A stretch of 64,000 nt of DNA from Gloeobacter morelensis MG652769 (lineage in GTDB: Bacteria > Cyanobacteriota > Cyanobacteriia > Gloeobacterales > Gloeobacteraceae), in assembly GCF_021018745.1 (NCBI RefSeq), contig NZ_CP063845.1:3348001-3412000 (forward strand), read 5' to 3'. Shown here one piece after another: positions 1 to 64,000 of this stretch (the stretch's first letter is position 1; each line of letters opens with the position of its first letter). A program made the translations under genes and the position numbers. The notes below the pieces were generated by a model, which searched no databases, was not told the DNA's origin, and saw only the letters and a list, made by a program, of their open reading frames with translations.

Positions 1-1033
1 TCAAGTTCTCGAAAGGTAGTACGGCAATGGCCCGGCGGGCGGGGGGGACGGCAGCCTGCAACGACCACCATCCGAGGGCCACCGCCAGACAGGCTGCAGC
101 CATTGCCGTTGCCAGCCGCCGGTGGGCACGGATTGGCCGCAGCAGCGTGCCCGTCTGCGGCCACGGCAGAGCCTGGCCCGTCAGGTGGCGCTCGATGGCC
201 AGGGAAAATGCCGCCACCGATCCGAAGCGATCGAGGGGATCTTCGCAGAGCGCCTTGAGCACAAGACTTGCAAGCGGACCGGACAGTTTTCCGGTGAGCG
301 GCTGCGGGTTTGCGTCCCCTGGCCGCCGGCCGCTCAGCAACTCGCACAGCACCACCGCCAGGGAATACTCATCGCTAGCCGGGGTGATCGCTTCGCCTTT
401 GATTTGCTCCGGTGAGGCGTACCCGGGCGTCAAAAGCCGGGTCATCGACTGGCTGAACACGGCGGTGGCCTCAGGGTCGGCGGGCAACAACTTGGCGATC
501 CCAAAATCGAGCAGCCTGGGATTGCCCTCCGTGTCGATCAAAATATTGGCAGGCTTGAGATCGCGGTGGATCACCCGGTGGGCGTGGGCATAGTGCACTG
601 CCTCGCAAACTTTAAGAAACAGCCGCAGCCGTTCGTCTACACCCAGTTTCTGTTTGTTGCAGTAGAGATTGATGGGCTGCCCTTCGACGTAGTCCATCAC
701 CAGATAAGGCATACCCTGCTCGGTGGTGCCGCCGTCGAGCAGACGGGTGATGTACGGATGATCGAGGCTTGCGAGGATCTGCCGCTCGCCGATGAACCGT
801 TCGCGCAAGCCCGGTCCATGCAGTTGCGGTTGGAGAATTTTGACGGCGGCGCGCTTGTCGAACTGGCCGTCGTCGCGCTGCGCCAGGTAGACCGCCCCCA
901 TGCCGCCCCGGCCGAGCGGCCGGATAATCCTGTACGCTCCCAGGCGTTGACCGGCGCTGAGCGGTTCCTCGCCCATCGATTGAGCGGCTGCGCACCGATA
1001 TTCATCGTGCTGCGGTGGTGGTTCGACTGCCAT
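1..1033 (-). CDS. Ser/Thr protein kinase (C-terminal part outside the window)
   Basis: A Hanks-type kinase that phosphorylates Ser/Thr on unknown targets at the membrane. The 344 visible residues start at an ATG preceded by GAGGGG. They show the glycine loop GRGGMGAVY (about 41-49), the AVK lysine (65), the HRDLKPAN catalytic loop (157-163), DFG (177-179) and an SPEQ activation-segment end. A single membrane segment lies at about 308-326. The frame then leaves the window at AIAVLPFENL, a motif that opens TolB/FlgO-like modules in many such receptors, so a periplasmic sensor part is inferred. It is divergent from the small exported protein that follows. Kinase identity is certain; the ligand is unknown. 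Confidence 0.93.
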   Translation of the reverse strand, partial: MAVEPPPQHDEYRCAAAQSMGEEPLSAGQRLGAYRIIRPLGRGGMGAVYLAQRDDGQFDKRAAVKILQPQLHGPGLRERFIGERQILASLDHPYITRLLDGGTTEQGMPYLVMDYVEGQPINLYCNKQKLGVDERLRLFLKVCEAVHYAHAHRVIHRDLKPANILIDTEGNPRLLDFGIAKLLPADPEATAVFSQSMTRLLTPGYASPEQIKGEAITPASDEYSLAVVLCELLSGRRPGDANPQPLTGKLSGPLASLVLKALCEDPLDRFGSVAAFSLAIERHLTGQALPWPQTGTLLRPIRAHRRLATAMAAACLAVALGWWSLQAAVPPARRAIAVLPFENL

Positions 1034-1256
1034 GGTCCCCTCGATGCTCTGTACCCTGTACCGGTGTCCCCCGTACTTAGTACGCCGCCCGGCACCCCAG
1101 CGGGATCTCGATTGCGCCCAACGACCCGCAGGGCAGGGAGAGTTTGCCTAAGGGGCTTCTCATCAAAACTTCACAAAGCGCTCATTGCTGTCCCTGAGTA
1201 TAAAGACATGAGCCCAGAGCGCTCAAAAACACACTTTCAGCCCAGGAGATACCGCC

Positions 1257-1595
1257 ATGTACCGCCGCTTTGCTCCCGTCCTCGCCGCTTTTGCCCTCGT
1301 CGCCTTCTCCGTTCCCGCTTTGGCCGTCGACAAAGGTCTGCGCTCGCAGTACCCCGGCCTGAGCGTCCAACAGGTCAAAGACATCCAGACCGGCAAGACC
1401 GCCGCTCCTACCCTGAGCGCCGAGGGCGGCCGCCTCGGTGGGGTGGTCTTCAGCCCCGGCGCCGAGCAGTGCATCGACAACCCGCGTTTCAACCCGGACA
1501 ACGACGAGAGCGGTCCGCGCGCTTCGGAGCCGTACACCGATTCGACGCCCTACGCGGGCACCGCGACCGCCCTGGCAAGCGTCAACTGCCGCTAA
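1257..1595 (+). CDS. small exported hypothetical protein
   Basis: 112 residues with a clear Sec signal peptide (MYRR, a hydrophobic core, cleavage predicted after PALA at about 23). The mature part of about 90 residues is polar and Asp/Pro/Gly-rich, with two cysteines, one near residue 81 and one next to the C-terminus, that could pair in the periplasm. The start is fixed by CAGGAGA 8 nt upstream. It appears monocistronic: a hairpin terminator follows at 1717. A TATAAA at 1199-1204 could be its -10 box, without a good -35. I do not recognise the family, so no function is proposed. Confidence 0.8.
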   Translation: MYRRFAPVLAAFALVAFSVPALAVDKGLRSQYPGLSVQQVKDIQTGKTAAPTLSAEGGRLGGVVFSPGAEQCIDNPRFNPDNDESGPRASEPYTDSTPYAGTATALASVNCR

Positions 1596-1716
1596 GGGCT
1601 GGAGCCGGGGGTGGCCTTCGCTGCCCCCGGGTATCGGTTGCCCCGTCGGCCGATCAGCGCGGCCGGACAATAGAGTTTTCCTGCCGGATGCGGCGGGTCT
1701 AGCGCTGAAAGGTGAT

Positions 1717-1746
1717 AGGTGAGGCCCCGGTGGGTCTCACCTTTCT
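1717..1746 (+). terminator. hairpin terminator
   Basis: An 11-bp stem with one G-T wobble (arms 1717-1727 and 1732-1742, 4-nt loop) is followed by a T-rich tail. It ends the small exported-protein transcript. It also argues against a GTG start at 1719 for the acetyltransferase, because that codon lies inside the stem. Confidence 0.7.
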
Positions 1747-1808
1747 TGTCAGGCGATCGACGACTCATGGACGCGGCTGGCTACGATGAATCAGCCGATC
1801 AATTCACC

Positions 1809-2438
1809 ATGTCCCTCCGTCCCGCCCTCCCCACCGACAGCCCCGCGATCGCCTACCTGGCCTACCTGGCGAACCGTTCCCACCTGACGTTGGCTCCCTA
1901 CGATCTGTTTTTGCCCGGTGCTTTTGAGCAGCGGCTGGGGGTAATCGAGCAGTTGGTACGCGCCCGCACGGTGACCTGGTTTCACTGGTCGCACTTCGTG
2001 GTGGCCGAGGAACAGCAACAGGTAGCGGCGGTACTCGCCGGTTACGACAGCCGGGCTGTGGGTCTGCACTGCCTGGGTGAAGCACTCTACGAAATCGGTT
2101 GGGGCGAACGGCAAATCGCCGAGTTGAACGAGCGGGTGGAGCCGTTTGAAGGTTGTACTCCGAGCGAAGGGGAACACGCCTGGAGCATCGACCATGTCGC
2201 TACCCTACCCACCTATCGCGATCGCGGTCTGGCAAGCGCGCTGCTTAATCACATGGTCGAAAAGGCCCGCGGCCTGGGTTTCTCAACTGCTCAGCTCAAT
2301 CTCTACATCGGCAATTTTGCCGCCCAGCGGATCTACGAAAAAGCCGGCTTTCAGCTGGTCGAAAAGTGCACCGATCCCGGTTTCGAAGCGGCCCTCGGCT
2401 GTCCGGGGATTGCGCGCATGGTTCTGGCGCTCACGTAG
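1809..2438 (+). CDS. GNAT-family N-acetyltransferase
   Basis: GNAT enzymes move an acetyl group from acetyl-CoA to an amine. The substrate cannot be told here. The acetyl-CoA loop region reads DHVATLPTYRDRGLASALL, matching the family pattern R-x-x-G-x-A/G, and is followed by the typical AQLNLYIGNFAAQRIYEKAGFQLV segment. The start is uncertain. ATG 1809 (MSLRPALPTDSP) begins directly at the domain but lacks a clear ribosome site. ATG 1767 gives 14 more residues. A GTG at 1719 lies inside a terminator stem and is rejected. The gene is convergent with the MFS transporter, 20 bp away. Confidence 0.88.
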   Translation: MSLRPALPTDSPAIAYLAYLANRSHLTLAPYDLFLPGAFEQRLGVIEQLVRARTVTWFHWSHFVVAEEQQQVAAVLAGYDSRAVGLHCLGEALYEIGWGERQIAELNERVEPFEGCTPSEGEHAWSIDHVATLPTYRDRGLASALLNHMVEKARGLGFSTAQLNLYIGNFAAQRIYEKAGFQLVEKCTDPGFEAALGCPGIARMVLALT

Positions 2439-2458
2439 ATGACCAGAGTTGCCTTGAT

Positions 2459-3769
2459 TCAGTCCGCCAGTACCTGGCCGCGCGTCTCGATCACCAGGGG
2501 AATAAACAGCAGCCCTACCAGCGGCACGAAGCCGACCCAAAAGAGGGTGCTCAGGGCGCTTTGCAGGCTGTTGGCCCCCTGGCTTGCGATATAGCCCACC
2601 AGAAACGGCCCCCCCGCCGCCACGATCCGCCCGACGTTATAACAAAAGCCCGCCCCGGTGGCCCGCAGGCGCGTCGGAAACAATTCCGGCAGATAGTAGG
2701 TAAAGCTGCCGAAGACGCCGAAGACCGTGAGGCCGATCGGAAAATACAGATAAAGCCGCACCTCCGGGGGTAGTTCGAGACCGAAGGTGACCAGCAGCGC
2801 TGCCGCCGACAACAAAAAATACAGCGCGAACATCGTCCGCCGCCCCAGGTATTTGGCGGCGGGCACGGTGAGCAGGGTGCCAATCAGGCCGCCCAGGTTG
2901 AAGCTGTTGGAGGCGACGGCTTTCCAGTTTTCGATGAGCCCCTGGGTCTCGGGCTTGGCGAGGCCGCGCAGAGCCGCCTCACTGGCGGCCAGTCCCGTCG
3001 CCACCACCGGAATAAACGCCGAGCAGCTCCACCAGGTGAGTAGCGCCGTGACGGCCATCAAAAAGCCGCTCAGGGTCAAAGGCAGGTTCTGCCGTTCGAA
3101 CAATTCGGCGATGGCAGGGGGCTTCTGCTTGCCCGCCACCTGCTGCCAACGCTCGGGTTCTTTGAGAAAAAGTCTGACAAACAGCGCCGCTGCCGCCGGG
3201 ATGAGCCCGCAGAGAAACACGTAGCGCCAGCTGGTCTCGGGGCTCGATTTCAAGAAAACCCCCGCCACCTGCAGATTCAAAAAGGTCGCAAGCAGCAAAC
3301 CGGCCGGGGCCGCCGTATAAAGAATCGCCCCCGCCTCGACGCGCTTGTTCTCGGGCACCACCTCCGCCACCATCGTCGCCCCCGCCGCCCACTCGCCGCC
3401 GATGCCCAGGCTCGCCACCAACCGGCACAGCGCCAGCACCCAGATATTGGGGGCGAAGGCGCAACTGGCGGTGCCCACGGCGTACAGGATGATCGTAAAC
3501 AGCAGCGTCTTGGTGCGACCGATCTGATCGGCAATTTTGCCGAACAGGATGCCGCCTGCCGCCCAACCCAACAACAATAGCGAAGTGAGAATTCCCGTCC
3601 ACTGCAGTGTTGCTTCTTTGGCCTCCGGAGAACCGATAGTAAGCCCCAGCAGGGTTGGCACGCAGTTGGGAGCGACAAAGTTAAAAAGCAGACTGTCGAA
3701 AATGTCGAATCCCCAGCCGAGCCAGGCGGCGAAGAGGACTGTCCACTGATAGCGGTTGAGCGAGAGCAT
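2459..3769 (-). CDS. MFS transporter (metabolite:H+ symporter type)
   Basis: 436 residues with about 12 hydrophobic helices, the usual MFS size. It begins MLSLNRYQWTVLFAAWLGWGFDIFDS and carries the loop 2-3 signature GKIADQIGRTKTLL. The GWGFDIFDS start and the RLVASLGIGGEWAAGATMVAEVVPE segment in helices 4-5 are typical of the sugar/organic-acid:proton symporters of the MHS and sialic-acid-transporter-like groups. It would act in the inner membrane to import a small metabolite or organic acid. It stands alone, convergent with the acetyltransferase and divergent from the YkuD-like gene, so the substrate cannot be inferred. Confidence 0.9.
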   Translation of the reverse strand: MLSLNRYQWTVLFAAWLGWGFDIFDSLLFNFVAPNCVPTLLGLTIGSPEAKEATLQWTGILTSLLLLGWAAGGILFGKIADQIGRTKTLLFTIILYAVGTASCAFAPNIWVLALCRLVASLGIGGEWAAGATMVAEVVPENKRVEAGAILYTAAPAGLLLATFLNLQVAGVFLKSSPETSWRYVFLCGLIPAAAALFVRLFLKEPERWQQVAGKQKPPAIAELFERQNLPLTLSGFLMAVTALLTWWSCSAFIPVVATGLAASEAALRGLAKPETQGLIENWKAVASNSFNLGGLIGTLLTVPAAKYLGRRTMFALYFLLSAAALLVTFGLELPPEVRLYLYFPIGLTVFGVFGSFTYYLPELFPTRLRATGAGFCYNVGRIVAAGGPFLVGYIASQGANSLQSALSTLFWVGFVPLVGLLFIPLVIETRGQVLAD

Positions 3770-3876
3770 GGCGGCAAGAGCGCTGTCGTCGGGTGCAATA
3801 TAAGGTACATCGTTTACCCTGCCAACGGCACACCCGCAACTGCTAGATTGTTCGGCGCAGGCTGTGGAGAGTGCGC

Positions 3877-4602
3877 GTGTCGCGAAGCTGGTGGATTGCG
3901 CTGTTGTGGTTAATCTTGCCCGTCATGGCCCACGCCGCCCCGATTCCTGAGGGCACAGCCCAGTTGATCCTGGTCACCAGTGCCGACTGGCGGGCCACCA
4001 CCGGCCGTTTGCAGCGCTACGAGCGCTCGGGCGTTACCTGGAAACCTGTGGGTGAGCCCTGGCCCATCGTCCTCGGCAGCGGCGGCCTCGGGTGGGGGCA
4101 GGGTCTGGCGGCTCCGGCGGCGGGTGGACCCACCAAACGCGAGGGCGACGGCCGCTCCCCGGCGGGGGTGTACCGGTTGAGTGAGACCTACGGCTACAGC
4201 AGCGCCCCGCCTCCCGGAACAGCCGTGACTTACCGAGCGCTCACCGCCGCCGACCGCTGCGTGGACGACCCGAAAGCCCGCGAGTACAACCGGATCGTCT
4301 CCATCGGCCCCGAGCGGCCCGAGACCTGGTCTTCCGCCGAGGTGATGCGCCGCGACGACGAACTGTACCGCTGGGTGATCGTGGTGGCTCACAATAGCGA
4401 CCCGCCCCGACCCGCGGGCGGATCGTGCATTTTTCTGCACGTCTGGGCCGGCGCCGCCTCGCCCACCGCCGGCTGCACAGCGATGGCACGCGGGCAAATC
4501 GAGACGTTGCTGTCCTGGTTGAGACCTGAGGCCGAGCCGGTCATCGTCCAGCTTCCCGAAGCTGCTTACAAAACCCTGCGCTCCAGTTGGAGGCTGCCTT
4601 AG
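3877..4602 (+). CDS. YkuD-like L,D-transpeptidase-fold protein, exported
   Basis: About 241 residues with an N-terminal signal peptide ending near AHAAP. The C-terminal part has the YkuD motif as FLHVWAGAASPTAGCTAM, with the catalytic Cys preceded by a conserved His. YkuD domains cross-link peptidoglycan stem peptides or link lipoproteins to them in the periplasm. This short form, which lacks a peptidoglycan-binding domain, is mostly uncharacterised, so enzymatic activity is inferred. The GTG at 3877 is preferred to the GTG at 3871 because GGAGA ends 6 nt before it. The gene is divergent from the MFS gene. Confidence 0.85.
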   Translation: MSRSWWIALLWLILPVMAHAAPIPEGTAQLILVTSADWRATTGRLQRYERSGVTWKPVGEPWPIVLGSGGLGWGQGLAAPAAGGPTKREGDGRSPAGVYRLSETYGYSSAPPPGTAVTYRALTAADRCVDDPKAREYNRIVSIGPERPETWSSAEVMRRDDELYRWVIVVAHNSDPPRPAGGSCIFLHVWAGAASPTAGCTAMARGQIETLLSWLRPEAEPVIVQLPEAAYKTLRSSWRLP

Positions 4603-4735
4603 CGGTCAAGCGGGTGACGATTGCCGATCTTTGCTACGTTTTGCGCAGGCGGCGGGAGCACTTTGGTTCCGAAGCGCATAATTTTGCACAGGTGGACCTA
4701 GGTTGGGGCAATCCGCCAAGGAGATATTGACTGCT

Positions 4736-6778
4736 ATGAATAATAACAAGTATTGCAGTCTCCTGCTCCTCGCTGGAGCGACAGCGGCATGTTCGGTTTT
4801 GGTGAGCACGGTCGTTCAATCTCCGGCAAGCCATTCTTCAGAAGATCTGCTGCGACCCGCTCCCCTCCAGACTGTCGGGTATTTCGATTACTTCGGAAAA
4901 TTGCTCAACCCCTCGCAGGCCGCTGAGTTGGTCCGCTCCCGGGGCCTCGATCCCGGTAATGCGCAGTCGTATCTGCGCATCGGAGCGGTCGAAATCACTC
5001 AGGCGTTGATCGACCAGGGAAAAGACATCTTTACCGACCGCAAGATTGGAGATGACTTCGGGTTGCAGAAGGTGTTCGGATTCCGGGCCGGTTTTTTGCT
5101 CATCCTGCCGGAGGTGCGCGCCGCCATCGAACAGCTTGACGGACAACCCACCACCAATTTGCGCGTCGTCCTGCAAAAAGATCTGATTCTGGGTAGCCGG
5201 ATTTTTACCAAAGGCAGCACTGTCGATACGGGACTTGATATCGAAAAGGGCGGCAAGTTTCCGGTAGGGCTCAGCATCGACGGCAACCTCACCTGTGCCG
5301 TCTGCCACATCGCCGTCAACAAACAAAGCGGCAAAGCCCTGCAGGGTTTGCCCAACGGCGATCTCAACATTCCCCTGCTCATCGCCCTCTCGCCGAATAC
5401 CGCCGCCGGATTCGCGCGCCTGAATATCGATCCGCTCGATCCGGCCTACCGGGGTAGCGGCAAGACGATCATCGACAGCAAAGGCAGGCGCGTCGAGTTG
5501 CCCGATCCGCAAAAAATCGAGCGAGCCTTCGACGACGCGGTGCTCGATGTGCCCTTCGGCCATTTCGAAAGCTCGCCGGACGGCATCAACAACACCACGC
5601 AGATCCCGAATCTGTTCACGTTCAGAAGCGGACCCTACACCGCCGACGGCTCCTTCGCCGCCGGTCCTTTCGGCGGGTTGAGTTCGGTCACCAACGGCGT
5701 GCACTCCTCGGAAGTCAACTTGCTGGCCGCCTCTCAGATCAGCGAGGCGACCCTCGGTATCGACCGCGAGGTGTACCTGGGAACGGTACTGCAAAACGCC
5801 AACGATCCGCAGGTGCGCCTGCCGGAGGGCAAGCCGGTCAAACCTTCCGAGTGGCTGCGCAAGGTCGCACCCGATCCGGAGGCGGCCGAACTGGAAGACC
5901 AGGTGCCTGCCCCCGGCACCGGCAGCTACCCCAACCTCTCGCCGTCGCTGTTCACGTTCAACGGCCTGGTATTCAGCCCCAATACCGACAGGCGCAACGA
6001 CAGCGCCAGCGGCCCGTTCCTGTTTGCCGCCAACGCGATGGCAGCCTTTCAAAACAGCCTGCTGCCCCCCGCCAATCGCTCCGAATCCAATCGCCGGGCG
6101 CTCGCCACCGGTGCAGTGCGCCGCGGCGCCCGGGTCTTCGAGCAGGCCAGTTGCACCGGTTGCCACCCGGCCCCGTTTTTCACCGACAACCGCATCCACC
6201 CGGTGGGCACCATCGGCACCGATCCAGCCCGCGCCCGCTCGCGCCTCGGTTTGGAGCCGCTGCTGGTGCCGCCGCTGTTGTTTACCTTCGACACCCCGGT
6301 ACCCGTCCCACCCGGTGCTGAGATCCTTGCTGTGCCCACCGCGGGGATCGCCCCGACGCCCACGTCGTTGCCCACCGGCATCGTCCCCGACGGCGGCTAT
6401 AAGTCCCCGGCTTTGCGCGGGTTGTACCTGTCCGCGCCCTACCTCCACGACGGCGGTGCGGCAGTGCGCGCGGGCGCGCTGCAGTTTTTTGCCGACGGCA
6501 GCTTCGCGGTTGTCGATTCGAGTGGCCTTGGGCTTGCCGGCACCCTCAGCCAGGGTCAGGGGGCGGAGGCGGGCGGTAGTCTGCGCGCCCTGCTCGACCG
6601 GGACCTGCGCGCCCGGGTGGTGGCGGCCAACCAGGGGAGCCCGGCCCTGGTGCGCAGCAACCTCACGGGCGCAGGCCACGCCTTCTACGTCGATCCGGCT
6701 GCGGGCTTCACCTACGCCCAACAGAGGGACCTGGTCGATTTTTTGCTGTCGCTCGACGACGATCCCGGTCGCTATTAG
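4736..6778 (+). CDS. di-haem cytochrome c peroxidase/MauG-like protein
   Basis: 680 residues. It starts at ATG 4736, 12 nt after AAGGAG; an upstream TTG in frame at 4703 is unlikely. The N-terminus (MNNNKYC, then a hydrophobic stretch to TAACSV) is a signal peptide, possibly a weak lipobox. Two covalent haem sites are visible, CAVCH near residue 186 and CTGCH near residue 473, followed by SPALRGLYLSAPYLHDG, the segment typical of the second haem domain of bacterial di-haem peroxidases. It therefore sits in the periplasm and probably does peroxide or redox chemistry. It is longer than classical CcpA (about 330 residues), with a big insertion between the haems. The substrate is unknown. Confidence 0.88.
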   Translation: MNNNKYCSLLLLAGATAACSVLVSTVVQSPASHSSEDLLRPAPLQTVGYFDYFGKLLNPSQAAELVRSRGLDPGNAQSYLRIGAVEITQALIDQGKDIFTDRKIGDDFGLQKVFGFRAGFLLILPEVRAAIEQLDGQPTTNLRVVLQKDLILGSRIFTKGSTVDTGLDIEKGGKFPVGLSIDGNLTCAVCHIAVNKQSGKALQGLPNGDLNIPLLIALSPNTAAGFARLNIDPLDPAYRGSGKTIIDSKGRRVELPDPQKIERAFDDAVLDVPFGHFESSPDGINNTTQIPNLFTFRSGPYTADGSFAAGPFGGLSSVTNGVHSSEVNLLAASQISEATLGIDREVYLGTVLQNANDPQVRLPEGKPVKPSEWLRKVAPDPEAAELEDQVPAPGTGSYPNLSPSLFTFNGLVFSPNTDRRNDSASGPFLFAANAMAAFQNSLLPPANRSESNRRALATGAVRRGARVFEQASCTGCHPAPFFTDNRIHPVGTIGTDPARARSRLGLEPLLVPPLLFTFDTPVPVPPGAEILAVPTAGIAPTPTSLPTGIVPDGGYKSPALRGLYLSAPYLHDGGAAVRAGALQFFADGSFAVVDSSGLGLAGTLSQGQGAEAGGSLRALLDRDLRARVVAANQGSPALVRSNLTGAGHAFYVDPAAGFTYAQQRDLVDFLLSLDDDPGRY

Positions 6779-6827
6779 CAGTGCACCGGCAAAGTTAAAC
6801 TGTGGAAGCGGCGTGGAGAGCAGGCCG

Positions 6828-7370
6828 ATGGCGATGACGATCGCAGATGTCGAGAAAGTTCAGCGGCTTTTTCCGGACTACCGGATCGAACTGCGCGATG
6901 GGGTGATCACGATCATGAGTCCATCGGACGCGGTCTCGGGGATCGTGGGGGTGCGCCTTTCGACGCGCTTGAACCTGTGGGTGGAACAGCGCGCTCTGGG
7001 ATACATCTTCGACGCCGGCACTGGTTTCCGTCCCCCCAACACCGATCTCACCGCCTCGGATGTGTCGTTCGTCTCGCGCGAGCGGCTCGGCCGCGCCCCG
7101 CGCACCTACGCCCAGGTGGTGCCGAACCTGGTGGCGGAGATCAAATCCAGCACCGACCGCCTCAAAGTGCTCGAAGAAAAATTGTTGGCTTATCTGACGA
7201 TGGGAGCGGAGGTCGGCCTGCTTCTCGATCCGGACAAACGGACGGTGAGTGTGTACCGTCCCGGGCGACTGCCGGAGGTGCTGAGCGGTACCGACAGCCT
7301 TCGATTCGCGGACGTGTTGCCCGGTTGGGAAGTGCCGGTCAGTGAACTGTGGCCGCCGGTCTTCGACTGA
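6828..7370 (+). CDS. Uma2-family (DUF820) PD-(D/E)XK nuclease-like protein
   Basis: 180 residues of the Uma2/DUF820 type, which is greatly expanded in cyanobacteria. The PD-(D/E)XK-like core is visible as the segments LTASDVSFVSRERLG, VPNLVAEIKSSTDRLKVLEEKLLAYLTMGAEVGLLLDPDKRTVSVY, with the Asp, E-x-K and trailing Lys/Gln positions in order. Biological roles of these proteins are mostly unproven; nuclease activity is a fold-based inference. ATG 6828 is preceded by GGAGAG. An in-frame second ATG lies at 6834. A second family member lies at 60894-61595. Confidence 0.88.
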   Translation: MAMTIADVEKVQRLFPDYRIELRDGVITIMSPSDAVSGIVGVRLSTRLNLWVEQRALGYIFDAGTGFRPPNTDLTASDVSFVSRERLGRAPRTYAQVVPNLVAEIKSSTDRLKVLEEKLLAYLTMGAEVGLLLDPDKRTVSVYRPGRLPEVLSGTDSLRFADVLPGWEVPVSELWPPVFD

Positions 7371-7406
7371 CGGCGGCACCAAAGCTGTGAATTATGGAGG
7401 CGGCGG

Positions 7407-8015
7407 ATGCGGACTGTGGGAATCGTGATCTTCGACGACGTCGAAGTGCTTGACTTGTGCGGCCCTTTCGAGGTCTTCTCGGTGGCCCGCGCGGACGGCG
7501 ACGACAGCGACGAGCAGCCGCTTTTTGAAGTGCTCACCATCGCCGAGCACCACGCCGTCGTGCGGTGCGTGGGCGGGCTGCAGGTCCAGCCCCAGGCGGT
7601 CCTCGCCGACCACCCGCCCCTCGATATTGTGATCGTGCCGGGCGGCATCGGCACGCGCAAACTGCTTGGCAACCAGCAGCTCTTACAGTGGATCGCAGGG
7701 CAACACCGGACCACCGAAGTCACCGCGAGCGTCTGCACCGGGGCGCTATTGCTCGCCGAGGCCGGCTTGCTCGATGGACGGCGGGCCACCACCCACTGGT
7801 CGGTGACCGACTGGATGCGCAGTCGTTACACCCAGGTAGAGGTGCTCGAAAACACCCGCTTCGTCGACGAAGGCAAAATTCTCACCTCAGCCGGTATCTC
7901 CGCCGGGATCGACATGAGCCTCCATCTGGTGAGCCGTCTGCACGGCCCGCAGGTGGCCCGCTGGACCGCCCGGCGCATGGAATACGATCACTGGCCCGTG
8001 CAGGCCGCCTCCTGA
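7407..8015 (+). CDS. DJ-1/PfpI (class I glutamine amidotransferase-like) protein
   Basis: 202 residues. DJ-1/PfpI superfamily proteins include isonitrile hydratases, glyoxalases, chaperones and peptidases. The nucleophile elbow is ASVCTGALLLAEAGLLDGRRATTHW with Cys110, and the acidic partner is probably Glu13 (FDDVEVLD). The VCTGALLLAEAGLL.GRRATTHW arrangement resembles the isonitrile-hydratase/AraC N-domain subgroup. No DNA-binding domain is attached. A strong GGAGG lies 6 nt before the ATG. The gene is probably a single transcript ending before the unusual promoter at 8053. The exact reaction is not predictable. Confidence 0.88.
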   Translation: MRTVGIVIFDDVEVLDLCGPFEVFSVARADGDDSDEQPLFEVLTIAEHHAVVRCVGGLQVQPQAVLADHPPLDIVIVPGGIGTRKLLGNQQLLQWIAGQHRTTEVTASVCTGALLLAEAGLLDGRRATTHWSVTDWMRSRYTQVEVLENTRFVDEGKILTSAGISAGIDMSLHLVSRLHGPQVARWTARRMEYDHWPVQAAS

Positions 8016-8052
8016 AGGCGATAGCCTATATAGAAACGCAGGTGTCAGATTT

Positions 8053-8139
8053 TTTATCGGCCACAATCCACCATTTATCGCCCCGCTGCGGCCTTTTATC
8101 GCCCGTTGCGTGCGGCCTGCACCCCCGGTGGCTTAGGCT
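8053..8139 (+). promoter_or_regulatory. promoter module with three 21-bp-spaced direct repeats
   Basis: Direct repeats TTTATCGGC, TTTATCGCC and TTTATCGCC start at 8053, 8074 and 8095, exactly 21 bp (two helical turns) apart. A -10-like TAGGCT lies at 8134-8139, 38 bp on from the third repeat when measured to the T of TTAGGCT. No -35 hexamer is present at the expected place, which suggests activator dependence. The same arrangement recurs at 10561-10647. A 9-bp repeat with a 12-bp spacer is the geometry used by LytTR-family regulators; that link is inference. Confidence 0.65.
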
Positions 8140-8280
8140 CTGTCTGCCGAAAAGTTCCAGCAGGGCATTGCGCTGCGCTGGACTGAAATGCGAAGCGACC
8201 TGCACCGCGCGCCTACCCGCCGGGAACTGTCGCAGTTGATTCTGTTCGGCTGCAAACCATTCCATTCGAACTGGAGTGCG

Positions 8281-10227
8281 ATGAAGCGTCCAGCGAGTAC
8301 ATCTCCCCCGCTCCTGCAGCGCCGATGTTTTCTGGGAATCACCGGAGCGGCTGTGGCCGCCACAGCCGGTGCGCACCTGCTCAGACACAGTCCCACGGTT
8401 TTTGACAAGGACGAGTTGCTCTTACCCCACCGGGTGCCGGAAAAAAAAAGCGTGCTGGTCATCGGTGGGGGGCTTGCGGGGCTGGCGTGCGCCTACGAAC
8501 TGGCCGGCCGGGGATTTGCCGTCCAGCTTGTCGAGCGCTCGGCGCAACTGGGGGGCAAGGTGGCGAGCTGGCCCGTGCGAGTCGGGGATGACGATTTTGT
8601 CATGGAGCACGGCTTTCACGGCTTTTTTGCCCAGTACTATAACCTCAACGGGCTCATTGCCGAACTGGAAGCAACCAGTCACTTCCGCCCGCTCGATCGC
8701 TACAGCGTCCTCTACCGCGACGGTTCCTACGCGCCGGAGGTTTTCCAGCAAAGCGACGCGGCTTTTCCGTGGAACGTCGTGGCCCTGGCGGCGGCCTCGC
8801 CCAACCGCTGGCGGTGGGGACTCCACTTTGCCCAGGCGCAGCACTGGCAGGTGCTGCGCGAAATCGCCGGTTTTCACCCCGAGCGGAGCTTTCGGCGGCT
8901 CGACCACCTCTCGATGGCCCAGTGGGTGGGACGTGGCTTTCCCAGGGGGCTCTACGATCTGTATTTTCTGCCGTTTGCCAGAACTTGTCTCAATGCACCG
9001 GACCAGACGAGCCTGGCCTACTTGCTGCAGTTTTTTCATTTTTATTTCTTCGGCAATGCTGAAGGACTGGCCTTCAATGCTTCACGCCAGGATCTCGGCA
9101 GAAGCCTGGTCGAACCTTTGAGTGCCGCCATTCGCCGCCGCGGTGGAACCATCTTCACCGGCACGCAGGTGGACACGGTGCGCTGGCGGGCAGACAAAAC
9201 GGCAGGCGTCGTTTGCTCCCGCGATCCGCATGCTGCGCGGCAGCCCTTCTGGGCCGAACCCGCGCAGGTCTCCGACGGCAGTCCTGCCCGGCACTACCGC
9301 GCCGGTGATGCGACTTACGTGCTTGAGGCGGACGGCAAATGGGCGCTTTCACTCACTTGCCCGCATCAGGGTTGTACCGTTGCACCGGTCGAGGAACCAG
9401 GCGGCACAACGGGCTTTCGTTGTCCGTGCCACGGTGCGCGGTTCGACGATGCAGGCGACGTTCTGGGCGGCCCTGCGCCCAGAAGGCTCGAACGGCTGCG
9501 GGTGATTGGCAAAGAAGGCGAGCGGGTGCAACTGATCCCAGCGGGGGGTACTATCCATGGGAGTCAGTTCGAACTGGAGGCGGATTACTACGTTTTTGCG
9601 GCAGATGTGCCTGGAATACAGCAATTGTTTGCTGCCGCCAAGGGCGAAGTGCCGCATGTCCTGGCCGAGGGTGTGCGCAGCCTTGCCGTTGCCGACCCTT
9701 TTGCGGTGGTCCGCTACTGGTTCGATCGCGATTTTGAGTGGCTGCACAGCGATTTTGCTTCGCTTTCGGGCTATCGGCTGACCGACAGCATTGCCCTCTA
9801 CCATCGCCTACAGGAGGATTACATCGCCTGGGCCAGGCGCACCGGGGGCAGCGTCGTCGAACTGCACGCCTATTGCTACAAAGAAAAAGACTTTCCCAGC
9901 CGACAGGAGTTGCTTGCCACCTTCGAGCAAGAACTCTACGAGATCCTCCCCCAGTTGCGCGGTGCCAGGATGCTGCACAGGGAATTGGTCAATCAAAAAA
10001 ACTTTGCTGGCTATCCGCCGGGAAGTCACCGGACCCGCCCTGAAACGTCCACTGCGGCAGCAAACCTTTTTTTCGCGGGCGATTGGGTCAAAATGCCCTT
10101 TGCCTGCAGCCTGATGGAGCGGGCCACCAGCAGCGGTTTTCTGGCCGCCAACGCCGTGCTGCGGCGCGAAGGGCTGCAGCGCCGTCCCCTGTACAGCGTG
10201 GTCCCGCAAGGCACCCTGCCGCTTTGA
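8281..10227 (+). CDS. FAD-dependent carotenoid-desaturase/CrtU-like oxidoreductase with internal Rieske domain
   Basis: 648 residues from ATG 8281, chosen over the upstream ATG 8188 because GGAG sits 5 nt before it and because the protein then starts with a Tat-like signal (QRRCFLGIT, then a hydrophobic run). An FAD dinucleotide fold follows (VLVIGGGLAGLACAYELAGRG). The MEHGFHGFFAQYYNL segment is typical of carotenoid desaturase/ring-aromatising CrtU-type enzymes. A Rieske [2Fe-2S] site is inserted at about 359-385 (CPHQGC and CPCHGA). The C-terminus has FFAGDWVKMPFACSLMERATSSG. It may act on an isoprenoid outside or at the membrane, but the substrate is unproven. It is controlled by the 8053 repeat promoter. 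Confidence 0.85.
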   Translation: MKRPASTSPPLLQRRCFLGITGAAVAATAGAHLLRHSPTVFDKDELLLPHRVPEKKSVLVIGGGLAGLACAYELAGRGFAVQLVERSAQLGGKVASWPVRVGDDDFVMEHGFHGFFAQYYNLNGLIAELEATSHFRPLDRYSVLYRDGSYAPEVFQQSDAAFPWNVVALAAASPNRWRWGLHFAQAQHWQVLREIAGFHPERSFRRLDHLSMAQWVGRGFPRGLYDLYFLPFARTCLNAPDQTSLAYLLQFFHFYFFGNAEGLAFNASRQDLGRSLVEPLSAAIRRRGGTIFTGTQVDTVRWRADKTAGVVCSRDPHAARQPFWAEPAQVSDGSPARHYRAGDATYVLEADGKWALSLTCPHQGCTVAPVEEPGGTTGFRCPCHGARFDDAGDVLGGPAPRRLERLRVIGKEGERVQLIPAGGTIHGSQFELEADYYVFAADVPGIQQLFAAAKGEVPHVLAEGVRSLAVADPFAVVRYWFDRDFEWLHSDFASLSGYRLTDSIALYHRLQEDYIAWARRTGGSVVELHAYCYKEKDFPSRQELLATFEQELYEILPQLRGARMLHRELVNQKNFAGYPPGSHRTRPETSTAAANLFFAGDWVKMPFACSLMERATSSGFLAANAVLRREGLQRRPLYSVVPQGTLPL

Positions 10228-10237
10228 AAGCCTCCCC

Positions 10238-10678
10238 ATGACCCACCATCCGCAGAAACAGACGCTGCATTTTCAGTCGCTACCGGGGCGCAAGTGCGTC
10301 GAAGCCCGCTTGGATGTACAGCTGCAGCGACTGTACCGGATTGCGGATGCTGTCGAGAAACGGGAGCTTGCGAAGATCGGCCCACTGCAAGGTTCTTTAC
10401 GGTATCTGTCGTGGCCCGTGGTCCTAGTCGCGTACAGCGTCTGCCTTGCCGCCGTCGCTCGTACCCTTGTCGAACTCTACGCACTTTACGAGCAAGAAGC
10501 ACTGTCGGGGGCAAACGCTGCCGTTCGGCGCGAGCCAGGATCAACCAAGAATCCGTGCGATTTGCCGAGGGAAACCGACCTTTTGTCGCCCGATTGCCGC
10601 CGCTTGTCGGCCGGGGCGCGCGCCCACCCGCGCCGCCGGTTTAAGCTCTGCTTGAATAACGCAGGCGGAGGAAAATGA
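10238..10678 (+). CDS. hypothetical single-pass membrane protein
   Basis: 146 residues starting 11 nt after the Rieske flavoprotein stop, without a clear ribosome site. A membrane segment is visible at about 53-75 (YLSWPVVLVAYSVCLAAVARTLVEL). The first 100 codons look coding. The last 35 or so overlap the repeat promoter at 10561-10647, and the stop TGA overlaps the ATG at 10675, an ATGA junction. Because of this overlap the true C-terminus may be elsewhere, or the gene may host the promoter of its neighbour. No family is recognised. Confidence 0.45.
   Translation: MTHHPQKQTLHFQSLPGRKCVEARLDVQLQRLYRIADAVEKRELAKIGPLQGSLRYLSWPVVLVAYSVCLAAVARTLVELYALYEQEALSGANAAVRREPGSTKNPCDLPRETDLLSPDCRRLSAGARAHPRRRFKLCLNNAGGGK
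10561..10647 (+). promoter_or_regulatory. second promoter module with three 21-bp-spaced repeats
   Basis: Repeats TTTGCCGAG, TTTGTCGCC and CTTGTCGGC start at 10561, 10582 and 10603, again at 21-bp steps. TAAGCT at 10642-10647 is the -10-like box, at the same 38-bp distance as in the 8053 module. The first repeat is the weakest. The module precedes the exported-protein gene at 10681 and lies inside the end of the ORF at 10238-10678. Confidence 0.62.
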
Positions 10679-10680
10679 GC

Positions 10681-11463
10681 ATGAGCACCTTGCCAAGCGG
10701 CAACCCGCAAAGACGCAATCGACAATCGGACCAACAGGACTGCGCGCCTCTAGAAGCCGACGCTGGTTTTTCGCTGGGTCTGTACGGGCGGTTCCGGCCG
10801 GAGACGTATTTTGCGCTGTTGCAGTCCATTCTGGGCCTGGTATCGGTGTCGCAGGCGGGCTGTCAAGACCACAACAATCGACCGGCCCAGGCCAGGATTA
10901 CCTTGCGCAGGCTAGGTGCGCTCACGCTGGCGGTCCTCGGGGTTGCGGCCGCATCGGAATCGGCTCTGGCCGAAGACCGCTTTGTCGAGGGACTGTGCCG
11001 GAATTTTCCGCTCAACTCCCGCTGTGAGCGCCAGGCGCGTGCAGCTGCAGAAGCGGCGCCTCAAATTATCAAGCTGAAACTGGATACCTCAGAAGCTTCC
11101 AACGAGTGGATCCGCCTCCAGATTCAGGCGGGCACGGTCACAGCGCTGCACACGACTAACGCCGTCAGCAAATTCACCCAGATAGTCAACCCGTTGCTCG
11201 GCCCGATTCCCTACGCCTTTCTGCCGCCTTTTTACACCTGGTACGACCACCAGACCACCCGCATCGCCTTTGTGCCGGACACTTGTGCGCAGGCTTCCCT
11301 GTCTGCTCTGGCACCGCGGAGCGACGACTGCGCCGTCTCAGGCGCCGACAGCCTGGTCCTGCCTGCGGGAACCGATGTCCGCCAGGGCCGCTTTACGCTT
11401 GAGTATTTGGACGGCAAAGTAGAAAAGGCCGTCATTTTCCGGGTGCCTGCCGAGCAGAGGTGA
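10681..11463 (+). CDS. exported hypothetical protein
   Basis: 260 residues from ATG 10681, 9 nt after GGAGG; an ATG at 10675 is only 3 nt from it. About 70 residues in, a signal-like segment appears (RRLGALTLAVLGVAAASESALAED), followed by FVEGLCRNFPLNSRC and a mature domain with four cysteines. The real start could therefore be the internal TTG near 10904, in front of the signal, with the front part dispensable. No enzyme motif is visible. It lies downstream of the second 21-bp repeat promoter and may be co-transcribed with the truncated membrane protein at 11516. The function is not recognised. Confidence 0.65.
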   Translation: MSTLPSGNPQRRNRQSDQQDCAPLEADAGFSLGLYGRFRPETYFALLQSILGLVSVSQAGCQDHNNRPAQARITLRRLGALTLAVLGVAAASESALAEDRFVEGLCRNFPLNSRCERQARAAAEAAPQIIKLKLDTSEASNEWIRLQIQAGTVTALHTTNAVSKFTQIVNPLLGPIPYAFLPPFYTWYDHQTTRIAFVPDTCAQASLSALAPRSDDCAVSGADSLVLPAGTDVRQGRFTLEYLDGKVEKAVIFRVPAEQR

Positions 11464-11515
11464 CCCTCCCGGACGCATCGATGATTTCCTTTGGGCCTGA
11501 ATCCACTCCACTGCC

Positions 11516-11887
11516 ATGGCTGACATTGAGAAACCCAACGCTACTGTCGGGACGACCAGGGAAACACCTGCCCATCTGGGCCGCTCGTTTGGCGGGTTGC
11601 TCAAAAAAGTGATCGCGGTCAATCTGGTGGCAGCCTTGGTGCCAATGCTGTTGGGCGCACCGTTGTCCGCTTCCGGGCTGGCGGGCCTGGCACTCGAGCT
11701 GGCCGTCTCGCTCATCTACTCCAACAGCATCGGCCTGCCGGTAGGGATAACGCTGTGGCGGTTGGGTCCGCGCCTTTCCCCCTGGCCTTTCCCGCTCAAT
11801 CTAGTGGTTCTGTTGCCTGCGATCCTGGCGGTGACGGCCCTTGGCTGCCTGATGGCAATTGCGCTGCTGGTGGTGCTGAATCCCTGA
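11516..11887 (+). pseudogene. N-terminal fragment of a membrane protein, probably a LytS-type sensor kinase, cut by an IS
   Basis: 123 residues, almost all membrane: helices at about 32-50, 53-72, 74-84 and 94-120 (ending ALLVVLNP). The stop codon TGA (11885-11887) is made partly by the first two bases of the IS at 11886, so the original protein was longer. The helix layout with the LIYSNSIGLPVG and RLSPWPFPLNLVVLLPA segments resembles the sensor part of LytS-like histidine kinases. The missing part would hold the kinase domain. Family assignment is from memory and moderate; the truncation is seen directly. Confidence 0.55.
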
Positions 11888-13747
11888 TTCCGCAGGTTCG
11901 GATGTGACTTCTGGAATTTCCCTCCTTGGCCGGGTTTCCGGCTCTACTTGCCCTGCATTGCCCAGGCATTTGGGCTCACCAAACCACTTTGCCGCAAGCG
12001 CACTGGACAGCTTTTCTCTACAGTATTCAGAATTGTCTCTCGCCTCGCAGTTATGTTCAGGCACTGCTCCCTCAGCCCATCAAGTAGTACTGCCCACAGG
12101 TCGGACCCAGACACTTCACGATGCGCCGACGCTCCTCGCTCAAATTCGATACCTGCTTCACTCCTGAGACTTCCAGCAGATGCACCGCCTGAAAGACCTG
12201 AAAGATCCACCGCAAGGTCGGCGTCGCGGTCGGCTTCTTGGTCTGACTTTTGACCGTCAGCTGTGCTGCTGAGAGTGCTAAACGCAACTGCCGCTGCCCG
12301 AGGCTGTAGACCAGCAGGCACAACCCCATCACCATCGCCAACGCCTCGACGCGTTCAGGCGATTTGAGAAACACGCTGGAGGTGAAAAACAGCGGGTCTT
12401 TCAGAAAGCGGAAGCCTCGCTCCACTGACTGCTGGGCTTTGTACTCGGACAGGACCTCAGCCGTCGAAAGCTCCTGCTCGTCCAACACGTTCGTCGCCAG
12501 CACGAACTTGCCCGCACTATGCTGCTCCACCTCGATAGCTGTCGCATTGCGCACCAGTTGTGCCGAGAGCAGCCACACGCCCGTCTTCGCAGGTTTGCTG
12601 CCCCGCGCCGGTCGCCCGGCTTGGTCATGCCGGGCTTGCTCGACGGCCCGTACTGCCCCGAGCAGATGGAACTTCAACCCAGAAGCGAACCGCTCCGCCG
12701 CTTCCAGGGCATCCGCTTCACAGGCAAAGGCCATCTTGCACAGCGCCGTCAGTTCCTTGCCCAGCTTGCCATCGAGCTCATTGAGTTTCTTGTCCAGGGC
12801 CGCGAGGTCGCTTTTGCGCCGCTCGTCGCTTGCGACTACCACCCAGCGCTGTTGGATCTCGGCGTAAGTGCTACCCACCTCGGCGACTCGGTAGCCTGGT
12901 TGGGCAGGCGCGAACTGCTCATCGCTCAATGCCGCCAGCAGGTGCTTCACTTGCGTAAGGGTCGAGGGTACCCGGCTCAGCCAGTGCATGGCTTGCACCT
13001 CGCTCAAGTTCTGGGCACTGTAAAGGGCTGAATCGACGACAAACAGGGCATCCACGTCCCACTGGGAGCGAAAATCCTGAATCATCTGCGCAAAGATAGC
13101 CTTGTCCGCTTCGTTGCCGTTACCCACGCGCAGGTAGAGGGGCACGTCCCCATCGCCACTGGTGATCATCGACAACAAGAATTGCTTGAGGTCGGGGCGA
13201 TGATCCCGGCTATAGCCGTGGGTGATGACAATCGGCTGCGGTTCGTCTTCTGCCCGAGGTGCCAATCGCCCCCTTGGGATGTACTCACCGTCCACATGGA
13301 ACGATGTCGAGTCCAGATGCACACTGCCGGTCTTGATGCCAAATTGCCTGGCGGCCTTGAGTGCCAGATGGACGAAGACCTTGGTGGTACCCTCCTCGTA
13401 GAGCTTATCGAGCACCCGGCCAAGCCGGTCGTCGTTAAAGTGTTCCGGCTGCACGCCTGGTCCAATCAGGTGCTCGGTCGCCTTGCCAACGAAGAATTGC
13501 TCGAACAAGTACAGGGGTGCACAGACGAAGCCGAGTCCATTGAGGATGAGACCCTTGAGTACCTGTCCGCAGCTCACATGCTCCTGCGGATGCGTGCCCA
13601 GGAGCTGGTTGACCTCTTCGACCAGGCCGATAGAGTCGATGATTCCAGCCACGATGCCGAGGTGGTCGAGGTTCTGGACCTGGATTTCAGGAGGAGGCTG
13701 GCTCATCCTACCAAAATACTTTAGCCGCTCTACCTACCTGCGGAATC
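11886..13747 (-). mobile_element. IS1634-type insertion sequence
   Basis: Terminal inverted repeats GATTCCGCAGGT (11886-11897) and its complement (13736-13747) bound an 1862-bp element carrying one transposase on the minus strand. The flanking bases (ATCCCT to the left, CCGGTT to the right) do not form a target duplication. Both neighbouring genes lose their ends at the element. This pattern suggests a rearrangement, such as a deletion between two copies, rather than a simple insertion. Confidence 0.85.
12072..13706 (-). CDS. IS1634-family transposase
   Basis: 544 residues, a complete DDE transposase of the IS4/IS1634 group. The N-terminal part (VQNLDHLGIVAGIIDSIGLV) matches the DUF4277 region found in this family. 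Catalytic positions are seen in VHLDSTSFHVDG, DALFVVDSALYS and the late SVERGFRFLKDPLFF segment. The reading frame is intact and covers nearly the whole element, so the copy may still be active. It cuts and moves the element bounded by the GATTCCGCAGGT repeats. Confidence 0.93.
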   Translation of the reverse strand: MSQPPPEIQVQNLDHLGIVAGIIDSIGLVEEVNQLLGTHPQEHVSCGQVLKGLILNGLGFVCAPLYLFEQFFVGKATEHLIGPGVQPEHFNDDRLGRVLDKLYEEGTTKVFVHLALKAARQFGIKTGSVHLDSTSFHVDGEYIPRGRLAPRAEDEPQPIVITHGYSRDHRPDLKQFLLSMITSGDGDVPLYLRVGNGNEADKAIFAQMIQDFRSQWDVDALFVVDSALYSAQNLSEVQAMHWLSRVPSTLTQVKHLLAALSDEQFAPAQPGYRVAEVGSTYAEIQQRWVVVASDERRKSDLAALDKKLNELDGKLGKELTALCKMAFACEADALEAAERFASGLKFHLLGAVRAVEQARHDQAGRPARGSKPAKTGVWLLSAQLVRNATAIEVEQHSAGKFVLATNVLDEQELSTAEVLSEYKAQQSVERGFRFLKDPLFFTSSVFLKSPERVEALAMVMGLCLLVYSLGQRQLRLALSAAQLTVKSQTKKPTATPTLRWIFQVFQAVHLLEVSGVKQVSNLSEERRRIVKCLGPTCGQYYLMG

Positions 13748-16700
13748 CCGGTTGAATTTGACTGCGGAGGCACCCGTGAAGTTGGTGCCGGTAATGGTCA
13801 CACTCGCCCCGACCGCTCCGGCCGTAGGCGACAGGGAACTGAGCGACGGGGGGGCGTTCACCGTGAAGCTGCCGGTGCTGGTGGCCGTACCCGCCTCCGT
13901 CGAAACGCTGATCGGGCCGCTGGAAGCACCTGAGGGCACCGAGACGCTCATCTGGTTGCCCGAGGAGGACACCGAGAGAATCGAAGCGGCCGTGCCGTTG
14001 AACGCGGCGCCGGTGACGTAGGCGTAGTTGTAGCCGTTGATGGTGACCGTATCTCCGACCTTGCCGCTACTTGGGCTGAAGCTTGAGATCGACGGCGGCA
14101 CAATCACCGTGTAAGTCGCATTGTTGGAAGTGCCGCCTTTGGTGGTGACATTCACCGGCACGCCGTAGTAACTCGGCAGGCCCGAAGGAACCAGCGCCTT
14201 GATTTCGCTTGCGGAAGTGGAAGTGATCGTTGCGCTAAGGCGGTTGTCGAATTTGACGGTCGGGGCGTAATTGAGATTGGCGCCGCTGAGGGTGACTGTG
14301 GAACCTGTCACTCCCCGGCCGGGAGTGATGCTGTTGATTTGCGGTGCGAGCGGCAAGACTTCGAAAGTGACCGAATCGGGTTGGTAGTAGGTGCCGTCGT
14401 ACTCCGAGTAGCCGTCGACCGTCAGGGTGTAGACCCCCGGCGGCGTGGCGGTGGTGGTGCGCACGGTGACGGTGAAGGTGTCGTAGGCCAAAACCGGATC
14501 CGGACTGATGCTTGCCGTCAGCCCGGAGGCACTGGGCGAAACCCTGACGCTGCCATTGACCAGGTCGTCGTAGTACGGCCCTTCGAAATAGCCGCAGATA
14601 TTACCCAGGCTCTGACCGGCAACGACCGTCAGCGGCAAAGGGGTGCAATCGAGCGCATCCTGGCCGGGGGCGGTGTTGGTTCTAGAACCACGCTGACCCA
14701 ATTTGACGGACTTGGTCTGGGCGGACTGGGCCAGCCGCTCGACAGGCCGGGAGCTGGTCGAGGCGGCTGGTGTCGCGGTGCTCTGCTCAACCGTCCCGAT
14801 CGCCCGCTGAGTCTGGGGAGCACGGGCGCTATTCAACCCCTCGATAGTTGCCACCCCGCGCGGGCGCAAATCGGGCCTCAGGCCGGTCGGGTCGCTCGCC
14901 GTCACAGGAGCGTTGCCCAGGTAGCGGTACAGATTGGTGTCCCCACCGGCAAAACCAATCGGATCTTCGGCCATGAACCGCTGGTTGCCCGCGTGGTAGT
15001 AGCGCGAGCGCAGGTGATAGACGACACTGGCGCTATTGACCGCCTCCGCCCCGGTAAAAAGCCACAGATTGCTGCTGCTGGTGTTGCTGGCGGTGGCCTG
15101 GCCAAAGGGCGAGTAACCGTAGCCGGTCTTGATCGCCTTGGTCGAGCCGTTGACCGTCGCCACCACCGAGTTGTTGAGCGGGTCGTGCAAAAGATACTCG
15201 TCGGTGCTCCCCTCGCGGCTGATGAACACCTCATCGAGACCCAACCCCACCAGGTAGCGCTTGGTCGCAGAACCGGTCTTTTGTTCGATGACCTGGTTGC
15301 CGCTCAGCAAATAGCTGGTGGTCGTGCCGCTGACGGTCTTGCGCATGCGCCGCCCGAGTGCGTCGTAGACAAAACTGACGCTGAATCCAGCATTGTTGGT
15401 GTAACCGCTCAGCTGGTTGCGGGCGTTGTAGGTGAAAGTCACCTTGGTGGAGCCGACGTTCTGCTCGACGAGGTTGCCGCTCGCGTCGTAGATAAGCGTG
15501 CCCCCTTCGAAGGCGGTCATCCGGTTGGTGCCCGCCTCGTAACTCGGCGTGGTCGAAGCGCCCGGCCGGCTACTGGAAGTGAGGTTACCGTCTTTGTCGT
15601 AGGCGTTGGTATAGTTGCCCGCCGGGGTGGTGGCCCCGGTCAATTCCCCGGCCTCGTTGTAGCTGTAGCTCTGGGAGGTGGCCACACTCGGCGTCGAGGG
15701 ACCCGATTCGCTGCGAGCGGTCAAATAGCCGCGCGTCGAGTAGTCGTACTGGTATTCGATTTCCCGAAGCAGTGTACCGCCCGGACCGCTAAAGAGCGCC
15801 CGCTCGACCTCGCCGCCGTCGTTGTAGAACAGTTCTTCTTTGACGCTGTTGGGGTAGCTGATGGACTTGAGCGAACCGTCCGGGTCGTACTCGAAACCGA
15901 CCACGGCGTTGTTTTGGTCGCAGGTGCTGTTGCCGCACAACCCGGCCGCATCCAGGCTGGCGTCGTCGTCTTTGTAGTCGTAGTTGATGAGCGGGGTGGC
16001 AATGGCGTCGCTGGTCCCCTTTTTGATCGATGTGAGGTTACCGGAAGCGTCATAGTAGTATCTAACTATCTCGCCTGTGCCGATGCGCTCGGTCTTCAGG
16101 CGGCTGACCTGGTCGGTGCCGGTAAAGTACTCGAAATAGACGTTGCGGGCGCCGGAAGCGTCGCTACTATCGGTGATCGAGGCCACCTGATCCAGGGTGT
16201 TATAGGAGTAGGTGAGCTTGGTGCTGTCGGCAAAAGTGACGTAGCGCAGGCGCTGCTTGGAACCGTATTCGTACAGCGTTTCCTGGCCCCGGGCGCTTTT
16301 GTACTTGCTCAGCAACCCGAGGTTGTTGTAGGAAAAGTTCTCGGTGCGGCCAGCCTGGGTGCGAGAGGCCACCCGGTCCATGGGGTCGTAAGTGTAGGTG
16401 GTCAGCACGCCGTTGGACGCCTTGACACTGGTGACGTTCGAGTTGTCGTCGTAGGTAAATTCGGTGGTGCGCCGAGTGTTGCTTGCATCGCTCGGGCCGG
16501 TGATGGTGGTGAGCCGGTTGAGCTTGTCGTAGGTGTATTCGGTCCAGCGGTTGGTCTGCTCGAACTGATAGCAATAAAAGACCGCTTTGAGGCGCGAGAG
16601 GGTGTCGTAACGAAAACACACCTCCAGACCGGAAGGATACCTGACAAAGTGCGGATCCTGGTTGGCCGTCCCGGCGCCGACGTAATTGGTCGAATTGTAG

Positions 16701-17410
16701 TAATCGAATTCGGTGACGCGGCCCTGGCCGTCCACCACCCGCTCCACCTGGCCAAAAGAATTGTAAGCTTCAAAAGATGTGTTTTCGGGCAACTGGTCTG
16801 CAATCGATTTGAGCGAACCCTTGTAGCCGTCGTTTTCGTAGCTGCCCGCCGGGTCGTTGTACTCGTAGTAGGTTGATTTGTTGTTGGGTGTAGTAATGCT
16901 GTCTATTTGACCGAAGGGGGCTGTAAAGCTGTAGGCGGTGCGAGCCCCGTCAGCCGTTTCGATGCCGCTCAGGTGCCGATAGTAGCTTCCGTCGTAATCA
17001 AAACGAGTCTGCTGGCCAAAGGCGTTGGTAAAGCGCGTCAGATCCCGCGTGCTCGGGTCGTACTCGAAACTGTAGGTCGCAGCGGCATCGATGGCATAGC
17101 TGAAGCCGGTGACCAGTTGGGTCGCAGCATCGAAATTGTAGGTGACCTTATCCCAGTTCTGTTTGTCGGAAGTCTTGTAGAGGGCGTCGTTGACCGCCGT
17201 GTTGCTTGCGTTGTAAACGTACTGGGCGAACACATCGTCGGCGGTGTACTGATCGCCGCTCACCCCGGGTCTGCCGTCCATGCCCGGCAAAGTTTGCAGG
17301 GTGACCCGTCCTGCCTGTCCACTGGTGTTGAAATTCTCGTAACTGTTGGTCAGCCGCACGGTACCGCGCGGGTCGGTGATCTTCTTGAGGTAGTGATTTT
17401 GATACTCGTA
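13730..17410 (-). pseudogene. RHS/YD-repeat protein with TIG domains, 3' part (interrupted gene)
   Basis: The larger part of a secreted RHS protein split by the IS630 at 17411. Its 1200 or so residues hold many YD repeats (such as YDPMDRVASRTQ and YDALGRRMRKT) and the RHS core end FMAEDPIGFAGGDTNLYRYLGNAPVTASDPTGL. An Ig-like stretch and three IPT/TIG modules follow (SITPGRGVTGSTVTLSGANL, SFSPSSGKVGDTVTINGYNY, SLSPTAGAVGASVTITGTNF). The third TIG is cut by the IS1634-type element, which adds a short foreign tail (RDSAGR) and a stop. RHS proteins usually form a shell around a toxin or serve as surface adhesins; here the normal C-terminus is lost. Confidence 0.85.
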
Positions 17411-18522
17411 AGTAGGCTTACTGGATTAAAGCAAATATCGCTTGACTGAGTGCCCTTTCTTTGCGAAGCGGTTCTCTATCGCCTCCACGAGTGCTTTTTC
17501 TAGAGCAGATTCTTCAGTAAAGCTTTTTCCTCTCAGTTCATCGTACTTCAAATGTAGCCACTCGCCCTCAATAAGGTTCTGCTGGGGGCTGTACGGTGCG
17601 ATAAAAAACATGTGCAACCCTTGCCTATGCCACAACCTCCAGTGCTTCTGGATTTTCTTGCTTTTGTGAATCGATGCATTGTCCTGAACGATCACGGTCG
17701 GCTGGCCCGTCGCCAGAAAATGTCTCCAGGCTTCCCGTGCCTCCTGCTCCATAATCTTCAGATATTCCTCACTCGTAAAGTTCTTCTTGATCAGGGCATA
17801 TTTGAAATCTTTGCTCGGTTCCCAAATACCCAAGATGCTCTGACGTTTCGCCGCTTCTTTGGGTTGCTTAATGTGCTTTTGCCGGCCAATCTTCATCCAG
17901 GTGTAGTTGACTGTGCTTTCCCCGTCTTTTCCCGTCTCATCCAGATACTTTAATCGGATGAAACCATCTTCTGCCGACGCTTTGAGCTCGTCGAGCTGTT
18001 TTTGCCTCTCCTGCCGGAGCTTTGGATCCGCTCCACCAGGACTTTTGCGTGTGCGTTTCCAGACGTAGCCATTTTTTTTAGCGCCCTGCGCAGCGGCACC
18101 GCGGACATACTGACCCCGCGCTCCGCCAAAAGCAACTCGGACAACTGCCGAGCGTTGTACGTTTGCTCGTCTTCGAGAATGCGCTTCTCAAGACAGGCCA
18201 AGTCCTCTTGCGTGCATCTTGATTTCCCGCCACGACCGGGAGCTTCATAAAGACCTTCAATGCCACCATCCCACCAACGCTGAAACGTCTCACGTATCGT
18301 CTGCTGATGGCAATGGAAGAATTCTGCGATGCGAGGTACCGTCCAATCTCTTGCGGACAATCTGAGGGCTTCAGCCCGCTGTCGAACCCGAGACGGTACC
18401 GTACTGTTCTGAGAAAGTGCGAGCAAGGCCAGGTCTTCATCGGCAGAGAGATGGATCTTATGAGGCATAGTCTGAAAGATGCGGCATCCTCAGTATATTC
18501 AGTTTTTCCCTATCTCCCTACT
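17411..18522 (-). mobile_element. IS630-family insertion sequence, intact
   Basis: A 1112-bp element flanked by a duplicated TA (17409-17410 and 18523-18524), as expected for the IS630/Tc1/mariner group. Its ends form an imperfect inverted repeat of about 30 bp beginning (TA)AGTAGG. Removing the element and one TA fuses the two RHS fragments in frame (VTT-YEYQNHYLKKITDP), which fixes the boundaries. It carries one transposase expressed through a frameshift. Confidence 0.93.
17426..18468 (-). CDS. IS630-family transposase (two frames joined by -1 frameshift)
   Basis: Frame 1 (18468 down to 17950) encodes the DNA-binding half with tandem helix-turn-helix motifs (RIAEFFHCHQQTIRETFQRW). Frame 2, which overlaps it and ends at 17426, encodes the catalytic half: KYLDETG, VIVQDNASIHKSKK and FIAPYSPQQNLIEGEW, the DDE set. 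A run of eight A residues on the coding strand (18079-18072) sits where the frames meet. Slipping back one base gives ALKKNGYVWKRTRK and continues without stops into frame 2. The joined product is about 347 residues, the usual family size, so the gene is probably functional. Confidence 0.88.
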
Positions 18523-19349
18523 TAGGTGGTGACGCCGTTGACGGTGCGCTGGGTGCCGTCCGGCTTGCTGACCGTCTGGCCGTCCATGGCGTTGTGAAAG
18601 TACTGCAAGTCCCCGGCGCTGTTGTATTCGTAAAGCACACTGCCACCGACGGCGCCCTGGTTGTCGTAGAGCGTCGCGGTGCGCACCTGGTAGGTAAAAG
18701 TCGCATCGTAGGCAAACTCGATGCGCCGCCCGAACGGATCTTGCACGCGGGTGAGGTTGTTGCCGCTGTAACTGAAAGTGATTGCTTTCCCGAAGCGGTC
18801 GGTGATGCTGTTGAGCTTGCGCGTGCCGCTCAGGGTCGCAGAAAAACTGAGCGCCAGACCGCTTTCGAGCGTCAGTACCAGCGTGCTGCTCGTGGCGTTG
18901 CCGCTGACGGTGAACGAGCCACGGATGGGGTCGCTGGGGTTGGCGTTGCCGTAGGAGCCCGCCGGGGCGCCGCTCACCCCCTGGGCGAATAATTGCGCCC
19001 CGCCGGTGGGCAAAGACAACCGCACCTTGGTGATTTGCCCGGAGCTGTTGAGCACTGGGGCGGCGCGCAGGCTGTAGAGGCCCATGTGGGTGCCAGGGCC
19101 AAAGGGACCAGGATAAGAAGTGAGCGGCGTGCGGTCTTGCTCGGAACTCTGGTAGTGCCGCTGAACCATCAGCGGGTAGCGCCCGCCCAAGGCCAGGTCC
19201 ACCGTGTCGTAGGCGTAGTGGCCGCTGACGACATCCACCGAAGCGCTCGCCGCCTGCAGCGCGAAGCTCGTGCAGTAGACGAACAGCACCAGCAGACAGA
19301 CAGCGCGCCGCACAGCCGCACGCCAACGACTCGGGAAGGCATTTCTCAT
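18522..19349 (-). pseudogene. RHS/YD-repeat protein, 5' part with signal peptide (interrupted gene)
   Basis: The first 275 residues of the RHS protein. ATG 19349 starts a signal peptide (RRAVCLLVLFVYCTSFALQAASA); an in-frame start 37 codons further upstream would bury it. The VDVVSGHYAYDTVDLALGGRYPLMVQRHYQSSEQ segment is the N-terminal DUF6531-like entry into RHS barrels, followed by the first repeats (ITDRFGKAITFSYSGNNLTRVQDPFGRRIEF). It ends at a TAA made by the IS630 edge. The intact ancestral protein had at least about 1500 residues. Confidence 0.85.
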
Positions 19350-19766
19350 GAAGAACCACCAGAGGAAGAATTTACAGGTTTTTGAAGAATGGGGCAGCCG
19401 TGCCGCATCGAAGGCCGAAAAGACCCAACCCCGCCGCCAAGCTGACGGGCAGTATTTCACCCATCAACGCTTGTGAAAGCAAGCCGGATCAAAAGTGGCA
19501 AAGACAGAATTGGCCTAAATTTAAGTTGCAGAGCCGCTATTTGAGCAGAGCTTACCCTGCGGCTCGATGCAAGATTCAGTTTGCCGGACTGGGAAGACAG
19601 GAGCGCATTTTTTCCTGAGAAGACACAGACAAGATATCGGTCTGATTTCGAGAAGTCAATGGCAAATTCCAAATTTCGTGAGAAGGAATTCGAGGTACAC
19701 AGTTTCCTCTCAGGCTGAGGCGGTTGGTGAGCTTGTAGCGGTGATCGCTCATGGGTCCGCGCAATA
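19350..19766 (+). other. intergenic region
   Basis: This gap separates the start of the RHS gene from the end of the transglutaminase-like gene, both on the minus strand. Short open frames on either strand lack family features or ribosome sites. It presumably holds the RHS promoter, but no convincing -35/-10 pair, tRNA or strong hairpin was seen. Confidence 0.5.
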
Positions 19767-20609
19767 TCAGGTTACCTGATTGGAGAGCGGCGTCTCGACG
19801 GGGGCGGGTTCGGAGGGTGATTCGTCCGAACCCTCGTGCGCCCAGACTGCCATGCCGTCGGGGGTGACCTCTCCGAAGAGGTTGGCAAAGGAGGTGTCGG
19901 CGGCGTCGCGGCCGGTGGCGATGCGCACCAGGCCCTCGCGGGGGGCTTTGCGGGTGGCATCGAACAGGTACCAGTTGCCGCCCAGGTAGGCTTCGAAGTA
20001 GGCATGAAAATCGGGCGGATCGAGCTTGAAGGCGTAGCCCGCCACGAAGCGGGCCGGGGTGCCCAAGGCACGGCTAAGCGCGATCCCCAGGTGGGCAAAA
20101 TCGCGGCAGACGCCGATGCGCTCGATCACCGTGTCGGGGGCGGAGGTGTGCACGTCGGAGGTGCCGTAGCTGTACGCGATGTTCTCGTAAATCCAGTCGC
20201 ACAGACCGTCGATGCGGGCGTAACCGGGTTCGAGATGCCCTACCAGGCTGTTGGCCAACGGCACCATCCGGTCGGACTGGCAGTAGCGGCTTGGAAACAG
20301 ATACGGCACGACCTCGGGGGGCAGTTCGCCCGGATCGACCAGGCGGGCGGCCTCCCAGGAGCCTGCAAAAGGCGGTTGCAGGTGCACCAGGGCCTGGTAG
20401 TCGATCTGCACCTGCCCGCCGCTGGGGCGCAGGCGCACCGTGCGGTTGCCGAAGCTGTCTTCAAAGTGTTCTTTGGGCAAGTCAGGATCGATGCGGAAAT
20501 TTTCGCTCAAGACCTGCTGGTTGCCGCCGTCTTGCGGGCGGATGGTGAGCATCAGAGTGGCAGGCCCGTCGCAGCGGTAGCCCAGGGTGCAACCTACGGA
20601 GAGTTTCAT
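19767..20609 (-). CDS. transglutaminase-like cysteine peptidase family protein
   Basis: 280 residues from ATG 20609 (MKLSVGCTLGYRC); longer in-frame starts upstream overlap the divergent gene. The N-terminal half is the bacterial transglutaminase-like N domain (beta-rich). The C-terminal half has the triad: Cys in IERIGVCRDFAHLGIALSRALG (about 166), His in FHAYFEAYLGGNWYLFDAT (about 202) and the Asp of LFDAT (about 217). Members hydrolyse or cross-link amide bonds, and many may act as peptidases. No signal peptide is seen, so it is likely cytoplasmic. It is divergent from the amidohydrolase. Confidence 0.9.
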   Translation of the reverse strand: MKLSVGCTLGYRCDGPATLMLTIRPQDGGNQQVLSENFRIDPDLPKEHFEDSFGNRTVRLRPSGGQVQIDYQALVHLQPPFAGSWEAARLVDPGELPPEVVPYLFPSRYCQSDRMVPLANSLVGHLEPGYARIDGLCDWIYENIAYSYGTSDVHTSAPDTVIERIGVCRDFAHLGIALSRALGTPARFVAGYAFKLDPPDFHAYFEAYLGGNWYLFDATRKAPREGLVRIATGRDAADTSFANLFGEVTPDGMAVWAHEGSDESPSEPAPVETPLSNQVT

Positions 20610-20728
20610 GGATGTGGGACGGCGTTTTCCCCCACTGTGGCACCCCCCTATCCCATCGGCAAGGGGAACCGCGCGGCGCCCGGGCGCGTCCGAAATGGCG
20701 CAGAAAAAGACAGTGCAAGGGTACTTCG

Positions 20729-22081
20729 ATGGATAAGGCAGTTTCCGACCGGGTGGTGTTGCACTGGGGTAAACGGTTGTTGGGGCCGCTACTGGGGTTG
20801 GTCCTGGCAAGCGGGCCGGTAGCGTCACAAAGTCCGGATCAAAATTACGCTTTTGTCGGCGGCCAGTGGTTTAACGGTCGCGGGTTCGAGAAAAAAATGG
20901 TGTACGCGGTGGGGGGCCGCTTTACCTTCGAGCGCCCCTCAAAAATCGACAGCACTGTCGATCTGCAGAACCGCTACGTCGTACCGCCCTTTGGCGAAGC
21001 GCACACTCACCGGCTGTCGGATCGGCGGGAGGTGGAAGCCGGGATCAGCGATTTTTTGCGCGACGGGATCTATTACGCCAAGATCCTCAACGATATCCCC
21101 CTGTCTTCGGCGGTGGCCCGCGAGCGGCTCAACCGGCCGGACAGCGTCGATGCGGTGTACGCCCACGGGGGGCTCACAGCAACGGGCGGCCATCCGATTC
21201 GCCTGTATGCCTTCCTCGCCCAGAGCAAATACATCGAAATCACCGACTTCAAAAAGCTGGACGGGCAGGCTTACCACGTCGTCGACAGCGAAGCGGACCT
21301 CGAGCGCAAGTGGCCGCAGATCCTGGCGGGAAAACCGGATTTGATCAAGACCTATCTGCTCTACTCCGAAGAGTTCGACAAACGCAAAGACGACAAACGC
21401 TACTTTGGAGCCAAAGGGCTCGATCCCCGGTTATTGGGCCGCATCGTGGCGAAAGCCCACCGCGCAGGGCTGCGGGTGGCGACCCACATCGAGACAGCCG
21501 CCGATTTTCGTAGTGCCGTGGCGGCGGGGGTCGATGAAATCGCCCACCTGCCCGGCTACTGGTTCGGTCCCCCAGAGTGGCCGATGCCGCCTACGGCGTT
21601 CGAGTTGACCCGCGAAGACGTGCAACTGGCTCGCCGCAACAACGTCGTCGTGGTCACCACTACTCTGGTGACCGACGGTCTGGTAAAAGATAAAGCGCAG
21701 GCAGCCCAGATCCAGGCCGTCCAAAAGCGCAATCTGCGCCTGCTCAAAGAGGCAGGCGTCCAACTGGTTATCGGATCTGACGCCTTCGGTGCCACCAGTT
21801 TGCAGGAGGCGCTCAAACTGGACACCCTGGGCGGCTTCGATCGGCTGGAACTGCTCAAACACTTGTGCGAATCGACGCCGCAAAACGTCTTTCCCGACCG
21901 AAAAATCGGGTCACTGGCCGAAGGGTACGAGGCCAGTTTTCTGGTGCTCGAAGCCGACCCGCTTGCAGACTTCGGCAATATCAAAAAGATTGCCCGCCGC
22001 TTCAAGCAGGGCCGCTGGGTGGAAGTCCCGGCTGCAGGCGGCGAAAAGCGCTCGCAAGCTGGACCGGTTCACGCGCACTAG
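20729..22081 (+). CDS. exported amidohydrolase
   Basis: 450 residues. ATG 20729 is preceded by AAGGG. A hydrophobic N-terminal segment ([18 protein letters not shown]) suggests export. Metal-site motifs of the amidohydrolase superfamily are present: HTH at about residue 92 ([11 protein letters not shown]), a His in [12 protein letters not shown], a His in DEIAHLPGY and an Asp in LVIGSDAFG. The carboxylated-lysine position is unclear; LIKTY is a candidate. Substrates of this exported branch are unknown; it hydrolyses some amide or ester bond. It is divergent from the transglutaminase-like gene and monocistronic. Confidence 0.87.
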
Positions 22082-22247
22082 AGCAGGTGTCAAGTGTCGG
22101 GATGAAAACCGTTGCCCACCGGGGTTTCCAGCTGGCCTGCCGCCCTCAGAGCAACTGAAAACCGCTCATAAAGAGTACCAACTGGGTATTTGCACTCCAC
22201 GAGCGATCCTGTTAGCCTACGAGTCCAAAGGGATTCGAGGAAAGGCC

Positions 22248-23930
22248 ATGTCCGGCAATCTGCGCAGCCGCGTCGTCACCCAGGGGGTGCAGCGCTCCCC
22301 CAACCGCGCCATGCTGCGGGCAGTAGGTTTTGGCGACGAGGATTTCGAGCGGCCCATCGTGGGCGTGGCCAACGGCTTCAGCACAATTACCCCCTGCAAT
22401 CTGGGTCTAGGAGATCTGGCGGCGCGGGCGGAGGCGGCTTTGCGCGCCGGCGGAGCGATGCCGCAACTATTTGGGACGATCACGATTAGCGACGGCATCT
22501 CGATGGGCACCGAAGGCATGAAGTACTCGCTGGTCTCCCGCGAGGTGATTGCCGACAGCATCGAGACGGTCTGCAACGGCCAGAGCCTGGACGGGGTGCT
22601 CGCCATCGGCGGTTGCGACAAGAACATGCCCGGGGCGATGATCGCCATCGCGAGGCTCAATATCCCAGCCATATTTGTCTACGGCGGCACGATCAAACCC
22701 GGCCGCTACCAGGATCAGGACCTCACGGTCGTGAGCGCCTTCGAGGCGGTGGGCCAATATAGCGCCGGCAAAATCGACCAGACGACCCTCGTCGAAATCG
22801 AGCGGCGCGCCTGCCCGGGGGCGGGTTCCTGCGGCGGCATGTACACCGCTAACACGATGAGTTCGGCCTTCGAGGCGATGGGGATGAGCTTGATGTACTC
22901 CTCGACGATGGCCGCCGAGGATCCCGAAAAAGCGGATAGCACCGCCCTGTCGGCCAAGGTGCTGGTCGAAGCCGTCAAAGCGCAAATCCTGCCAAGCGCC
23001 ATCCTCACACGCCAAGCTTTCGAGAACGCCATCGCCGTGATCATGGCCATCGGCGGCTCGACCAACGCCGTGCTGCACCTGCTCGCCATCGCCCACAGCG
23101 CCCGGGTGCCCCTCGAACTCGACGACTTCGAGCGCATCCGCGCGCGGGTGCCGGTGCTGTGCGATCTCAAGCCCAGCGGTCGCTTTGTCGCCACCGACCT
23201 GCACAGAGCCGGGGGTATTCCCCAGGTGATGAAGATGTTGCTGGCCCATGGGCTCCTCCACGGCGATGCCCTCACGGTAACCGGCCAGACGGTCGCCGAG
23301 GTGCTGCGCGACGTACCCGCAGAACCGCGCACCGACCAGGAGGTGATCCGTCCCTGGGAGCGCCCTCTCTACGCTTCGGGGCACCTGGCCATTTTGCGCG
23401 GCAACCTGGCGAGCGAAGGGGCGGTCGCCAAGGTTACCGGCGTCAAAAAGCCCCAAATTACCGGCCCTGCCCGCGTCTTCGACTCCGAAGAAAGCTGCAT
23501 GGCAGCGATTCTGGCGGGCGCCATCCAGCCGGGCGATGTGATCGTCATTCGCTACGAAGGCCCCAAGGGCGGTCCCGGCATGCGGGAGATGCTCTCGCCC
23601 ACCTCGGCCATCATCGGCGCGGGTCTGGGCGATGCGGTGGGACTGATTACCGACGGCCGCTTCTCGGGGGGCACCTACGGCATGGTCGTGGGCCACGTCG
23701 CCCCGGAAGCCTTCGTGGGCGGCACCATCGCCCTGGTCGAAGCAGGGGATCTGATCACCATCGACGCCCCGGCGCGCAAGATTGAGCTGTTGGTGAGCAC
23801 AGACGAACTGGAGCGTCGACGCGCCGCCTGGCGGCCGCCTGCCCCCCGCTACACCCGCGGGGTGCTCGCCAAGTACGCCCGCCAGGTAAACAGCAGCAGC
23901 CTTGGGGCGGTCACCGACGCCTTTATTTGA
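22248..23930 (+). CDS. ilvD: dihydroxy-acid dehydratase
   Basis: 560 residues, full family length. It converts 2,3-dihydroxy-isovalerate and -methylvalerate to the 2-keto acids of valine and isoleucine synthesis. The Fe-S cluster cysteines are seen in [17 protein letters not shown] and [16 protein letters not shown], and the C-terminal GRFSGG and [12 protein letters not shown] motifs are intact. ATG 22248 follows AGGAAAGG; the longer in-frame extension upstream is spurious. Its last codons overlap the end of the convergent TPR gene by 8 bp. Cytoplasmic housekeeping enzyme. Confidence 0.97.
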
Positions 23931-24852
23931 TGAATACCCGGTAGCTGCGCCAGGCCGCACCACGCCAGGCGAGCCGAATCATGCTCTGCTTGCCGAGGCC
24001 CGAGCGGCGGGCGGCCTGATCGACGGTGGCCCCCCGCTTCATCTGCACCACCAGGTTCTGGGCCTGCTGGTAGACGGTGTCGGTGGGCTTGAGCAACTTG
24101 CGATCGACGCTGAGCTTCAGCCCGAGCAACAGATCTTCGGTGGTTGCGTCGTAGCCCGCGATGCGGCCCAGCGAATAGACCCCGGGCGGTAACTCGGTGG
24201 GTGCGCTCGACGCTTCGAGGGGCGCGGCGGCATTAGTAGCGGTTTCGGTCTCGGCAGCGGTTGCCGGGGCCGGGGCCGCAGGCGGTGGCGGGGCCGGGGT
24301 GGGTGGTGCGGGCTTGGATTCGGCGGCGGCGCTCGCGGTGGGTGGCGGGGTATCCGGGGCGGCGGCGCGGGCGACGGTGGGTGGCGGGGCCGGTGGGGCG
24401 ACGGCTACTTTCTTTTTGAGGTCTTCAACGATTTTGCTGACCTGGGAGGTGTCTTGCTCTTTGGGCACAAGAGTGACGTATTTTTCGTAGTCCTGCAAAG
24501 CCGGTTCGTAGTCTTTGAGGGCGTTGAGAATGGCGGCGCGGTTGTAGTAAGCATCGGCGTAGTCTGCTTTTTTCTCAATAGCAAGGGTCAGATCGGCCAC
24601 CGCCCCGCGCGGATCGTTGAGGTAGTAGCGCGTCAGGGCCCGGTTGACGTAGGCGGCCGCCTCGTTCGGGTACTCTTTGAGCAGTTGGTCCCATACTTGC
24701 CGGGCCCGGCTGTAATCTTTGCTTTGTTGCAGGGTGTAGGCTTCTTTGAATCGGGCTTGCAGCGGCGCGCTCTGGGCCAAAAGCCCACTGGGGGGACTCG
24801 ACGCCGACAGCAAAGCGGCAAGGGCGATGCCGAGTGGCAAAGAAAGCTTCAT
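23923..24852 (-). CDS. exported TPR-repeat protein with Pro/Ala-rich linker
   Basis: 309 residues from ATG 24852, which begins a signal peptide ([17 protein letters not shown]). Three TPR-like units follow at about 35-140 ([77 protein letters not shown]). A roughly 80-residue Pro/Ala/Thr linker leads to a C-terminal domain of about 95 residues ([25 protein letters not shown]). TPRs bind partner proteins, so a periplasmic scaffold is likely. The C-terminal domain is not recognised. A GGAG/GGCGGG stretch precedes the start. Confidence 0.85.
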
Positions 24853-24997
24853 CCCGCCAAATCTCCACGATAGAGTAACCGGATGCACAGGCTGCCTGCT
24901 TGGGTGCAGCTGGCCAAGACATTCACTTTAACGGTGGGCGTGCACTCCAAAAGCCTACCGCGATTTGCCCGCTTTGATCCGCCCCCAGCAAGGGGTA

Positions 24998-27250
24998 CTA
25001 GGCTTCGACGATCACCCGCAGATTGCCGCGCTTGTTGGCCACCCGGCAACTGGTGGCCGACCCGGAGGTTTCGAAGCGCAAGTCGAGCACCGAGGTACCG
25101 ACGCGCAGGTTCTTGAACTCCAGGTGGCTAAGCCAGGTGGGTAGAGTCGGCTCGATGATCCGCAGGCAGTTGCCCGGCGCGTCGGGGACCAGGTTGACCA
25201 TCGCCTGCAGAATCTGAAAGAGGCTGCCCGCCGCCCAGGCCTGGGGAGAGCAGGCCACCGGATAGCTCGCCAGCAGAGTATCGTACTCGCTGCGGGTAAA
25301 GCCGCAAAACAGCTCCGGCAACCGGAAAGAAGGCTGGCTCTGGGCCACTTCAAAAAGCACCGAGCCGATTTCGAGCATCTGGGGCACCGCCCCCACCGAG
25401 CGCAGACCCAGGGCGATGAGCGAGTTGTCGTGGGGCCAGACCGAACCGGTGTGGTAGCCGATCGGATTGAAGGCGGGCGAGAGGCTGTGGAGGGTGCGAA
25501 TCCCCCAGCCTGAGAACAGGTCCGGGGCGGTGAGGCGCTCTGCCACTTCCCGGCGATGCTCGCGGGTAAATATACCCGTGTGCAGGCAGTGGCCGGGGTT
25601 GGAGGCGATGCCATCCACCGGCAGGCCGAAGCCGTCCAGGGCCAGGGCACAGTAATCCTGTTCGTCGAGCCAAAAATCTTCGTTGAAGCGCTCCTTGAGC
25701 CGTTGCGCCTGCTGGTACCAGGTCTTGGCGTGTTCCTCTTCACCAAAAAGCGGAGCGAGTTGGGCAAGGCGCATCTTGCTTGCGTAGACGTAGCCCTGCA
25801 CTTCGCACAGGGCAATCGGGCCTGCGGCAAGTCGGCCGTCGGCATGCACGATGCAGTCGTCGGAATCTTTCCAGCCCTGGTTGGCAAGGCCGCGCTCCGA
25901 TTGGCGGCTGTAGGCCAGATAGCCCGCGAGCGGCCCGGTTTGCCCGGCACAGACGCGGTCGATCCAGCCCATCGCCGCGAGGGCATGGGGCCACATCTCG
26001 CGCAGCAGGGCGATATCGGCGGTCCAGGCATAATATTCGGCCAGCAGCATCAGCCACAGCGGCGTCGCGTCGATGGTGCCGTAGTAGGGGGTGTGGGGCA
26101 CTTCCCGGCAGCGGGCCAGTTCGCCGCGGCGCACTTCGTGCAGGATCTTGCCCGGTTGTTCATCGCGCCAGGGGTTGTCCTGCTTGCCCTGGAAGTGGGC
26201 GAGCAGCTTGAGCGTCTCACGGGCGATAGTCGGGTCCAGCAAAAGCGTCTGGGAGGCGGTGATGAGCGCGTCGCGGCCGAATAAGGTCGAGAACCAGGGC
26301 ACCCCCGCCGCGAGCGAGCGGCCCTCCGGCATCGTGAGGCGCAGCAAAAACAGATCTCTAGTCGAGCGCTCCAGGGCTTGGTCGAACAGGTCGTTGTCGG
26401 AACTGATCTGGGTGATGCCCGTTCGCCAGCCCTGCTGCTCGCTGTGGGCGGTGGCGCGGGCCTGCTCGAAGGTGGCGGGCGGCGGGGTGAACGAAGCCGA
26501 CTCGCCATCCAGCAGCAGCAGCATCCGGTACTGCATCTCCACGCGCTGGTGGGCTTTGAGGATAAAAGTCCACTCGGCAGTGTGGTCGGTGAGCCGATCG
26601 GGGGGATGGGCAAAGTGGATGCGCCCCTCCATGACGCTCCCGTCCCGCCCCCGGTAGGCAAGAATGAGCTCATCGGCGGGCAATGCGCCTTTGGTGCGCA
26701 AAAATTCGCCGCGCTCGCCGCGGTGGAAGCCGCGCACCTCGAACAGATCCGCGAAGTCGGAGCCGAAGCTGAGGCTGAGGGTCGCCTCCGCGGGGGTGAC
26801 CGCATAATTGGTCAGCTCGATGGATTCAAACAGAGCCCCGCACAGCACCATATGGCGGCGGATGCCGATCGTGTCGGGCTTCAGGGCGTTTTGGGAGCCG
26901 TTGGTCAGCAGCATCGCAGCGGCAAACCCGGCATCGGCGCTGCCGGACAGCAGGACCGGCGGCTCACCGTTGAGGCGCATCTCCAGACGCGACAGATAGC
27001 GCGTGTCTGCGCAAAACAGCCCCATGCTCGTGGTGCGGCAGTTGCCCGGAACATTGCCCAGCGCGTCGCAAACGAGAAACAGGTCGTTGTGCTTGATGGT
27101 GCGAAGCGGTGTCAAAGCATCGGTGTAGCTGCAGGACCAACCTTCGGTGGCCTGCTCGTCGAGCGCAAAGCGTTCCATGAACAACTGACGGGTGGTGGGT
27201 GTTAGGAGTGGACGAAGGCCGCCTCCGACGCTTTTCGCCCGTACCAACAT
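24998..27250 (-). CDS. amylo-alpha-1,6-glucosidase / glycogen-debranching-like enzyme
   Basis: 750 residues. The N-terminal beta domain (NDLFLVCDALGNVPGNCRTTSMGLFCADTRYLSRLEMRLNG) is the debranching-enzyme N module. The C-terminal (alpha/alpha)6 barrel contains PWFSTLFGRDALITASQTLLLDP, NQGWKDSDDCIVHADG and GYHTGSVWPHDNSLIALGLRSVG, which are typical of the bacterial amylo-alpha-1,6-glucosidase family. It probably hydrolyses alpha-glucosidic links of a storage or osmolyte glucan in the cytoplasm. It follows the GT4 gene by 51 bp on the same strand, so the two likely form an operon. GTAGG precedes ATG 27250; ATG 27178 is an alternative start. Confidence 0.9.
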   Translation of the reverse strand: MLVRAKSVGGGLRPLLTPTTRQLFMERFALDEQATEGWSCSYTDALTPLRTIKHNDLFLVCDALGNVPGNCRTTSMGLFCADTRYLSRLEMRLNGEPPVLLSGSADAGFAAAMLLTNGSQNALKPDTIGIRRHMVLCGALFESIELTNYAVTPAEATLSLSFGSDFADLFEVRGFHRGERGEFLRTKGALPADELILAYRGRDGSVMEGRIHFAHPPDRLTDHTAEWTFILKAHQRVEMQYRMLLLLDGESASFTPPPATFEQARATAHSEQQGWRTGITQISSDNDLFDQALERSTRDLFLLRLTMPEGRSLAAGVPWFSTLFGRDALITASQTLLLDPTIARETLKLLAHFQGKQDNPWRDEQPGKILHEVRRGELARCREVPHTPYYGTIDATPLWLMLLAEYYAWTADIALLREMWPHALAAMGWIDRVCAGQTGPLAGYLAYSRQSERGLANQGWKDSDDCIVHADGRLAAGPIALCEVQGYVYASKMRLAQLAPLFGEEEHAKTWYQQAQRLKERFNEDFWLDEQDYCALALDGFGLPVDGIASNPGHCLHTGIFTREHRREVAERLTAPDLFSGWGIRTLHSLSPAFNPIGYHTGSVWPHDNSLIALGLRSVGAVPQMLEIGSVLFEVAQSQPSFRLPELFCGFTRSEYDTLLASYPVACSPQAWAAGSLFQILQAMVNLVPDAPGNCLRIIEPTLPTWLSHLEFKNLRVGTSVLDLRFETSGSATSCRVANKRGNLRVIVEA

Positions 27251-27301
27251 AACCTACGCGGGGATCACATCCCCACCGGGCGGTCGGCCCGGACAGACAG
27301 G

Positions 27302-28360
27302 CTAGACCCGGTGGGAGAGGGCGCCGTTGCGGCTTGCGAGCACCGCCCGGTAGGCCGCTTCGTAGCCGTCGGTCATGCGCTCGACGGTGAACTGGCGCAT
27401 GACGTGGTCGCGGCAGTCCTGGCGGCGGATCGTCTCGATCCGGCCGACCCGCTCCGCCATCTCCTCGATACTGTGCACCAGATAGCCGGTCCGACCGTCG
27501 AGAACGACCTCGGGAGCCGCCCCCATCGCCATGGCCAAAACCGGCGTACCACAGGCCATCGACTCGATCATCACCAGGCCGAAAGGCTCCCGCCAGGTGA
27601 TCGAAAAGAGCGTCGCCACCGCCCCGGCGAGCAAGGACGCTTTTTCTGGGTGGCTCACTTCCCCCAGGTACTGAATCTGCTTGCCGTCGATTTGGGGTTT
27701 GACCTGCTCCTGGTAAAACTCGCGATCCACCGGATCGACCTTGCCGGCCATCTTGAGCGTCCAGCCGGTGCGGCGGGCCACTTCGATGGCCTGCAGCGGG
27801 CCTTTCTCCGGGGAGATGCGCCCCACAAAAGCCAGGTAGGGCTCCCCGGCGTCGGGCTCGGCTTGAAAGCAATAAAGGTTCGAATCGATGCCGTTGTAGA
27901 CGGTACTCAGGTAATTGAGACCCAGAGTGTAGTCGCGCTGGGCCTCGCTGATGCTGATGTAGGGCTGTTGGCAGCACTGGCGATAAATTTTGCTGTTGTC
28001 GGCGGTAAAAATCCCGTGGAGGGTGTGCACGGTCGGCGTCTTCACCAGACCCGCATAAGGCAAGGCCGCGCAACCGATGTGGGAGTGGATGACATCGAAC
28101 GCTTCGGCCATCTCGTAGACCCGGCTCATCTGCATCATCTCGTAGATGCCGGGCTCGCGGATGCGCTCATCTAGCCTCAGGGCGCGGTCGTGGACCGAGT
28201 GGAGCGCCGCCAGGGTCTGGGAATCCCCCGAAGCAAAAAGCGTCACCTCGTGGCCCCGCCTCACCAGCTCGTCGGTCACCAAGCCCACCACCAGTTCAAT
28301 GCCACCGTAACCGGGAGGGGGTACGCGCTCGTATAGAGGAGCCACCTGTGCAATGCGCAT
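27302..28360 (-). CDS. GT4-family glycosyltransferase
   Basis: 352 residues. GT4 retaining glycosyltransferase with a GT-B fold: MRIAQVAPLYERVPPPGYGGIELVV at the N-terminus binds acceptor, and the C-terminal donor site shows FVGRISPEKGPLQAIEVA, FSITWREPFGLVMIESMACGTPVLAMAMGAAPEVV, with the E-x7-E type motif as EPFGLVMIE. It transfers a sugar from a nucleotide-sugar donor; the acceptor is unknown. Its pairing with the downstream debranching-like enzyme suggests one carbohydrate pathway, perhaps a glycogen-like or compatible-solute polymer. It is preceded by the long AT-rich control region. Confidence 0.92.
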   Translation of the reverse strand: MRIAQVAPLYERVPPPGYGGIELVVGLVTDELVRRGHEVTLFASGDSQTLAALHSVHDRALRLDERIREPGIYEMMQMSRVYEMAEAFDVIHSHIGCAALPYAGLVKTPTVHTLHGIFTADNSKIYRQCCQQPYISISEAQRDYTLGLNYLSTVYNGIDSNLYCFQAEPDAGEPYLAFVGRISPEKGPLQAIEVARRTGWTLKMAGKVDPVDREFYQEQVKPQIDGKQIQYLGEVSHPEKASLLAGAVATLFSITWREPFGLVMIESMACGTPVLAMAMGAAPEVVLDGRTGYLVHSIEEMAERVGRIETIRRQDCRDHVMRQFTVERMTDGYEAAYRAVLASRNGALSHRV

Positions 28361-28900
28361 CTATTTTCTCCATTACTGTTTACCGGATGACCGCTGCAAT
28401 TACTCTGCACCGCTTGTGCACGACGGTCGTCAAGTACGGAAAATCCTGTTCTGCGCAAGTATAGGGGCATTCGGCCGCTGCAGCGCATCTGCCCTGGGAA
28501 GGAGCAAGGCTGTCGACAAACTTACCCGTGCAGACCAAAAAATCATGCGGCCGACACTGCCGTCAACCCCAGGGCCGGACCGCCCTCAAATTTTTGATGC
28601 CGATATTCTAAAGATTTCTTCCCTAAAAGTGCCCTGTCACGCACGACCGCAAAACGGTTGTCGTGGGATTTTCACTCTCTATCTCGCCAGGTATTCGTGT
28701 CCATTCAGCATCCGGATTGTTGAAAATCAAACACTCTGGAGACTCCTACCCACACAACAGATACTCAAATGCCATCAGCTCCACTGATAAATCCCGATCC
28801 AAATCCATTGATCTTTAGATGTATGTTGAACTACTTTGCTGTTGCAATGAAAGGGCTCTCTGTTATTTCATGATTTTGTGAGATTGCGCTGAAAAAGAAT

Positions 28901-28919
28901 GCAAATGCCTTTCATTTGC
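28901..28919. repeat. inverted repeat GCAAATG-N5-CATTTGC
   Basis: A perfect 7-bp palindrome with a 5-bp spacer, about 130 bp upstream of the HDO gene. It could be an operator for a dimeric regulator; no T-run follows, so it is not a terminator. Confidence 0.5.
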
Positions 28920-28986
28920 TGTCCCTATTCTTTTGTAAGGGCGATACTGTTAAAGCATCGAAGGGAACGAACAGGGTTTGCTGTTG

Positions 28987-29012
28987 ACGACAAATAGCAA
29001 CTTATTTGTCGT
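28987..29012. promoter_or_regulatory. perfect 9-bp inverted repeat upstream of the HDO gene
   Basis: ACGACAAAT at 28987-28995 and ATTTGTCGT at 29004-29012 form a perfect palindrome with an 8-bp spacer, 39 bp before the HDO start. Its place fits an operator overlapping the promoter or a leader-RNA stem. No poly-T tail follows. Confidence 0.5.
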
Positions 29013-29050
29013 TGTTGTGTGCTTGAAAATAAGCGTATTGGGAGCAGAAT

Positions 29051-29974
29051 ATGCAGACGCTTGATGCCTCAGCAAAAGAGCGCCATAGTGCGCAATTGGT
29101 GGTGAGTGTTCATGGTAGCGGCGACGCCCCTTGCCTGCAGGCTGCCGAGGTGATGCGGCAGGTGGCAGCCAGGCGCAAAGGTTCTGTGCAGGTGCTCGCG
29201 TTGCCCCTTGATCCAAGCGCCCCGTTGGGGGAGGCCGACGGATTGCCTGTGATTGCCTTCGGCCAAAGGAAGGTTTATACAGGCTGCCCTACGCTGGAGC
29301 AGGCGGAAGAGCTGATTCGATGTGAAGAAATCGCAAGTCGCGTTTCGAAGTATGCCATCGACAAGAGCGCCGTGGTGCGTCTTTTTGCCGAGGGCGAAGT
29401 GGCCGTCGATCCGGCGGCCCTCGCGCACTACTATCCGATTTCGCTCGACTTTCCGATTTTTTTGGCTAGGGCGATTGGACATGTCCGCGACGAGAATGCC
29501 CGCCTGCTGCTGGTGGGCAACCTCTATGAGGAGCACGGTAATCTCGATGCCAGCCAGACCCATCCTGAGCTATTTCGCAACTATATCCGCGCCCTCGACT
29601 TGAACCCGGATGCGTTTGTCAATCTCGACAATGCGCCCGCCGCCGCGGTTGTCGAGCGCTACAACGCAGTTTGCGCCGAAGGGCCTGATCACCGCGCCCT
29701 TGCGATGCTCTACGGATTTGAAAAACAGTTCAGCCCGATCTGCACGCTGCTTGCCGCCGGGTTGCGCCGACTGGAACTCGACGAGGATGCCGTTCGCTTC
29801 TTCGATGTCCACTCCGAAGTCGACGTCGATCACGCCGAACAGTTGCGCTTCGCACTGTTCGGGGCGTGTGACAGCCCACGCAAATGGGAGGAGGCGCTCG
29901 AAGTCGCGGTCGAAGCGAGCGGGCTGCTTTACCATTTCTTCGATACCACCCTCAAACCCGTCCCGCACGCGTAG
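29051..29974 (+). CDS. thioredoxin-fold / haem-oxygenase-like diiron oxidase (HDO) fusion
   Basis: 307 residues in two parts. Residues 15-95 look like a thioredoxin-type fold without CxxC (LVVSVHGSGDAPCLQ, then LPVIAFGQRKVYTG). Residues 105-300 resemble the TenA/PqqC-like HDO superfamily, with LLLVGNLYEEHGN (Glu160/161, His162), LYGFEKQFSP (Glu224) and FDVHSEVDVDH (His254, Asp258, His261, the H-x3-D-x2-H pattern). Known HDO enzymes use two irons and O2 to oxidise or cleave amino or fatty acids. Substrate unknown. The ligase gene follows 7 nt after the stop. The start follows GGGAGCAG. Confidence 0.72.
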   Translation: MQTLDASAKERHSAQLVVSVHGSGDAPCLQAAEVMRQVAARRKGSVQVLALPLDPSAPLGEADGLPVIAFGQRKVYTGCPTLEQAEELIRCEEIASRVSKYAIDKSAVVRLFAEGEVAVDPAALAHYYPISLDFPIFLARAIGHVRDENARLLLVGNLYEEHGNLDASQTHPELFRNYIRALDLNPDAFVNLDNAPAAAVVERYNAVCAEGPDHRALAMLYGFEKQFSPICTLLAAGLRRLELDEDAVRFFDVHSEVDVDHAEQLRFALFGACDSPRKWEEALEVAVEASGLLYHFFDTTLKPVPHA

Positions 29975-29981
29975 GAATGCC

Positions 29982-31043
29982 ATGGAAAAGCGCAGCTTAT
30001 TCTTCGAGCCGGGTCACCCGAACGCGGTCTCCACCGAACAGCGGGCCGCCTTGCTGCTGGAGGCGGTGCGCGCCCAGGTCGCCTTTGCCCACCGGCATGT
30101 GCCCTTCTGGGCCGATCGGCTGCAAAAACACGGCCTCCCCCCCGCCCTCGACAGCCTCGAAGAATTTGCCGCCCTACCGCCGATGACCAAGGCGGAATTG
30201 CGGCTGCTTTCGCCGTGGGATTTGCTGCCGGACGCCAGTCGAAGCCGTTTGTATCTGTGCCGCGCCACGAGCGGCACGACTGGCGTTCCCGCTTCGTTTT
30301 TTTGGACCCGGCCCGACTGGCAGGCCCTCGCGATGACCCTGGCGGCGCTGCTCGAGATCCACAGGCCACGGACCCTCCTGCAACTGGTCGCCTTCAACGG
30401 CTACCACCAGGGCCACCTGATGGGGCCGGCCTACGACGACGGTCTGCGGCAGATGGGAGCCACCGTCATCCCCCGCCACTACCTGGCCGACGACGAAGCT
30501 TCGACAGTCCAGCAAATCGAAACGTTCGGGTGCAACACCCTGGTACTTGCCCAGCGCTCGGGCCTCAAAAAAAGCGGCAAGACGGTCGAAGATTTGTTGC
30601 GCCACGAGCCGCAGCTGTTCCGCCGCCACGGCATCCGCTGGTGGATAGGTTCGAGCAGCACGTTTACTCCCGAGTTGCGCGAGCGTGCCTGCGGGCAGGG
30701 GGCAACCGTCACCAACCTCTACGGCTCTTCTGAATTCGGCACCCTCGGGATCGCCTGCCGGGAGCACCCGGAGGAATTTCACCTGGCTTTGGGGCATGTC
30801 TACGTCGAGATCGTCGATGCCCGGGGGCGACCGGTGATGGCGGGACGCCGGGGTCGGGTAGTCATCACCCGCCTGCTCGGGCACGACCAGCAGCGGGGAG
30901 CTGTTCCCCAGGCGGGCTCGCAACTGTTGCGCCTCGACAACGGCGACGAAGCGCTTTTGGTGGATACAGCTTGTACCTGCGGGCTTACAACCCCCCGCAT
31001 CCGCGACATCGGTCGGGGTGGGGCGGCCGGGGCCGGGTTTTGA
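29982..31043 (+). CDS. PaaK-like AMP-forming ligase lacking the C-terminal lid domain
   Basis: 353 residues. It adenylates a carboxylic acid with ATP. The P-loop CRATSGTTGVPASFF, the NLYGSSEFG motif and the late CTCGLTTPRIRDIGR hinge match phenylacetate-CoA ligase/coenzyme-F390-synthetase-like proteins. After the hinge the protein stops within 7 residues (GGAAGAGF), where relatives continue for about 90-100 residues that form the mobile lid needed for the thioester step. A strong terminator follows directly. ATG 29982 lies 7 nt after the HDO stop, so the pair is co-transcribed and probably works on the same substrate. Confidence 0.82.
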   Translation: MEKRSLFFEPGHPNAVSTEQRAALLLEAVRAQVAFAHRHVPFWADRLQKHGLPPALDSLEEFAALPPMTKAELRLLSPWDLLPDASRSRLYLCRATSGTTGVPASFFWTRPDWQALAMTLAALLEIHRPRTLLQLVAFNGYHQGHLMGPAYDDGLRQMGATVIPRHYLADDEASTVQQIETFGCNTLVLAQRSGLKKSGKTVEDLLRHEPQLFRRHGIRWWIGSSSTFTPELRERACGQGATVTNLYGSSEFGTLGIACREHPEEFHLALGHVYVEIVDARGRPVMAGRRGRVVITRLLGHDQQRGAVPQAGSQLLRLDNGDEALLVDTACTCGLTTPRIRDIGRGGAAGAGF

Positions 31044-31050
31044 ACCCAAA

Positions 31051-31080
31051 AAAGCGGCGCACCGACCGGTGCGCCGCTTT
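31051..31080. terminator. bidirectional hairpin terminator
   Basis: A perfect 13-bp stem (31051-31063 and 31068-31080) with a GACC loop; A-run on the left and T-run on the right. It separates the ligase gene (plus) from the protease gene (minus) and can stop transcription from both sides. Confidence 0.85.
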
Positions 31081-31100
31081 GGTGACTTTGCAACCGGTTG

Positions 31101-33902
31101 CTACGGCAGCGGCGCGTTCACGGCCGCCTCGGCGTTGATAAAGCCGAAGCCGTCCAGAGTCGAATAGCCCTTGCCGATTTTGTTGGTGAACACCCCGCTA
31201 AGCTGAGCGCCCGAGGCGAGGGTGCCGGTGAAGGTGACCCCGCCGGCGACGACGGTCCCCTGCGGAATCAGCACCCCGTCGCCGAGCAGGTCGGCGGAGT
31301 TGCCGCCCGCCGCCGAGGGCGGATTGAAGGCGGTCGGAAATTCGTCGCGATCGATGCCGAAGGTCAGCAGGCTGCCGGGGCCGAACATGCCGGGGGTGAG
31401 GGTGACGGCCAGCGTGCTCGATTGGCCTGCCGCACCCGGTGAGGGCGGCGTCGGCCCGAGGGTGCCGGTGACGTCGGAGGCACTCAGGCCGCGGGTGATC
31501 CCGACCGTAAACGGCAAACCGGAGCCGTCGCGCGAGTCGAAGACCAGACCTGGATCGCTGGTGGCCCCGGTGGGATTGCCGGTGGTGCCGTCCAGGGTGA
31601 AGCGCTCCAGGCTGCCCGCGCCGGTGAAAGTGACCCGGAAGAAGTTCGGATCGGTCTGGGAGGTGAGGCTGCCGTCGCCCACCGCCTTGAAGGTGACCCG
31701 CGCACCGCCCAGGCGCACAAGGCCGCTGGCGAAGTACGGGTCGAGGTCGTGGGGGAAGGCGCTCTGCTGGAGGATCGTCTTCATCTGGGCGGGGGTCACC
31801 GAGAAAGGACCGCCGTTTTTGTCGAGCACCAGCGCGGCGATGGCGGCGGCGTGGGGGGCGGCGGCGCTGGTGCCAAAAAAGTTCGCGAAGCGGTCCGGAT
31901 CGGCAGTGCTGTCGCCCACCGAAGGCACCGGCGAGGGGAAGAAGGTGTTGTTGGCGCCGTCCATGGCGGCCATGTCGGGCTTGAGGCGCACCTCAGGGAC
32001 CGGCAGGCGGTTGCCTGCAGTGTCGAAGAAGATCGTCACCGGACCGCCGGAGGTGAAGCTTTCGGGGATAAACGGCGGGAAGAAGGCGTAGGCCGCTACT
32101 CCATTGCCGCCCGCCGCCGAGTTGTGGCCGAAGGTGACCGGGTAGTCGTAGGCGAAGTATTCGGTCGGTTCGCCCGTGGTGAACCAGACGTAGCGCAATT
32201 TGCTCGCCGGGGTGGGCGAAGGAGCCGGGGTGTTGGCCCGGGCGATCACCAGTTGCACCGTATCGAGGCCCGACAGCCCCGCCAGTTCTAGAGGCCGGTT
32301 GGCGCCGATATTGTTGGTGGCTGCGGCACCGATAAAGTTGCCGTCCACGTCAAAAAACAGCGCGTTGAAATCAGAAGTAACCGGCAGGGCGCCGGTAATT
32401 TCGTTGGCGGTGATCGTAAACGGCCCAGTGTCGCCCTGGAAACCGGAAACCTCGACCGTGTACGTCCCGGCGACATCGGCGGTAAACCCGAGCACCTCGG
32501 GGCTGGTGCCGGTGTCGATCGTCTGCAGGACTGTACCCGCCGGATCTCTAAGCGTCAGCACGATGTCGAGATCCCCCGAGGGCACGCCGTCTGCAAAGAC
32601 CTGCACGGATTGTCCGGCACCCACGGCAATCGGGAAACTGGCCACCGGCTGGGCGGCGGTGATCGTGCCGCTGCTGTCGAGCAGCGTCTCGCCCAGGGGA
32701 ATTTCCGCGTCGTAGGGGTCGTCCCACTGCAGCACCAGCGTGCCGCCCGCCGCCGGGTCGAGGCGGATCGACTGGGCAATATCGAGTCCTTGGGGGTTGA
32801 AGTTGTGGAAGCCCCCGGCGTACAGCGCACTGGGGATGCCCGCGAGCTTGATGTTGGTGCCCGCCAGGGCGGCGGGGGCGGCCGGTACCAGCCTCAAGTC
32901 CGAGAAGTACGCCTGGGTGGAAGGCCGGTTGCCGGCCGAGGAGAAGTAGGCCACACCCTGGGCGGCCACCTCGTCCACCGCCTGGGCGATGATGCCGTCG
33001 GTAAAGAACGGTTCAGACAGATAGATGATGTCGTCCACAATCACGCTGGCACCACACCCCAGGGTCGGATCGGCGAGATTGCGGATGTTGTTGGCGAAAT
33101 TCACCTCGCCGCCGGTGGCGGTGGCAAAGCACAGCTTCGCCTTGGGAGCGAGGTCGTGGATAATCTGCAGCATCGCCCGGCCCTCGTCGATGTCATCGGA
33201 GGCGCCGTCCTGGAGCACCACCACCGGTTGGGCGTTGTTCGGATTGCCCGGGCCGGGCAGATCGCCCGAGGCGACGTCGTCCGCCGCCCGGATAGTGAGC
33301 GGAAAACCGCCCAGATCCACTGCAGCCGTATCGTAGCTGTCGGAGAGGGCGCCCACGGTGATGCCGCCGCCGTCGATACCGGCGGGGAGCTTGTCCACCC
33401 GGTGCTGGACGACGCCCTGGCTGGTGGTGGCCCCCACATCGGTGACCGGCCGGGGTACCAGGTGCACCGCCGAAACCCCCGGTAGCCCCGCCAGCTTCGC
33501 GACCAGGGCGGGCGGCACGAACGCCTCGAAGACCCCGGCGCGGTAGCGGTCGCTCTCGGCGGTGATGCGCAGATCTTGCCAGTCGGTTCTGCCCTGCAGG
33601 GTGCGTTTGATCCCGGAGAGCGACTGCTTGCGGTTGAGGTGCACCGAGACCAGCACCCGGTTTTGTTTGTCGAACTGGGCCAGTTTGGTGAAATTCAAGC
33701 CGCGCCGGACGGCGGTCCGATTGAGCTGCCCCTTCTGCGCCTCGAACTGCTGGAGAAGCGGGGCGAGACCGGCGCCCAGATTGGCAGGCAGGCCAGAGGG
33801 TTTGGCCAGGGCAGGCGACACCGCCACGCCGAGGCCGAGGGCCAGACACGATGCGACAAAGCTCGTGCGGCGGGTGCTGGAGGGTAGAAAAAGTCGATGC
33901 AT
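31101..33902 (-). CDS. secreted S53/S8-like serine protease, copy 1
   Basis: 933 residues with a signal peptide (TSFVASCLALGLGVAVSPALA). The catalytic domain has ITVGALSDSYDT, DEGRAMLQIIHDLAPKAKLCFATA, the oxyanion region GASVIVDDIIYL and the Ser motif FFGTSAAAPHAAAIAAL. A Glu (DEGRAM) stands where subtilisins have the catalytic His, closer to the Glu/Asp/Ser set of sedolisins. The rest is beta-rich: a pre-peptidase C-terminal-like segment (GDLDIVLTLRDPAGTVLQTIDTG) is inserted and a C-terminal module ends at GFGFINAEAAVNAPLP. ATG 33902 directly opens the signal peptide. It is a tandem paralogue of the next gene. Confidence 0.87.
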   Translation of the reverse strand: MHRLFLPSSTRRTSFVASCLALGLGVAVSPALAKPSGLPANLGAGLAPLLQQFEAQKGQLNRTAVRRGLNFTKLAQFDKQNRVLVSVHLNRKQSLSGIKRTLQGRTDWQDLRITAESDRYRAGVFEAFVPPALVAKLAGLPGVSAVHLVPRPVTDVGATTSQGVVQHRVDKLPAGIDGGGITVGALSDSYDTAAVDLGGFPLTIRAADDVASGDLPGPGNPNNAQPVVVLQDGASDDIDEGRAMLQIIHDLAPKAKLCFATATGGEVNFANNIRNLADPTLGCGASVIVDDIIYLSEPFFTDGIIAQAVDEVAAQGVAYFSSAGNRPSTQAYFSDLRLVPAAPAALAGTNIKLAGIPSALYAGGFHNFNPQGLDIAQSIRLDPAAGGTLVLQWDDPYDAEIPLGETLLDSSGTITAAQPVASFPIAVGAGQSVQVFADGVPSGDLDIVLTLRDPAGTVLQTIDTGTSPEVLGFTADVAGTYTVEVSGFQGDTGPFTITANEITGALPVTSDFNALFFDVDGNFIGAAATNNIGANRPLELAGLSGLDTVQLVIARANTPAPSPTPASKLRYVWFTTGEPTEYFAYDYPVTFGHNSAAGGNGVAAYAFFPPFIPESFTSGGPVTIFFDTAGNRLPVPEVRLKPDMAAMDGANNTFFPSPVPSVGDSTADPDRFANFFGTSAAAPHAAAIAALVLDKNGGPFSVTPAQMKTILQQSAFPHDLDPYFASGLVRLGGARVTFKAVGDGSLTSQTDPNFFRVTFTGAGSLERFTLDGTTGNPTGATSDPGLVFDSRDGSGLPFTVGITRGLSASDVTGTLGPTPPSPGAAGQSSTLAVTLTPGMFGPGSLLTFGIDRDEFPTAFNPPSAAGGNSADLLGDGVLIPQGTVVAGGVTFTGTLASGAQLSGVFTNKIGKGYSTLDGFGFINAEAAVNAPLP

Positions 33903-34012
33903 ACAGGTGATTCCACGCTTTGGGCAGAACCGCAGGATTATATAGGCCGCCTCCAGCCGAAATCTAGTGGGCTCTGTTACCGCGAGGCCGGCTCGGCCCG
34001 TGCAAAGAAGGC

Positions 34013-34037
34013 GGGCCACCGCTTTGGACGGTGGCCC
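34013..34037 (-). terminator. hairpin terminator of protease copy 2
   Basis: A perfect 9-bp stem (34013-34021 and 34029-34037) with a 7-nt loop, downstream of the second protease on its strand and followed by a modest T-rich stretch (TTCTTT). It separates the two tandem proteases, so they are probably not one transcript. Confidence 0.6.
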
Positions 34038-34078
34038 GGGTCAATGTGAATTTTCCTCGCGTTGCGTGAAAAGGTGAA

Positions 34079-36865
34079 CTACGGCAGCGGCGCGTTCACC
34101 GCCGCCTCGGCGTTGATGAAGCCGAAGCCGTCGAGGGGCGTGTAGCCGGCGCCGATCTGGTTGGTGAAGACACCGCTGAAGCTCTGGCCGGAGCCGAGGG
34201 TACCGGTGAAGGTGACCCCGCCGACGGCTACTGTGCCCTGGGGAATCAGCACCCCGTCGCCCAACAGGTCGGCGGAGTTGCCGCCCGCCGCCGAAGGCGG
34301 GTTGAAGGCGGTCGGCAACTCGTCGCGGTCGATGCCGAAGGTGAAGAAATCGCCGCCGCCGAACACGCCGGGGGTGAGGGTGACCGCGAGGGTACTCGAT
34401 TGACCTGCCACCGCCGGGGCCGGTGGGGTGGGTCCGAGGGTGCCGGCGACGTCGGACGCACTGAGTCCCCGGACGTTGCCGACGGTGAAGGGGAAGCCGG
34501 GAGGCGAGGTGGCTGCCGTGCGCGAATCGAAGACCAGGCCCGGATCGGCGGAAGCGCCGGTGGGATTGCCGGTGGTGCCGTCCAGGGTAAAGCCGCTCAC
34601 AGTGCCCAGGCCCGCGACCCCGACGCGGAAGAAATTCGGATCGACCTGGGAGGTGAAGCTGCCGTCGCCCACGGCCCTAAACGAGATGCGCGTAGCGCCC
34701 GCCACGGCCACACCGCTTGCCAGGTACGGGTCGAGGTCGTGGGGGAAGGCGCTCTGCTGCAAGATCGTGCGCATCTGAGCCGGGGTGACCGAGAAAGGTC
34801 CGCCGTTTTTTTGCAGCACCAGCGCGGCGATGGCCGCGGCGTGGGGGGCGGCGGCGCTGGTGCCAAAAAAGTTCGGGAAGCGGTCCAGATCGGCGCTGCT
34901 ATCGGAGGTGAAAAAGGTCGTGTTCGCCCCGTCCATCGCGGCCATATCGGGCTTCTGGCGCACTTCGGGGGTGGGCAGGCGATTGCCTTCGGTGTCGAAG
35001 AAGATCGTCACCGGCCCCGGCGAGGTGAAGCTTTCGGGGATAAACGGCGGGAAGAAGGCGTAGGCCGCCACCCCGTTGCCGCCCGCCGCCGAGTTGTGGC
35101 CGAAGGTGACCGGGTAGTCGTAGGCGAAGTACTCGGTGGGCGAACCGGAAGTAAACCAGACGTAGCGCAGTTTGCTCGCCGGGGTGGGCGAAGGGGCCGG
35201 GGTATTGGCGCGGGCAATCACCATCTGCAACGTGCCCGTGATGGTGGTCGCCAACAGTTCTAGAGGTCGGTTGCCGGCAATGTTGTCGGTGGCCGAGGCG
35301 AACAGGAAGTTGCCGTTGGTGTCAAAGAACAGCAAGTTGAAGTCGGAGGTGACCGGGACGGAACCGGATACTTCGTTGACGACGACCGTGAACGGTCCGG
35401 TGTCGCCTTCAAAACCGGTAATCCGGATGGTGTAGGTGCCCGTCTGGGCGAGGGTGGCGGCGTAAATTTCGGGGCTGGTGCCGGTGTCGATGGTGGCCAG
35501 CACCGTGCCGTCGGGGGCGATGAACGTCAGCACAATGTCGAGATCGCCCGAGGGCACGCCGTCGGCGGTGATTTTGATCGCCTGTCCGGCGGTACCGGCA
35601 AAGGGAATATCTGCCACCGGTTGGGCAGCGGTGATCTCCCCGGCGGTACTGAGCAGTTCCGGACCCTCTTCGATAGGTGCGTCGTAGGGGTCATCCCACT
35701 GGAAGCTGATCGTGCCGCCGCCGCTTAGCGAAATCGGCTGGGCGATGTCGAGCCCGCGCGGGTTGAAGTTATGAAAGCCCCCGGCGTAGAGGGCTGGATC
35801 GATGCCGGTGAGCTTGATGTTGGTACCGGCGAGCGAACTGGTCGTGGGTGCCACCAGCCGCAGATCCGACAGATAGGCCTGGGTGGAGGGCCGGTTGCCG
35901 GCCGAGGAGAAGTAGGGCACCCCCAAAGCGGCCACATCGTCCACCGCCTGGGCGATGACCCCGTCGGTGAAAAACGGTTCATCCAGGTAGATGATGTCAT
36001 CGACGATCACGCTGGCACCACAACCCAGGGTCGGATCGGCAAGGCCCCGGATGTTGTTGGCAAAACCCACCTGCCCGCCGAAGGCGGTCGCAAAGCACAG
36101 CTTCGCCTTGGGAGCGAGGTCGTGGATAATCTGCAGCATCGCCCGGCCCTCGTCGATGCCCGCACCATCCAGTTCTTCGAGCACGAATATCGGCTCGGTG
36201 TTGCCCAGCGGGTTACCGGGACCGGGCAGATCGCCGGTGGCGATGTCGTTGGCTGCTTTGACCGGGTTGGTGGAGGTGTTGTAGCTGTCGGAGAGCACGC
36301 CCACGGTGATGCCGCTGCCGTCGATACCGGCGGGGAGCTTGTCCACCCGGTGCTGGACGACGCCCTGGCTGGTGGTGGCCCCCACATCGGTGACCGGCCG
36401 GGGTACCAGGTGCACTGCTGAGACCGACCGCAATCCGGCTAGTTTGGAGACCGCCGCTACCGGCACGAACGCTTCGACGATCGCGGCGCGCGTGCGATCA
36501 CTCTCGGCGGTGATGCGCAGATCTTTGAGATCGTTTCTGCCCTGTACGGTGCGCTTGAATTCAGCCAACGGCCAGCCGCGCTTCAGGTGAATCGCCACCT
36601 GCACGCGCTGCTGCTTGTCGAAGATGGCGAGCCTGGTGTAATCGGCACCGAAGCGGGAAGCGGTGCGATCAAGGGCGCCGCGGTTGGCGTTGTAGCGCTC
36701 GACAAGTTGGCCGAGGCCGCCGCCGAGATTGGCGGGCACACCGCCCGGGCGGGCATGGGCGGGGGCGGCGGCACAGGCGACACCCAGGCCGAGCGCCAGC
36801 AATGCAGCGGCAAAAACCGTCGAGCGCACCGTTGGCGGTGAGGAGGGTCGGTTGGTAGGAAGCAT
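34079..36865 (-). CDS. secreted S53/S8-like serine protease, copy 2
   Basis: 928 residues, clearly paralogous to the protease at 31101-33902 over its full length. It has the same signal peptide layout (VFAAALLALGLGVACAAAPAHA), DSYNT aspartate, DEGRAMLQIIHDLAPKAK, GTSAAAPHAAAIAAL serine and C-terminal GFGFINAEAAVNAPLP. Differences concentrate in loops such as the 60 residues after the aspartate and the segment before the serine, where copy 2 is shorter. It would degrade proteins outside the cell or in the periplasm. ATG 36865 opens the signal peptide, without a good ribosome site. Confidence 0.87.
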   Translation of the reverse strand: MLPTNRPSSPPTVRSTVFAAALLALGLGVACAAAPAHARPGGVPANLGGGLGQLVERYNANRGALDRTASRFGADYTRLAIFDKQQRVQVAIHLKRGWPLAEFKRTVQGRNDLKDLRITAESDRTRAAIVEAFVPVAAVSKLAGLRSVSAVHLVPRPVTDVGATTSQGVVQHRVDKLPAGIDGSGITVGVLSDSYNTSTNPVKAANDIATGDLPGPGNPLGNTEPIFVLEELDGAGIDEGRAMLQIIHDLAPKAKLCFATAFGGQVGFANNIRGLADPTLGCGASVIVDDIIYLDEPFFTDGVIAQAVDDVAALGVPYFSSAGNRPSTQAYLSDLRLVAPTTSSLAGTNIKLTGIDPALYAGGFHNFNPRGLDIAQPISLSGGGTISFQWDDPYDAPIEEGPELLSTAGEITAAQPVADIPFAGTAGQAIKITADGVPSGDLDIVLTFIAPDGTVLATIDTGTSPEIYAATLAQTGTYTIRITGFEGDTGPFTVVVNEVSGSVPVTSDFNLLFFDTNGNFLFASATDNIAGNRPLELLATTITGTLQMVIARANTPAPSPTPASKLRYVWFTSGSPTEYFAYDYPVTFGHNSAAGGNGVAAYAFFPPFIPESFTSPGPVTIFFDTEGNRLPTPEVRQKPDMAAMDGANTTFFTSDSSADLDRFPNFFGTSAAAPHAAAIAALVLQKNGGPFSVTPAQMRTILQQSAFPHDLDPYLASGVAVAGATRISFRAVGDGSFTSQVDPNFFRVGVAGLGTVSGFTLDGTTGNPTGASADPGLVFDSRTAATSPPGFPFTVGNVRGLSASDVAGTLGPTPPAPAVAGQSSTLAVTLTPGVFGGGDFFTFGIDRDELPTAFNPPSAAGGNSADLLGDGVLIPQGTVAVGGVTFTGTLGSGQSFSGVFTNQIGAGYTPLDGFGFINAEAAVNAPLP

Positions 36866-37065
36866 CTACACCACACAAGACAGGAACCGCCGGATTATAG
36901 TGGCTGCGCTCATCCCATCACAAGCCGATATTCCTTAATAAAGGCAACAGCACATTATGCGGTACAAAATTGTGCAGTTGCTTACTAAAAGTCGCTGCAA
37001 AACGAACTGCAGCCGCCTGGTCAACCCCGGGCTGCCGACCCAATGGCTTCATCCTGACCCCGACT

Positions 37066-38661
37066 CTAAACCGGCGCTATTTGATGAAATTGCAAATGCG
37101 GATTGCGCTCGCCCATCTGCTGCAGCCCCCAGGGAGTCTTGAAGAGAATCACCAGACGACCCGCATGGTCCTTGAGGCCCAGACTGTCGAAGTACCAGTC
37201 GATCATTTCGAGATCCTCCGGCTGCTTGGCGGTGATCCAGCGCGCCAGTGTCCAGGGCAGCGGTTCGAGGAGCGTCTCGACGTGGTACTCGCTCTCGAGG
37301 CGAAAACGCACGACATCGAACTGCAACTGGCCCACCGCCGCCAGGATCGGATCGCGCTTGGCTTCATCCTGGTGGAAGAGCACCTGCACCGCGCCTTCCT
37401 CGCGCAACTGGGTGACGCCCTTGAGAAATTGCTTGTACTTGGAAGGGTTCGGGTTTCGGAGGGTGGCGAAGTGCTCGGGCGGAAAGAGCGGGATACCTTC
37501 AAATGCCAGCGGTTTGCCCAGACAGATTGTGTCGCCGATGGCGAAGGTGCCGGGGTTGATTACCCCAACAATATCGCCCGCGTAGGCTTCTTCGACCGTC
37601 TCGCGCTCCTGGCCGAAGAGTTTGAGCGAGCGCGACAGGCGCACCTTTTTGCCTGAGCGGGTGTGGTGGACGGTCATGTCCTTTTCGAACTTGCCTGAGC
37701 AGACGCGAATAAAGGCCACCCGGTCGCGGTGCTGCGGGTCCATGTTGGCCTGGATCTTAAAGACAAAACCCGAAAAATCCTCAGCCACCGGCGAAATCAC
37801 CCCGGTGTTGGCCGGGCGCGTCCCCGGCCGCGAGGCAAAGCGAATAAACGCATCAAGAAACAGCTGCACCCCAAAGTTGTTGGCGGCACTGCCGAAGAAG
37901 ACGGGGGTGAGTTTGCCCGCCGCCACACGCTCGATGTCGAAGGGCACCCCGACCCCATCCAACAGCTCGATCTCTTCGACCATCTGGGCGTAGGTGCCTT
38001 CGTCCATCAGCGCGCGCATGCGCGCGTCGCCAATCGCCCCCACCGTCACCGGCGCCATCTTCTTGCCCCCGGTCGTGCGGTCGAACAGATGGACCGTATG
38101 CTCCAGGCGGTCGAAGACCCCCCGGAAGGTATCGCCCATGCCGATGGGCCAGTTGACCGGGTAGACATCGATGCCCAGCACTTTTTCAATCTCGTCCAAC
38201 AGTTCGAGCGGCTCGCGCCCCGGCCGATCCAGTTTGTTGATAAACGTAAAAATCGGAATGCCGCGCATCCGGCAGACGTCGAAGAGCTTGCGCGTCTGGG
38301 CTTCGATACCTTTGGCGGCGTCGATGAGCATCGCGGCGTTGTCGGCGGCAGCCAGCGTCCGGTAAGTATCCTCCGAAAAATCCTGGTGGCCCGGCGTATC
38401 GAGCAAATTGATCTGGCAGTCGCGGTAGACAAACTGCAGCACCGTCGAAGTGATCGAGATGCCGCGCTGCTGTTCCATAGCCATCCAATCGGAGGTGGCG
38501 TGGCGCTGGTTGCGCCGGGCGCGCACCGAACCGGCCATGTCGATCGCCCCTCCGTAGAGCAGGAGCTTCTCGGTGAGCGTCGTCTTGCCGGCGTCGGGGT
38601 GCGAAATAATGGCGAAGGTGCGGCGCCTGCCGACTTCGGCGGCGAGGGTGGGGTTGCTCAT
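37066..38661 (-). CDS. prfC: peptide chain release factor 3
   Basis: 531 residues. RF3 is a GTPase that removes RF1/RF2 from the ribosome after termination. G motifs are intact: [14 protein letters not shown] (P-loop), RGISITSTV (switch I), DTPGHQDF (G3), NKLDRPG (G4), and the C-terminal domains follow ([16 protein letters not shown]). ATG 38661 matches the usual family start (about 10 residues before [16 protein letters not shown]); a GTG 10 codons upstream is possible. It stands alone, divergent from the peroxiredoxin. Confidence 0.96.
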
Positions 38662-38801
38662 GGGGCCAAAATTGCGGGTGGTATCTGCCACCAGCCTAAC
38701 GTCTTGCGGTTGGGGGGCTCAAGTTGACATCGTCCCGGACTTGATTAATTCTAAGATTAGACTTTGTACGCATTGGCCATTCCAGAGGAGACCTGCCCAC
38801 C

Positions 38802-39356
38802 ATGACCGCATCCGTTGGACTTCCGGCTCCGAGCTTCACGCTGAAAAGCACCAAGGGTGCCACCAGCCCCAAGACCCTGGGTGAGCCCATCTCGCTCACC
38901 GACTACCGGGGCAAGTGGTTGATCTTCTTTTTCTATCCGCTCGATTTTACGTTTGTGTGCCCGACCGAAATTCTCGCCCTCTCCGATCGCTACGAAGAGT
39001 TTCAAGATCTCGACACCGAAGTGCTCGGTTGCTCCTGCGACAGCGTCTTCAGCCACTGGGCCTGGATTAGCACCCCGCGCGAGAAAAACGGCATCGCCGG
39101 GCTGAAGTTCCCGCTGGTCGCCGATTTTACCAAAGAAGTCGCCAAAGCCTACGGCGTGCTCAACGAAAAAGAAGGCTATTCCCAGCGCGGGCTGTTTATC
39201 ATCGATCCCGACGGCATCCTCAAGTACGCAACGGTCACCGACGACAACGTCGGCCGCTCGGTCGAGGAGACCATTCGTGTGCTCCAGGCGCTGCAAAACG
39301 GCGGCCTGTGCCCGGGCGACTGGAAGCCCGGCCAGAAAGTTCTCGAAATGGTCTAA
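38802..39356 (+). CDS. 2-Cys peroxiredoxin
   Basis: 184 residues. Reduces H2O2 and organic peroxides in the cytoplasm. The peroxidatic Cys53 sits in FTFVCPTE and the resolving Cys170 in GGLCPGDW, with the supporting Arg in SQRGLFIIDPDG. This is the AhpC/Prx1 pattern, with a short C-terminus rather than the long YF tail. A GAGGAG ribosome site lies upstream. A TTGACA at 38724-38729 may be its -35, but no good -10 fits. It is followed at 2 nt by a thioredoxin-like gene that may be its electron donor. Confidence 0.95.
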   Translation: MTASVGLPAPSFTLKSTKGATSPKTLGEPISLTDYRGKWLIFFFYPLDFTFVCPTEILALSDRYEEFQDLDTEVLGCSCDSVFSHWAWISTPREKNGIAGLKFPLVADFTKEVAKAYGVLNEKEGYSQRGLFIIDPDGILKYATVTDDNVGRSVEETIRVLQALQNGGLCPGDWKPGQKVLEMV

Positions 39357-39358
39357 CC

Positions 39359-39814
39359 ATGGCACTGCGCATGCGTGCTCCCCTGCCGTCTTTGGCGGGG
39401 GTGCCCACCTGGATTAACGGCGGCGAGCCGCAGCCCGAGGATTACCAGGGCAAAGTGGTGCTGGTCCACTTCTGGTCGATCAGCTGCTACATCTGCCACG
39501 ACGTGGTCGAGCAGTTCAACGCCATCCGCGACGCGTACCAGCCCAAGGGCGTCGTGGTGTTAAGCGTCCATCAGCCCCGCTCCGAAGCGGAACTTGACGC
39601 CGCGGCGGTCACCAAGGACGCCGTTGAGGCGATGCTGCTCACCCAGCCGTGCGCCATCGACAGCGAGCACACGCTGGTAGAGCGCTTCACCAACGAGTAC
39701 GTTCCCGGCTACTACGTCTTCGACCGCAAAGGCGAAATGCGCCACTTCCAGACCGGCGGCAAAGGCTACGAGCGCATCACCAAGGCGCTCGACCGCTGCC
39801 TGGCTGAAGGGTAA
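39359..39814 (+). CDS. thioredoxin-like redoxin (TlpA/NHL N-domain type)
   Basis: 151 residues with a TlpA-like thioredoxin fold: GKVVLVHFWSISCYICHDVVEQFNAI carries the active-site pair Cys43-Tyr-Ile-Cys46, and VPGYYVFDRKGEMR holds the cis-Pro region. No signal peptide is seen, so it is probably cytoplasmic. It starts 2 nt after the peroxiredoxin stop and ends before a strong terminator. A two-gene peroxide-reduction operon is therefore likely, with this protein delivering electrons to the peroxiredoxin. Confidence 0.9.
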   Translation: MALRMRAPLPSLAGVPTWINGGEPQPEDYQGKVVLVHFWSISCYICHDVVEQFNAIRDAYQPKGVVVLSVHQPRSEAELDAAAVTKDAVEAMLLTQPCAIDSEHTLVERFTNEYVPGYYVFDRKGEMRHFQTGGKGYERITKALDRCLAEG

Positions 39815-39842
39815 GCGCCTCGGTCGGTGCTGTTGTTGCGAA

Positions 39843-39873
39843 GGGCGCCAATTCCGGCGCCCTTTTGTTTTGA
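39843..39873 (+). terminator. intrinsic terminator
   Basis: GGGCGCC (39843-39849) pairs with GGCGCCC (39856-39862), followed by TTTTGTTTT. It ends the peroxiredoxin/redoxin operon just before the convergent phosphatase gene. Confidence 0.85.
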
Positions 39874-39877
39874 CCGT

Positions 39878-40474
39878 TTAGCCGCGCTGCCCGAAGTAGC
39901 GCAGCTGCCGCACCGGACCGCGGACTTCCAGGCGGCTCACCGAAGCCCAGGGTGGGTTGAAGTGCCAGAAGCACTCCAGCGGCAAGCCGAGTCCCGCCAG
40001 CACCATGGCCCGAATTGGCCCTCCGTGGCAGACCGCGGCGATCGTCTGGTCCGCAAAGCGTTCAAGCGCCTCCTGGAAAAACTCGGCCACCCGCTCGCAA
40101 AGCTCACCGACCGATTCGCCCCCCGGTGGCCGAAATCCCACCGGATCGGCTATCCAGGCGGCAAAACCGGCGGGGTCGTGCGCCTGCAATTCGTCGCCAT
40201 CCAGACCTTCCCAATCGCCAAAATCGCTCTCGCGCAGGCGCGGCTCGATCGCGGGCGGCGGCCAGGCCGCTTCGAGCAGACGGGCCGTCTGCCGGGCGCG
40301 CAGCAAGGGACTGGTAAATACTTGCGCAGGAAGCGATTCGCCCGCGAGCCAGCCCGCTAGAGCACGGACGTTTTGGGCTCCCCCCGCGCTGAGATCGGGA
40401 TCGGTGCGCCCGCAGAATTGTCCTTTTTCGCTCAACACGGTTTGCCCGTGCCGCACCAGATAAACAATGGTCAA
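39878..40474 (-). CDS. histidine phosphatase (phosphoglycerate-mutase-like)
   Basis: 198 residues from TTG 40474 (MTIVYLVRHGQT), chosen because GGGGCGG lies about 6 nt before it; a TTG 11 codons upstream is an alternative. The phosphohistidine motif is LVRHGQT, with the second His in AAVCHGGPIRAM and the acid loop LRESDFGDWEGL. The family includes cobalamin and sugar phosphatases and small phosphoglycerate mutases. The E-x-DFGDWEG pattern fits the CobC/GpmB-like phosphatases, but the substrate is not predictable. Cytoplasmic; convergent with the redox operon. Confidence 0.88.
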   Translation of the reverse strand: MTIVYLVRHGQTVLSEKGQFCGRTDPDLSAGGAQNVRALAGWLAGESLPAQVFTSPLLRARQTARLLEAAWPPPAIEPRLRESDFGDWEGLDGDELQAHDPAGFAAWIADPVGFRPPGGESVGELCERVAEFFQEALERFADQTIAAVCHGGPIRAMVLAGLGLPLECFWHFNPPWASVSRLEVRGPVRQLRYFGQRG

Positions 40475-40643
40475 GTAAATCCGCCCCTTCGATTTTGTCG
40501 TCTGCAATACCGTGCCAACCTTTGCGATTGTGCCATAAGCAAGGTGCTGTACTCAGCCCTCAATATCCGTATTTTTGCTGCTCGTATTTTCCCGATCCCT
40601 AGCGGCCCCTTGTCCGCCCTGTTTACCTGCTTCGGAAGCTGCG

Positions 40644-41168
40644 ATGGCTACTCGATGTGTAAATCCCCACTGTGGGTATGACAATCTTTTTCCGTCAGTC
40701 AACCCTTTCTGCCCGGTGTGCGGGGAACCGCTGCCCAGCGCCGACCGCCCGGCCCTCAAGCTGGTCGATCGCGATCTGGGTCTGGAGTTCTGGATTGCCC
40801 GGGACACGCTGATTGGCCGCGCAGCCGAGGGTGTCGATCTGTCAGGGCTCACCCACAGCCAGGTGGTTTCCCGATCGCACGCTTTTATCCGCTGGGACGC
40901 CAACTATTCCACCTACACCGTCACCGATGTCAACAGCCGCAACGGTACGCTCCTCAACGGCATCGCCCTGACACCCGGTATCGCCTACACCCTGGGTGAC
41001 GGCGACCGGCTGCAGTTGGGCCGCGACGGTCTGGTGGAAATGGCGGTTCTGGTAGGTGCCTCGGCCGGTGCACCCGTCGCCTGCAACCACAAAGCTGGTC
41101 CTCCTGCGGCCGAGATGCCTGCGACCCGCACCCAGAACGCTGTTCTGCCGGTCCATCGCAACGCTTAA
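40644..41168 (+). CDS. FHA-domain protein with N-terminal zinc ribbon
   Basis: 174 residues from ATG 40644, preceded by GGAAG. A short zinc ribbon (CVNPHCGYDN, then FCPVCGEPL) opens the protein. The FHA domain at about 50-145 has LIGRAAEGVDL, SQVVSRSHAFIRW and VTDVNSRNGTLLNGI, the conserved Gly-Arg, Ser-x-x-His and Asn residues that bind phosphothreonine. It probably acts as a phospho-dependent adaptor in Ser/Thr-kinase signalling. The 30-residue tail is low-complexity. No kinase is adjacent. Confidence 0.88.
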   Translation: MATRCVNPHCGYDNLFPSVNPFCPVCGEPLPSADRPALKLVDRDLGLEFWIARDTLIGRAAEGVDLSGLTHSQVVSRSHAFIRWDANYSTYTVTDVNSRNGTLLNGIALTPGIAYTLGDGDRLQLGRDGLVEMAVLVGASAGAPVACNHKAGPPAAEMPATRTQNAVLPVHRNA

Positions 41169-41327
41169 ACATGCTTGATACTGCGGTCGATGCGCTTAAG
41201 CGCACCGAACTTTGCGTTCAAGCAACCGACGAAGAAAGTTCACTTTTTTACGATGGGTTTGATATCCCCCAAGCCGAAACCACCGCGCACCAGCGGTGAC
41301 CAACTCCTGCTTTGCGCCCTTCAGGCC

Positions 41328-42704
41328 CTACGGCGCCGCACCGCCTACCACGACATTGCGGATGCGCAGGCTGGGGCCGCCGCAGCCTACCGCTAGGCCG
41401 TCCTGCCCGCCTTTGCCGCAGCCGCCCGATTCGTCCCACTCAAAATCGTCGCCAATCGCCTCGATATCCGCGAGGGTCTGAAAAACATTGCCCGAAAGGG
41501 TGACATCGCGCACCGGTTCGGCGATTTTGCCGTCTCTAATCATCCAGGCTTCGCCGGCGGTAAAGGTAAACATTTCGCCGTTGGTCATGCCCCCCAGCCA
41601 GTTGCGGGCGTAGACACCCTCGTGCACTCCGACGGGCAGGTCGGCCACCGGTACGTCGCCCCGCTCGATCCACGTATTGGTCATGCGCACGATCGGGGGG
41701 TAGGTGTAATCGAGGCAGCGGGCGTTGCCCGTCGGGGTCTCTTCCAGTTTGCCCGCCGTCTCGCGCGAGTGCAGGCGGCCCACCAGCTCACCGTTGCAAA
41801 TCAAGTGGGTGGTGGTGGCGGGCACCCCTTCGTCGTCGAAGGCGTAACTGCCCCGGTGACCATCGGGCAGTGCCCCGTCGAGAATATTGAGGCCACTGGG
41901 GCCGAAGCGGCGGCCGAGGCTCATCACTTCAAGCAAATCGGGGTTTTCGTAGGCCATGTCGGCCTCCGAGAGGTGGCCGAAGGCTTCGTGGACGAACAAT
42001 CCCGTGAGAATCGGGTCGATGACGACGGTGTAGATACCGCCTCTGACCGGCGGCAGGCTGAGGGCGGCGATCGCCCGCTCCGCCGCCGCGCGTACTTTGG
42101 CATCGAGATCTAACAGATCGTCGAAACCCCGCCGCGAGCCGTGGGTCTCGCGCCCGGTCTGGACGGTGGCCCCATCGCGGGCAGTCGCCGCAAAGCGCAT
42201 CTCCAGATCTACCCACTCCTGCTCCAGCAGCGTGCCCTCGGAGGTGGCAATAAACACTTTTTGATGGCTGTCGCCGTAGCGGACGGTGGTGCTTGCCACC
42301 CGGGGCGATGCAGTGCGCAGGATTGCGTTGTAGTGATCGCAAAGGGCCTTTTTTTCAGCCAGCGGCACCCGGCGCGGATCGCGGCCCACCAGACGCAGGC
42401 CCGTGACCCGGCGCACCGGTTCGACCGGCGCCAGCAGCGTTTGCTCGGTGCCGGTGAGCCGGGCGGCGGCGATCGCTTCTTCAAGGCGCGCTTCGAGGTC
42501 CGCCAGGCGGTTGAAGCTCGCGAACCCCCAGCCGCCGTTGTGGCAAGTGCGCACATGACCGCCCACCGAGAGCGTCTCGCTGAGCGTCTCGACCAGATCG
42601 CCGCGCAGGGCGATGTCGGTACCCTGGGCCTGCTCGATGCGAATTTGCAAATAATCGACTTTGGAGCTGTGGGTGTGAACGAGGTGGTCGAGCAGATCTA
42701 GCAT
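41328..42704 (-). CDS. tldD: TldD-family metalloprotease
   Basis: 458 residues. With TldE/PmbA, TldD forms a heterodimeric metalloprotease that cleaves unstructured peptides and matures some modified peptides. The zinc site HEAFGH (VHEAFGHLSEADM, about residue 238) and the late CGKGGQDGLAVGCGGPSLRIRNVVVGG segment are diagnostic. The start ATG 42704 is 6 nt after a 70-residue ORF, suggesting translational coupling. A PmbA/TldE-like partner gene begins beyond the right window edge (63289-64000), so the subunits are not adjacent. Confidence 0.93.
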   Translation of the reverse strand: MLDLLDHLVHTHSSKVDYLQIRIEQAQGTDIALRGDLVETLSETLSVGGHVRTCHNGGWGFASFNRLADLEARLEEAIAAARLTGTEQTLLAPVEPVRRVTGLRLVGRDPRRVPLAEKKALCDHYNAILRTASPRVASTTVRYGDSHQKVFIATSEGTLLEQEWVDLEMRFAATARDGATVQTGRETHGSRRGFDDLLDLDAKVRAAAERAIAALSLPPVRGGIYTVVIDPILTGLFVHEAFGHLSEADMAYENPDLLEVMSLGRRFGPSGLNILDGALPDGHRGSYAFDDEGVPATTTHLICNGELVGRLHSRETAGKLEETPTGNARCLDYTYPPIVRMTNTWIERGDVPVADLPVGVHEGVYARNWLGGMTNGEMFTFTAGEAWMIRDGKIAEPVRDVTLSGNVFQTLADIEAIGDDFEWDESGGCGKGGQDGLAVGCGGPSLRIRNVVVGGAAP

Positions 42705-42710
42705 CTGGGT

Positions 42711-42923
42711 TTACTCGCGGGCGAGGTTGCGGTTCCAGGCGGGAATTTCGATGCCGTGGGCCAGGACAACATCCAGCACGCTGCCCGGCAGGCCGTCGTC
42801 ACCATAGGAGATCCGGGCCGGGGCGACGCAGGTCGCTAGGCCCTCGGGCCAAAAGCGGAGCGCATAAGCAATTTGGGCAAGCTCGTACTCGACCTGCTGG
42901 ATATAAGGCTTGCTGCCGCCCAT
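42711..42923 (-). CDS. small hypothetical protein upstream of tldD
   Basis: 70 residues from ATG 42923 (MGGSKPYIQQVEYELAQ); a TTG 3 codons upstream is possible. It is soluble, with no signal or membrane segment, and has a C-terminal stretch ISYGDDGLPGSVLDVVLAHGIEIPAWN. It lies between a 106-residue ORF and tldD with only 5-6 nt on each side, so the three are probably one operon. I do not recognise the family. The tight packing is the main evidence that it is real. Confidence 0.6.
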   Translation of the reverse strand: MGGSKPYIQQVEYELAQIAYALRFWPEGLATCVAPARISYGDDGLPGSVLDVVLAHGIEIPAWNRNLARE

Positions 42924-42928
42924 CGAGT

Positions 42929-43249
42929 TCAATCCGACTGTCCGTTTATTATGGCATCGGTGCCGAAGGCCGCTTGCCGCCTGCTGCGGTATTCGACCAC
43001 CAGATCGAAAGGAGCCGCCTCATCCGCAAGCAGCGTTCCCACCGAGCGTTCGTCCTCTGCAAAAAACCAGACCAACCGCCCACCCAAGGCCTCGACGCGC
43101 TGCAGCAAGCCCCCCAGACCGCGGCAAACCAGGGCAATGCGCTCACCCTGGCTCGCCCGCAGATAGGCCAGGGCAGGCAGCGGAAAAAGCTCCGCCGCCG
43201 CCTGCACGGTCCGGGGCGGCTCGGCTGAAGTTACAACAGTATCTGGCAT
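42929..43249 (-). CDS. hypothetical protein heading the tldD operon
   Basis: 106 residues from ATG 43249 (MPDTVVTSAEPPR); an in-frame start 10 codons upstream is possible. The middle reads FPLPALAYLRASQGERIALVCRGLGGLLQRVEALGGRLVWFFAEDERSV, an alpha/beta pattern without known motifs. No signal peptide. It is followed by the small ORF and tldD on the same strand. Function unknown. No clear ribosome site is visible, which lowers certainty. Confidence 0.55.
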   Translation of the reverse strand: MPDTVVTSAEPPRTVQAAAELFPLPALAYLRASQGERIALVCRGLGGLLQRVEALGGRLVWFFAEDERSVGTLLADEAAPFDLVVEYRSRRQAAFGTDAIINGQSD

Positions 43250-43299
43250 AGAAGGACATGTGTTCACAATATGACCCATCCTAGCACCGGTGGACCGGC

Positions 43300-44025
43300 T
43301 CAGAATGTCAGGCGGTTGAGCAGACGCGCCACGGCCTTGGGGGTAAGGTTCAGGCGGTCGCGCAGGTCAGTCAGGTTCCGGTAGTCGCCGTGCTGCTCGC
43401 GCTCGCGCACGATGCGCACAGCCAGGTGGGTGTCGAGGTCTTCCAGTTGTTCAAGCTGCACGACGGAAGCTTCGTTAACATCGAGGGTGACCGGCAACGC
43501 CACCGGCGGCTCGTAATAGCAAAACTGCAGGAGCGGTTCGAGGCGGCGGACTTTGATCGACGAAAGATCGGCGCGCTCGACCAATTCGTCCGCCGAGAGG
43601 TACGGCCCGCCGCTGCGGCGCGCCTCGACGATGCGGCGCGCTTCGATGATCGAAAGACCCGGCAGGCGCAACAGATCGTCGATGCTGCAGCGGTTGATGT
43701 CGATGCCCATGCCCAATTCCCGCGCCAGGCGCATATCCTGATCCGATTGCAGACGCTGCTGGGGATCTTGCATCAGCAACAGGCGGTTCTGGTATTCGCT
43801 TTGCACCTGAAAGGTGTGTGCGGCCACCAATCCCCAGACCGTCCAGAACAAAAACCACTCCCCCGCCACCGTGCCCGCGATCACGCCGAGGGAGCTGAGA
43901 ATGGCGTAGACCACCGCCCAGCGCACCCAGGAGGGCTTGCGCACTTCCTGTCCGGCGAGCATCAGCCCTAGCCAGTTGACGATCGGCACCGCCAGTAACC
44001 ACCTCCAGTTGCGCGCGCTGTCCAT
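43300..44025 (-). CDS. membrane-anchored helix-hairpin-helix (ComEA-like) protein
   Basis: 241 residues. Two to three membrane helices at about 8-26, 33-53 and 57-70 are followed by two HhH units: IDINRCSIDDLLRLPGLSIIEARRIVEARRSGG and LDVNEASVVQLEQLEDLDTHLAVRIVREREQHGDY. ComEA-type HhH modules bind DNA, but in such cyanobacterial proteins they may serve protein contacts. It follows the TM2 gene by 18 nt on the same strand. A GGTAGG-like site precedes the ATG. A role at the inner membrane is inferred; DNA uptake is not shown. Confidence 0.82.
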   Translation of the reverse strand: MDSARNWRWLLAVPIVNWLGLMLAGQEVRKPSWVRWAVVYAILSSLGVIAGTVAGEWFLFWTVWGLVAAHTFQVQSEYQNRLLLMQDPQQRLQSDQDMRLARELGMGIDINRCSIDDLLRLPGLSIIEARRIVEARRSGGPYLSADELVERADLSSIKVRRLEPLLQFCYYEPPVALPVTLDVNEASVVQLEQLEDLDTHLAVRIVREREQHGDYRNLTDLRDRLNLTPKAVARLLNRLTF

Positions 44026-44043
44026 GGCCTACCCCCCCCGGCG

Positions 44044-44391
44044 TCAACCGATCCGATCGATGAGTTTGCGGCGCTTTTCTTCGAATTCTTCCTCGCTAAT
44101 GAGGCCCTCCTGGCGCAAAGCCTCCAGGCGCCGCAGCGTGTCGATCGGATCGCCTAGAAATTTTTGGGGTTCGTAGGTCAGCTTCGCGTTGAATTTGCGG
44201 TTGAATTCGCTGTCGCTCTGCACCAGATAGAGCACCCCTTCGACAAAACCGATGAGCCCCGGCAGACCGGTCCAAAAAAACAACAGGTAGACTATCCCTG
44301 CGACCGGGCGCCCGAGGTAGAACTTGTGAGCCCCCAGCCACCCGAGCAGCATGGCGAGGATGGCTGCTGTCGAACGGTTCTTCTCACCCAT
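44044..44391 (-). CDS. TM2-domain membrane protein with SHOCT-like tail
   Basis: 115 residues. The TM2 domain (AAILAMLLGWLGAHKFYLGRPVAGIVYLLFFWTGLPGLIGFVEGVLYL) has two membrane helices with the G-x-H-x-FYLG motif between them. The C-terminal 28 residues (DTLRRLEALRQEGLISEEEFEEKRRKLI) are a SHOCT-like helical motif. These proteins are small membrane components of unknown role. AGGAAG lies before the ATG. It forms an operon with the HhH protein downstream and is divergent from pnp. Confidence 0.9.
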   Translation of the reverse strand: MGEKNRSTAAILAMLLGWLGAHKFYLGRPVAGIVYLLFFWTGLPGLIGFVEGVLYLVQSDSEFNRKFNAKLTYEPQKFLGDPIDTLRRLEALRQEGLISEEEFEEKRRKLIDRIG

Positions 44392-44536
44392 GGATCGCTT
44401 CCTGTGTTCTAGCTTGGCGCCCTTCTATCTTATCGTTCATGCCCCGGCCGGCGGCGGCTCGCTTGCGATCCCGGCCCGCCCACTACCACTGGCCCCATTT
44501 GTTAGACTCTAACGAGTACAAAAGACAGAGAAGAAT

Positions 44537-46678
44537 ATGATCGAGTACAGAAAGTCTGTCACAGTCCACGGACGCGAGATCGGGTTAAGTACAGGCGTCC
44601 TGGCGCAGCTGGCGGGCGGTTCGGTGTTGGTGCAGTCGGGGGAGACTGCGGTACTGGTGACGGCCACGATGGCCAGCAAACCCCGGGAGGGGATCGATTT
44701 CTTTCCATTGCTGGTGGATTACGAAGAACGCCTGTACGCGGCTGGACGAATTCCAGGCAGTTTCGTGCGCCGCGAAGGCCGCCCGCCCGAAAAAGCGATT
44801 CTTGCCGCCCGCCTGATTGACCGGCCGCTTCGGCCCCTCTTTCCCAAGGGCTTCATCAACGACGTGCAGATCGTGGCGACGGTGCTTGCCCTCGACATGA
44901 ACGTACCGCCGGATATCCTCGCCATCCTCGGCGCCTCGACGGCAACGATGCTCGCGGGCATCCCCTTCGACGGGCCGGTGGCGGCTACCCGCGTCGGTTT
45001 GATGGGCGACGATTTCATCATCAACCCCACCTACAAAGAGATCGAAGAGGGCGAACTCGACCTGGTGGTGGCCGGTACCAAAAACGGGATCATGATGGTC
45101 GAGGCCGGGGCCAACTGCCTGCCGGAGGAGGACATCATCGATGCCATCGACTACGGCTACGAAGCGGTCCAGGCGATGCTCACCGCCCAGGAGGAGTTCA
45201 TCCGCGAACTGAAGATCGAGCCGATGGCCTTCGCCGCCCCCGCCAACGACCCGGTGCTGGTTTCCTTTGTCGAAGAGAAAGCTTCCGAGGCAGTCGCCGA
45301 GGTGCTGCGCAGCTTCGAGCTGAGCAAAGACGAGCGCGACGCCAAACTCGACGCCATCGAGGCAGAACTGGGGGCCACCTTTGCCGGCCTGGGCGAAGAA
45401 GACCCCCTGCGCGAGAAAGCGGCCGCCAATGCCAGCAAGTTGGCGGCGCTGTTCAAATCCACCACCAAAAAGCTGATGCGCAAGCAGATCCTGGTGGAGG
45501 GCAAACGCGTCGACGGCCGTTCCCTCGACGAGGTGCGTCCCATCTCAAGCGCCGTGCGGGTGATCCCGCGGGTGCACGGTTGTGGACTGTTCACCCGGGG
45601 CACCACCCAGGTGCTCTCGGTGGTGACCCTGGGTACCGCCTCCGACGCCCAGGAACTCGACGATCTGCACCCGGACGAGTCCAAGCGCTACATGCACCAC
45701 TACAACTTTCCGGGTTTTTCGGTGGGTGAAGTGAAGCCCCTGCGCGGCGTCGGCCGCCGCGAAGTGGGCCATGGTGCCCTCGCCGAGCGCGCCATCGTGC
45801 CGATCCTGCCCGAGCACGAGCAGTTTCCTTACGTCATCCGCGTCGTCTCCGAGGTGCTCTCCTCCAACGGTTCGACTTCGATGGGCTCGGTGTGCGCCTC
45901 GACCCTCGCCCTGATGGATGCCGGGGTGCCCATCCGCGAACCGGTCTCCGGGGTAGCGATGGGTCTGATCAAAGAAGGCGACGAAGTGCGCATCCTCACC
46001 GACATCCAGGGCATCGAAGATTTTCTGGGGGACATGGACTTCAAGGTGGCGGGCACCCGCGACGGGATCACCGCGCTGCAGATGGACATCAAAATCCAGG
46101 GGATCACCCTGCAGATCCTCGAAGCTGCCATCCAGCAGTCCAAGGCGGGCCGGCTGCACATCCTGGAGAAGATGTTGATCGCCATCGACAAACCGCGGGT
46201 CGAACTGTCGCCCTACGCGCCGCGCCTGCTCACCCTCAAGATCCCGGTCGACATGATCGGTCTGGTGATCGGTCCCGGCGGTAAGACGATCAAGCGCATC
46301 GTCGAGGAGACCGGCGCCAAGGTCGATATCGAAGACGACGGCACCGTGGTGGTTTCTTCGATAGACGGAGCGAAGGCTCTGGCTGCCAAGCAGATCATCG
46401 AGGGGATGACCCGCACCGTCGAAGTCGACAAAGTCTATCTGGGCACCGTCACCCGGATCATCCCCAACCTGGGGGCTTTCGTCGAAGTCATGCCCGGCAA
46501 AGAGGGCTTAGTGCATATCTCACAGCTTGCTGAGCACCGGGTGCGCAAAGTCGAAGACGAACTGAACGTCGGCGACGAAGTCGTCGTAAAAGTCAAAGAG
46601 ATCGATCAAAAAGGCCGCATCAATCTCACCCGCCGGGGAATCCACCCGAGCGAGGTCGAGGAGGCGCGGGGGCAGTGA
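44537..46678 (+). CDS. pnp: polynucleotide phosphorylase
   Basis: 713 residues. A 3'-5' phosphorolytic RNase and RNA-tailing enzyme. In cyanobacteria it is often the main poly(A/G) adding activity; that is family knowledge. Two RNase PH domains frame an alpha-helical linker. The second PH domain has [15 protein letters not shown] and [26 protein letters not shown] domain starts near residue 570 ([21 protein letters not shown]) and an S1 domain near 630 ([29 protein letters not shown]). It ends exactly in the palindrome at 46677. Divergent from the TM2 gene. Confidence 0.97.
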
Positions 46679-46721
46679 TCCCCCCCTACCCCCCCTTGGC
46701 AAGGGGGGGTAGGGGGGGATC
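46677..46721. repeat. perfect 21-bp palindrome between pnp and the Coq4-like gene
   Basis: Arms 46677-46697 and 46701-46721 pair perfectly around a GGC loop. Each arm has two runs of seven C (or G) separated by TA. The pnp stop TGA overlaps its first two bases, and the last 12 or so codons of the opposite gene are encoded by it (DPPLPPLAKGG). The sequence type is familiar as a dispersed element in cyanobacterial genomes. It may act as a two-way terminator. Confidence 0.75.
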
Positions 46722-47168
46722 CATCCCCACAATCCCGGTCAGGCGCCTGGCTTCGGCAAGGGTCAGGGGCAATACATCCTCGACGCGATAGGCCCCCGGC
46801 TGGCCGGTGACGATTTTGCTGCGGCAGTGCAGGTGGCGGTCGTAACCCTGGAGCATGCTGAGCAGCATCGCCCGGCGCGGTACCCGGTCAAAATCGGCGT
46901 CGAGGCGGCAGATGAGGGCAAACCCGACAATCGCCGCCAGACGAGGAATGCCGAGGCTCGCGGCCTCCGCCCCGCCTACGTAGGCTTCGCCCAGGGGGGT
47001 GTTGGGCGCTTCCATGAGGATATGGGTGACGTCGTGACGGTCAATGTGAAAGCGAATCGCCCAATCGACCGGTGGGATGTTCGTAATTGGGATGGCGTTG
47101 TCCGGCTTGTCGAATCCGTGTTCAGCAAAGCGCTGCTTCAACAGTTCGCCGACGGTCGGTGTGCTCAT
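46686..47168 (-). CDS. Coq4-like protein
   Basis: 160 residues. The zinc motif H-D-x-x-H-x11-E of the COQ4 family is exact: His45, Asp46, His49 and Glu61 in DRHDVTHILMEAPNTPLGE. COQ4 acts in ubiquinone synthesis and organises or catalyses C1 ring modification. Cyanobacteria make plastoquinone, so the role here is unknown. It is shorter than eukaryotic COQ4 (over 220 residues), and its last 10 residues come from the palindrome at 46677. It is divergent, 54 bp away, from a polyprenol/phytol-kinase-like gene. No signal peptide. Confidence 0.65.
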   Translation of the reverse strand: MSTPTVGELLKQRFAEHGFDKPDNAIPITNIPPVDWAIRFHIDRHDVTHILMEAPNTPLGEAYVGGAEAASLGIPRLAAIVGFALICRLDADFDRVPRRAMLLSMLQGYDRHLHCRSKIVTGQPGAYRVEDVLPLTLAEARRLTGIVGMDPPLPPLAKGG

Positions 47169-47222
47169 CGTGCGGTCGTCTTTTTTTCTAAGCTAGCTCA
47201 GCGGGCTTAGATTGGATTTTAT

Positions 47223-47906
47223 GTGAACGAGGATGCGGTGATCGCTTGGTGGTGGCAGGTTGCCCTGATTGGCCTGTACGTGGGCAGTGTGCTGGGGATT
47301 GCCCAGTGGCTTGCCTCTCGGGGAATGACCGACGAGCGCACCCGCAAATTTGTCCACATCGCCACCGGCAATATCATTTTGCTGGCCTGGTGGATCGCAG
47401 TGCCGCTGTGGCTCGCCTTGGCCTTTGGAGCAACTTTTTGTGCCGTGACGTTGCTTTCTTATCGCTACCGGTTTTTGGGGAGCGTCGGCGGGGTGGACCG
47501 CAAAAGTTGGGGGACATTCTTTTATTCACTGAGTATTACGCTGCTGATTGCCTTCTACTGGCCCCAGAATCTGCAGGTGGTGGCGGCGGTGGGCATCCTC
47601 GCGATGACCTGGGGCGATGCCGTAGCCGCTTTGGTGGGCCAAACCTGGGGACGGCGCGAATACAAAGTGCTGGGTATGCGCAAGACCGCGGAAGGATCAC
47701 TGGCGATGGCCGTGGTGAGCTTTGCCGTTTGCCTGTTGCTTCTGGGTTTTACTTGCGGGTGGAGCCTGCCTATGGTGCTGAGTGCTCTCGCCATTGCCGT
47801 TGCTGCCACGGGTTTGGAAGTCATCTCAGTGGGCGGCATCGATAATTTGACGGTGCCTCTGGGCAGTGCTTTGCTGACGCAGGGCCTCATTCAGGCATTT
47901 TTATAA
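47223..47906 (+). CDS. phytol/polyprenol (dolichol) kinase-like membrane protein
   Basis: 227 residues, about six or seven membrane helices. The family motif is visible as RKFVHIATGNIILLAWW, VTLLSYRYRFLGSVGGVDRKSWGTFFYSLS and MTWGDAVAALVGQTWGRREYKVLGMRKTAEGSLAM, as in VTE5/SEC59/CDP-diglyceride-synthetase-like proteins. Such enzymes phosphorylate phytol or polyprenols for tocopherol, quinone or chlorophyll recycling. GTG 47223 is the likely start. It is divergent from the Coq4-like gene and upstream of the alkane genes. Substrate unproven. Confidence 0.85.
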   Translation: MNEDAVIAWWWQVALIGLYVGSVLGIAQWLASRGMTDERTRKFVHIATGNIILLAWWIAVPLWLALAFGATFCAVTLLSYRYRFLGSVGGVDRKSWGTFFYSLSITLLIAFYWPQNLQVVAAVGILAMTWGDAVAALVGQTWGRREYKVLGMRKTAEGSLAMAVVSFAVCLLLLGFTCGWSLPMVLSALAIAVAATGLEVISVGGIDNLTVPLGSALLTQGLIQAFL

Positions 47907-47998
47907 CAGATTGTTGCCAAAGTGTTGATCCATGGAGAACATTTTTTACGTAAAATACGCCTTAGCTTCGAAACAGTCCCCATTTTGGGCCAACCTAC

Positions 47999-48706
47999 GT
48001 GAACCGAACCGCACCGTCCAGCGCCACGCTCGATTACCGCTCCGACACCTACCGCGATGCGTACTCCCGCATCAACGCCATCGTCCTCGAAGGTGAGCGG
48101 GAAGCCCACGCCAATTACCTCGCCCTCGCTGAGATGCTGCCGGACCATGCCGAGGCGCTCAAAAAACTGGCCGCGATGGAAAATCGCCACTTCAAAGGCT
48201 TCCAGTCCTGTGCCCGTAACCTCGAAGTCACGCCGGACGACCCGTTTGCAAGGGCCTACTTCGAACAGCTCGACGGCAACTTTCAGCAGGCGGCCGCAGA
48301 GGGGGATATCACCACCTGCATGGTCATCCAGGCACTGATTATCGAGTGCTTCGCAATCGCAGCCTACAACGTCTACATTCCGGTGGCCGACGCGTTCGCG
48401 CGCAAGGTGACCGAGGGCGTCGTCAAGGACGAGTACACCCACCTCAACTTCGGTCAGCAGTGGCTCAAAGAGCACTTCGCGACCGTGCGCGAGGGCATCG
48501 AGCGCGCCAACGCCCAGAATCTGCCCATCGTCTGGCGGATGCTCAACGCCGTTGAAGCGGACACCGAAGTGCTGCAGATGGATAAAGAAGCGATCGTCGA
48601 AGACTTTATGATCGCCTATGGTGAAGCGCTCGGCGACATCGGATTTTCGATGCGCGAGGTGATGAAGATGTCCGCCCGCGGCCTTGCCTCAGCCCCCCGC
48701 CAGTGA
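47999..48706 (+). CDS. aldehyde-deformylating oxygenase (alkane synthase)
   Basis: 235 residues, ferritin-like diiron enzyme that turns fatty aldehydes (Cn) into alkanes (Cn-1) and formate, with O2 and reduced ferredoxin. All ligands are present: Glu33, Glu61-x-x-His64, Glu116 and Glu145-x-x-His148, one residue offset from the well-studied Prochlorococcus enzyme. The GTG start is in the usual place. The acyl-ACP reductase starts 4 nt after the stop, so both enzymes of the pathway are made together. Cytoplasmic, membrane-associated substrate. Confidence 0.96.
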
Positions 48707-48710
48707 AATC

Positions 48711-49763
48711 ATGTTTGGCCTGATCGGACACTTGACCAACCTTTCCCACGCCCAGCGGGTCGCCCGCGACCTGGGCTACGACGAGTATGCGAGCCACGAC
48801 CTCGAATTCTGGTGCATGGCCCCTCCCCAGGCGGTCGATGAGATTACCATCACCAGCGTCACCGGTCAGGTGATCCACGGCCAGTACGTCGAATCGTGCT
48901 TCCTGCCGGAGATGCTCGCCCAGGGCCGCTTCAAGACCGCCATGCGCAAGATTCTCAACGCCATGGCCCTGGTGCAGAAGCGCGGCATCGACATCACGGC
49001 CCTGGGAGGCTTCTCGTCGATCATCTTCGAGAATTTCAGCCTCGATAAATTGCTCAACGTCCGCGACATCACCCTCGACATCCAGCGCTTCACCACCGGC
49101 AACACCCACACGGCCTACATCCTTTGCCAGCAGGTCGAGCAGGGGGCGGTGCGCTACGGCATCGATCTGGCCAAAGCGACCGTGGCAGTGGTCGGGGCCA
49201 CCGGTGATATCGGCAGCGCCGTCTGCCGATGGCTCACCGACCGTGCCGACATCCACGAACTCTTGCTGGTGGCCCGCGACGCCGAAAGGCTCGACCGGTT
49301 GCAGCAGGAACTCGACACCGGCCGGATCCTGCCGGTCGAAGAAGCACTTCCCAAAGCCGATATCGTCGTCTGGGTCGCTTCGATGAACCAGGGTATGGCC
49401 ATCGACCCCGCCAGCCTGCGCACCCCCTGCCTGCTCATCGACGGCGGCTACCCCAAGAACATGGCCGGCACCCTGCAGCGCCCGGGCATCCATATCCTCG
49501 ACGGCGGCATGGTCGAGCACTCGCTCGACATCGACTGGCAGATCATGTCGTTTCTAAATGTGCCCAACCCCGCCCGCCAGTTCTTCGCCTGCTTCGCCGA
49601 GTCGATGCTGCTCGAATTCGAAGGGCTTCACTTCAATTTTTCCTGGGGTCGCAACCACATCACCGTCGAGAAGATGGCCCAGATCGGCTCGCTGTCTAAA
49701 AAACATGGCTTTCGGCCCCTACTTGAACCCAGTCAGCGCAGCGGCGAACTCGTACACGGATAA
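48711..49763 (+). CDS. long-chain acyl-ACP reductase
   Basis: 350 residues. Reduces fatty acyl-ACP with NADPH to the fatty aldehyde used by the preceding oxygenase. The start [11 protein letters not shown] is the canonical family N-terminus; an in-frame ATG 9 codons upstream overlaps the preceding gene and is rejected. The nucleotide site is [18 protein letters not shown] (158-175), and the catalytic Cys is at 294 ([10 protein letters not shown]), the position known in the Synechococcus enzyme. The two-gene unit ends at the terminator at 49793. Confidence 0.96.
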
Positions 49764-49792
49764 GCAAAGCTCATCGCCCATATCAGAAACAT

Positions 49793-49822
49793 AGAAGGGC
49801 GGCCTGTGCCGCCCTTCTTAAT
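49793..49822 (+). terminator. intrinsic terminator of the alkane operon
   Basis: A perfect 11-bp stem (49793-49803 and 49808-49818) with a CTGT loop and a short T/A tail. It isolates psbA, whose start is about 50 nt downstream, from the acyl-ACP reductase. Confidence 0.85.
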
Positions 49823-49873
49823 GTTTGTTACATTCTTTTACATAGACAGTTCCTTTACCGGATTTTTCCAATC

Positions 49874-50956
49874 ATGACTGCAACACTCGAGCGTCGTTCT
49901 TCACAGGGTCTGTGGGACCGCTTCGCCGATTGGGTGACCTCCACCAACAACCGCTTCTACGTCGGTTGGTTCGGCGTGCTGATGATCCCCACCCTGCTTT
50001 CGGCCACCATTTGCTTCATCGTCGCCTTTGTCGCCGCCCCGCCGGTGGACATGGACGGCATCCGCGAACCGATTTCAGGCTCGCTGCTGTACGGCAACAA
50101 CATCATCACCGGCGCGGTGATTCCTTCTTCCAACGCCATCGGTCTGCATTTTTACCCGATTTGGGAAGCGGCTTCGATGGACGAGTGGCTCTACAACGGT
50201 GGTCCTTACCAGCTGGTGGTTTTTCACTTTCTCATTGGGGTGTTTTGCTACCTGGGCCGCGAGTGGGAACTGAGCTACCGTTTGGGCCTGCGTCCTTGGA
50301 TTTGCATTGCCTACAGTGCTCCTGTGGCGGCGGCGACGGCGGTATTTTTGGTTTACCCGATTGGGCAGGGCAGCTTCAGTGACGGTATGCCGCTGGGCAT
50401 TTCGGGCACGTTCAACTTCATGTTTGTGTTTCAGGCGGAGCACAACATTCTGAATCATCCGTTCCACATGCTGGGAGTGGCGGGTGTGTTCGGCGGTTCG
50501 CTGTTCAGTGCGATGCACGGTTCTTTGGTGACGTCGAGCCTGATACGTGAGACGTCGATGGAAGAGTCTCAGAACTACGGCTACAAGTTTGGTCAGGAGG
50601 AGGAGACGTACAACATCATAGCGGCGCATGGATATTTTGGCCGCTTGATCTTCCAGTACGCGAGCTTCAACAACAGCCGCAGTTTGCACTTTTTCTTGGC
50701 TGCGTGGCCGGTGATTGGGATTTGGTTCACGGCGCTGGGTGTTTCGGTGATGGCGTTCAACCTGAACGGCTTCAACTTCAACAGCAGCATTGTGGATTCT
50801 CAGGGTCGGGCGATTTACACGTGGGCGGACATCGTCAACCGGGCGAATCTGGGCATGGAAGTGATGCACGAGCGCAACGCTCACAACTTCCCCTTGGATT
50901 TGGCGGGTAGCGAATCGGCTCCGGTGGCGGTGGGCAACGCCGACCTCAACGGCTAA
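49874..50956 (+). CDS. psbA: photosystem II D1 protein
   Basis: 360 residues, the standard length. D1 carries the reaction-centre chlorophyll, pheophytin, the QB site and most ligands of the Mn4CaO5 cluster. Key residues are present: Tyr161, Asp170, Glu189, His190, His198, His215, Ser264, His272, His332, Glu333, Asp342 and Ala344, followed by a C-terminal extension that is cleaved. Residue 130 is Glu, the high-light type. Thr and Ala codons switch sharply within the gene (see findings). No strong ribosome site and no clear promoter boxes lie in the short leader. Confidence 0.98.
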
Positions 50957-50980
50957 CTTTCTCTCTCGATCTGTGAATGC

Positions 50981-51006
50981 AGGCCCCTTCGGGGGCCTTT
51001 TTTTTG
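50981..51006 (+). terminator. psbA terminator
   Basis: AGGCCCC (50981-50987) pairs with GGGGCCT (50992-50998) around a TTCG loop and is followed by eight T. It lies 24 bp after the psbA stop. Confidence 0.9.
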
Positions 51007-51087
51007 GCAACGACCGCGCAGCTTTCGAGCCTGGCTCTGGTAATTCCAAATGCTATGGTCGAAACGGTCAAAAGAGGAGCATCTGCT

Positions 51088-52953
51088 GTGAAACGCCATT
51101 TCTGCCTGGCCGTGCTGTTGTTGAGCCTGGGTGCCCATGCTGTCGCCGCCGAGCCGCCTTCCCCGCGCGTGGCCACAACTAAAAAAGATGTTGTCGAGGC
51201 GCAAGCCTTCATGCAAAAAGCCGAGGGTGAATTGGCGGCGCTGGGGGTGCAGTCCAACCGGGCCAGTTGGGTCAACGCCACCTATATCACCGGGGATACC
51301 GAGGCATTGGCGGCGGAAGCCCAGAAAAATTTGGCCGCGGCCACCCAGCGGCTGGCCATGGCTGCAAAGCGTTTCGACAACGCGCCCCTGCCACCGGAAC
51401 TGGCGCGCAAGTTCAAACTGCTCAAGTTGAGCCTGGCTGCTCCGCCCCCGAGCGATCCCAAGGCACAGGCCGAATTGACCAAGATCACCGTCGGTATGGA
51501 GAGCGAGTACGGGCGGGGCACCTACTGCCGGCCGGGGACGGCCGGCAAAGAAACTTGTCTGCAGATCAACGAGCTTTCGCGCATCCTCGCCACCAGCCGC
51601 GATCCACAGGAACTGCTCGATGTCTGGCAGGGCTGGCACAAGATCGGCGTGCCCCTGCGGCCCCGCTACGAGCGCTTTGTGCAGTTGGCGAACCAGGGGG
51701 CAAGCGAACTGGGCTTCGCCGATGCCGGGGCGATGTGGCGCTCCAACTACGACATGGAACCGGACGCCTTTGCCGCTGAAGTCGAGCGGCTCTGGGGGCA
51801 GGTCCAGCCTCTGTACGTCTCGCTGCACGCCTACGTGCGCACCAAGTTAGGCGAGCAGTACGGCAGCGAACTGGTACCGGCGAATGGACCGATCCCCGCC
51901 CACCTGCTCGGCAACATGTGGGCACAGGAGTGGGGCAATATCTATCCGCTCGTCGCCCCGGCGGGGGGGGTTCCCAGTTACGACCTCACCCAGCTGCTCA
52001 AGGCCAAAAACGTCGATGAGCGGGGCATGTTCGGATACGGCGAGCGCTTTTTCACCTCGCTTGGATTTGATTCTCTGCCCAAAACTTTTTGGGAGCGTTC
52101 GATGCTCGTCAAACCCAAAGACCGCGAGGTGGTCTGCCACGCGAGCGCCTGGGACATCGACAACGCCGACGATGTTCGCATCAAGATGTGCACCGAGGTA
52201 ACCGCAGAAGATTTCGTCACCGTCCACCATGAACTGGGCCACAACTTCTACCAGCGCGCCTACAAAAAACAGCCGCCGCTCTTTCAAAACAGCGCCAACG
52301 ATGGCTTTCACGAGGCGGTGGGCGACACGATCGCCCTCTCGGTGACACCGGAGTACCTGGTCAAAGTCGGACTGATGGGCACCATCCCCGGCCCCGAAGC
52401 CGACACCGGCCTCCTGCTGCGGCAGGCGCTCGACAAAGTGGCCTTTTTGCCCTTTGGGCTGCTCATCGACCAGTGGCGCTGGAAGGTCTACTCGGGCGCC
52501 ATCCAGCCCAAAGACTACAACCAAGCCTGGTGGGCACTGCGCGAGCGCTACCAGGGCGTCTCGGCCCCCCTGCCGCGCTCGGAGGCAGACTTTGACCCCG
52601 GCGCCAAGTTCCACGTACCGGCCAACACCCCCTACACCCGCTATTTCCTGGCGCGGGTGCTGCAGTTCCAGTTCCACCGGGCACTGTGTCGGGAAGCGGG
52701 TTATACCGGCCCCTTGCACCGCTGTTCGGTCTATGGCAACAAAGCGGCGGGGGCGAAGCTTGCGGTGATGCTCGAAGCCGGGCAGAGCCGTCCCTGGCCG
52801 CAGGTGCTCTACGCGATGACCGGCGAGCGGCAGATGGACGCGACTGCCATGCTCGACTACTTTGCCCCCCTCAAATCCTGGCTCGACGAACAAAACAGAG
52901 GCGTCAAAGTCGGCTGGGAGAGCGCCGGATCGCTCAGTTCGGCGATTCGATAG
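51088..52953 (+). CDS. M2-family peptidase (ACE-like dipeptidyl carboxypeptidase), exported
   Basis: 621 residues. The GTG at 51088 has GAGGAG about 8 nt upstream and opens a signal peptide (MKRHFCLAVLLLSLGAHAVAA); earlier in-frame starts run into the psbA terminator. The zinc motif is HHELGHNFY (about 380-388), with the third ligand Glu in NDGFHEAVGDT, and QFQFHRALC and SYDLTQLL support the angiotensin-converting-enzyme family. It would remove C-terminal dipeptides from peptides in the periplasm. Its 3' end overlaps the convergent acetyltransferase by 20 bp. Confidence 0.92.
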   Translation: MKRHFCLAVLLLSLGAHAVAAEPPSPRVATTKKDVVEAQAFMQKAEGELAALGVQSNRASWVNATYITGDTEALAAEAQKNLAAATQRLAMAAKRFDNAPLPPELARKFKLLKLSLAAPPPSDPKAQAELTKITVGMESEYGRGTYCRPGTAGKETCLQINELSRILATSRDPQELLDVWQGWHKIGVPLRPRYERFVQLANQGASELGFADAGAMWRSNYDMEPDAFAAEVERLWGQVQPLYVSLHAYVRTKLGEQYGSELVPANGPIPAHLLGNMWAQEWGNIYPLVAPAGGVPSYDLTQLLKAKNVDERGMFGYGERFFTSLGFDSLPKTFWERSMLVKPKDREVVCHASAWDIDNADDVRIKMCTEVTAEDFVTVHHELGHNFYQRAYKKQPPLFQNSANDGFHEAVGDTIALSVTPEYLVKVGLMGTIPGPEADTGLLLRQALDKVAFLPFGLLIDQWRWKVYSGAIQPKDYNQAWWALRERYQGVSAPLPRSEADFDPGAKFHVPANTPYTRYFLARVLQFQFHRALCREAGYTGPLHRCSVYGNKAAGAKLAVMLEAGQSRPWPQVLYAMTGERQMDATAMLDYFAPLKSWLDEQNRGVKVGWESAGSLSSAIR

Positions 52954-53419
52954 ACCCGAGCCGCTTCTCCATCCGGTAGTTGACCAGCTTCTCCCCGCGC
53001 CGGACGACAGTCTGTGCCTGCAACACCCGAAAGCCGCGCCGCTCGAAAAAAGGCCGCGCCGTGATGCTCGCCTCGGTGAACACCCGGTCGAGGCCAAGGC
53101 GCACCGCCTCGGCCTCGACGGCGGCGAGCATCGCCCCGCCCACACCCCGGCCCTGGTAGTCGGCGTGGACATAGAAGCGATCGAGGTGGCCGTCGCTCTC
53201 GAAATCGGTGAATCCGACGACCGCTTCGCCAATCTGCGCCACGACGGCAAAACGGTCGGTCAACTGCCCTTCCCAGACCCGGGAGTCGATCTCCTCCGGT
53301 GCCCAGGCCGCCACTTGCTCAGGCGAGTAGTCCCGAACGTTGATGCGGCGAACGGTATCTCGAAACAAATGGATGAGTGCAGGTGCGTCGCCGGGTTCGT
53401 AGGGGCGCAGCCGGATCAT
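52934..53419 (-). CDS. GNAT-family N-acetyltransferase
   Basis: 161 residues from ATG 53419 (MIRLRPYEPGDAPAL), preceded by AGGGGA. The acetyl-CoA site is DRFYVHADYQGRGVGGAMLAAVEAEA and the C-terminal beta segment is TEASITARPFFERRGFRVLQAQTVVRRGEKLVNYRMEK, which resembles the PhnO/YafP-like putative acetyltransferases. The substrate is unknown. The last 20 bp overlap the end of the M2 peptidase gene on the other strand. Confidence 0.9.
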   Translation of the reverse strand: MIRLRPYEPGDAPALIHLFRDTVRRINVRDYSPEQVAAWAPEEIDSRVWEGQLTDRFAVVAQIGEAVVGFTDFESDGHLDRFYVHADYQGRGVGGAMLAAVEAEAVRLGLDRVFTEASITARPFFERRGFRVLQAQTVVRRGEKLVNYRMEKRLGSIESPN

Positions 53420-53822
53420 CGCAGATCCCCTGGTTGTACAATTTTCTGGCCAATTGTACCGCCGTCCATAGCTGCACGCATGTAAGGCGCTTGACACATC
53501 CCCTACCGAACTGGGGCCAGGTCAACGCCGACACCACCGATCCGATGCTCGAACCCCCCGTGCAGCGCTGGGAGTGGACGCTTCGATCTGACAAAATGCG
53601 AAAGTGCCGCCCAACGGTCCAATGGTGCCCTCACGATGAAACTCATCTCCCAGCAACGGAGCAAGCTAGATCTGGCCTCAGGGAGGCGCTACGGTGCAGG
53701 CGCCTGAGCGGTTGAGGGGGCGGGCGCGTTCTTCTCCGATTTTTCACCATCGCTGCCTACAACCGAATTAGGAGCGCAACGCGGGTCGCCGGGACAAAGG
53801 CCGCCTGCGGGGAGGCCGAGCA
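53420..53822 (+). other. intergenic region upstream of ftsH
   Basis: A 403-bp gap between the GNAT gene (minus) and ftsH (plus). A TTGACA hexamer at 53491-53496 lacks a matching -10 box. Short frames across it (for example 53377-53715) have no coding features. No tRNA or strong terminator was found. Promoters of both flanking genes must lie here. Confidence 0.5.
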
Positions 53823-55703
53823 ATGGGCGAACAATCCGACGGCGAGCGGACGAACACCCCCAAATCCGGACGGGGCTGGGACTACATTGCCGTGCTGGTG
53901 CTGGTGCTGGTGGCGGTGAACCTGCTGGTGCTGCCCGCAGTACTGATGTCCGCATCCGGCCCGAGCGAACCCTACAGCCGGTTTATCGAACAACTCGAGC
54001 AGGGAAAAGTCACCCGCGTACTGGTGGCGGGCGACCGTATCGAATACGAACTGGCGGGCGAGAAAAAACGCCACCGGACGGTGCCCCTGCCCGCCGATCC
54101 GCAACTGGCCGGGCTGCTGCGCCGACACAAAGTCGAATACACGGCGGCGCCCTCCCGCGGTGCCGACTGGCTGCCGGGGGTGCTTGGGTGGTTGATGCTG
54201 CCTCTGGCGGTGTTGGGCTTCTGGTGGCTATTGGGCCGAGGTGGAGCGCAGGGGCCTCAGACACTCACGATGAGCCGTTCGCGGGCGCGCATTTACGCCC
54301 AGGGTTCGACCGGAGTCGCCTTCGGCGATGTGGCCGGCGTCGACGAGGCCAAGGGCGAACTGCAGGAGATTGTCCAGTTTCTCAAGCTGCCCGAGCGCTA
54401 CACCCGCATCGGCGCCAAGATCCCCAAGGGGGTGCTGCTGGTCGGTCCCCCCGGCACCGGCAAGACGCTGCTGGCCAAGGCCGTCGCCGGTGAGGCGGGG
54501 GTGCCGTTTTTTTCGATTTCGGGATCCGAATTTGTCGAACTGTTCGTGGGTGTCGGGGCGGCGCGGGTGCGCGACCTGTTCGAGCAGGCCAAGCAGCAGG
54601 CGCCGTGCATCATCTTCATCGACGAACTAGATGCCATCGGCAAGGCGCGGGTCGGCTCGCCCATGGCTGGGGGCAACGACGAGCGCGAGCAGACCCTCAA
54701 CCAGCTACTGGCCGAGATGGACGGCTTTGCCCCCAACACCGGCGTTATCCTGCTGGCGGCCACCAACCGGCCGGAGAGCCTCGACCCGGCGTTACTCAGG
54801 CCGGGGCGCTTCGATCGGCGGGTACTGGTGGATCGGCCCGATAAAACCGGCCGCCTCGCCATTTTGCAGGTGCACGCCCGACCGGTGAAACTGGCCCCCG
54901 ACGTCGATTTGGTGGCGATGGCGGGGCGGACCGCCGGATTTGCCGGAGCGGATCTGGCCAATTTGATCAACGAGGCGGCGTTGCTCGCAGCCCGCCAGGG
55001 CAAAGCGGCCGTGACCATGGCTGATCTGACGGAGGCGCTCGAGCGGGTGGTGGCGGGCCTGGAGAAGCGCTCGCGCGTGCTGGGGGACGAGGAGCGCGCC
55101 ACGGTCGCCTTCCACGAATCCGGGCACGCGATCGTCGCCCGCCTGGTGCCCTGCACCGGCCGGGTCGAGAAAATCTCGATCGTCCCCCGGGGGATGGCCG
55201 CCCTCGGCTACACGCTGCAACTGCCGGAGGAGGATCGCTTTTTGATGAGCGAGCCCGAGATGCGCGGACGGCTGGCGGTGTTGATGGGCGGTCGGGCGGC
55301 GGAGCACCTGATCTTTGGCGAATTTTCGACCGGCGCTGCGGACGACTTGCAGCAGGCCACCGACCTGGCGCAGCGGATGATCACCCTCTACGGCATGGGC
55401 GCGGACCTTGGTCCGGTCGCCTTTGAAAAACCGCAGTCGGAATTTTTGGGCGGGACGGTGCTGCGCCGCCCCGTGAGCGAAGCGGTCGCCGAGCAAATCG
55501 ATCGCGCACTGCGCGCAGTGCTCGAAAGTGCCTACGCCCGCGCCCTCGACCTGTTGCGGGTCAACGGGCCGCTCTTGGAGGAGATGGCCCGGCTGTTGCT
55601 GGTGCAGGAGGTGCTTGAGGGCCCGCAGTTGCGCGCGCTGTTGGATCGGGCGGTGTCGCTTGCGGAGCCGCGGACGGCACTGTGCAAGCAAAGCGCCCCA
55701 TAG
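53823..55703 (+). CDS. ftsH: ATP-dependent zinc metalloprotease FtsH
   Basis: 626 residues. Membrane AAA+ protease that degrades damaged membrane proteins; cyanobacterial FtsH removes damaged D1. Two membrane helices (about 23-43 and 116-138) flank the periplasmic part. The AAA domain has Walker A GPPGTGKT (about 207), Walker [12 protein letters not shown] and the SRH segment [19 protein letters not shown]. The zinc site is HESGH (about 431). It sits about 3 kb downstream of psbA. A GGGGAGG lies before the ATG. Confidence 0.95.
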
Positions 55704-55811
55704 AGCAGTTTGCGATCGAACGTGACACAAACTAACCGGCAAAACTCACTTCTGAAGGCTCTTGGCTATTATGCCGTTCCATGTCTGACTGAAAAACGCT
55801 CTGAGGCCCGC

Positions 55812-56507
55812 CTACATCAGAACCGAGTCGTCGCCTTCGTCGTTGTAGGCAAATCCGAACGATTCTTCCTCCGCCGCTTCGCCAGGCATGAAGATCTCGG
55901 CAAGATCAAAGCCGTTCTCTTCGCCGCCCGGTTCCATACCGGTCGAGGCCTGACTGAACAGCTCGCCCTCGGCGCTGCCGCTATCCGCCACTTCGCTCTG
56001 CCCGCCGAAGCCGAAGCGCTCCGCCAGGTTATCGAGCCCCATGCTCGCGAACATATCTCCGAGGCCGCCGGAGAGCCCCTCTTGCTCCGGCGGCTGCTCA
56101 TCTTCCCCTTCCATGCGTCCGCGCGCTTCGTCGAGCAGAGCCTGGGCGCGGTCCTCCTCGGAGATTTCGCCGCTTGCCACCAACTCACTGAGATTGGTTT
56201 CCGGATTGGCGAGCATTTCAGGGGTGATCTCCTGCTCGTCCTGCGAGAACATCTCGCTCAGGCCCATCATCGCGTTGGCGAGGGTGAAACCACCCATCAC
56301 ATCGGCGAACTGGCCCATGTTTTCTTGGTTGATGTCGAGGCCCATAAACGAGAACCCTTCCTGTGAGCCATTCTCATCGCCCGCCGCCAGCAAATTTTCA
56401 GCCCCGGCCATCTGCGAGCCCAGGCTTGTCCCCGGCTGCTCTTCCATCGCCACAGCGTTCTCGACTTCGTAGCCGGCTTCAAACCCAACAGACTCTGAAC
56501 CTTCCAT
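55812..56507 (-). CDS. acidic Met/Glu-rich hypothetical protein
   Basis: 231 residues from ATG 56507, chosen because GGGAG lies 7 nt before it; a GTG 8 codons upstream is an alternative. Strongly acidic, with few basic residues and repeated hydrophobic patches such as FSFMGLDINQENMGQFADVMGGFTLANAMMGLSEMF and SGGLGDMFASMGLDNLAERFGFGG. No signal peptide, membrane helix or enzyme motif. A glycine/Met amphipathic protein of unknown role. It is the last gene of the cluster 60330 to 55812 on the minus strand. Confidence 0.75.
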   Translation of the reverse strand: MEGSESVGFEAGYEVENAVAMEEQPGTSLGSQMAGAENLLAAGDENGSQEGFSFMGLDINQENMGQFADVMGGFTLANAMMGLSEMFSQDEQEITPEMLANPETNLSELVASGEISEEDRAQALLDEARGRMEGEDEQPPEQEGLSGGLGDMFASMGLDNLAERFGFGGQSEVADSGSAEGELFSQASTGMEPGGEENGFDLAEIFMPGEAAEEESFGFAYNDEGDDSVLM

Positions 56508-56604
56508 CGCTTCGCTCCCTATTGCTTCCACGGACGCCAGCCTCTAGGGAGAAGCGGGCAAAAAGTAGATCGGCAATTTTCCTGGGCTAATTTTGCAGGT
56601 ACTT

Positions 56605-57519
56605 TTATCCAATTCCCCACTCCTCGTGCTCGTCTTGGTCCAGGGCCGGATCCTCCGCAAGTGCGAAATTCTCGTCGTATTCCTCTTCTGTAGAAATGCT
56701 TTTGACTGTTTGCGCAGCAAACGCGTCTTCTGCTGCAAAATCCGCCTCGGCGGGCGACGCCGCTTCGGCCTGCGGATCCTCTTCGAAACCAAAATTTGTC
56801 GCCAGATCGCCGAAACCGTCAAAGGTATTCTCGACAAAATCTCCAAAGCCGCCCTCTTCGGAGGCGCTCGCTTCGGGGTCGGCGGGGAGGGTGCCATCCT
56901 CTTCTGCCGCCAGGGCTTCGCCTCCTCCCAAAAGCGCGCCGCCCAGGCCCAACAGACCCGCACCGGCGACGACCGTGGTGGTGACCGGTGCGACGACAAA
57001 CGCGGCGGTGAGCAGTCCAGCACCCAGGAGTACTCCCCCGGCGACGGCGGCACCCTCGGCCAGGTTGCCCTGCTCCTCAGGGCTCAGACCAAACAGCGAC
57101 GGGCCACCTTCATCCTCCGGTGTCTCTTCCACCGGCCCGTCGAGCGGTCCTTCAAGCGCTTCGCGTTCCCGGTCGCGCTCGCGCTGTTCCTGTCGGTATT
57201 TTTCGCTCTCCTGGGCGTCGCGCATCATCTCGTCCTGCTGCTCGGGGGTAAGGATGACCGCGTCGTCCTCGAGGTCTTCCTCAGGCAACTCCAATCCGGC
57301 GCGCTGGCGGATCTCCTCGGTGCCCAGATCGCGCCAGTCGGCGCCTTCGGGCACCTCGACTTTGGTATCGCCCGCATCCTGAGGCTCCCTGAGCCTTTGC
57401 CATTCGGAGTACCCCGGATCCCCCGGCTTGAGATTGGCGGTGTCGATCTGCGGTGTCAGGGGGCTGGGCGGTCCTTCCTCAAAACCACCACCGCGCCAGT
57501 TGGGATTCGGGCCTACCAT
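56605..57519 (-). CDS. acidic protein with a Gly-rich hydrophobic hairpin
   Basis: 304 residues, AAGGAG 7 nt before the ATG. The N-terminal 130 residues are polar and charged (QESEKYRQEQRERDRERE, probable coiled coil). A 50-residue stretch at about 155-208 is hydrophobic and glycine-rich (GAAVAGGVLLGAGLLTAAF, then VVAGAGLLGLGGALLGGGEAL), like a membrane-inserting hairpin or glycine zipper. The last 90 residues are very acidic (FGDFVENTFDGFGDLATNFGFEEDPQ). No known family recognised. The pattern resembles a pore or translocation segment with disordered flanks, which is inference only. Confidence 0.75.
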   Translation of the reverse strand: MVGPNPNWRGGGFEEGPPSPLTPQIDTANLKPGDPGYSEWQRLREPQDAGDTKVEVPEGADWRDLGTEEIRQRAGLELPEEDLEDDAVILTPEQQDEMMRDAQESEKYRQEQRERDREREALEGPLDGPVEETPEDEGGPSLFGLSPEEQGNLAEGAAVAGGVLLGAGLLTAAFVVAPVTTTVVAGAGLLGLGGALLGGGEALAAEEDGTLPADPEASASEEGGFGDFVENTFDGFGDLATNFGFEEDPQAEAASPAEADFAAEDAFAAQTVKSISTEEEYDENFALAEDPALDQDEHEEWGIG

Positions 57520-57589
57520 GTCTGTGCTCCTTGTCGCTCCACGATTTCAAGGCGCTAGGGACAAGTCCGCCGCCAGAACGTCAGGTCAA

Positions 57590-57832
57590 TCAGAGCGGCG
57601 TCTCCTCCGGCACCGGTTCGGGGTGCCCGGGAGCGGGGGTGGGGGTGGGCAAGTCCGGGGGCAGAGGCTCCGGCGGCAGCGGCGCGGGCGTCGGGAATGG
57701 CCCGGGTTTGGGCAAAGGTGGACCGGGTGATGGCGGTTCGGGCTCGGGAACCGCCGGACCGGGGATAGGTTGCGGCTTGGGAAACGGGATTTCGACCGCC
57801 GCCGCACCGGCTGCACGGATTGCAATTGCCAT
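57590..57832 (-). CDS. proline-rich small protein
   Basis: 80 residues, about 40 percent proline. It begins MAIAIRAAGAAAVEIPFPKP and continues as P-x-P and PEP-like repeats (EPEPPSPGPPLP). GGGGAG lies 6 nt before the ATG, which supports real translation despite low complexity. The N-terminal 14 residues are mildly hydrophobic but not a standard signal. It is the first of three unusual genes downstream of the response regulator. Function unknown; a linker-like or wall-spanning role is possible. Confidence 0.65.
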   Translation of the reverse strand: MAIAIRAAGAAAVEIPFPKPQPIPGPAVPEPEPPSPGPPLPKPGPFPTPAPLPPEPLPPDLPTPTPAPGHPEPVPEETPL

Positions 57833-57917
57833 GGGTTTCTCCCCGCTGAAGCTTACCTGTGCATCCTACGGAACGGCGACCCTACCGTCATCGGGAGAAA
57901 GAGAGAGCCGGAAGCAC

Positions 57918-58607
57918 TCACGCCTCCGGCACCACGAACCGGTACCCGGAGCCGTGCACCGTGAGGATATAGCGCGGTTCTTTGGGATTGTCTTCGAGCT
58001 TGGAGCGCAGCCGGGCGATGTGAAAGTCGATGGTGCGGTTGGTGACGGCGGTGTCGTAGCCCCAGACTTCCTGATAAATTTTTTCGCGGTCCACCGTCTG
58101 TCCGGCGTTGCGAAACAGACACTCCAGCACCTGGAATTCCCGCGAGGAGAGGTCGAGCTTTTGGCGGTTTTTGCAGACGCTCATGCGCTGAAAATCGATC
58201 TCCAGATCTCCTACGCTTACGTGTTGGGAAGGTTTGCTCTGGTGGGTGCGGCGCAGGACCGCCTCGATGCGGGCCAGCAACTCATCGATGTTAAAAGGTT
58301 TGCTGAGGTAATCATCCGCCCCGAGCCGCAGGCCGAAGACCTTGTCGGTGTCGAGGCCGCGGGCAGTCAGCATGATGATCGGCGTGACGACGTTCTCGGA
58401 GCGCAGGCGTTGGCAAACTTCCAGCCCGCTCATGCGCGGCAGCATCAAGTCAAGAATGATAAGTTGCAGTCCCGGCTCGCGGCCCAACTCCAAAGCAGCG
58501 CGGCCGTCGCGCGCGAGCGTCACCGTGTAGCCTTCCGATTCGAGGGTCTTGCGCAGCACCTGCGCCAGGGTCTCGTCGTCCTCAACGACCAAAATGGGGT
58601 TGCTCAT
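57918..58607 (-). CDS. OmpR/PhoB-family response regulator
   Basis: 229 residues. Receiver domain with ILVVEDDE, the phospho-Asp in LQLIILDLMLPRMSG (about 53), LTARG and KPF. The winged-helix domain carries LSSREFQVLECLFRNAGQTVDREKIYQEVWGYDTAVTNRTIDFHIARLRSKLED. It is overlapped 26 bp by the histidine kinase gene upstream, so the pair is co-translated. It would bind DNA direct repeats when phosphorylated. Targets unknown; the three following genes are natural candidates. Confidence 0.96.
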   Translation of the reverse strand: MSNPILVVEDDETLAQVLRKTLESEGYTVTLARDGRAALELGREPGLQLIILDLMLPRMSGLEVCQRLRSENVVTPIIMLTARGLDTDKVFGLRLGADDYLSKPFNIDELLARIEAVLRRTHQSKPSQHVSVGDLEIDFQRMSVCKNRQKLDLSSREFQVLECLFRNAGQTVDREKIYQEVWGYDTAVTNRTIDFHIARLRSKLEDNPKEPRYILTVHGSGYRFVVPEA

Positions 58608-60330
58608 GGGGAATTTTTACGGTGAATGTGCTGCCGATGCCGACGCGGCTTTCGACCAGAATCTGCCCACGGTGGGCATTGACGATCTGCGAAGCGATGG
58701 CCAGTCCCAGCCCGGTCCCCTCGGTGTCGCTCACCAGGCCGTTGCGCACCCGGTAAAACTTCTGAAAGATAAACGCCTGCTCCTCGGCCGGGATACCCAC
58801 GCCCCGGTCCTCGACCAGCAGATGCAGTATACGCTTCTCGCCGAAGCCGCTCCAGTAGGACTGCACCCGCACCCAGGGCTGGGCGTCGCCTGAGTAGCGC
58901 ACGGCATTGTCGATCAGATTCATCAGCACCGTGGTGAGGGCGTTGGCGTCGCCGGTGACCTGGCCAGTGGCTACTTCGCCCCTGGCGATAATCGCCTCTG
59001 GGTGGGCCGCCTGCGATAGACCGATGGCGTGGTCAATCAGTTCCGGCACGCTCAGCGGTGCCGGTTTCATCAACAGCTGGCGCGATTCGAGCTTGGCCAT
59101 CGTGAGCACCTTCTCGACCACCGAGGTGAGTCGGCGCGCTTCGGCCAGAATATAGCCGGAAAATTGTTTGGTTTCCTGGACGCCGCTCGCCCGGCCGGAG
59201 GCAATCAGCTGGGCGGAGGCGATGATCCCAGCCAGGGGTGTCTTTAGATCGTGGGAGACCCCGGCTACGATATCGGTCTGCAACTCGGAGACTTTTACCG
59301 CCACCAGCCCGGCCCGAAAGAGAACCACCAGCAACATCCCCAACAGCACCGCGACGATGCCGCTCGCCCAGAACATCTGGGTGAGGCTGCGCTCGGTGGC
59401 CTGCTTGAAGTTGCTGCGGGTGATGGCCGAAAGCTCCCAACCGGTCAAAAAGCGCTGCTCGGGGGTGATCCGAAAATCGGCGCGGATAAAATCGCTGCAA
59501 TCGACGTTCTTGTCCCAGCCGGGATCTTTGTAGAGCACCTGCCCCTTTTCGTCTTTGACCTGGTAGTAGTAGGTCGTGCCGGCCAGTTGCGAATCGAGGG
59601 GAGTGGTATCGAAGCGGTTGGTCGCTCCGGTCTGGGTCTGGTATTTGAAGTTGTCCTTGAAATCTTTCTTGGTCAAAGTGAGGCCCATGACTGCTTTGAT
59701 CGGACGCAGGGGGGGGGTGTCGGAATTGACGAGCGGTGCCGGGGACATCGTGTGCAGCAGCACCAGCATTTCGCTTTTGGCGTCGTAGTAGTACTGGTGG
59801 CCGGTGTCCTGCCGCTCCGGCGGCAGGGTAAAGAAGTACTCGCGGGCGCGGGCGACTGCGGATCGCCGTGCCGGGTTGTCGCTGTCGCTGCGGCCAAAAT
59901 AGTTCTGCCAGCTGCCGTCGGGTTCCTTTGCGAAAATAAATAGCGCCAGTTGCGCCTCTTTTTTCTTTGCCATATGCCCGTTGCTGGTATTTTGAAGCGC
60001 ACCGACGATGGTCCCGGCGATCCCGGGTTTGCCGCTGAATAGCTCGTTGTGCTCGCGATCGACAGAATGGAAAACTTCGCTAGAGCCGCTATAGATGTCG
60101 GTGTAGATTCTAAGCGCCATCCGGCCGAGCAGGCTCTGCATCTGCTCTTGCAGGGCTCTGGTTCCCTGCTGCTCGTACTGGACCATCGACTGGTACTGCA
60201 GCACATTGAGCGTGCCGATGGGGACGATCACCCCCAGCAGAATAATCGCCATCGCCTTCAACTGGTGTTTGAGGCTCCATTGGATGGCTGCATAAAAATT
60301 CTTTTCGATTGCAGAAGTGATCTTGCTCAT
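58582..60330 (-). CDS. sensor histidine kinase with large extracytoplasmic domain
   Basis: 582 residues. Membrane helix near 25-46, a periplasmic sensor of about 270 residues that looks like a double-Cache domain (YQYYYDAKSEMLVLLHTMSPAPL), a second helix near 325-345, then the DHp box VSHDLKTPLAGIIASAQLIA with the phosphoacceptor His. The ATPase part has NLIDNAVRYSG, DRGVGIP, FIFQKFYRV and TGLGLAIASQI. It autophosphorylates and passes phosphate to the overlapping response regulator. The ligand is unknown. It starts the minus-strand cluster. Confidence 0.95.
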   Translation of the reverse strand: MSKITSAIEKNFYAAIQWSLKHQLKAMAIILLGVIVPIGTLNVLQYQSMVQYEQQGTRALQEQMQSLLGRMALRIYTDIYSGSSEVFHSVDREHNELFSGKPGIAGTIVGALQNTSNGHMAKKKEAQLALFIFAKEPDGSWQNYFGRSDSDNPARRSAVARAREYFFTLPPERQDTGHQYYYDAKSEMLVLLHTMSPAPLVNSDTPPLRPIKAVMGLTLTKKDFKDNFKYQTQTGATNRFDTTPLDSQLAGTTYYYQVKDEKGQVLYKDPGWDKNVDCSDFIRADFRITPEQRFLTGWELSAITRSNFKQATERSLTQMFWASGIVAVLLGMLLVVLFRAGLVAVKVSELQTDIVAGVSHDLKTPLAGIIASAQLIASGRASGVQETKQFSGYILAEARRLTSVVEKVLTMAKLESRQLLMKPAPLSVPELIDHAIGLSQAAHPEAIIARGEVATGQVTGDANALTTVLMNLIDNAVRYSGDAQPWVRVQSYWSGFGEKRILHLLVEDRGVGIPAEEQAFIFQKFYRVRNGLVSDTEGTGLGLAIASQIVNAHRGQILVESRVGIGSTFTVKIPHEQPHFGR

Positions 60331-60514
60331 CGGTGTGGATCCCGTTAGTCGTCAGGATAGCCCATCGATCCCACTCCAGATGTGAGATTTTATGAGTCGC
60401 GATGAGCGGTTGCCTTCGGCCTCTCGCACAACTTCATAAGCGCGCTACAAGCGTTGCGCGACCAGGAATTGCGCTCCTATTAAAGTGAAGCTGTCGACAC
60501 CGGAGTACCTATCC

Positions 60515-60670
60515 ATGTTGAAAGAAGCCCCGTTCGATGTCTTCGTGCATCTGGTGCTGTTGGGCATCGTCCTTTTGACGGTGACCGCCTCGGTGCTGTC
60601 GCTGCCGACTGTCGCACCCACCGAATCCACCACCGTCGTGCGCAGCCTGAGCGCAGTCTTCAAAGCCTGA
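60515..60670 (+). CDS. tiny single-pass membrane protein
   Basis: 51 residues from ATG 60515, with GGAG 9 nt upstream; a GTG 10 codons earlier is possible. One hydrophobic helix at about 10-31 (FVHLVLLGIVLLTVTASVLSL), a short acidic N-terminus and a Thr/Ser-rich tail ending VFKA. The size and shape resemble small photosystem or bioenergetic subunits, but I cannot match a known one. A second tiny membrane ORF follows 45 nt downstream. Confidence 0.5.
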   Translation: MLKEAPFDVFVHLVLLGIVLLTVTASVLSLPTVAPTESTTVVRSLSAVFKA

Positions 60671-60715
60671 AAATCGGCAGCCTCCAAAGCTTTCCACATT
60701 GTTAGCGAGTTCGTT

Positions 60716-60871
60716 ATGAAATGTTCTTGCGTCGATCCGTTGTTGTCCACAAGCAGCCTGCCGACGATTCCCTCGTCGCTGGCCGTGCGCCTGCAGGCCC
60801 TGTCGCTGGCGCTCCTTGTCTTTTTGCTGGCTAACGGTTTTTTCCTGGCCGCCTGTACTCGGCCTCTCTAG
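60716..60871 (+). CDS. second tiny membrane protein or lipoprotein
   Basis: 51 residues. A cytosolic-type N-terminus with two cysteines (MKCSCVDPLL) is followed by one hydrophobic helix (ALSLALLVFLLANGFFLAAC) and four final residues. The Cys near the end is not placed as a normal lipobox. The ORF is in line with the preceding one. No strong ribosome site. Coding status rests on the clean helix and the absence of any overlapping gene. Confidence 0.35.
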   Translation: MKCSCVDPLLSTSSLPTIPSSLAVRLQALSLALLVFLLANGFFLAACTRPL

Positions 60872-60893
60872 CCAAAGGGCCGATTCCCGACGC

Positions 60894-61595
60894 TCAACTG
60901 GCAGTGCTGTCATCTTGAGCGAGCGGTAATTGGGCAATCTGCTGGGTGAACCAGGTAGCAGCACTGGTATTCGTGCCCTCACCCAGCCGTTGCAGCGCCT
61001 GTTCCAGCAAGGCTATCGGCAAACCTGCCAGGGCGCGCGATGTGCTGCAAACTCGATACTGGCTGTTTTCGGCCAATTCAAAGGCGAATACCCGTCCTCC
61101 CTGGACATCCACTACCCAGTATTCGGGAATGCCCAAAGCGGCATACAGATGTTTTTGTTCGTCTAAGTCGCTTGTGAGGGTGGTGTCGGAGATTTCGCCC
61201 ACCAGATCCGGCACGCGCGTTCGCCTCAGGTCAACCCGGCGTGGCTCTCCCGGTTGCCATCGGGGAAAGTTCTCGCCGACATAGAGCACCAGATCCGGTG
61301 CGCAGGCTTGGGTTTCAGGCTTCTCCAGCAAGCAGCGCCCCAGGGAGGTAAACAGTTGCCCCGGGTATTGAATAGCCCAGAAACCAAAGATCATCGTAAA
61401 CAAATCGCTCACACCCGCATGGTTGATCCCTTCTCCACCCATATCCACCCACAGCCAGCCGCGATCGAAGGCCAACTTCATCCGCTCGCGAATGGGCGCG
61501 TCGCGCAGGGCGACATAATCCGACCAGCCGGCCCGGTGCCACCGCCGCAAAGGGGGCAAACCGGCGGACAACTGTGAAGGAGAAATTGCGGTCAT
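60894..61595 (-). CDS. Uma2-family (DUF820) PD-(D/E)XK nuclease-like protein
   Basis: 233 residues. The core segments are APDLVLYVGENFPRW, VPDLVGEISDTTLTSDLDEQKHLYAALGIPEYWVVDVQGGRVFAF, with Asp, Glu and Lys in PD-(D/E)XK order. It is longer than the member at 6828-7370, with an extra N-terminal part (LRRWHRAGWSDYVALRDAPIRERMK). Natural function unknown; nuclease activity is fold-based inference. It lies convergent with the tiny membrane ORFs and divergent from the DUF2839 gene. Confidence 0.88.
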   Translation of the reverse strand: MTAISPSQLSAGLPPLRRWHRAGWSDYVALRDAPIRERMKLAFDRGWLWVDMGGEGINHAGVSDLFTMIFGFWAIQYPGQLFTSLGRCLLEKPETQACAPDLVLYVGENFPRWQPGEPRRVDLRRTRVPDLVGEISDTTLTSDLDEQKHLYAALGIPEYWVVDVQGGRVFAFELAENSQYRVCSTSRALAGLPIALLEQALQRLGEGTNTSAATWFTQQIAQLPLAQDDSTAS

Positions 61596-61697
61596 CAGTT
61601 CAGTTGGGCGCTTCGCTTCCGATTATAAAGAGGCCCACCGGCGACCCGAGATCCAAAGGGCCGGAACTACACTGAAAAGGTGCACCGAGGACAAGCG

Positions 61698-61913
61698 ATG
61701 GGCGAGAGCAAGCGGCGCAAAGACCAGATGGGCGCGCTCTACGGCAATCCCGACAAAGCGTACCTGATCCCGGGTCTGCCGATCACCAAGGAGCAAAGCC
61801 GCTACTGGTACAAATTCACCGTCACCGGCACCTGGATCTGCATCGGGGTGATTGCACTCATCTGGGTGGTCGTTAACTTCGGCCACTATATGAAATGGTG
61901 GGGCGTCCAGTAG
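61698..61913 (+). CDS. DUF2839-family small membrane protein
   Basis: 71 residues from ATG 61698, GAGG 7 nt upstream. The start MGESKRRKDQMGALYG and LPITKEQ match the DUF2839 pattern (MGEAKRRK-type N-terminus, then one membrane helix: TGTWICIGVIALIWVVVNFGHYM). The family is largely cyanobacterial and uncharacterised. Its last 19 bp overlap the start of rlmD in another frame, so the two are probably translationally coupled. Confidence 0.88.
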   Translation: MGESKRRKDQMGALYGNPDKAYLIPGLPITKEQSRYWYKFTVTGTWICIGVIALIWVVVNFGHYMKWWGVQ

Positions 61914-63268
61914 AACCCGGTGCCCTCCTGCAGGGGCAAACCGTCACTGTCCCCATCACGGCCCTGGCTGCAGGGGGCGATGGGATCGCCCGGCTCACCG
62001 ACGGCCGGGTGCTCTTTGTGGCAGGGACGGTACCCGGTGACACCGTCGAAGCGCGGCTGGTACACCTCAAAAAGGACCACGCTTTCGGCAGGATCCTGCA
62101 GATTGTGCAAGCCTCGCCCCACCGCATCGAAGCCCCTTGCCCGGTGGCCGAACGCTGCGGCAGTTGCCAGTGGCAATGGATCGATTACCCGTTTCAACTG
62201 GAGGCGAAGCAGCGGCAGGTGCGCGAGGCGCTCGAACACCTGGGCGGGTTCGCAGAGCCGCCGGTGGAGCCGGTCATTGCCCAGCCGCGCCCGTTTGGCT
62301 ACCGCAACAAATCGACTTTCCCGATCGGCCGGGATGCCCGCGGTGAACCTGTCATCGGCTACTACCAGAAAGATTCGCACCGGATCGTGCCGCTCGATGC
62401 CTGTCCGGTGCAGGATAGCCGCCTTGACCCGTTGCTCGCGGCGGCGCGCGAATTGATCCGCGTCCAGGGCTGGAGCATTTACGACGAAAAGCACCACCGC
62501 GGCGCCCTGCGCCATCTGGGTCTGCGCATCGGCGAGCGCACGGGCCAGAAATTGCTTACCTTTGTGGTGAACGGCCAGACCCTCTCGGGGATCAAGCCCG
62601 CCGCCCAGGCACTGATGGACCGCTTCCCCGACCTGGTGGGGGTCTGCCTCAATACCCACACCGAGCGCGGCAATACGATCTTTGGTCCCCAGACCCGCTG
62701 CGTGATGGGCCAGGACTTTATCGAAGATGTGCTGGACGGCTTTCGCTTTCGCATCGAGCCCACGACGTTTTTTCAGATCTGCGCCGCCCAGGCGGAAATT
62801 CTCGCCCGCCTGGTGGTCCAAAAGGCGGCAGCCACCTGCGATCAGACCGTGATCGACGCCTACTGCGGCATCGGCACGCTGAGTCTGCCCCTGGCGCGCT
62901 CCGCCCGCTCGGTGGTCGGCATCGAAAGCCATGTCCGTTCAGTGGAGCAGGCCCGGTGCAATGCTCGGATCAACGGTGTCGAGAATTGCCGCTTTGAAGC
63001 CGGCACAGTCGAGGCGCTGCTGCCGGATCTGAAGGCCGATATCGTCGTGGTCGATCCGCCGCGCAAGGGCTGTGACCCGGCGGTGCTCGCAGCGATCTTG
63101 GGCTCGTTGCCGCTGCGGGTGATCTACGTCAGTTGCAATCCCGCCACCCTCGCGCGCGACCTGCGGCAGTTGGTGGCGGGAGGCTATCGCCTGGTGCGCG
63201 TGCAGCCGGTGGACCTGTTTGCCCAGACCCACCACGTCGAGTGCGTGGCGACGCTGGAGCGTCCGTAG
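61895..63268 (+). CDS. rlmD: 23S rRNA (uracil-C5)-methyltransferase, RlmD/RumA type
   Basis: 457 residues. SAM-dependent methylation of a uracil in 23S rRNA (U1939 in E. coli). An N-terminal TRAM-like domain (GQTVTVPITALAAGGDGIARL) leads to the 4Fe-4S cysteines Cys82, Cys88 and Cys91 and a fourth in LDACPVQ. The SAM site is VIDAYCGIGTLSLPLA, the DPPRKGCDP motif follows, and the catalytic Cys is in VIYVSCNPATLARDL. ATG 61895 lies inside the end of the DUF2839 gene. RlmD or the related RlmCD type cannot be told apart here. Confidence 0.92.
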   Translation: MVGRPVEPGALLQGQTVTVPITALAAGGDGIARLTDGRVLFVAGTVPGDTVEARLVHLKKDHAFGRILQIVQASPHRIEAPCPVAERCGSCQWQWIDYPFQLEAKQRQVREALEHLGGFAEPPVEPVIAQPRPFGYRNKSTFPIGRDARGEPVIGYYQKDSHRIVPLDACPVQDSRLDPLLAAARELIRVQGWSIYDEKHHRGALRHLGLRIGERTGQKLLTFVVNGQTLSGIKPAAQALMDRFPDLVGVCLNTHTERGNTIFGPQTRCVMGQDFIEDVLDGFRFRIEPTTFFQICAAQAEILARLVVQKAAATCDQTVIDAYCGIGTLSLPLARSARSVVGIESHVRSVEQARCNARINGVENCRFEAGTVEALLPDLKADIVVVDPPRKGCDPAVLAAILGSLPLRVIYVSCNPATLARDLRQLVAGGYRLVRVQPVDLFAQTHHVECVATLERP

Positions 63269-63288
63269 CACTGTTTTCACCCTGGCAC

Positions 63289-64000
63289 CTATCCCCTACT
63301 TGAAACCCCCAGGCCGGCAAAGGCGATCGTAGGCAGGCACGCCGAGCCGAATACCCATTCGGTCTCAGCCGAAAGCCCGGCCAGTTGCGCGTTGAACGCT
63401 TCGAAGATGTTGCCTGCCACCATCGTGTTTTTGAGGCGACCGACGATTTCGCCGTGCTCGATTTTGTAGCCCAGATCCAGATTCACCGAAAATTCGCCTG
63501 CGAACTGGTTGGATTGGCCCGCTCCCAGCACCTGCTCGACCAGAATGCCCTCGTCGATGGAGCGAATCAGGTCCGCCGCCGGTACCCGGCCGCCGGCCAT
63601 GCACAGATTCACCAGTCCCGGCGAGGGTCGTCCGAGGCCGCCGCGAAAACCGTTGCCGCCCAGCGGTTGCCCGGAGCGCGACGCCCAGGTGCGATCCCAA
63701 TAAAATTCGCGCACAGTGCCCTGCTCGATGAAGCGCTTGGGCCGCGTCGGGGTGCCCTCGTCGTCAAATGGCACCGCCGAGGTGCCCGCGCTCGGATCTT
63801 CGTAGAGGGTGAGCTTTTCGCTAAAGAGTGTCTGGCCGACTTTGTCCGCCAGGGGCGAGGTTTTTTGGACCACCGTCTGCCCGGAAAGGGCCGTTTGAAA
63901 GAGTCCCCCGAGCGTAAAAGCCGCCGCCCTGGGAGAAAAGATCACCGGCAGGGTGCCACCTGCGACCCGGGCGTTGCGCTCGGCGCGGCGGAACTTGGTG
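63289..64000 (-). CDS. PmbA/TldE-family protein (N-terminal part outside the window)
   Basis: The C-terminal 236 or so residues of a TldD/PmbA-family protein that continues beyond the window end. TALSGQTVVQKTSPLADKVGQTLFSEKLTLYEDP, GTPTRPKRFIEQGTVREFYWDRTWA and the ending VVGRLKNTMVAGNIFEAFNAQLAGLSAETEWVFGSACLPTIAFAGLGVS are typical of PmbA/TldE, the non-zinc partner of TldD. The TldD gene lies about 20 kb away in this window. The visible part has no HExxxH, as expected for TldE. Confidence 0.9.
   Translation of the reverse strand, partial: TKFRRAERNARVAGGTLPVIFSPRAAAFTLGGLFQTALSGQTVVQKTSPLADKVGQTLFSEKLTLYEDPSAGTSAVPFDDEGTPTRPKRFIEQGTVREFYWDRTWASRSGQPLGGNGFRGGLGRPSPGLVNLCMAGGRVPAADLIRSIDEGILVEQVLGAGQSNQFAGEFSVNLDLGYKIEHGEIVGRLKNTMVAGNIFEAFNAQLAGLSAETEWVFGSACLPTIAFAGLGVSSRG

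Follow-up and report, generated by a model that had tools for sequence, protein, structure and literature searches.

A Gloeobacter operon encoding a predicted thioredoxin-like/HDO protein and a lidless PaaK-type adenylating enzyme

Organization of the operon and its surroundings

The window analyzed in this work is a stretch of 64,000 nucleotides (C1:3348001-3412000) from a 5.10-Mb Gloeobacter genome. It contains two genes carried by the plus strand and separated by only 7 nt, the first encoding a protein of the heme-oxygenase-like dimetal oxidase (HDO) superfamily and the second a ligase. This operon layout had been correctly described in the original prediction, which was made by reading this DNA alone. 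The features on which the analysis relies are the following, with positions counted in the window.

28986..29013, plus strand: inverted repeat CGACAAATA...TATTTGTCG, located 37 bp before the start codon of the HDO gene (dG -12.3 kcal/mol, z -3.05)
29051..29974, plus strand: gene of a 307-aa protein with a thioredoxin-like (Trx-like) domain and an HDO domain (PF14518, E 3.3e-31; alignment; 95% identical ortholog in the sister species G001)
29084..29350, plus strand: predicted Trx-like N-terminal domain, about aa 12-100, in which DAPC (aa 25-28) replaces CxxC (single-sequence AlphaFold model; VIA Z 9.6-10.0)
29420..29911, plus strand: HDO domain delimited by PF14518, aa 124-287, with metal ligands E161, H171, E224, H254, D258 and H261
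29982..31043, plus strand, start ATG 29982: gene of a 353-aa lidless enzyme, probably an adenylating enzyme of the PaaK type (AlphaFold pTM 0.82; VIA Z 32.7 to PaaK2; stop 8 aa past the hinge Gly-Arg)
31051..31080, no strand assigned: strong hairpin separating the ligase gene from a convergent subtilase gene, with a T-run on the minus strand

A longer open reading frame of 477 aa, starting at position 29610, was not accepted as the real start of the ligase; it overlaps the HDO gene. The inverted repeat at 28986-29013, a candidate operator or leader hairpin, is largely kept in the sister species and lies in an intergenic region of 690 bp that is relatively AT-rich (46% GC). A terminator had also been proposed immediately after the ligase gene. 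A hairpin is indeed present at this place, but its T-run is on the minus strand. The most fitting interpretation is thus a terminator serving the convergent subtilase gene, possibly shared.

Two subtilase-like paralogs are found in tandem on the minus strand (31101-34019 and 34079-36865). Their DNA is about 75-77% alike, and Peptidase_S8 and PPC domains are present in the first one. None of the flanking genes that were read points to a pathway, no nucleophile-making or tailoring gene was recognized near the operon, and the search for phage or defence families gave no match.

Domain analysis of the two proteins

The PF14518 profile matches the HDO protein with 108.9 bits, far above its curated cut-off of 28.9. 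In the alignment with relatives, the six metal-ligand columns (three His and three carboxylates) are all filled. The HDO signatures noticed in the original prediction are thus confirmed, and the absence of metal ligands, which had been named as the observation that could overturn it, was not encountered. The first Glu and the following His are spaced by 10 residues, as are the DtpC ligands E143 and H153 (PMC13232832). In the single-sequence AlphaFold model, which is poor overall (pLDDT 44), the HDO region is helical, but with a pLDDT below 50. The models of individual HDO families remain below their cut-offs, with 62 bits for TIGR04305 (CADD; cut-off 200) and 23 bits for the BesC model NF042919 (cut-off 500). 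In a tree of 33 rows, the Gloeobacter protein falls outside the CADD-like clade (support 96/98); its branch is long and its exact position uncertain. Elsewhere, an HDO domain followed by a C-terminal extension, cupin-like by eye, was observed in the open reading frame 970-2400 (minus strand) of locus L012 in genome G018.

The N-terminal domain of the same protein gave no match in a Pfam search. Phmmer retrieved a chain of thioredoxin z (7asw) as a weak match, with E 0.05, in which DAPC is aligned with CGPC. Residues 11-90 form the fair part of the AlphaFold model (block means of pLDDT 61-88), and the predicted order of secondary structures over residues 16-100 is b-a-b-b-b-a. With Foldseek and VIA, this portion of the model retrieves thioredoxins (Z 9.6 over 83 residues) and the fold-switched KaiB (Z 10.0), which are tied. 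A thioredoxin fold is therefore predicted for this domain, in line with the CxxC-less thioredoxin-type domain that had been announced. Indeed, the motif reads DAPC in the genome under study and DTLC in the sister species. As C28 is its only Cys kept, dithiol exchange via this motif is not expected.

Profile searches place the second protein close to known families without reaching any of them: PF00501 is just under its cut-off, the PaaK models are sub-threshold, and the best NCBIfam match, NF045666 (DVU_1553 family), scores 88.8 bits, below its cut-off of 300. The AlphaFold model, which had been suggested as a check, shows the fold of the PaaK N-terminal domain, and the alignment by VIA with PaaK2 extends over chain residues 6-338 of 432. 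Sequence and model together assign the ligase to the PaaK group of ANL enzymes. Its ATP-site motifs A3, A5 and A7 are kept (TSGTTGxP, YGxSE and D322), as is the hinge G344-R345.

The protein then ends with DIGR-GGAAGAGF, 8 residues past the hinge Gly-Arg, and the same stop is found in the sister species. The C-terminal lid (about 110 aa) is absent, as had been claimed, whereas nearly all full-length relatives possess it among the matches listed for the best 80 relatives across GTDB; the shorter ones are chains that end at contig ends, chains otherwise interrupted, or a few shorter frames. No stand-alone PaaK lid (PF14535) exceeding the family cut-off exists in the genome, where two weak matches sit in frames of 589 and 1800 aa. 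The DVU_1553 family was considered as a lidless family and rejected, since in the two members examined the chain extends beyond the hinge region by about 100 aa. Finally, 59 near-invariant PaaK positions are changed in the ligase, and the pocket stretches YGYGLFTGG and GAEPW are among those replaced. The substrate is therefore probably not phenylacetate.

Conservation and distribution of the pair

In the sister Gloeobacter species (G001), both genes are intact and adjacent, their products being 95% (HDO protein) and 97% (ligase) identical to those of the genome under study. The comparison of these two genomes reveals purifying selection on the HDO domain (dN/dS 0.064, p 7e-9) and on the ligase (0.17, p 4e-7), and a weaker one on the N-terminal domain (0.39, p 0.05). 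Owing to this selection, the ligase, although lidless, cannot be regarded as a newly formed pseudogene. In a third genome (G002), only remnants subsist, namely residues 17-103 and 215-267 of the HDO protein and 331-353 of the ligase, joined by internal deletions. In this genome, at a contig end (locus L023), the HDO remnant continues, in the same frame, an unrelated start that resembles a signal peptide, and this junction suggests deletion and rearrangement at the locus. The pair is absent from G003 and from the other Gloeobacterales sampled.

Outside the genus, no ligase ortholog was detected in 244 Cyanobacteriota genomes, and neither the Trx-HDO fusion nor the pair was found when the HDO protein was sought in 292 Cyanobacteriota genomes and four samples of other phyla (Pseudomonadota, Chloroflexota, Acidobacteriota and the phylum of the deltaproteobacterium L106). 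The matches of the HDO protein outside the genus cover the HDO domain only, and none extends before about residue 80. A peptide scan of GTDB contigs for the HDO protein returned 37 pattern matches, in none of which a relative was confirmed. Near the best 80 relatives of the ligase, the only HDO-like open reading frame among the matches listed is a weak one (locus L062, E 0.0056). Nothing close was present in the viral contigs and plasmids searched, and no HDO-ligase pair or Trx-HDO fusion was found in the literature searched.

This pairing had been announced as unrecognized, and it was encountered nowhere else in these genomes or papers. Full-lid relatives had been evoked as a possible objection; none of those among the matches listed carries the pair. 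The survey of genome neighborhoods proposed at the same time shows that the pair is kept, and under purifying selection, in the sister species, but it is confined to one genus and decayed or lost in two of the four genomes. Its conservation is consequently shallow, and with a distribution restricted to a single genus, co-conservation constitutes weak evidence for a shared function. The pair is real, rare, conserved between two species and made of known parts.

A possible pathway and its relation to known systems

The absence of a lid is not a novelty in itself: adenylating enzymes that naturally lack it have been described before, EhpF being the one matched here. EhpF belongs to phenazine biosynthesis, its substrate being a phenazine acid. 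Its C-terminal domain is reportedly absent, and the adenylate is said to have been proposed to pass directly to a partner enzyme; we know of no HDO among its partners. EhpF (PDB 3hgu, 3hgv, 3l2k) is the nearest structural precedent for a naturally lidless enzyme, and the model of the Gloeobacter ligase aligns with these structures by VIA with Z 19.5-19.9 (19.9 over 294 residues, 16% identity). The title of the EhpF paper presents it as an atypical ANL member.

The leading interpretation, quite possible though far from assured, is that the operon specifies one small-molecule pathway. In it, an EhpF-like lidless ligase would make an acyl-adenylate, and its partner, the Trx-HDO oxidase, would use this adenylate directly. 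The intact N-terminal domain of the ligase would bind ATP and a carboxylic acid and produce the adenylate. With no lid, no CoA or carrier thioester would be formed, and the adenylate would pass directly, in the manner suggested for EhpF, to the co-encoded HDO, a putative O2-activating enzyme with six ligands for two metals. The CxxC-less Trx-like domain would most likely serve as a docking module. The possible coupling of an adenylate to O2-dependent oxidation, put forward in the original prediction, fits the anatomy of both proteins. This interpretation is favored by the complete set of HDO ligands, the retained ATP-site motifs, the ligase model ending in register with EhpF, the stop shared with the sister species, the purifying selection, the lack of a stand-alone lid over the cut-off in the genome and the 7-nt spacing. 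The low confidence of the modeled HDO region, the replaced pocket residues, the flanking genes that point to no pathway and the restriction to one genus weigh against it. The lid lysine of ANL enzymes normally speeds adenylation and is missing from lidless ones; the activity of the ligase may therefore be weak. In a bolder version, which we regard as a long shot, the Trx-like domain would replace the missing lid in trans by docking on the ligase and closing its site, and an acyl group bound to the conserved Cys28 as a thioester would be oxidized by the HDO domain.

In the main rival, oxidation comes first and the ligase then forms an amide or an ester. In this reverse order, the HDO would convert an amino or fatty acid into an unusual acid, which the ligase would adenylate for direct attack by an amine or hydroxyl. 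Such a direct attack on the adenylate takes place in NatL2, AjiA1 and ClxA, which are PaaK-like benzoxazole ligases. The best PDB sequence matches of the Gloeobacter ligase are AjiA1 and NatL2-type entries, and the HDOs characterized so far, only about a dozen, have mainly fatty or amino acids as substrates (PMC13108848). The benzoxazole ligases are longer, however (401-437 aa), and a gene able to make the nucleophile or to tailor the product was not recognized near the operon. The reverse order seems somewhat unlikely.

We consider it less probable still that the ligase no longer adenylates and has become a binding or regulatory partner holding substrate or nucleotide for the HDO. The loss of the lid with its lysine and the 59 changed PaaK positions would be explained in this way, but the intact ATP-site motifs and the purifying selection acting on the gene speak against it. 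A chance adjacency of two unrelated genes decaying across the genus would account for the remnants in G002 and for their absence from G003; the presence of both genes in the two other genomes, intact, next to each other and subject to purifying selection, makes it improbable. Lastly, a disguised CADD-type self-sacrificing p-aminobenzoate (pABA) synthase next to an unrelated ligase is very improbable. The HDO protein does find its best NCBIfam match in CADD and its best PDB matches in pABA synthases, but V and L occupy the columns where Tyr27, which is sacrificed, and Lys152, the amine donor, would be expected (PMC11965152), residues that disfavor this chemistry, the Glu-His spacing is 10 instead of 7 in CADD-like relatives, and the protein stands outside their clade.

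Should the direct use of the adenylate by the Trx-HDO protein be verified, the operon would give a minimal and testable case in which O2 chemistry is combined with activation as an acyl-adenylate and neither CoA nor a carrier protein takes part, in a genus of early-branching cyanobacteria. HDOs do rare O2 chemistry (PMC13108848).

Each half of the operon can be set beside known systems. The CADD and NePabS pABA synthases belong to the same HDO superfamily as the Gloeobacter protein, which differs from them by the lack of Tyr27/Lys152 equivalents, by its longer Glu-His spacing and by its extra Trx-like domain. Four cyanobacterial HDOs (L184, L185, L186 and L188, from G148, G230, G093 and G014, respectively) have the same 10-residue spacing and ligand pattern; they are about 32-34% identical to the Gloeobacter HDO, but possess neither a Trx domain nor a ligase. 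In these four genomes, the HDO gene adjoins a methyltransferase-like gene, and nearby is a gene that begins with MYGLVNKAI(Q/E)DMVC and resembles H-NOX by eye, followed by a sensor-like gene. This conserved cluster is possibly another orphan HDO pathway. On the ligase side, beyond the DVU_1553 match already mentioned, the N-domain fold and the ATP motifs are common to the Gloeobacter enzyme and to PaaK1, PaaK2, AjiA1, NatL2 and ClxA, from which it is distinguished by the missing lid and the replaced pocket residues. EhpF, a stand-alone ANL enzyme of D-alanylgriseoluteic acid biosynthesis, has a chain that ends in register with the Gloeobacter ligase; the latter is far closer to PaaK (Z 32.7).
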